Assembly: GCA_937868555.1 (NCBI GenBank)
Contig: CALMNI010000150.1
Coordinates: forward strand, 1 to 13,908
Length of the DNA stretch: 13,908 bases
Reading direction: 5' to 3'
Source of the DNA: an uncultured bacterium
GTDB lineage: Bacteria > Patescibacteriota > Patescibacteriia > Patescibacteriales > Patescibacteriaceae
The notes under the pieces were generated by a model that saw nothing but the letters and a program-made list of their open reading frames with translations, made no database searches and was not told where the DNA came from. Both the position numbers and the translations under genes were made by a program. This document shows positions 1 through 13,908 of this stretch, piece by piece. Positions within the stretch are counted from its first letter, which is position 1. The number at the start of each line of letters is the position of its first letter.

Positions 1-666
1 CACGCCGGCTTGATTAAATTGTTCTTTGGTGTGCATTGTTGTAACGCCGATAAAGTGTATTGGTATGATTTTTCCGTCTATATAGCGTTTAATGGATTTT
101 ATTTTTTGATGAGAAGGTTTTTGTAGATTTTTTATAGCTTGGTAGTCCATTCTGATAGAATCGCCGACATATATTATTTTTTCAATAGCAATATCGTCAG
201 AGGCAAGCTTATTAAAAAGAGGATAGAAGACGCGGCCGCTTGGTTTGGCGAAATAGCACTCTTCGCGGGATTGAATTAGGTAGAAGTGTTTTTTATTTAT
301 TTTGAGTTCAGAGAGCTTAATACCGAGCGTGTGCTGATCGCGGCTTGAAATAATAGAAAGAAGATAGTTATTATTTATTAAGTCACGAAAAATTCGATTA
401 ACCTTGGGAATGGGTTTCGCTTTACGAGCAAGATGCTCAGTATAGTATTGTTTAATAAATTTTTCCTGCTCTTCAGCTGTCCATTGTAATGCTTGAGCGA
501 TTGCTGGAATAATACCTTTTTCCCACGGTTTGCCCCAGTGTTTTTTTACTAAGTTTGCACTAGGTGCAGCGATGTTTAAACTAATCGCAATTGTTTCATG
601 CTGCTGAATTGCATGGTCGGTATCATCTAAGATGACTCCGTCAAAATCATAAATTATTTTGATCAC
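1..666 (-). CDS. HAD-superfamily hydrolase (phosphoglycolate phosphatase-like), C-terminus outside window
   Basis: About 222 codons are visible; the frame runs off the left edge with no stop. Translation shows the four HAD phosphatase motifs. Motif I is DFDGV with Asp7 and Asp9 (nucleophile and general acid in the family). Motif II is a Ser at 107/108 in IISSRDQ. Motif III is Lys141 in FAKP. Motif IV is GDSIRMD at 168-174. The residues between motifs I and II form a helical cap, as in class I HAD enzymes, so a cytoplasmic phosphomonoesterase is likely; the substrate cannot be read from the sequence. The start is GTG at 666, because an in-frame TAA lies six codons upstream with no ATG between. 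No SD is obvious. Residues after 183 (lysine-rich, then an ITPIHFIGVTT-like strand) still resemble the end of a HAD core. Confidence 0.85.
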   Translation of the reverse strand, partial: MIKIIYDFDGVILDDTDHAIQQHETIAISLNIAAPSANLVKKHWGKPWEKGIIPAIAQALQWTAEEQEKFIKQYYTEHLARKAKPIPKVNRIFRDLINNNYLLSIISSRDQHTLGIKLSELKINKKHFYLIQSREECYFAKPSGRVFYPLFNKLASDDIAIEKIIYVGDSIRMDYQAIKNLQKPSHQKIKSIKRYIDGKIIPIHFIGVTTMHTKEQFNQAGV

Positions 667-702
667 GATTGATATGTTATGTTAAAGAAATTGTTAGTTT
701 TG

Positions 703-730
703 CTTATAGCAAACCACGGATAATTTCCAA
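703..730 (-). promoter_or_regulatory. predicted promoter of the HAD gene
   Basis: On the minus strand TTGGAA (725-730) and TATAAG (703-708) are separated by 16 bases, and TGC directly before the -10 makes an extended -10. This predicts a start site near 696 and a leader of about 30 bases before the GTG at 666. Seen by eye only. Confidence 0.5.
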
Positions 731-757
731 AGTCAAGATACTCGCTTTGTAAACAAA

Positions 758-779
758 AAACCCGCCCAAAGGCGGGTTT
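758..779 (-). terminator. rho-independent terminator of the SIMPL gene
   Basis: A 9-bp perfect stem (758-766 with 771-779) has a 4-base loop. On the minus strand it is followed by a T-run (six T at 755-760, counting stem bases). It lies 13 bases past the stop of the SIMPL-domain gene. Confidence 0.85.
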
Positions 780-791
780 AGCGATGCGAAT

Positions 792-1556
792 TTATTTGTT
801 AATAGCAAATGAGGCTTTAACAACGGCTGTAACCTTCTTTTCTAATGATGTTGTGTCATATGAGCCATAGTCGCTGACCTCAGTTGAATTTTTGGCAGTA
901 ATTTGGACAACGCCGAGGCTGGCTGATTGTAAAGATCCAATATGGCTATTAGTTGCTTCAGCAATTTTTTGGGCGCGTTTTTCAGCATCCTTGGTTGCCT
1001 CGCCCGTAAGTTCAATTTTAAGATCAGCCAGTTTGCTGTAGTAGTATTCAAGATTTTGGCTAGAAAAAATCAATCCTTGTCCAATAAGGGCGTTAGGGGC
1101 CTTTTGCGATAGATCAGTAATTTTTTTAACATCATTGGACTCTATAATGACGGTCTGTTGTAAAGAATAGCCAAAAGGCTTGCCTGAGCCGCAGGTCTGA
1201 TTGCCAAATTTATCATACATGACATTGCTTTGATTTTCGCAAACGGGGCTGACCATGACTGGGTTAATTGTCATTTCTTCGTCTTTAATGCCCGCTTTGC
1301 GGAAATAGGCTTGAGTATCGGCCATGTCTTTTTTAATCTGTTCGCTCCCGGTTTTGAGTCCGGCGGAATCGGTGGTGCGAGAAACATTGCCGGTCCATTT
1401 GGCGACATCAGAGCTAATAATGCGTTCAGCCGAGCCGGTTACGGCTAGCGTATCAATGGGTTTTTTAGCTTGGTAAAAACTAACAGAACCGATAATGGCG
1501 GCGATAATGAGGGCGCCCCCCGCGAGCAGGGCAGGAAGAGTATAGTTGTTATTCAT
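792..1556 (-). CDS. SIMPL (DUF541) domain protein, membrane-anchored
   Basis: A 254-residue protein. Residues 8-28 form one hydrophobic segment (LPALLAGGALIIAAIIGSVSF) with no typical cleavage site, so it is probably an anchor with the rest outside the membrane. The remainder fits the SIMPL/DUF541 family: an early beta strand with VTGSAERIISSDVAKW at 39-54, a central FGYSLQQTVIIES at 128-140, and the helix GEATKDAEKRAQKIAEA at 185-201. Family length is usually 220-250 residues, so this is complete. An insertion at 103-125 carries Cys106 and Cys122, which could form a disulfide. The biochemical role of bacterial SIMPL proteins is poorly defined (outer-envelope or stress-associated in several bacteria), so none is assigned. 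The ATG at 1556 has no clear SD; a -10 box lies about 21 bases upstream. Monocistronic. Confidence 0.85.
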   Translation of the reverse strand: MNNNYTLPALLAGGALIIAAIIGSVSFYQAKKPIDTLAVTGSAERIISSDVAKWTGNVSRTTDSAGLKTGSEQIKKDMADTQAYFRKAGIKDEEMTINPVMVSPVCENQSNVMYDKFGNQTCGSGKPFGYSLQQTVIIESNDVKKITDLSQKAPNALIGQGLIFSSQNLEYYYSKLADLKIELTGEATKDAEKRAQKIAEATNSHIGSLQSASLGVVQITAKNSTEVSDYGSYDTTSLEKKVTAVVKASFAINK

Positions 1557-1576
1557 AGGGTTTAATTAATGCGATC

Positions 1577-1582
1577 ATTATA
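1577..1582 (-). promoter_or_regulatory. candidate -10 box for the SIMPL gene
   Basis: A perfect TATAAT on the minus strand gives a predicted start near 1570 and a leader of about 14 bases. No convincing -35 is seen at the right distance, so this is moderate evidence. It lies in the short gap just past the alkD-like stop codon. Confidence 0.4.
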
Positions 1583-1584
1583 GC

Positions 1585-2313
1585 TTATTTTTTCATATAA
1601 TAAAATTTTTCTTTCGGATTAAAATGCTCAATCGCATATCGAAGCATCGTTCGGGGCATAGTTTTTGCATGATCATTAAGGAAGCCACACAGGGCTTCTT
1701 TGGAGGCTCGTTTTCCAACTTCGCGCAGCATCCAGCCAACAGCCTTATGTATAAGATCATGGGTATCATTAAGTAAGAGCGTAGAGATAGTAAGGGTTGG
1801 CTTGTAGTCGCCTTTTTTAATAAAGGTAAAAGTTGAAATAATAGCGATACGCCGCTCCCAGAGGTTTGGTGAAAGAGCAAATTTTTTTAATAAGGCAATT
1901 GATTTTCCTTGAAGATAATTTCCAATAATGTGGCTGGCCGAGAGATCAACTAAATCCCAATTATTAATGTTTTTAGTGTTGTTTAGATAAAGATCAACGA
2001 TGCTTTTTTGTTGGGCGGGCGAACTACTGGAAAACCGCGAGGTAAGAATTAATAAGGCAATAAGGCGCTCCTCATGAATTTTTGAAGCCAATAGCTTTTT
2101 AATATCAGCAAGAGAAAGATCTTTATAATTTTTTGCAATTACGCGGGACATAGGAACCGTTAAACCAACAAACATATCACCTTCGCCATATTGACCCGGG
2201 CCAGTTTTAAAGAAGCGGGCGACATTTTTAGCCCTGGTTTTATTGCCCGCTTTGGCAACGGCTACGTGCACATTCTTGTAGGAAATGGCTTTGATTAGCA
2301 TATTTCTTGACAT
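1585..2313 (-). CDS. AlkD-like DNA alkylation repair enzyme (HEAT-repeat DNA glycosylase)
   Basis: About 242 residues from the chosen start. Recognisable family blocks are RFFKTGPGQYGEGD (33-46), HEERLIALLIL (80-90), NNWDLVDLSASHI (117-129), LWERRIAII (151-159) and HKAVGWMLREVGKR (189-202). AlkD proteins are all-helical HEAT-like solenoids that remove alkylated purines such as N3- and N7-alkyl bases. By matching to Bacillus cereus AlkD (W109, D113, R148, W187), Trp119, Asp123, Arg154/155 and Trp194 are the likely DNA-contacting and catalytic residues. The frame stays open to a TTG at 2385, but those 24 extra residues are not family-like and run over the divergent gene. ATG 2313 (MSRNM) or ATG 2301 (MLIKA) is more plausible; neither has a good SD. 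No terminator is seen before the next -10 element. Confidence 0.85.
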   Translation of the reverse strand: MSRNMLIKAISYKNVHVAVAKAGNKTRAKNVARFFKTGPGQYGEGDMFVGLTVPMSRVIAKNYKDLSLADIKKLLASKIHEERLIALLILTSRFSSSSPAQQKSIVDLYLNNTKNINNWDLVDLSASHIIGNYLQGKSIALLKKFALSPNLWERRIAIISTFTFIKKGDYKPTLTISTLLLNDTHDLIHKAVGWMLREVGKRASKEALCGFLNDHAKTMPRTMLRYAIEHFNPKEKFYYMKK

Positions 2314-2335
2314 ATAGAGTAAAAGGAGGTATATT
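2307..2335 (+). promoter_or_regulatory. consensus sigma-70 type promoter for the 2379 gene
   Basis: A perfect TTGACA (2307-2312) and TATATT (2330-2335) are exactly 17 bases apart. They predict a start near 2342 and a leader of about 37 bases. The -35 box overlaps the first codons of the divergent alkD-like gene, so the two genes may interfere with each other's expression. Confidence 0.75.
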
Positions 2336-2378
2336 CGGTTTACCACAATTTCTTTAAATTTAAAAGGGTAAATTAAAA

Positions 2379-2843
2379 ATGCCAAAGCAAAAAAGAAGTA
2401 TTAAGGGAAGAACTAAAAAAGAACAAAGACAACATTCAGTTTTATCTGAAAAGATAGCTGAAATTCTTAAGTCAGGAAAGAAATGCACAGGTGATAAAAT
2501 AGCAGAGATAGATAAATTTTTTAAATCGCTACCACATAATAAATTTTTCGTAATAACGCTGTCGATTCCCAGGGATAACGATATTTTAATTGCTGGCAGC
2601 TGCCAATTCTTAGGAAATACTGAGATTACAACAAACCTTCATTCTAAGAAAAAACATACGATTTTATTCTGTTTTAAAAAAGATGGCAAGGGAAAAATTG
2701 AACCCATGAAGGATGTAAAGTCCAAACTACTAAAAGCTCCGGTTATTAGCTCAAACGACCACATTGCCAAAACGCTTTTAACTAGAATCAATGAACACGG
2801 TAGCCGCCACGCAGCTCAAAAAGAATATGCTAAAGCAGCATAA
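2379..2843 (+). CDS. hypothetical basic protein, family not recognised
   Basis: A 154-residue protein I do not recognise. There is no signal peptide or membrane segment, so it is probably cytoplasmic. The first 20 residues (MPKQKRSIKGRTKKEQRQHS) are very basic and probably disordered. Then come a helix (22-33), a core of alternating hydrophobic strands (FFVITLSIP 56-64, ILIAGSCQFLG 69-79, HTILFCFKKD 93-102) and a helical C-terminus with two His residues (HGSRHAAQ). The basic tail and beta core would suit nucleic-acid binding, but this is a guess. ATG at 2379 has only a weak GGG as a possible SD, 12 bases upstream. The gene is bounded by a consensus promoter and a strong hairpin, so it is very probably expressed as a single unit. 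Confidence 0.7.
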   Translation: MPKQKRSIKGRTKKEQRQHSVLSEKIAEILKSGKKCTGDKIAEIDKFFKSLPHNKFFVITLSIPRDNDILIAGSCQFLGNTEITTNLHSKKKHTILFCFKKDGKGKIEPMKDVKSKLLKAPVISSNDHIAKTLLTRINEHGSRHAAQKEYAKAA

Positions 2844-2866
2844 TTAAACAATTTTTTAATAAACTA

Positions 2867-2896
2867 AAAAAGTCGGATAATTACATCCGACTTTTT
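2867..2896. terminator. bidirectional rho-independent terminator
   Basis: A perfect 12-bp stem (2867-2878 with 2885-2896) has a 6-base loop. It begins with five to six A and ends with five T, so it can act on both strands. It sits between the convergent stops at 2843 and 2899. Confidence 0.9.
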
Positions 2897-2898
2897 AT

Positions 2899-3606
2899 TT
2901 AGCGTTTTATTGTTTCGGCAACTTGTCGTGCTAATTCAATAGTTCCGTCGCCAACTGGATATGTTACGAGGATAGCCCGTTTATTATTACTACTAATATC
3001 AGTGATAAAGAAAACGGCTTCGGTTTTTGTAATCGATGCTTCTGGTCCTATTGTTTTCTCTTCTTGCTCAAGTGTTAATACGTAGCCCGCCAGGCCTGAA
3101 GCAAGTTTCATTGGCGTCAAGTTTTTTTGTCGGGGACAGCTAAGAGAAACCCCGCCGCCATCGGCGTCGCAAAGCAATTTAACATTTTTAAAAATAAAAT
3201 CTTGCAATTTGCTTGAAGAGTCAGCAGCGTTTTTTGCTGGAACAACTATAACATTGGTTTTTCCAGCAACATTTTCTAGATCGCCGCTGCCAGTAATATA
3301 GCCAATCGTGGCGGTCGTGGCATTGTATTCTTTGATTTGATATTGTTTCGGATAAGCGAGAGAAAAATTGTAGGTGGCATTAGAAAAAATAGCTACATCC
3401 TTAGTCGCTTCTGCTGGAGTAGAAATCGGCGATCCCGGGGTTGCCGGAGTCACGGCTGCTGGCGATTTTGAACGCATTTCATGTAGCTCTTTGCTGAGGG
3501 CGGTAATTACTATACGTTGGTAAATAGCGAGGGCGCCAAGAATTATTATGATAATAATCCCAAGCGTCAGCATACGGGAGCGGTGATGGAAAAAATGGTG
3601 GGTCAT
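2899..3606 (-). CDS. hypothetical membrane-anchored protein with extracytoplasmic domain
   Basis: A 235-residue protein. A His-rich, positively charged start (MTHHFFHHRSR) precedes one transmembrane segment at about 13-31. A short helix and a Pro/Ala/Thr/Ser linker (48-68) follow, then a compact domain from about 72 to the end. That domain opens with ATYNFSLAYPKQYQI (77-91), a pattern I associate with PsbP/Mog1-like folds in small anchored proteins, but the assignment is tentative. Cys146 and Cys157 flank a Gly-rich turn and could form a disulfide outside the membrane. No catalytic motif is visible. ATG 3606 is chosen because a -10 box lies about 19 bases upstream; ATG at codon 12 is possible but would remove the charged N-terminus. 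Function unknown. Confidence 0.7.
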   Translation of the reverse strand: MTHHFFHHRSRMLTLGIIIIIILGALAIYQRIVITALSKELHEMRSKSPAAVTPATPGSPISTPAEATKDVAIFSNATYNFSLAYPKQYQIKEYNATTATIGYITGSGDLENVAGKTNVIVVPAKNAADSSSKLQDFIFKNVKLLCDADGGGVSLSCPRQKNLTPMKLASGLAGYVLTLEQEEKTIGPEASITKTEAVFFITDISSNNKRAILVTYPVGDGTIELARQVAETIKR

Positions 3607-3624
3607 ATATGAGGTTTATGCTGG

Positions 3625-3630
3625 ATTATA
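3625..3630 (-). promoter_or_regulatory. candidate -10 box for the 2899-3606 gene
   Basis: A perfect TATAAT on the minus strand, preceded directly by TTG, predicts a start near 3618 and a leader of about 12 bases without an SD. No clear -35. In the same divergent gap, TTGATC (3673-3678) and TATGGT (3697-3702), 18 bases apart, are a weaker candidate for the plus-strand gene at 3741. Confidence 0.4.
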
Positions 3631-3740
3631 CAAGTTAGTATAGCACTCCTGGCTTTCCGGTGCGAGCTACCTTTGATCTGTTATTTTGTTAAAAAGTATG
3701 GTATTATGGGCGTGTATTGCTCTAATTATTAGGATTTTAT

Positions 3741-4457
3741 ATGGAAACAACAAAACCCTCCTTACCTGGAGTTGCCGTTCTTTTTAAGGAAGCTTGGGCT
3801 CTGTATCAAGAGAAGTTTTGGCTTTTGATTGGTGTTACGGCTATACCATCATTATTAACTTTGCTTGCCGGAGTTGCTGCTGCCGCTTTTTCGCTTTCAA
3901 TGGAGGATTTCCCGACAGGAGGCATGCTTATTGCCGCTATTATTGGAGTTATTATATTAATTGTTGTGAGTATTTGGTCGGAAGCCGCTTTATTAACAGT
4001 AGTCGTAAATCACTCACACAAGTTTACTGACGCTTTTATGCAAGCCCGGCTTTTCATCATTCCTTTATTTTTAGCGGGGTTGCTGTGCGGAATAATCACT
4101 CTAGGTGGAACGATACTATTGATTGTTCCAGGTATTATTTTCGCGACTTGGTTTAGCTTGTATAGCTTTGCCTTAATCGATAAAAATTTAAAGCCAGTTG
4201 AGGCGCTGAAGACAAGCAAGCGGTATGTTGTAGGACGAACATCGAAAGTTTTGTGGAAATGGATTGTCCCGGGGATAGTATATGTGGTAATCGCTATTCT
4301 TCTTAACGCAATTTTGTCTATGTTTGGTTTGGATAAAGATATGGCATCATCCTTGGGCGGTGCTATACTGGGCGTTTTGGTAGCCCCGCTGTGGGCCTTA
4401 TATGGTTTCCGTCTTTACTCTTACGCTAAGGAAGATAGCCATCCAGCATCAGTTTAA
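3741..4457 (+). CDS. multi-pass membrane protein, possibly related to GDPD membrane-domain proteins
   Basis: A 238-residue integral membrane protein with about six hydrophobic segments, near 27-50, 61-80, 103-122, 123-146, 172-196 and 204-224. The N-terminal amphipathic stretch LFKEAWALYQEKFWLLI and the block GGTILLIVPGIIFATWFSLYSFALIDKN (122-149) followed by a positively charged EALKTSKRYV loop resemble the family around the glycerophosphodiester phosphodiesterase membrane domain (PF10110) and other DUF-type proteins of this topology. No phosphodiesterase catalytic domain is present. The start is supported by AGGA at 3731-3734, six bases before the ATG. Specific function unknown; a role in membrane organisation or transport is only conjecture. 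Monocistronic with its own terminator. Confidence 0.7.
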   Translation: METTKPSLPGVAVLFKEAWALYQEKFWLLIGVTAIPSLLTLLAGVAAAAFSLSMEDFPTGGMLIAAIIGVIILIVVSIWSEAALLTVVVNHSHKFTDAFMQARLFIIPLFLAGLLCGIITLGGTILLIVPGIIFATWFSLYSFALIDKNLKPVEALKTSKRYVVGRTSKVLWKWIVPGIVYVVIAILLNAILSMFGLDKDMASSLGGAILGVLVAPLWALYGFRLYSYAKEDSHPASV

Positions 4458-4469
4458 AATATTTTTTTT

Positions 4470-4499
4470 AAAGCCCATCCTTGTAGGTTGGGCTTTTTT
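4470..4499 (+). terminator. rho-independent terminator of the 3741-4457 gene
   Basis: The 11-bp stem (4470-4480 with 4486-4496) has one T-T mismatch, a 5-base loop and a T-run to 4499. On the minus strand the stem is followed by A rather than T, so it serves only the plus-strand gene. The convergent gene at 4501 has no visible terminator of its own. Confidence 0.85.
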
Positions 4500-4500
4500 G

Positions 4501-5604
4501 TTACTTATAAGGAAATATGTCCCCCAGCGTTCCCGAATAATAAAATTCATAGGCGAGCGACCCAAAAAAATATTTTTTATTTTCAATGAAGAGAGTTGAC
4601 CCGCCGATTTCTGGATTTTGCTTGGGCTTAGATTTATCAAAACCTATATTAAAAAGAGTGGCAACCACTTCCGGGCGATAATATAAGGGGTACCCGGCTT
4701 TTTCCCATTGCGTTTCAATTTGTTTAATAATCAAGGCACCGTACAGATACGAATAATAATGATTTTGCTCATTAGTTAATCGTTGATAGCGGATTTTTGC
4801 TCTATCACTATTTTCTGGAAAATCAAGAAGCGTTTCTTTCTCTTTGCCAAGATAAAAAGGAGAACTTTCATCTTTGAGATGCCATTCAGTTTGAATGGCC
4901 ATTTTTTCTTTGATAGACATTACTCCCCAGGCCATTTTATTGGCGTTAGCCAGAATTTTCAAAGGTTTAAAAAATTTTTCAAATAATTCTCGTTGCGTAT
5001 AATAAAGTCGTAATTGTTCAACAATAATCGCAGAAACCAAGAGGCGGGGTTGGATGCCGGCCGCCGCTGCCGCTTTATCTATTGAATCCTTATCTTTAAT
5101 AAGGCCTTGTTTTATAATATTCCATGGTTCGCCGTTTTCCCAAGCGTATATGCTTTGACCCCGAGGAGAGACTAGGCGTTCTTGCAGTATTTTTAAAGAT
5201 GCGGCCCCCGGATTTTTACCACAGTTTTCAAGGCCATTCATAAATTCTTGCGGATTTGAAGTATGAAGGCTGAAGGCTAAAAGCATGCGTCGTAGCAAGT
5301 TTTCAGAATGTGTTGCTTGAAAAGCTTGGAAAATAGCGCCGGCGCTGCGTTGATTAGCATCGGCCGCTAAAGAAATCTTACACCAATTAGCTTTTTCATT
5401 TATTCCGTAAAGCGAATTATTTTTTGGTAGGGTATTTGTAATCTCACGTTCTTTTTGTAATTCCTCAGTATAGAGAGCTGAATTCGGATCAATACTGCCG
5501 GGCACATTTAACCAATTGAAACGGATAGCTAAAAATACACCTCCAAAAATTATTAGGATAATGGCTACTAGTATTAGAAAAAGATAGAGGATCTTTTTGC
5601 GCAT
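4501..5604 (-). CDS. membrane-anchored lytic-transglycosylase-like protein
   Basis: About 367 residues from ATG 5604. A Lys/Arg start (MRKK) and one long hydrophobic segment (5-28) anchor it, with the rest outside the cytoplasm. The C-terminal half has the order of features of goose-type/Slt-like lysozyme folds. AAAAAGIQPRLLVSAIIVEQLR (178-199) puts Glu196 where the catalytic Glu would lie. AWGVMSIKEKMA (225-236) matches the usual G-x-x-Q-I-K-type segment. YLYGALIIKQIETQWEKAG (286-304) and RPEVVATLFNIGFDKSKP (310-327) match the late helices with an AAYNAG-like turn. DUF1402 is a possible family. Peptidoglycan cleavage in the cell wall is therefore inferred, not proven. Cys75 and Cys128 could pair. 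A GTG at 5622 would add six residues (MVLYIH), but the promoter position makes ATG 5604 better. Confidence 0.65.
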   Translation of the reverse strand: MRKKILYLFLILVAIILIIFGGVFLAIRFNWLNVPGSIDPNSALYTEELQKEREITNTLPKNNSLYGINEKANWCKISLAADANQRSAGAIFQAFQATHSENLLRRMLLAFSLHTSNPQEFMNGLENCGKNPGAASLKILQERLVSPRGQSIYAWENGEPWNIIKQGLIKDKDSIDKAAAAAGIQPRLLVSAIIVEQLRLYYTQRELFEKFFKPLKILANANKMAWGVMSIKEKMAIQTEWHLKDESSPFYLGKEKETLLDFPENSDRAKIRYQRLTNEQNHYYSYLYGALIIKQIETQWEKAGYPLYYRPEVVATLFNIGFDKSKPKQNPEIGGSTLFIENKKYFFGSLAYEFYYSGTLGDIFPYK

Positions 5605-5609
5605 ATGGA

Positions 5610-5637
5610 TATATAGTACCACGGCCTAAATACTCAA
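5610..5637 (-). promoter_or_regulatory. predicted leaderless promoter of the transglycosylase-like gene
   Basis: On the minus strand TTGAGT (5632-5637) and TATATA (5610-5615) are 16 bases apart. The predicted start site (5603-5604) coincides with the ATG at 5604, suggesting a leaderless mRNA. Confidence 0.55.
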
Positions 5638-5652
5638 GCCATGGGAAATAAA

Positions 5653-5674
5653 AAAGGAAGCCTTCGCTTCCTTT
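5653..5674 (-). terminator. rho-independent terminator of the frameshifted gene
   Basis: A perfect 9-bp stem (5653-5661 with 5666-5674) has a CTTC/GAAG-type tetraloop. On the minus strand a T-rich tail follows. It lies about 20 bases past the stop at 5695. Confidence 0.85.
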
Positions 5675-5694
5675 ATGGAAAATAACCTAGTTAA

Positions 5695-6176
5695 TTAACC
5701 GACTGCTTCGGTTAAAATATTTTGTTCTGTTTCGATTTTTACATCAATAAGTATTCTGACGGTTGGCAAATTTCTTGCTAACTCTTCTTTCATTTCGTGA
5801 GCCGTATTTTTTATGGCGTTTTCAATTTCATGTATTTTTTGAGTATCTATCAGGTTATTTTTGCCGAGATTGAATGTTTCTTGGTCAATATATCTTTCAA
5901 ATATTATTTCCTTGCCTTCGAGGGGCTGAGCCGCAGCGTGGATGTAGTGTTGGTAATAACAAGGGGTATTCCCAATAATATTTTGATAGTTATGACCGTC
6001 ATCGTGAATAATTGAGGAAATGTGAGAGCGATGAGATGAGATTATAATTTCTTCGCATTTTTTTTCTTTGACAATTTTGATAAACTCATCAATACTGTCA
6101 GTTTCCTGCGGAAAAAAATTTTTTATTTCCGTAAGAGTTTTTTACAAGAATTTATAAATGATTTAAACCATTTCAT
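5695..6176 (-). pseudogene. unrecognised gene with a -1 frame disruption (or recoded gene)
   Basis: ATG at 6176 lies nine bases after a good SD (AGGAG, 6186-6190). It opens a frame reading MKWFKSFINSCKKLLRK and stopping at TAA 6123-6125. A second frame is open from 6141 to the stop at 5695 (about 148 codons) but has no ATG, GTG or TTG near its beginning. Adding one A to the A6 run (6136-6141) joins both into about 160 residues beginning MKWFKSFINSCKKTLTEIKN. The body contains CEEIIISSHRSHISSIIHDD, then KEIIFERYIDQETFNLGKNN, and a basic/acidic helix ENAIKNTAHEMKEEL before a final strand VRILIDVKIETE. No signal peptide is present and I recognise no family. Promoter, SD and terminator are all intact and no further stops occur. 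An assembly indel, recent decay, or -1 slippage on the A-run are all possible. Confidence 0.65.
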
Positions 6177-6185
6177 AAATTAAAG

Positions 6186-6190
6186 CTCCT
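6186..6190 (-). promoter_or_regulatory. Shine-Dalgarno site of the frameshifted gene
   Basis: AGGAG on the minus strand lies nine bases before ATG 6176. It is one of the few clear SD sites in the window and fixes the start in the first of the two frames. Confidence 0.75.
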
Positions 6191-6237
6191 TTCGCCTTTG
6201 GCTATTAAAAACAAAATTTTTAAAGACTTCTACGCAG

Positions 6238-6266
6238 AATATACTAATAATTGCTTAAAATGTCAA
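6238..6266 (-). promoter_or_regulatory. consensus promoter of the frameshifted gene
   Basis: A perfect TTGACA (6261-6266) and TATATT (6238-6243) on the minus strand are exactly 17 bases apart. They predict a start near 6231 and a leader of about 55 bases containing the SD. Confidence 0.75.
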
Positions 6267-6309
6267 TATATCTGAAAAACCGTAATAGAAAGAGTTATCC
6301 GCCGTACTC

Positions 6310-6315
6310 TATAAT
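6310..6315 (+). promoter_or_regulatory. -10 box of a leaderless GH3 mRNA
   Basis: A perfect TATAAT ends five bases before the ATG at 6321, placing the transcription start at or next to the A of the start codon. No good -35 is seen (AGAAAG at the expected place), so expression may be weak or need an activator. Confidence 0.55.
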
Positions 6316-6320
6316 AGAGT

Positions 6321-8123
6321 ATGCATATATCAAAAAATAAAGTCATAACAATAATAGCTATTTGTTTATTGGTCGCCGCCTGCGCCCTTGTTTATTTTTG
6401 GCGCCAAAAAACAAATGATTTAGCGGGCGAGTATTTTAATGACCAGCAAATTGCCGAATATGTTGCGAGAATGACTTTGCCTGAAAAAATAGGGCAAATG
6501 GTTCTTGTTGATAAAAATGTCGTTAGTCCCACTGATGTAAAGCAAAAAGTAATAGGCGGAGTATTATCGGGCGGCGGGGGAAATCCCAAAGACAATACGC
6601 CTGATAATTGGAAAAAGATGGTTGAAGAATACCAGTCAGCTGCTTTAGAATCAAAATTAGAAATTCCGATTTTGTATGGAGTTGATGCTGTGCATGGAAA
6701 TGGAAATGTTAAAGAGGCGGTAATTTTTCCTCATAACATCGGCCTAGGGGCGGCTCATAATTCAGCGCTTGTTGAAGCTATCGGTACAATAACGGGCGAT
6801 GAGATTAGGGCAACGGGCGCAAATTGGAATTTTGCGCCAGTATTGTCCTTGCCGGGTGATTTGCGTTGGGGTCGAGTGTACGAATGTTATGGTGATGACG
6901 CCAAGCTAGTAAGCGAATTAGGAGTTAGTTATATTAGGGGCTTGCAAAAAACTGGCGTTCTTGCGACTCCAAAACATTTTATTGGTGAGGGGGCGGAAGA
7001 TTGGAATACTTCTAAGGATTATAATTTAGATCAAGGTGATATTTCTTTGAGCGAAGCAGCTCTTGAGAAGGCTTACCTTGAGCCTTTCGCGGCGGCCCTT
7101 CGGGCGGGCGCAATGAGTATCATGGTTTCTCGCAGTTCTCTTAATGGCGAAAAAATGAGCGGCAACAGATATTTGTTAACAACTCTGCTCAAAGAAAAAT
7201 TAGGCTTTCGCGGTTTTCTTGTTTCCGACTGGGGGGCTGTTGATCAAATTTCTGGCGATTATTATAAGGATATTGTTACATCAGTAAATGCCGGTATGGA
7301 TATGGTAATGCTGCCTGCCGACTATGATACCTTTATTAGCAATATTACGTCGGCGGTTTCCAACGGAGATATTCCACAATCCAGAATCGATGATGCGGTA
7401 ACAAGAATAATCAGAGCAAAGGCATCGATCGGGCTTTTTAATGGGAATTCCAAAGACAGGACGACATCTGATGTTGGTTCAAGCGATCATAGGACAGTGG
7501 CGCGTCAAGCCGTTCGAGAATCACTAGTATTGCTAAAAAATAATCGGGCGCTTCCTCTAAAAAATCCTAAAACAATTTTAATTGTCGGGAGAGCAGCTGA
7601 TGATATCGGCATGCAGTCCGGTGGATGGACAATTGAATGGCAGGGCGGGCACGGCGAAACAACGCCGGGAACTTCAATTCTGGCCGCTTTTAAAAATGAG
7701 TTTAAAGAATCAAAGATTATCTATGATCCCCTTGCGAATCAAAAGATAAAAGAAAAGGCTGATATTGGCATTGTAGTAGTTGGTGAACAGCCGTACGCTG
7801 AAGGAAAAGGCGACCGTGAACAATTAACGCTTTCACTGGAAGATGAAGCGCGCATTGTTTCAGCACGACGTAATAGTAAAAAAGTAATTTTATTAATTAT
7901 TGCTGGTAGGCCATTAATCATAGAAAAAAGTTTACAAAAAGTTGACGCGACGGTAATGGCATGGTTGCCCGGAAGCGAAGGCGAGGGCATTACTGATGTA
8001 ATTTCAGGAACATATAATTTTAAAGGCAAGCTGCCTTTAGATTGGCCAAGAACCATGAAACAAATAGAGGCAAAGGAAAAAAGCAACCCGCTTTTTAATA
8101 GAGGTTTTGGTTTATCCTATTAA
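6321..8123 (+). CDS. glycoside hydrolase family 3 beta-glucosidase / exo-beta-glucanase, membrane-anchored
   Basis: A 600-residue protein. Residues 7-27 are hydrophobic. Cys21 in LVAAC could be a lipobox, but the segment continues hydrophobic after it, so a plain anchor is as likely; the enzyme acts outside the membrane. The GH3 TIM-barrel domain holds GVDAVHGNGNV (120-130), FAPVLSLPGDLRWGRVYECYGDD (171-193), KHF (218-220) and the nucleophile Asp303 in VSDWG. The C-terminal sandwich domain holds GGWTIEWQG (434-442) and VVGEQPYAEGKGD (486-498), with Glu494 as likely acid/base. This two-domain arrangement matches barley ExoI-type enzymes (D285, E491), which release glucose from the non-reducing ends of beta-glucans. 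The usual S-Y/F-S-S-W-N-G segment reads SRSSLNG (270-276) here. Divergent from the frameshifted gene; monocistronic. Confidence 0.93.
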   Translation: MHISKNKVITIIAICLLVAACALVYFWRQKTNDLAGEYFNDQQIAEYVARMTLPEKIGQMVLVDKNVVSPTDVKQKVIGGVLSGGGGNPKDNTPDNWKKMVEEYQSAALESKLEIPILYGVDAVHGNGNVKEAVIFPHNIGLGAAHNSALVEAIGTITGDEIRATGANWNFAPVLSLPGDLRWGRVYECYGDDAKLVSELGVSYIRGLQKTGVLATPKHFIGEGAEDWNTSKDYNLDQGDISLSEAALEKAYLEPFAAALRAGAMSIMVSRSSLNGEKMSGNRYLLTTLLKEKLGFRGFLVSDWGAVDQISGDYYKDIVTSVNAGMDMVMLPADYDTFISNITSAVSNGDIPQSRIDDAVTRIIRAKASIGLFNGNSKDRTTSDVGSSDHRTVARQAVRESLVLLKNNRALPLKNPKTILIVGRAADDIGMQSGGWTIEWQGGHGETTPGTSILAAFKNEFKESKIIYDPLANQKIKEKADIGIVVVGEQPYAEGKGDREQLTLSLEDEARIVSARRNSKKVILLIIAGRPLIIEKSLQKVDATVMAWLPGSEGEGITDVISGTYNFKGKLPLDWPRTMKQIEAKEKSNPLFNRGFGLSY

Positions 8124-8124
8124 A

Positions 8125-8154
8125 AATTCCCGTCTTCTTAAGAAAACGGGAATT
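8125..8154. terminator. bidirectional terminator between convergent genes
   Basis: A 9-bp stem (8125-8133 with 8146-8154) has a 12-base loop whose inner ten bases, TTCTTAAGAA, are self-complementary. On the minus strand a T-run follows, giving a good terminator for the 8164 gene. On the plus strand the tail is only A/T-rich, giving a weaker terminator for the GH3 gene. Confidence 0.75.
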
Positions 8155-8163
8155 ATAAAAATT

Positions 8164-8826
8164 TTATGAATATGACATGAGGCTAATAAGCCTATTGGTC
8201 TCAGCATCATGCATTTTTTTATCTTCATTAAAATTTTCAATAATTTTAGCAAGTTGTTGAGCGAGTATATCATCTGCGCCGATACTGTCTATAAGCGGAC
8301 GCAGAAATTGAAGCTGTCGCGTATCGCGTATAGAGAAATCAGGTATGAGGTTGACTGCCGTATTGATAAGGGAGCACCATGCATGCTTGGGGAGCAGATT
8401 AAGAACTTTTCTTTCCTCTGGATGGATTTCACGATTTACGCGTGCGAGTGACAGTCCGAGCCAGAATAATTGTTGTTGCCAATCATGTCGGGTAAATGAC
8501 GGCGGAATAACGGTAAGCGCATTATCTTGCATTTTCTCTATAATAAGATCATAGGCAAAATAGACAAGTTTTCTTGGGAGCGAGGCAAGAATGCTATAGC
8601 AAACATTACCGTGCCCAGCTTCTTCGGGACTAAGAATAATAGCTAATGCCCAGGCTTGGAATTTTTCTTTTAAATCATAGCCGCCATTTAGTGCAATTTG
8701 TTGCAGTTCGTTGAGCGAAGGGTTTTTATGCTTATAAAAATTGTTCCATAGATTCTCTTCTTGTTCAAAAGATTGATCAGAAGAGGAGAAATGCCGCTTA
8801 TAAATCTTTTTAGTATATGAATCCAT
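8164..8826 (-). CDS. hypothetical soluble helical protein
   Basis: About 220 residues from ATG 8826; I do not recognise the family. There is no signal peptide or membrane segment, and the composition and pattern are mostly alpha-helical. Notable stretches are FQAWALAIILSPEEAGHGNVCYSIL (56-80), RHDWQQQLFWLGLSLARVNREIHPEERKVLNLL (113-145) and DILAQQLAKIIENFNEDKKMHDAE (186-209). The VNREIHPEER turn is faintly like the D-G-x-I-x-x-E-E turn of TerB-like helical proteins, but the acidic metal-binding pattern is not convincing. A GTG at 8874 would extend the frame by 16 residues into the terminator of the upstream gene, so ATG 8826 is preferred; no SD is visible. It is separated from the copper operon by a terminator and is probably not part of it. 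Confidence 0.65.
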   Translation of the reverse strand: MDSYTKKIYKRHFSSSDQSFEQEENLWNNFYKHKNPSLNELQQIALNGGYDLKEKFQAWALAIILSPEEAGHGNVCYSILASLPRKLVYFAYDLIIEKMQDNALTVIPPSFTRHDWQQQLFWLGLSLARVNREIHPEERKVLNLLPKHAWCSLINTAVNLIPDFSIRDTRQLQFLRPLIDSIGADDILAQQLAKIIENFNEDKKMHDAETNRLISLMSYS

Positions 8827-8870
8827 ATGCTGATAAAGGGTTTGATTTTTAAAGGTCAGATTAAAAAATA

Positions 8871-8890
8871 ACACGCCCGCAAAGGCGTGT
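8871..8890 (-). terminator. terminator at the end of the copper operon
   Basis: A perfect 7-bp GC-rich stem (8871-8877 with 8884-8890) has a 6-base loop. On the minus strand it is followed by TATTTTTT. It lies about 24 bases past the cupredoxin-like stop codon. Confidence 0.85.
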
Positions 8891-8914
8891 CAATTTTTAG
8901 GCTATAGCGGGAAA

Positions 8915-9319
8915 TTAGCCTTGGAAATTAATAGAGAAATTGTACATGCCCATGCTGCAGAGCGCTTTTAAGGTCGTACCAGCGTTTTGGGCCGGGAGTT
9001 CAATATCAGTTGTGCCGGTGGCTGGTAAATTTTTACTATAACCCAGGGCGGGAATTCTCAATGAGGAGGAGCAGTCAAAAGTGGCATTAGTTTTAATGCG
9101 AAGAATGGTAGCTTGCCCGGCTTTAGCTATTGTTGCGCGAGGAGTATAGCCGCCCTTAGCGTTAATTTCTATGATCTGTTTTCCTTCAGAAGTTGAAACA
9201 TTGGCTCCAAGACTTTGAACAGAGTCATAGCGGGTAACCTTGGGAGTTTTTTTATTAAAAACAAGACCAATGCCTAGGAGGGCGATAATAGCTATTGAGA
9301 TAATGATAATTTTTTTCAT
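8915..9319 (-). CDS. cupredoxin-like copper-binding protein, membrane-anchored
   Basis: A 134-residue protein. A KK start and hydrophobic segment (4-20) anchor or export it. The rest fits a small cupredoxin-like beta barrel (Cupredoxin_1 type). It shows the strand IEINAKGGYTPRATIAKAGQATILRI (50-75), then TFDCSSSLRIPALGYSKNLPATGTTDIEL (80-108), and the C-terminal LCSMGMYNFSINF (120-132). The likely copper ligands are Cys83 and the CxMGM motif, Cys121, Met123 and Met125. The classical C-terminal His ligand of blue copper proteins is absent, which suggests Cu(I) chelation or transfer rather than electron transfer; this is inference. It is the last gene of the copper operon, 12 bases after the HMA/DsbD_2-like gene, and also has its own predicted leaderless promoter. 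In some bacteria similar domains are fused to the membrane protein encoded just upstream. Confidence 0.8.
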   Translation of the reverse strand: MKKIIIISIAIIALLGIGLVFNKKTPKVTRYDSVQSLGANVSTSEGKQIIEINAKGGYTPRATIAKAGQATILRIKTNATFDCSSSLRIPALGYSKNLPATGTTDIELPAQNAGTTLKALCSMGMYNFSINFQG

Positions 9320-9325
9320 AGTTTC

Positions 9326-9355
9326 ATTATACTAGATATTAAGCAGTGGTGGCAA
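9326..9355 (-). promoter_or_regulatory. internal leaderless promoter for the cupredoxin-like gene
   Basis: On the minus strand TTGCCA (9350-9355) and a perfect TATAAT (9326-9331) are 18 bases apart. The predicted start falls at the ATG at 9319. The promoter lies in the last codons of the upstream gene and would allow expression without CsoR control. Confidence 0.5.
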
Positions 9356-10360
9356 AAATCCCATTACAGCCAAGGCATTATAGATATTATAAAGGCCGAA
9401 TACAATCACTATCAAACCGGCGGTTTTAAAGAAAATACTTGCATTGAGGCCTTTAGTAAGACTGAAGGTGCTAAAGCTGACAATAGCCAAAACGGGCAGG
9501 GTGCCGAGGGCGAAGAAAAGCATAGTGAGTCCGCCTTGTAAAAAACTGCCGGTTGAGAGAGCGTATACTTGCATAGATTGCGTAAAACCGCAGGGCAGAA
9601 AAAATGTAATGATACCAATAAGTGCCGGCGTTATGCTCGTATGAAATTTGCTAACCCCTAAAAGATTGCGCGAAAGAAATTTCGGCATAGAAAGTTGTAA
9701 GCGCTTGGCCCATGGAAAGACATCTAACAAATTGAGTCCTAGTACGAACAGCACTAAGCCGATAAGTAAGCTTAAGATAAACATCCCAAGAGCATTTAAA
9801 GAAAATGAAGCCCCGAGGGCGCCAATAGCTCCGCCTAAAACAAAGAACGATATGATGCGACCAAGATGGAATAAAATTTGTGGCCGAAAAGATCTGTTGG
9901 ATTGAGCAAAGGTAGCGGACATTGATAAAACAAGGCCGCCAACGATGGCCATGCACGATGAGAGGGAGGCAATGATGCCGATGGTAAAAGCAGTAGCGTA
10001 GCTGACATTGCTACCGCTAATAAGGTTAACAATGCCAAGCTTTTGTAACAGAACAAATAGCGCCATAAAAAGAAGGGCGAGAGGCAGGGCAATTTTGAAA
10101 TCTTTCCATTGGGGTTTCACCTTTTCTTTATTCATTGAAAGCGCGTAGCCATGTTTTTCTAAAACGCCCGATAGTTGCTTAACTAATAGCTCTGGAGAGG
10201 TATTAGCAAACTCCCCGGTAACAGTAACTGACGAATCGGCTAGGTTAGATGTTGCCGCCGTTACTCCCGGCTGTTCAAGTAATTCCCTTTCGGTTAAAAG
10301 GACACAGGCTTGGCAATGCATGCCTGCGACATGAAAGGTATGCGAAGTTTGTTTTTTCAT
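9332..10360 (-). CDS. HMA-domain fusion to DsbD_2/SafE-like membrane protein
   Basis: A 342-residue protein. Residues 5-75 form a heavy-metal-associated ferredoxin-like domain with the Cu(I)-binding GMHCQAC at 13-19. After a linker, six or seven membrane segments follow (about 89-107, 123-147, 163-185, 190-212, 243-264, 274-296 and 312-333). They carry SSCMAIVGG (134-142) and FLPCGFTQSMQ (254-264), the paired motifs of the DsbD_2/CcdA-like group often labelled sulfite exporter TauE/SafE or UreH-like. Cys136 and Cys257 match the positions of the two redox cysteines in DsbD and CcdA membrane domains. The protein probably sits in the cytoplasmic membrane and handles copper or thiol redox on behalf of copper sites outside. 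The start overlaps the copA stop by 4 bases (ATGA), so translational coupling is likely. Transport of sulfite is not implied. Confidence 0.85.
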   Translation of the reverse strand: MKKQTSHTFHVAGMHCQACVLLTERELLEQPGVTAATSNLADSSVTVTGEFANTSPELLVKQLSGVLEKHGYALSMNKEKVKPQWKDFKIALPLALLFMALFVLLQKLGIVNLISGSNVSYATAFTIGIIASLSSCMAIVGGLVLSMSATFAQSNRSFRPQILFHLGRIISFFVLGGAIGALGASFSLNALGMFILSLLIGLVLFVLGLNLLDVFPWAKRLQLSMPKFLSRNLLGVSKFHTSITPALIGIITFFLPCGFTQSMQVYALSTGSFLQGGLTMLFFALGTLPVLAIVSFSTFSLTKGLNASIFFKTAGLIVIVFGLYNIYNALAVMGFLPPLLNI

Positions 10361-12600
10361 AAAGAGATAGTTTTAAGCCGCAATGAGTTAAGGACTACGG
10401 AAACGCTACTACCGGCCATTGCTAAACCAGCAAAGACCGGGTTAAGGATGATCCCCCAGAAAGGGTAGAGTAACCCGGCCGCGATTGGTAGGCCGACTAA
10501 ATTATAAATAAAGGCCCAAAATAAATTTTGTTTGACCGTTCGCAGCGTTGTGCGGGCTAAGATTACCGCCTGAGACAGCTTCGCAATATCTCCGTGCATT
10601 AATGTAATGCCGGCCGATTCAATGGCAATATCAGTGCCTGTGGCCATCGCAATGCCAACATCAGCCTGCGTTAAAGCGGGCGCGTCATTAATGCCATCTC
10701 CCGCCATGGCTACTCTCTTGCCTTGTTGTTGCAATTCCTTGATTTTGTCGGCTTTTTCAGCTGGCAAGACTTCGGCAATAACGCTGTCAATATTCACTTG
10801 CTTGGCTATATATTCTGCCGCCGCGCGATTATCTCCCGTTAACATTATTACGATGAGGCCATGGGCATGAAGGGCTGCCACCGCTTCTTTGGCCCCGTCT
10901 TTCACCGTGTCGCTGAGTGCAATTATACCAGTTAGCTTCTCCTTCATTTCAAGCACAACAACTGTTTTGCCTTCCTGCTGCAGTTTATGTACTTTGGGCT
11001 CTAATGATTCTTCCGGAGTCGGTCTACGGATTAAGATTTTTTTTCCATCGACCATTCCGGTTACACCTATACCTTCTAAAGCGCTGAACTGTTCCGTATT
11101 GTATAATGTAGCTTTTTGTTCATGCGCCTTTGCTACAATTGCATTAGCTAGAGGATGTTCGGAAAGTTTTTCAATACTAGCAGCATATTGAATAATAGTC
11201 GATGAATCCCAATCGGGTTGTGTTGATATAATATCTGTTACTGTCGGTACGCCTTTTGTAATAGTACCGGTTTTGTCAAGGATAACTGTATCAATCTTGC
11301 TTAATTTTTCCAGAGATTCAGCGTTCTTAATAAGAATTCCATACTGCGCGCCTTTACCCACGCCGACAATGATCGCGGTCGGAGTGGCAAGCCCCAACGC
11401 GCAGGGGCAAGCGATAACCAAGACGCCGACAAAGGACAAAATGGCGTACGAGAAAGCCAAGGTAAATCCAAGTACGGCGGCTCCCCAGGTTAGCCATAAT
11501 ATCAAGCTTAAGCTGGCAATTCCAAGCACGATAGGTACGAATACCGCTGAAATTCTATCGGCTAAAGCCTGAATTGGCGCCTTGGAACCTTGTGCGTCTT
11601 CAACCATTTTAATGATTCGAGCCAAGACGGTTTGAGATCCAATTTGCGTGGCAGTGCATTGAATACTGCCTTGCTTGTTCAATGTCCCGCCAATAACAGT
11701 ATCGCCTATTTTCTTATCAACCGGAAGCGATTCACCCGTTATCATTGATTCGTCAATGGCAGATTCGCCCCTGATGATTTTACCGTCAACCGGAATTTTT
11801 GTTCCGGGTTTAACAATCATAATATCGCCGATTGCAACATCTTCAATTGTTACTTCAATTTCAGCACCATCGCGAATAATGAGCGCTGTTTTGGCCTGAA
11901 GGCCTAATAATTTTTGAATAACAGTGCCTGTACGTTGCTTTGAACGGGCTTCCAAATACTTCCCTAAAACGACAAAGCCGATAACTACGATTGTGACATC
12001 AAAATAGGTATACTCAGGTAAACGAAGTAATATTCGAATTTGAGGAGTTAATGTGATTATTGCACTGTAGGCGTAGGCTACTAAGGTGCCGATACCTATC
12101 AGCGTATCCATGTTGGCCACACGAAAGCGCATAAATTTTACTACAGCATCCAAGAAAGGCCTGCCTATCCAAAACAACACTACCGTTGCTAGTATCATGG
12201 CAAGGTTATTAAACCACATCATCGGCAAGGGCAGATTCGGGAAGCCGACTATAGTTCTACTCGCGATGTCCCACATCATAACTACAAATACCATTAATGC
12301 TATTGGTACTGCGAACTGCGCCTTAGCTTTCATGCTTTCTAGCTCCTGAACCTGTGAATGAGCTGCGGGCATATGCTCATCATTAGTATTTTCAGAAACA
12401 AAAGTATAGCCAAGCTTTTCTATTTCATTGTTCATTTTTTCAATCGATACTTTGGAGGCATCAAAATTAATCGTTGCTTTTTCTGTGGCAAAGTTAACAT
12501 CAATTCCGTCAACGCCTTCCAGCTTACTGACTTTTTTTGAAATAATGGTTGCGCAACTGGCACAGTGCATTCCTTTAACGGGAAGTATTTTTTGGGTCAT
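10357..12600 (-). CDS. copA: Cu(I)-exporting P1B-type ATPase
   Basis: A 747-residue protein, full length for a one-HMA copper ATPase. The N-terminal HMA domain (3-68) has GMHCASC at 10-16. A linker (71-88) carrying Met77, His76 and His81 leads to the first membrane segments. The ATPase motifs are complete: TGES 288-291 (actuator), CPC 398-400 in segment 6, the phosphorylated Asp442 in DKTGT, SEHP 480-483 (nucleotide domain), TGD 588-590 and GDGIND 634-639. The last two segments contain YN (699-700) and MAGSS (728-732), the extra Cu(I) ligands typical of the P1B-1 copper class rather than Zn/Cd pumps. It drives Cu(I) out of the cytoplasm at the cost of ATP. It starts 8 bases after the DUF305 stop without an SD and overlaps the next gene by 4 bases, so it belongs to the csoR-controlled operon. 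Confidence 0.97.
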   Translation of the reverse strand: MTQKILPVKGMHCASCATIISKKVSKLEGVDGIDVNFATEKATINFDASKVSIEKMNNEIEKLGYTFVSENTNDEHMPAAHSQVQELESMKAKAQFAVPIALMVFVVMMWDIASRTIVGFPNLPLPMMWFNNLAMILATVVLFWIGRPFLDAVVKFMRFRVANMDTLIGIGTLVAYAYSAIITLTPQIRILLRLPEYTYFDVTIVVIGFVVLGKYLEARSKQRTGTVIQKLLGLQAKTALIIRDGAEIEVTIEDVAIGDIMIVKPGTKIPVDGKIIRGESAIDESMITGESLPVDKKIGDTVIGGTLNKQGSIQCTATQIGSQTVLARIIKMVEDAQGSKAPIQALADRISAVFVPIVLGIASLSLILWLTWGAAVLGFTLAFSYAILSFVGVLVIACPCALGLATPTAIIVGVGKGAQYGILIKNAESLEKLSKIDTVILDKTGTITKGVPTVTDIISTQPDWDSSTIIQYAASIEKLSEHPLANAIVAKAHEQKATLYNTEQFSALEGIGVTGMVDGKKILIRRPTPEESLEPKVHKLQQEGKTVVVLEMKEKLTGIIALSDTVKDGAKEAVAALHAHGLIVIMLTGDNRAAAEYIAKQVNIDSVIAEVLPAEKADKIKELQQQGKRVAMAGDGINDAPALTQADVGIAMATGTDIAIESAGITLMHGDIAKLSQAVILARTTLRTVKQNLFWAFIYNLVGLPIAAGLLYPFWGIILNPVFAGLAMAGSSVSVVLNSLRLKTISL

Positions 12601-12608
12601 ATGAGAAT

Positions 12609-13172
12609 TTAAAGCTTATACCACTCCGTACGCCAATCTTTAAAAATCTTTACGGTAGAAGATAAGAAAGATTCAACCGCGTCGGCGTTATTTAATATCT
12701 CCGTACGACTGGATTTTGTTTTTATTTCTTTTGTCATCGCTAAGCCAAGCTCATGATGAGCTATCAAGGCGTTTAAAAACCTGAGGTCAAATTTTTCGTC
12801 ATATGATCCTAAGCGCGTTACAATGGGATCTTGAACTTTTCTCATATCGCCGTACCAATCTTTTTTCCATGCATAGAGCTCGTAAATTGCTGTCGGCTCA
12901 TCCGCTAAAATTTTAGCTGCTAAATCTTTAATTTCCGATCGTTGAGATGTCGTTTGAGCCTGTTCGGCTAAGAGCATGGCAGCGCGGTGATGGGAAATCA
13001 TGGCATTAATATAGCGTTGATCAAGCCAGCGATCAGGGCTGCCTAAATCCATAGTATTCTTGTCGTACATGCTCAAACGGTATTCGGGTGTTAGGTAATA
13101 GCCTAAGCCGAAACCGATTATCCCCGTTACGATCATGCACGCAATTGCCAATGGCGCGTATATTTTAATCAT
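12609..13172 (-). CDS. DUF305 protein, membrane-anchored, likely copper-binding
   Basis: A 187-residue protein with one N-terminal hydrophobic segment (6-27), so most of it lies outside the membrane. It matches DUF305, a four-helix, ferritin-like family. RYINAMISHHRAAMLLAEQA (53-72) carries His61-His62 and several Met, and a second copy of the pattern, RFLNALIAHHELGLAMTKEI (131-150), carries His139-His140. The two halves look like an internal duplication. DUF305 proteins are often found beside copper genes, and cyanobacterial CopM, which contains the domain, binds copper outside the cytoplasm. Here the His pairs and Met residues are likely Cu(I)/Cu(II) ligands, by inference. It is the second gene of the operon, 27 bases behind csoR and 8 bases ahead of copA. 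No SD is visible before ATG 13172. Confidence 0.85.
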   Translation of the reverse strand: MIKIYAPLAIACMIVTGIIGFGLGYYLTPEYRLSMYDKNTMDLGSPDRWLDQRYINAMISHHRAAMLLAEQAQTTSQRSEIKDLAAKILADEPTAIYELYAWKKDWYGDMRKVQDPIVTRLGSYDEKFDLRFLNALIAHHELGLAMTKEIKTKSSRTEILNNADAVESFLSSTVKIFKDWRTEWYKL

Positions 13173-13199
13173 ATTAATTAGTAATATTTAATTATTGTA

Positions 13200-13463
13200 T
13201 TATTTTCGCTTAAGCCTATAGACTTTTAAAATTTCGGCTTTGGCTTTTTCGCCTTTGCCTTTGGTAATTTGTCCGACAACGCAGCTGCTTAAATGCCGCT
13301 CCATCAAGGCATCCTCGACTCCGGAAAGAGCCTGTTTAACGGCAGAGGTTTGCGTAATGACGTCGATGCAGTAGGCATCGTTAGTAATCATTTCCTGCAG
13401 ACCCCGAACTTGGCCCTCAATAATTTTAAGCCGCTTAATGAGCGGGTTGTTTTGTTTAGTCAT
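13200..13463 (-). CDS. csoR: CsoR-family copper-sensing repressor
   Basis: An 87-residue all-helical regulator, the usual length for CsoR/RcnR. Family hallmarks are IKRLKIIEGQVRGLQEMI (9-26) and AYCIDVITQTSAVKQAL (30-46). The Cu(I) ligand set is Cys32, His57 and Cys61, equivalent to Cys36, His61 and Cys65 of Mycobacterium tuberculosis CsoR. Arg and Lys residues of helix 1 are the expected DNA contacts. Family members bind DNA as apo tetramers and release it when Cu(I) binds. The frame continues to an ATG at 13484, but that codon lies inside the operator and before the predicted transcription start, so ATG 13463 is the true start. The mRNA would be leaderless or have 2-4 leader bases. The gene is first in the copper operon and should regulate itself. 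Confidence 0.95.
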   Translation of the reverse strand: MTKQNNPLIKRLKIIEGQVRGLQEMITNDAYCIDVITQTSAVKQALSGVEDALMERHLSSCVVGQITKGKGEKAKAEILKVYRLKRK

Positions 13464-13470
13464 ATATAAA

Positions 13471-13497
13471 ACAGTATACCCCATGGGGGTATACTGT
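13471..13497. promoter_or_regulatory. probable CsoR operator (perfect inverted repeat)
   Basis: Two perfect 12-base arms, ACAGTATACCCC (13471-13482) and GGGGTATACTGT (13486-13497), are separated by 3 bases. The TATACCCC/GGGGTATA core is of the type bound by CsoR/RcnR-family repressors. It overlaps both promoter boxes, so bound repressor would block polymerase. Confidence 0.85.
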
Positions 13498-13500
13498 CAA
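13473..13500 (-). promoter_or_regulatory. promoter of the copper operon
   Basis: On the minus strand a perfect TTGACA (13495-13500) and TATACT (13473-13478) are 16 bases apart. They predict a start at 13465-13466, right beside the csoR ATG at 13463. It is the only strong promoter found before csoR and probably drives all five genes. Confidence 0.85.
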
Positions 13501-13516
13501 GAGATTAAGAAAATTA

Positions 13517-13908
13517 TTATTTCTTTGTTTTGCTTTTCACAAGGAGGGCGCGCACATTATTACGAATTTCAGCAATAGCATTAACTTCAGTCCGAACTTC
13601 GGTTTCGGTTTTTTCCGATAATTTCTTTTCCCCGCGTAGCCCCGACATAATTATCTCGTTACCAATAAAGTTTGAAACAAAAAGTCCCGATATGAGTAAA
13701 AGAAAAGTACCAATAAGAAAGGACAAGGGTCCATCCCACCAAAGCTCAGAACTTAAGTCAATGCTGGAAATCCCAATATTATTTCGCAGCGTTAGCATTA
13801 GGTAATCGGCTGTGTGCCATACGCCTCTCCAAAAGAGAACAATGCCAATCCAACCGCAAAATGCGTAGGTAATTGGAAAATGACTAAGGTGCCCGCGAAC
13901 ACTGTCTT
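13517..13908 (-). CDS. two-segment membrane protein of unknown function, N-terminus outside window
   Basis: At least 130 residues; the frame is open to the right edge, so the start is not in the window. The first Met seen (13798) is internal, since the residues before it (HFPITYAFCGWIGIVLFWRGVWHTADYL) form a convincing first transmembrane helix. A second helix, PLSFLIGTFLLLISGLFVSNFIGNEII, follows. The C-terminal tail (about 40 residues, SEKTETEVRTEVNAIAEIRNNVRALLVKSKTKK) is highly charged and probably a cytoplasmic helix or coiled coil. I do not recognise a family; related small proteins may be present in other Patescibacteria, but I cannot check. No terminator is visible between its stop and the copper promoter 17 bases away, so some read-through into csoR is possible. 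Confidence 0.75.
   Translation of the reverse strand, partial: DSVRGHLSHFPITYAFCGWIGIVLFWRGVWHTADYLMLTLRNNIGISSIDLSSELWWDGPLSFLIGTFLLLISGLFVSNFIGNEIIMSGLRGEKKLSEKTETEVRTEVNAIAEIRNNVRALLVKSKTKK

Follow-up and report, generated by a model that had tools for sequence, protein, structure and literature searches.

The stretch of DNA analysed here (the window) is the entire contig 150, 13,908 bases in length, from a draft genome of 202 contigs (1.0 Mb, 94% completeness). On its minus strand, a single gene unit running from a promoter-like site to a terminator-like hairpin is interrupted by one break of the reading frame at a run of six A's. The features of this unit, in window coordinates, are:

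6238..6266, minus strand: sigma-70-like promoter TTGACA-17-TATATT, a consensus match only, agreeing at 11 of 12 consensus positions
6186..6190, minus strand: Shine-Dalgarno (SD) motif AGGAG, nine bases ahead of ATG 6176
6126..6176, minus strand: 17-codon ATG frame, the 5' part of the gene, followed by the stop TAA at 6125-6123
6138..6143, minus strand: A6 run where the frame shifts
6101..6137, minus strand: AT-rich hairpin just 3' of the A6 run, folding at -8.9 kcal/mol
5695..6141, minus strand: long frame of 148 codons, the rest of the gene with its stop; coding-like, and 100% identical to the database protein P0001
5653..5674, minus strand: intrinsic-terminator-like hairpin of 9 pairs, beginning 20 bases past the stop

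A sequence-only reading of this DNA had described most of the unit correctly, including the position of the SD motif, the 17-codon length of the ATG 6176 frame, and the terminator 20 bases beyond the end of the gene, for which the 9-pair hairpin at 5674-5653 is the match. Other details required adjustment. The promoter, which had been called perfect, is present at 6266-6238 with 11 rather than 12 matching positions, and ranks first among 8 promoter-like sites between 5400 and 6500, a region in which shuffled sequences hold 5.1 such sites on average. The A6 run had been placed at 6136-6141, two bases away from its actual position. The long frame (codons 6141-5698, stop TAA 5697-5695), which had been said to have no standard start, lacks one for its first 116 codons, and the earliest ATG, GTG or TTG is codon 117. 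The zero frame at the junction reads TGT AAA AAA CTC with a T as the base before the run, and a -1 slip on AAA leads into the long frame as had been proposed. Searches of the window against Rfam returned no match, and a tRNA search of the window found none. At a GC content of 0.324, the split gene is the most AT-rich of the 15 genes in the window (0.342-0.441 for the others; 0.429 for the 137,057 bases of the genome that could be read), a composition that would fit a gene that is young or was acquired.

The neighbouring gene at 4504-5604 on the minus strand encodes a 367-residue protein (P0003) with 754 database matches; among the 120 of these that were listed, some are named Patescibacteria or Falkowbacteria. 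Together with the genome size, such names indicate that the organism probably belongs to the Patescibacteria. No match to P0003 was obtained in 12 further genomes drawn from the same genus, family or order, and in a phylum sample just 5 of 285 other genomes have one. Elsewhere in the window, the minus-strand genes from 8915 to 13484 all run in one direction and, judged by their sequences, likely form a copper-handling cluster. It comprises a CsoR/RicR-like repressor that at 77 bits stays under its curated cut-off, a DUF305 protein, a copper P-type ATPase whose score exceeds the cut-off, a membrane protein in which a metal domain weakly resembles CopZ, and a cupredoxin-like protein.

Runs of six A's are not rare in the window, where AAAAAA has 80 overlapping matches over both strands against 68.4 (sd 10.7) in shuffled sequences. 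The frame break itself is truly present in the sequence and beyond chance, because both frames were confirmed and the coding score of the long frame stands at the top of its class. This frame carries a coding signal of 32.2 bits over 148 codons, 23.3 bits of which fall in the 116 codons ahead of any standard start, the highest pre-start value among 121 coding-like segments in the 137,057 readable bases (the window's 13,908 included). Its codon statistics are normal for the genome and it contains no second stop. A gene caller applied to the 13,908-base contig would probably miss the split gene.

The same readable sample, drawn from 20 of the 202 contigs, was surveyed for other breaks and contains 446 homopolymer runs of at least 6 (301 of exactly 6 and 145 longer). 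Three start-less segments exceeded 15 bits before their first start, and the split gene is the sole one that is not antisense to another gene. The other two are:

L030 6136-6444, minus strand: start-less coding segment, antisense to a 134-aa ORF
window 9299-9538, plus strand: start-less coding segment, antisense mainly to the gene at 9332-10360

Weaker candidates, at 5 to 7 bits, are L015, L035 and L032 (which begin at a contig end) and two segments that do not reach a contig end:

L024 67-504: 28 codons before a start
L033 10-498: 10 codons before a start

The survey would miss breaks close to gene ends, and a few smaller breaks are possible. With no other strong, non-antisense break among the 446 runs, the idea of a generally indel-ridden assembly is not supported.

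The state of the gene in other sequences was determined by searching 5.8 billion proteins with a word-based method, which finds only relatives that have short exact words in common with the query. Of the 33 candidates for the 148-aa frame, two passed E ≤ 0.001, P0001 and P0002, and a profile built from both returned the same two proteins alone at E ≤ 1 among 297 candidates. P0001 is a single-frame protein of 160 aa with 100% identity across all 148 residues of the long frame; P0002 is a single-frame protein of 159 aa that is 55-58% identical. Both begin at the ATG of the 17-codon frame, whose residues 1-13 are residues 1-13 of each protein, and both read MKWFKSFINSCKKTLTE across the junction. 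Because they read through the junction, the gene is normally one frame starting at ATG 6176, and for both relatives their shared start rules out initiation at a non-standard codon within the long frame. The earlier question of whether homologues are one frame is answered affirmatively for the two found. The longest contig encoding P0001 measures 92,450 bases, and P0001 is therefore not from the 13,908-base contig. It should be noted that P0001 and P0002 were compared as proteins, and that the longer A run of P0001 is deduced from its protein. P0001 could in principle stem from a gene caller that bridges frames, although its sequence shows no X at the junction and its contig is not the window's. 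Between P0001 and P0002, residues 1-25, which span the junction, are identical at 25 of 25 positions and the remainder at 68 of 135 columns; an orphan protein would not usually combine identical first residues with a half-identical rest.

On the sequences recovered, the gene appears to be a near-orphan with two members. No match above the curated cut-offs of Pfam or NCBIfam was obtained for the split-gene protein, and PADLOC gave none at all. The nearest family, Imm63 (PF15599), reached 15.1 bits with the 148-aa frame and 14.9 bits with P0001 against a cut-off of 26.7, and P0002 did not match it; similarly, phrog_4051, a family of unknown function, matched P0001 (E 0.0006) and not P0002. A sequence search of the PDB found nothing at E 10. 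The AlphaFold model of P0001 has a mean pLDDT of 41, and a fold search of the PDB with this model gave none at E 0.001, in a setting where the low pLDDT makes matches meaningless. Residues 1-19 of P0001 are calculated to be a basic, amphipathic helix with a hydrophobic moment of 0.555, a value that 0.18% of 5000 shuffles attain, and the intact product may bind a membrane or a partner through it. The distribution is equally narrow: the split gene matched only the window's own genome in 61 genomes, in 13 genomes at E 0.001 and in 111 genomes of the order (0 of 110 others), and contig scans for relatives returned nothing. A match to G015 at E 0.08, from a search at E up to 10, was taken for chance. 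The DNA from 4501 to 6320 matched its own genome alone among 21 genomes. A mobile origin was considered and set aside, as tblastn with P0001 found no match in phages or plasmids and none was confirmed in viral contigs.

These observations make it very probable that the break is a one-base indel in an ordinary one-frame near-orphan gene, and not programmed frameshifting. Since both homologues are single-frame from the same ATG, the A6 form appears to be a one-base-shorter variant of the normal gene. The gene would be an ordinary lineage-restricted one, with a promoter, an SD motif, about 160 codons in one frame and a terminator, and the copy in the 13,908-base contig would carry an A run one base shorter, at which translation would end after 17 codons. 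The A runs would differ by a simple indel in the homopolymer, with a consensus error and a real strain-level allele as the two options. A real, non-switching strain-level deletion through replication slippage stands at roughly even chances, while an error of the assembly consensus at the run is a serious though somewhat less likely possibility. The neighbour P0003 is found on 10 contigs (2 member sequences) and P0001 on 1 contig. If the P0003 contigs extend over the split gene, then most lack a callable intact copy, and the difference in counts leans to a real, perhaps common A6 allele and against a one-off contig error; the counts could also be explained by contig ends and mixed members.

The causes put forward by the sequence-only reading were an assembly indel, a recent pseudogene, phase variation, and transcriptional or translational slippage. 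An indel, as an error or a recent allele, agrees with both one-frame homologues (2 of 2). Slippage is unnecessary given that these homologues start at the same ATG, and nothing specific was found in its favor. Programmed -1 ribosomal frameshifting at TGT AAA AAA CTC, aided by the hairpin, would yield a 17-aa peptide together with the 160-aa protein. Full pairing would be preserved if a single P-site slip on the second AAA led into the long frame, and the core stem of the 37-nt hairpin (-8.9 kcal/mol; z -3.92 for this hand-picked stretch, equalled by 0 of 200 shuffles) begins 6 nt past the run. However, the split ORF is not kept in either of the two homologues, and, with a T ahead of the run and a tandem slip that would re-pair the first tRNA-Lys with TAA, there is no X-XXY-YYZ slippery heptamer in the zero frame at the junction. 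Over 66 nt the z of the hairpin region is only -1.80. When, as a control, the 37 nt 3' of every usable A6+ run in the readable sample were folded (428 runs, both strands), this site ranked 12 by z and 39 by energy, ahead of most without being exceptional. The hairpin is probably a by-product of the coding sequence, and this form of recoding is very improbable. Even less probable is transcriptional slippage, in which an A added in the run would rescue the frame as in tssM1 of Citrobacter rodentium. Insertions during transcription do fall mostly in A or T runs in E. coli and Buchnera and become exponentially more frequent with run length, but that study reports no transcription error that restores a reading frame (PMC5574713). 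The run here has 6 A's, not a long A/T run of the tssM1 kind with its 11 (PMC4256274), and the homologues do not need such a rescue.

Homopolymer phase variation, in which short (off) and long (on) alleles of the A run would coexist and interconvert to switch the 160-aa protein, has the advantage that the same protein is recorded once broken (the window) and once intact (P0001), and that P0003 on 10 contigs against intact P0001 on 1 looks as if the off form were common. The broken and intact forms sit on different contigs, and the number of contigs does not give the number of alleles. Phase-variable tracts are usually longer than six, the 137-kb sample has no other strong break among its 446 runs (301 of six, 145 above that), and one literature search on homopolymer phase variation in Patescibacteria found no papers. 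Phase variation is thus very unlikely. Its more elaborate version is less likely still: the run as a slow on/off switch, with most cells carrying A6 and making a 17-residue peptide only and a minority making the 160-residue protein. The peptide is strongly amphipathic, with a charge of +6 and a hydrophobic moment of 0.724 (reached by 0.06% of 5000 shuffles), and the N-terminus of the 160-residue protein carries nearly the same helix.

Compared with known systems, the locus resembles recoding sites in part and homopolymer indels throughout. In dnaX and IS elements, -1 frameshifting combines a slippery heptamer, an A-rich site and a downstream hairpin as family features. The A-rich site and a hairpin a few bases downstream are present here as well, but the canonical heptamer is missing, the hairpin ranks high without being exceptional in this genome and the split is not kept in the two homologues. 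As in tssM1, an A run lies shortly 5' of a premature stop and an added A would join the frames, but that gene has 11 A's and demonstrated products, whereas the present one has 6 A's and one-frame homologues (PMC4256274). The frame break is of an ordinary kind and serves mainly as a caution: where an otherwise clean unit from promoter to terminator is broken once in a fragmented draft genome, an uncut copy should be sought before recoding is invoked. Homopolymer indels are known to break genes, as assembly errors or as recent pseudogenes, and the split gene shares with them a one-base difference in an A run, the lack of any other lesion and, as proteins with the same start, intact one-frame copies elsewhere (P0001 and P0002).
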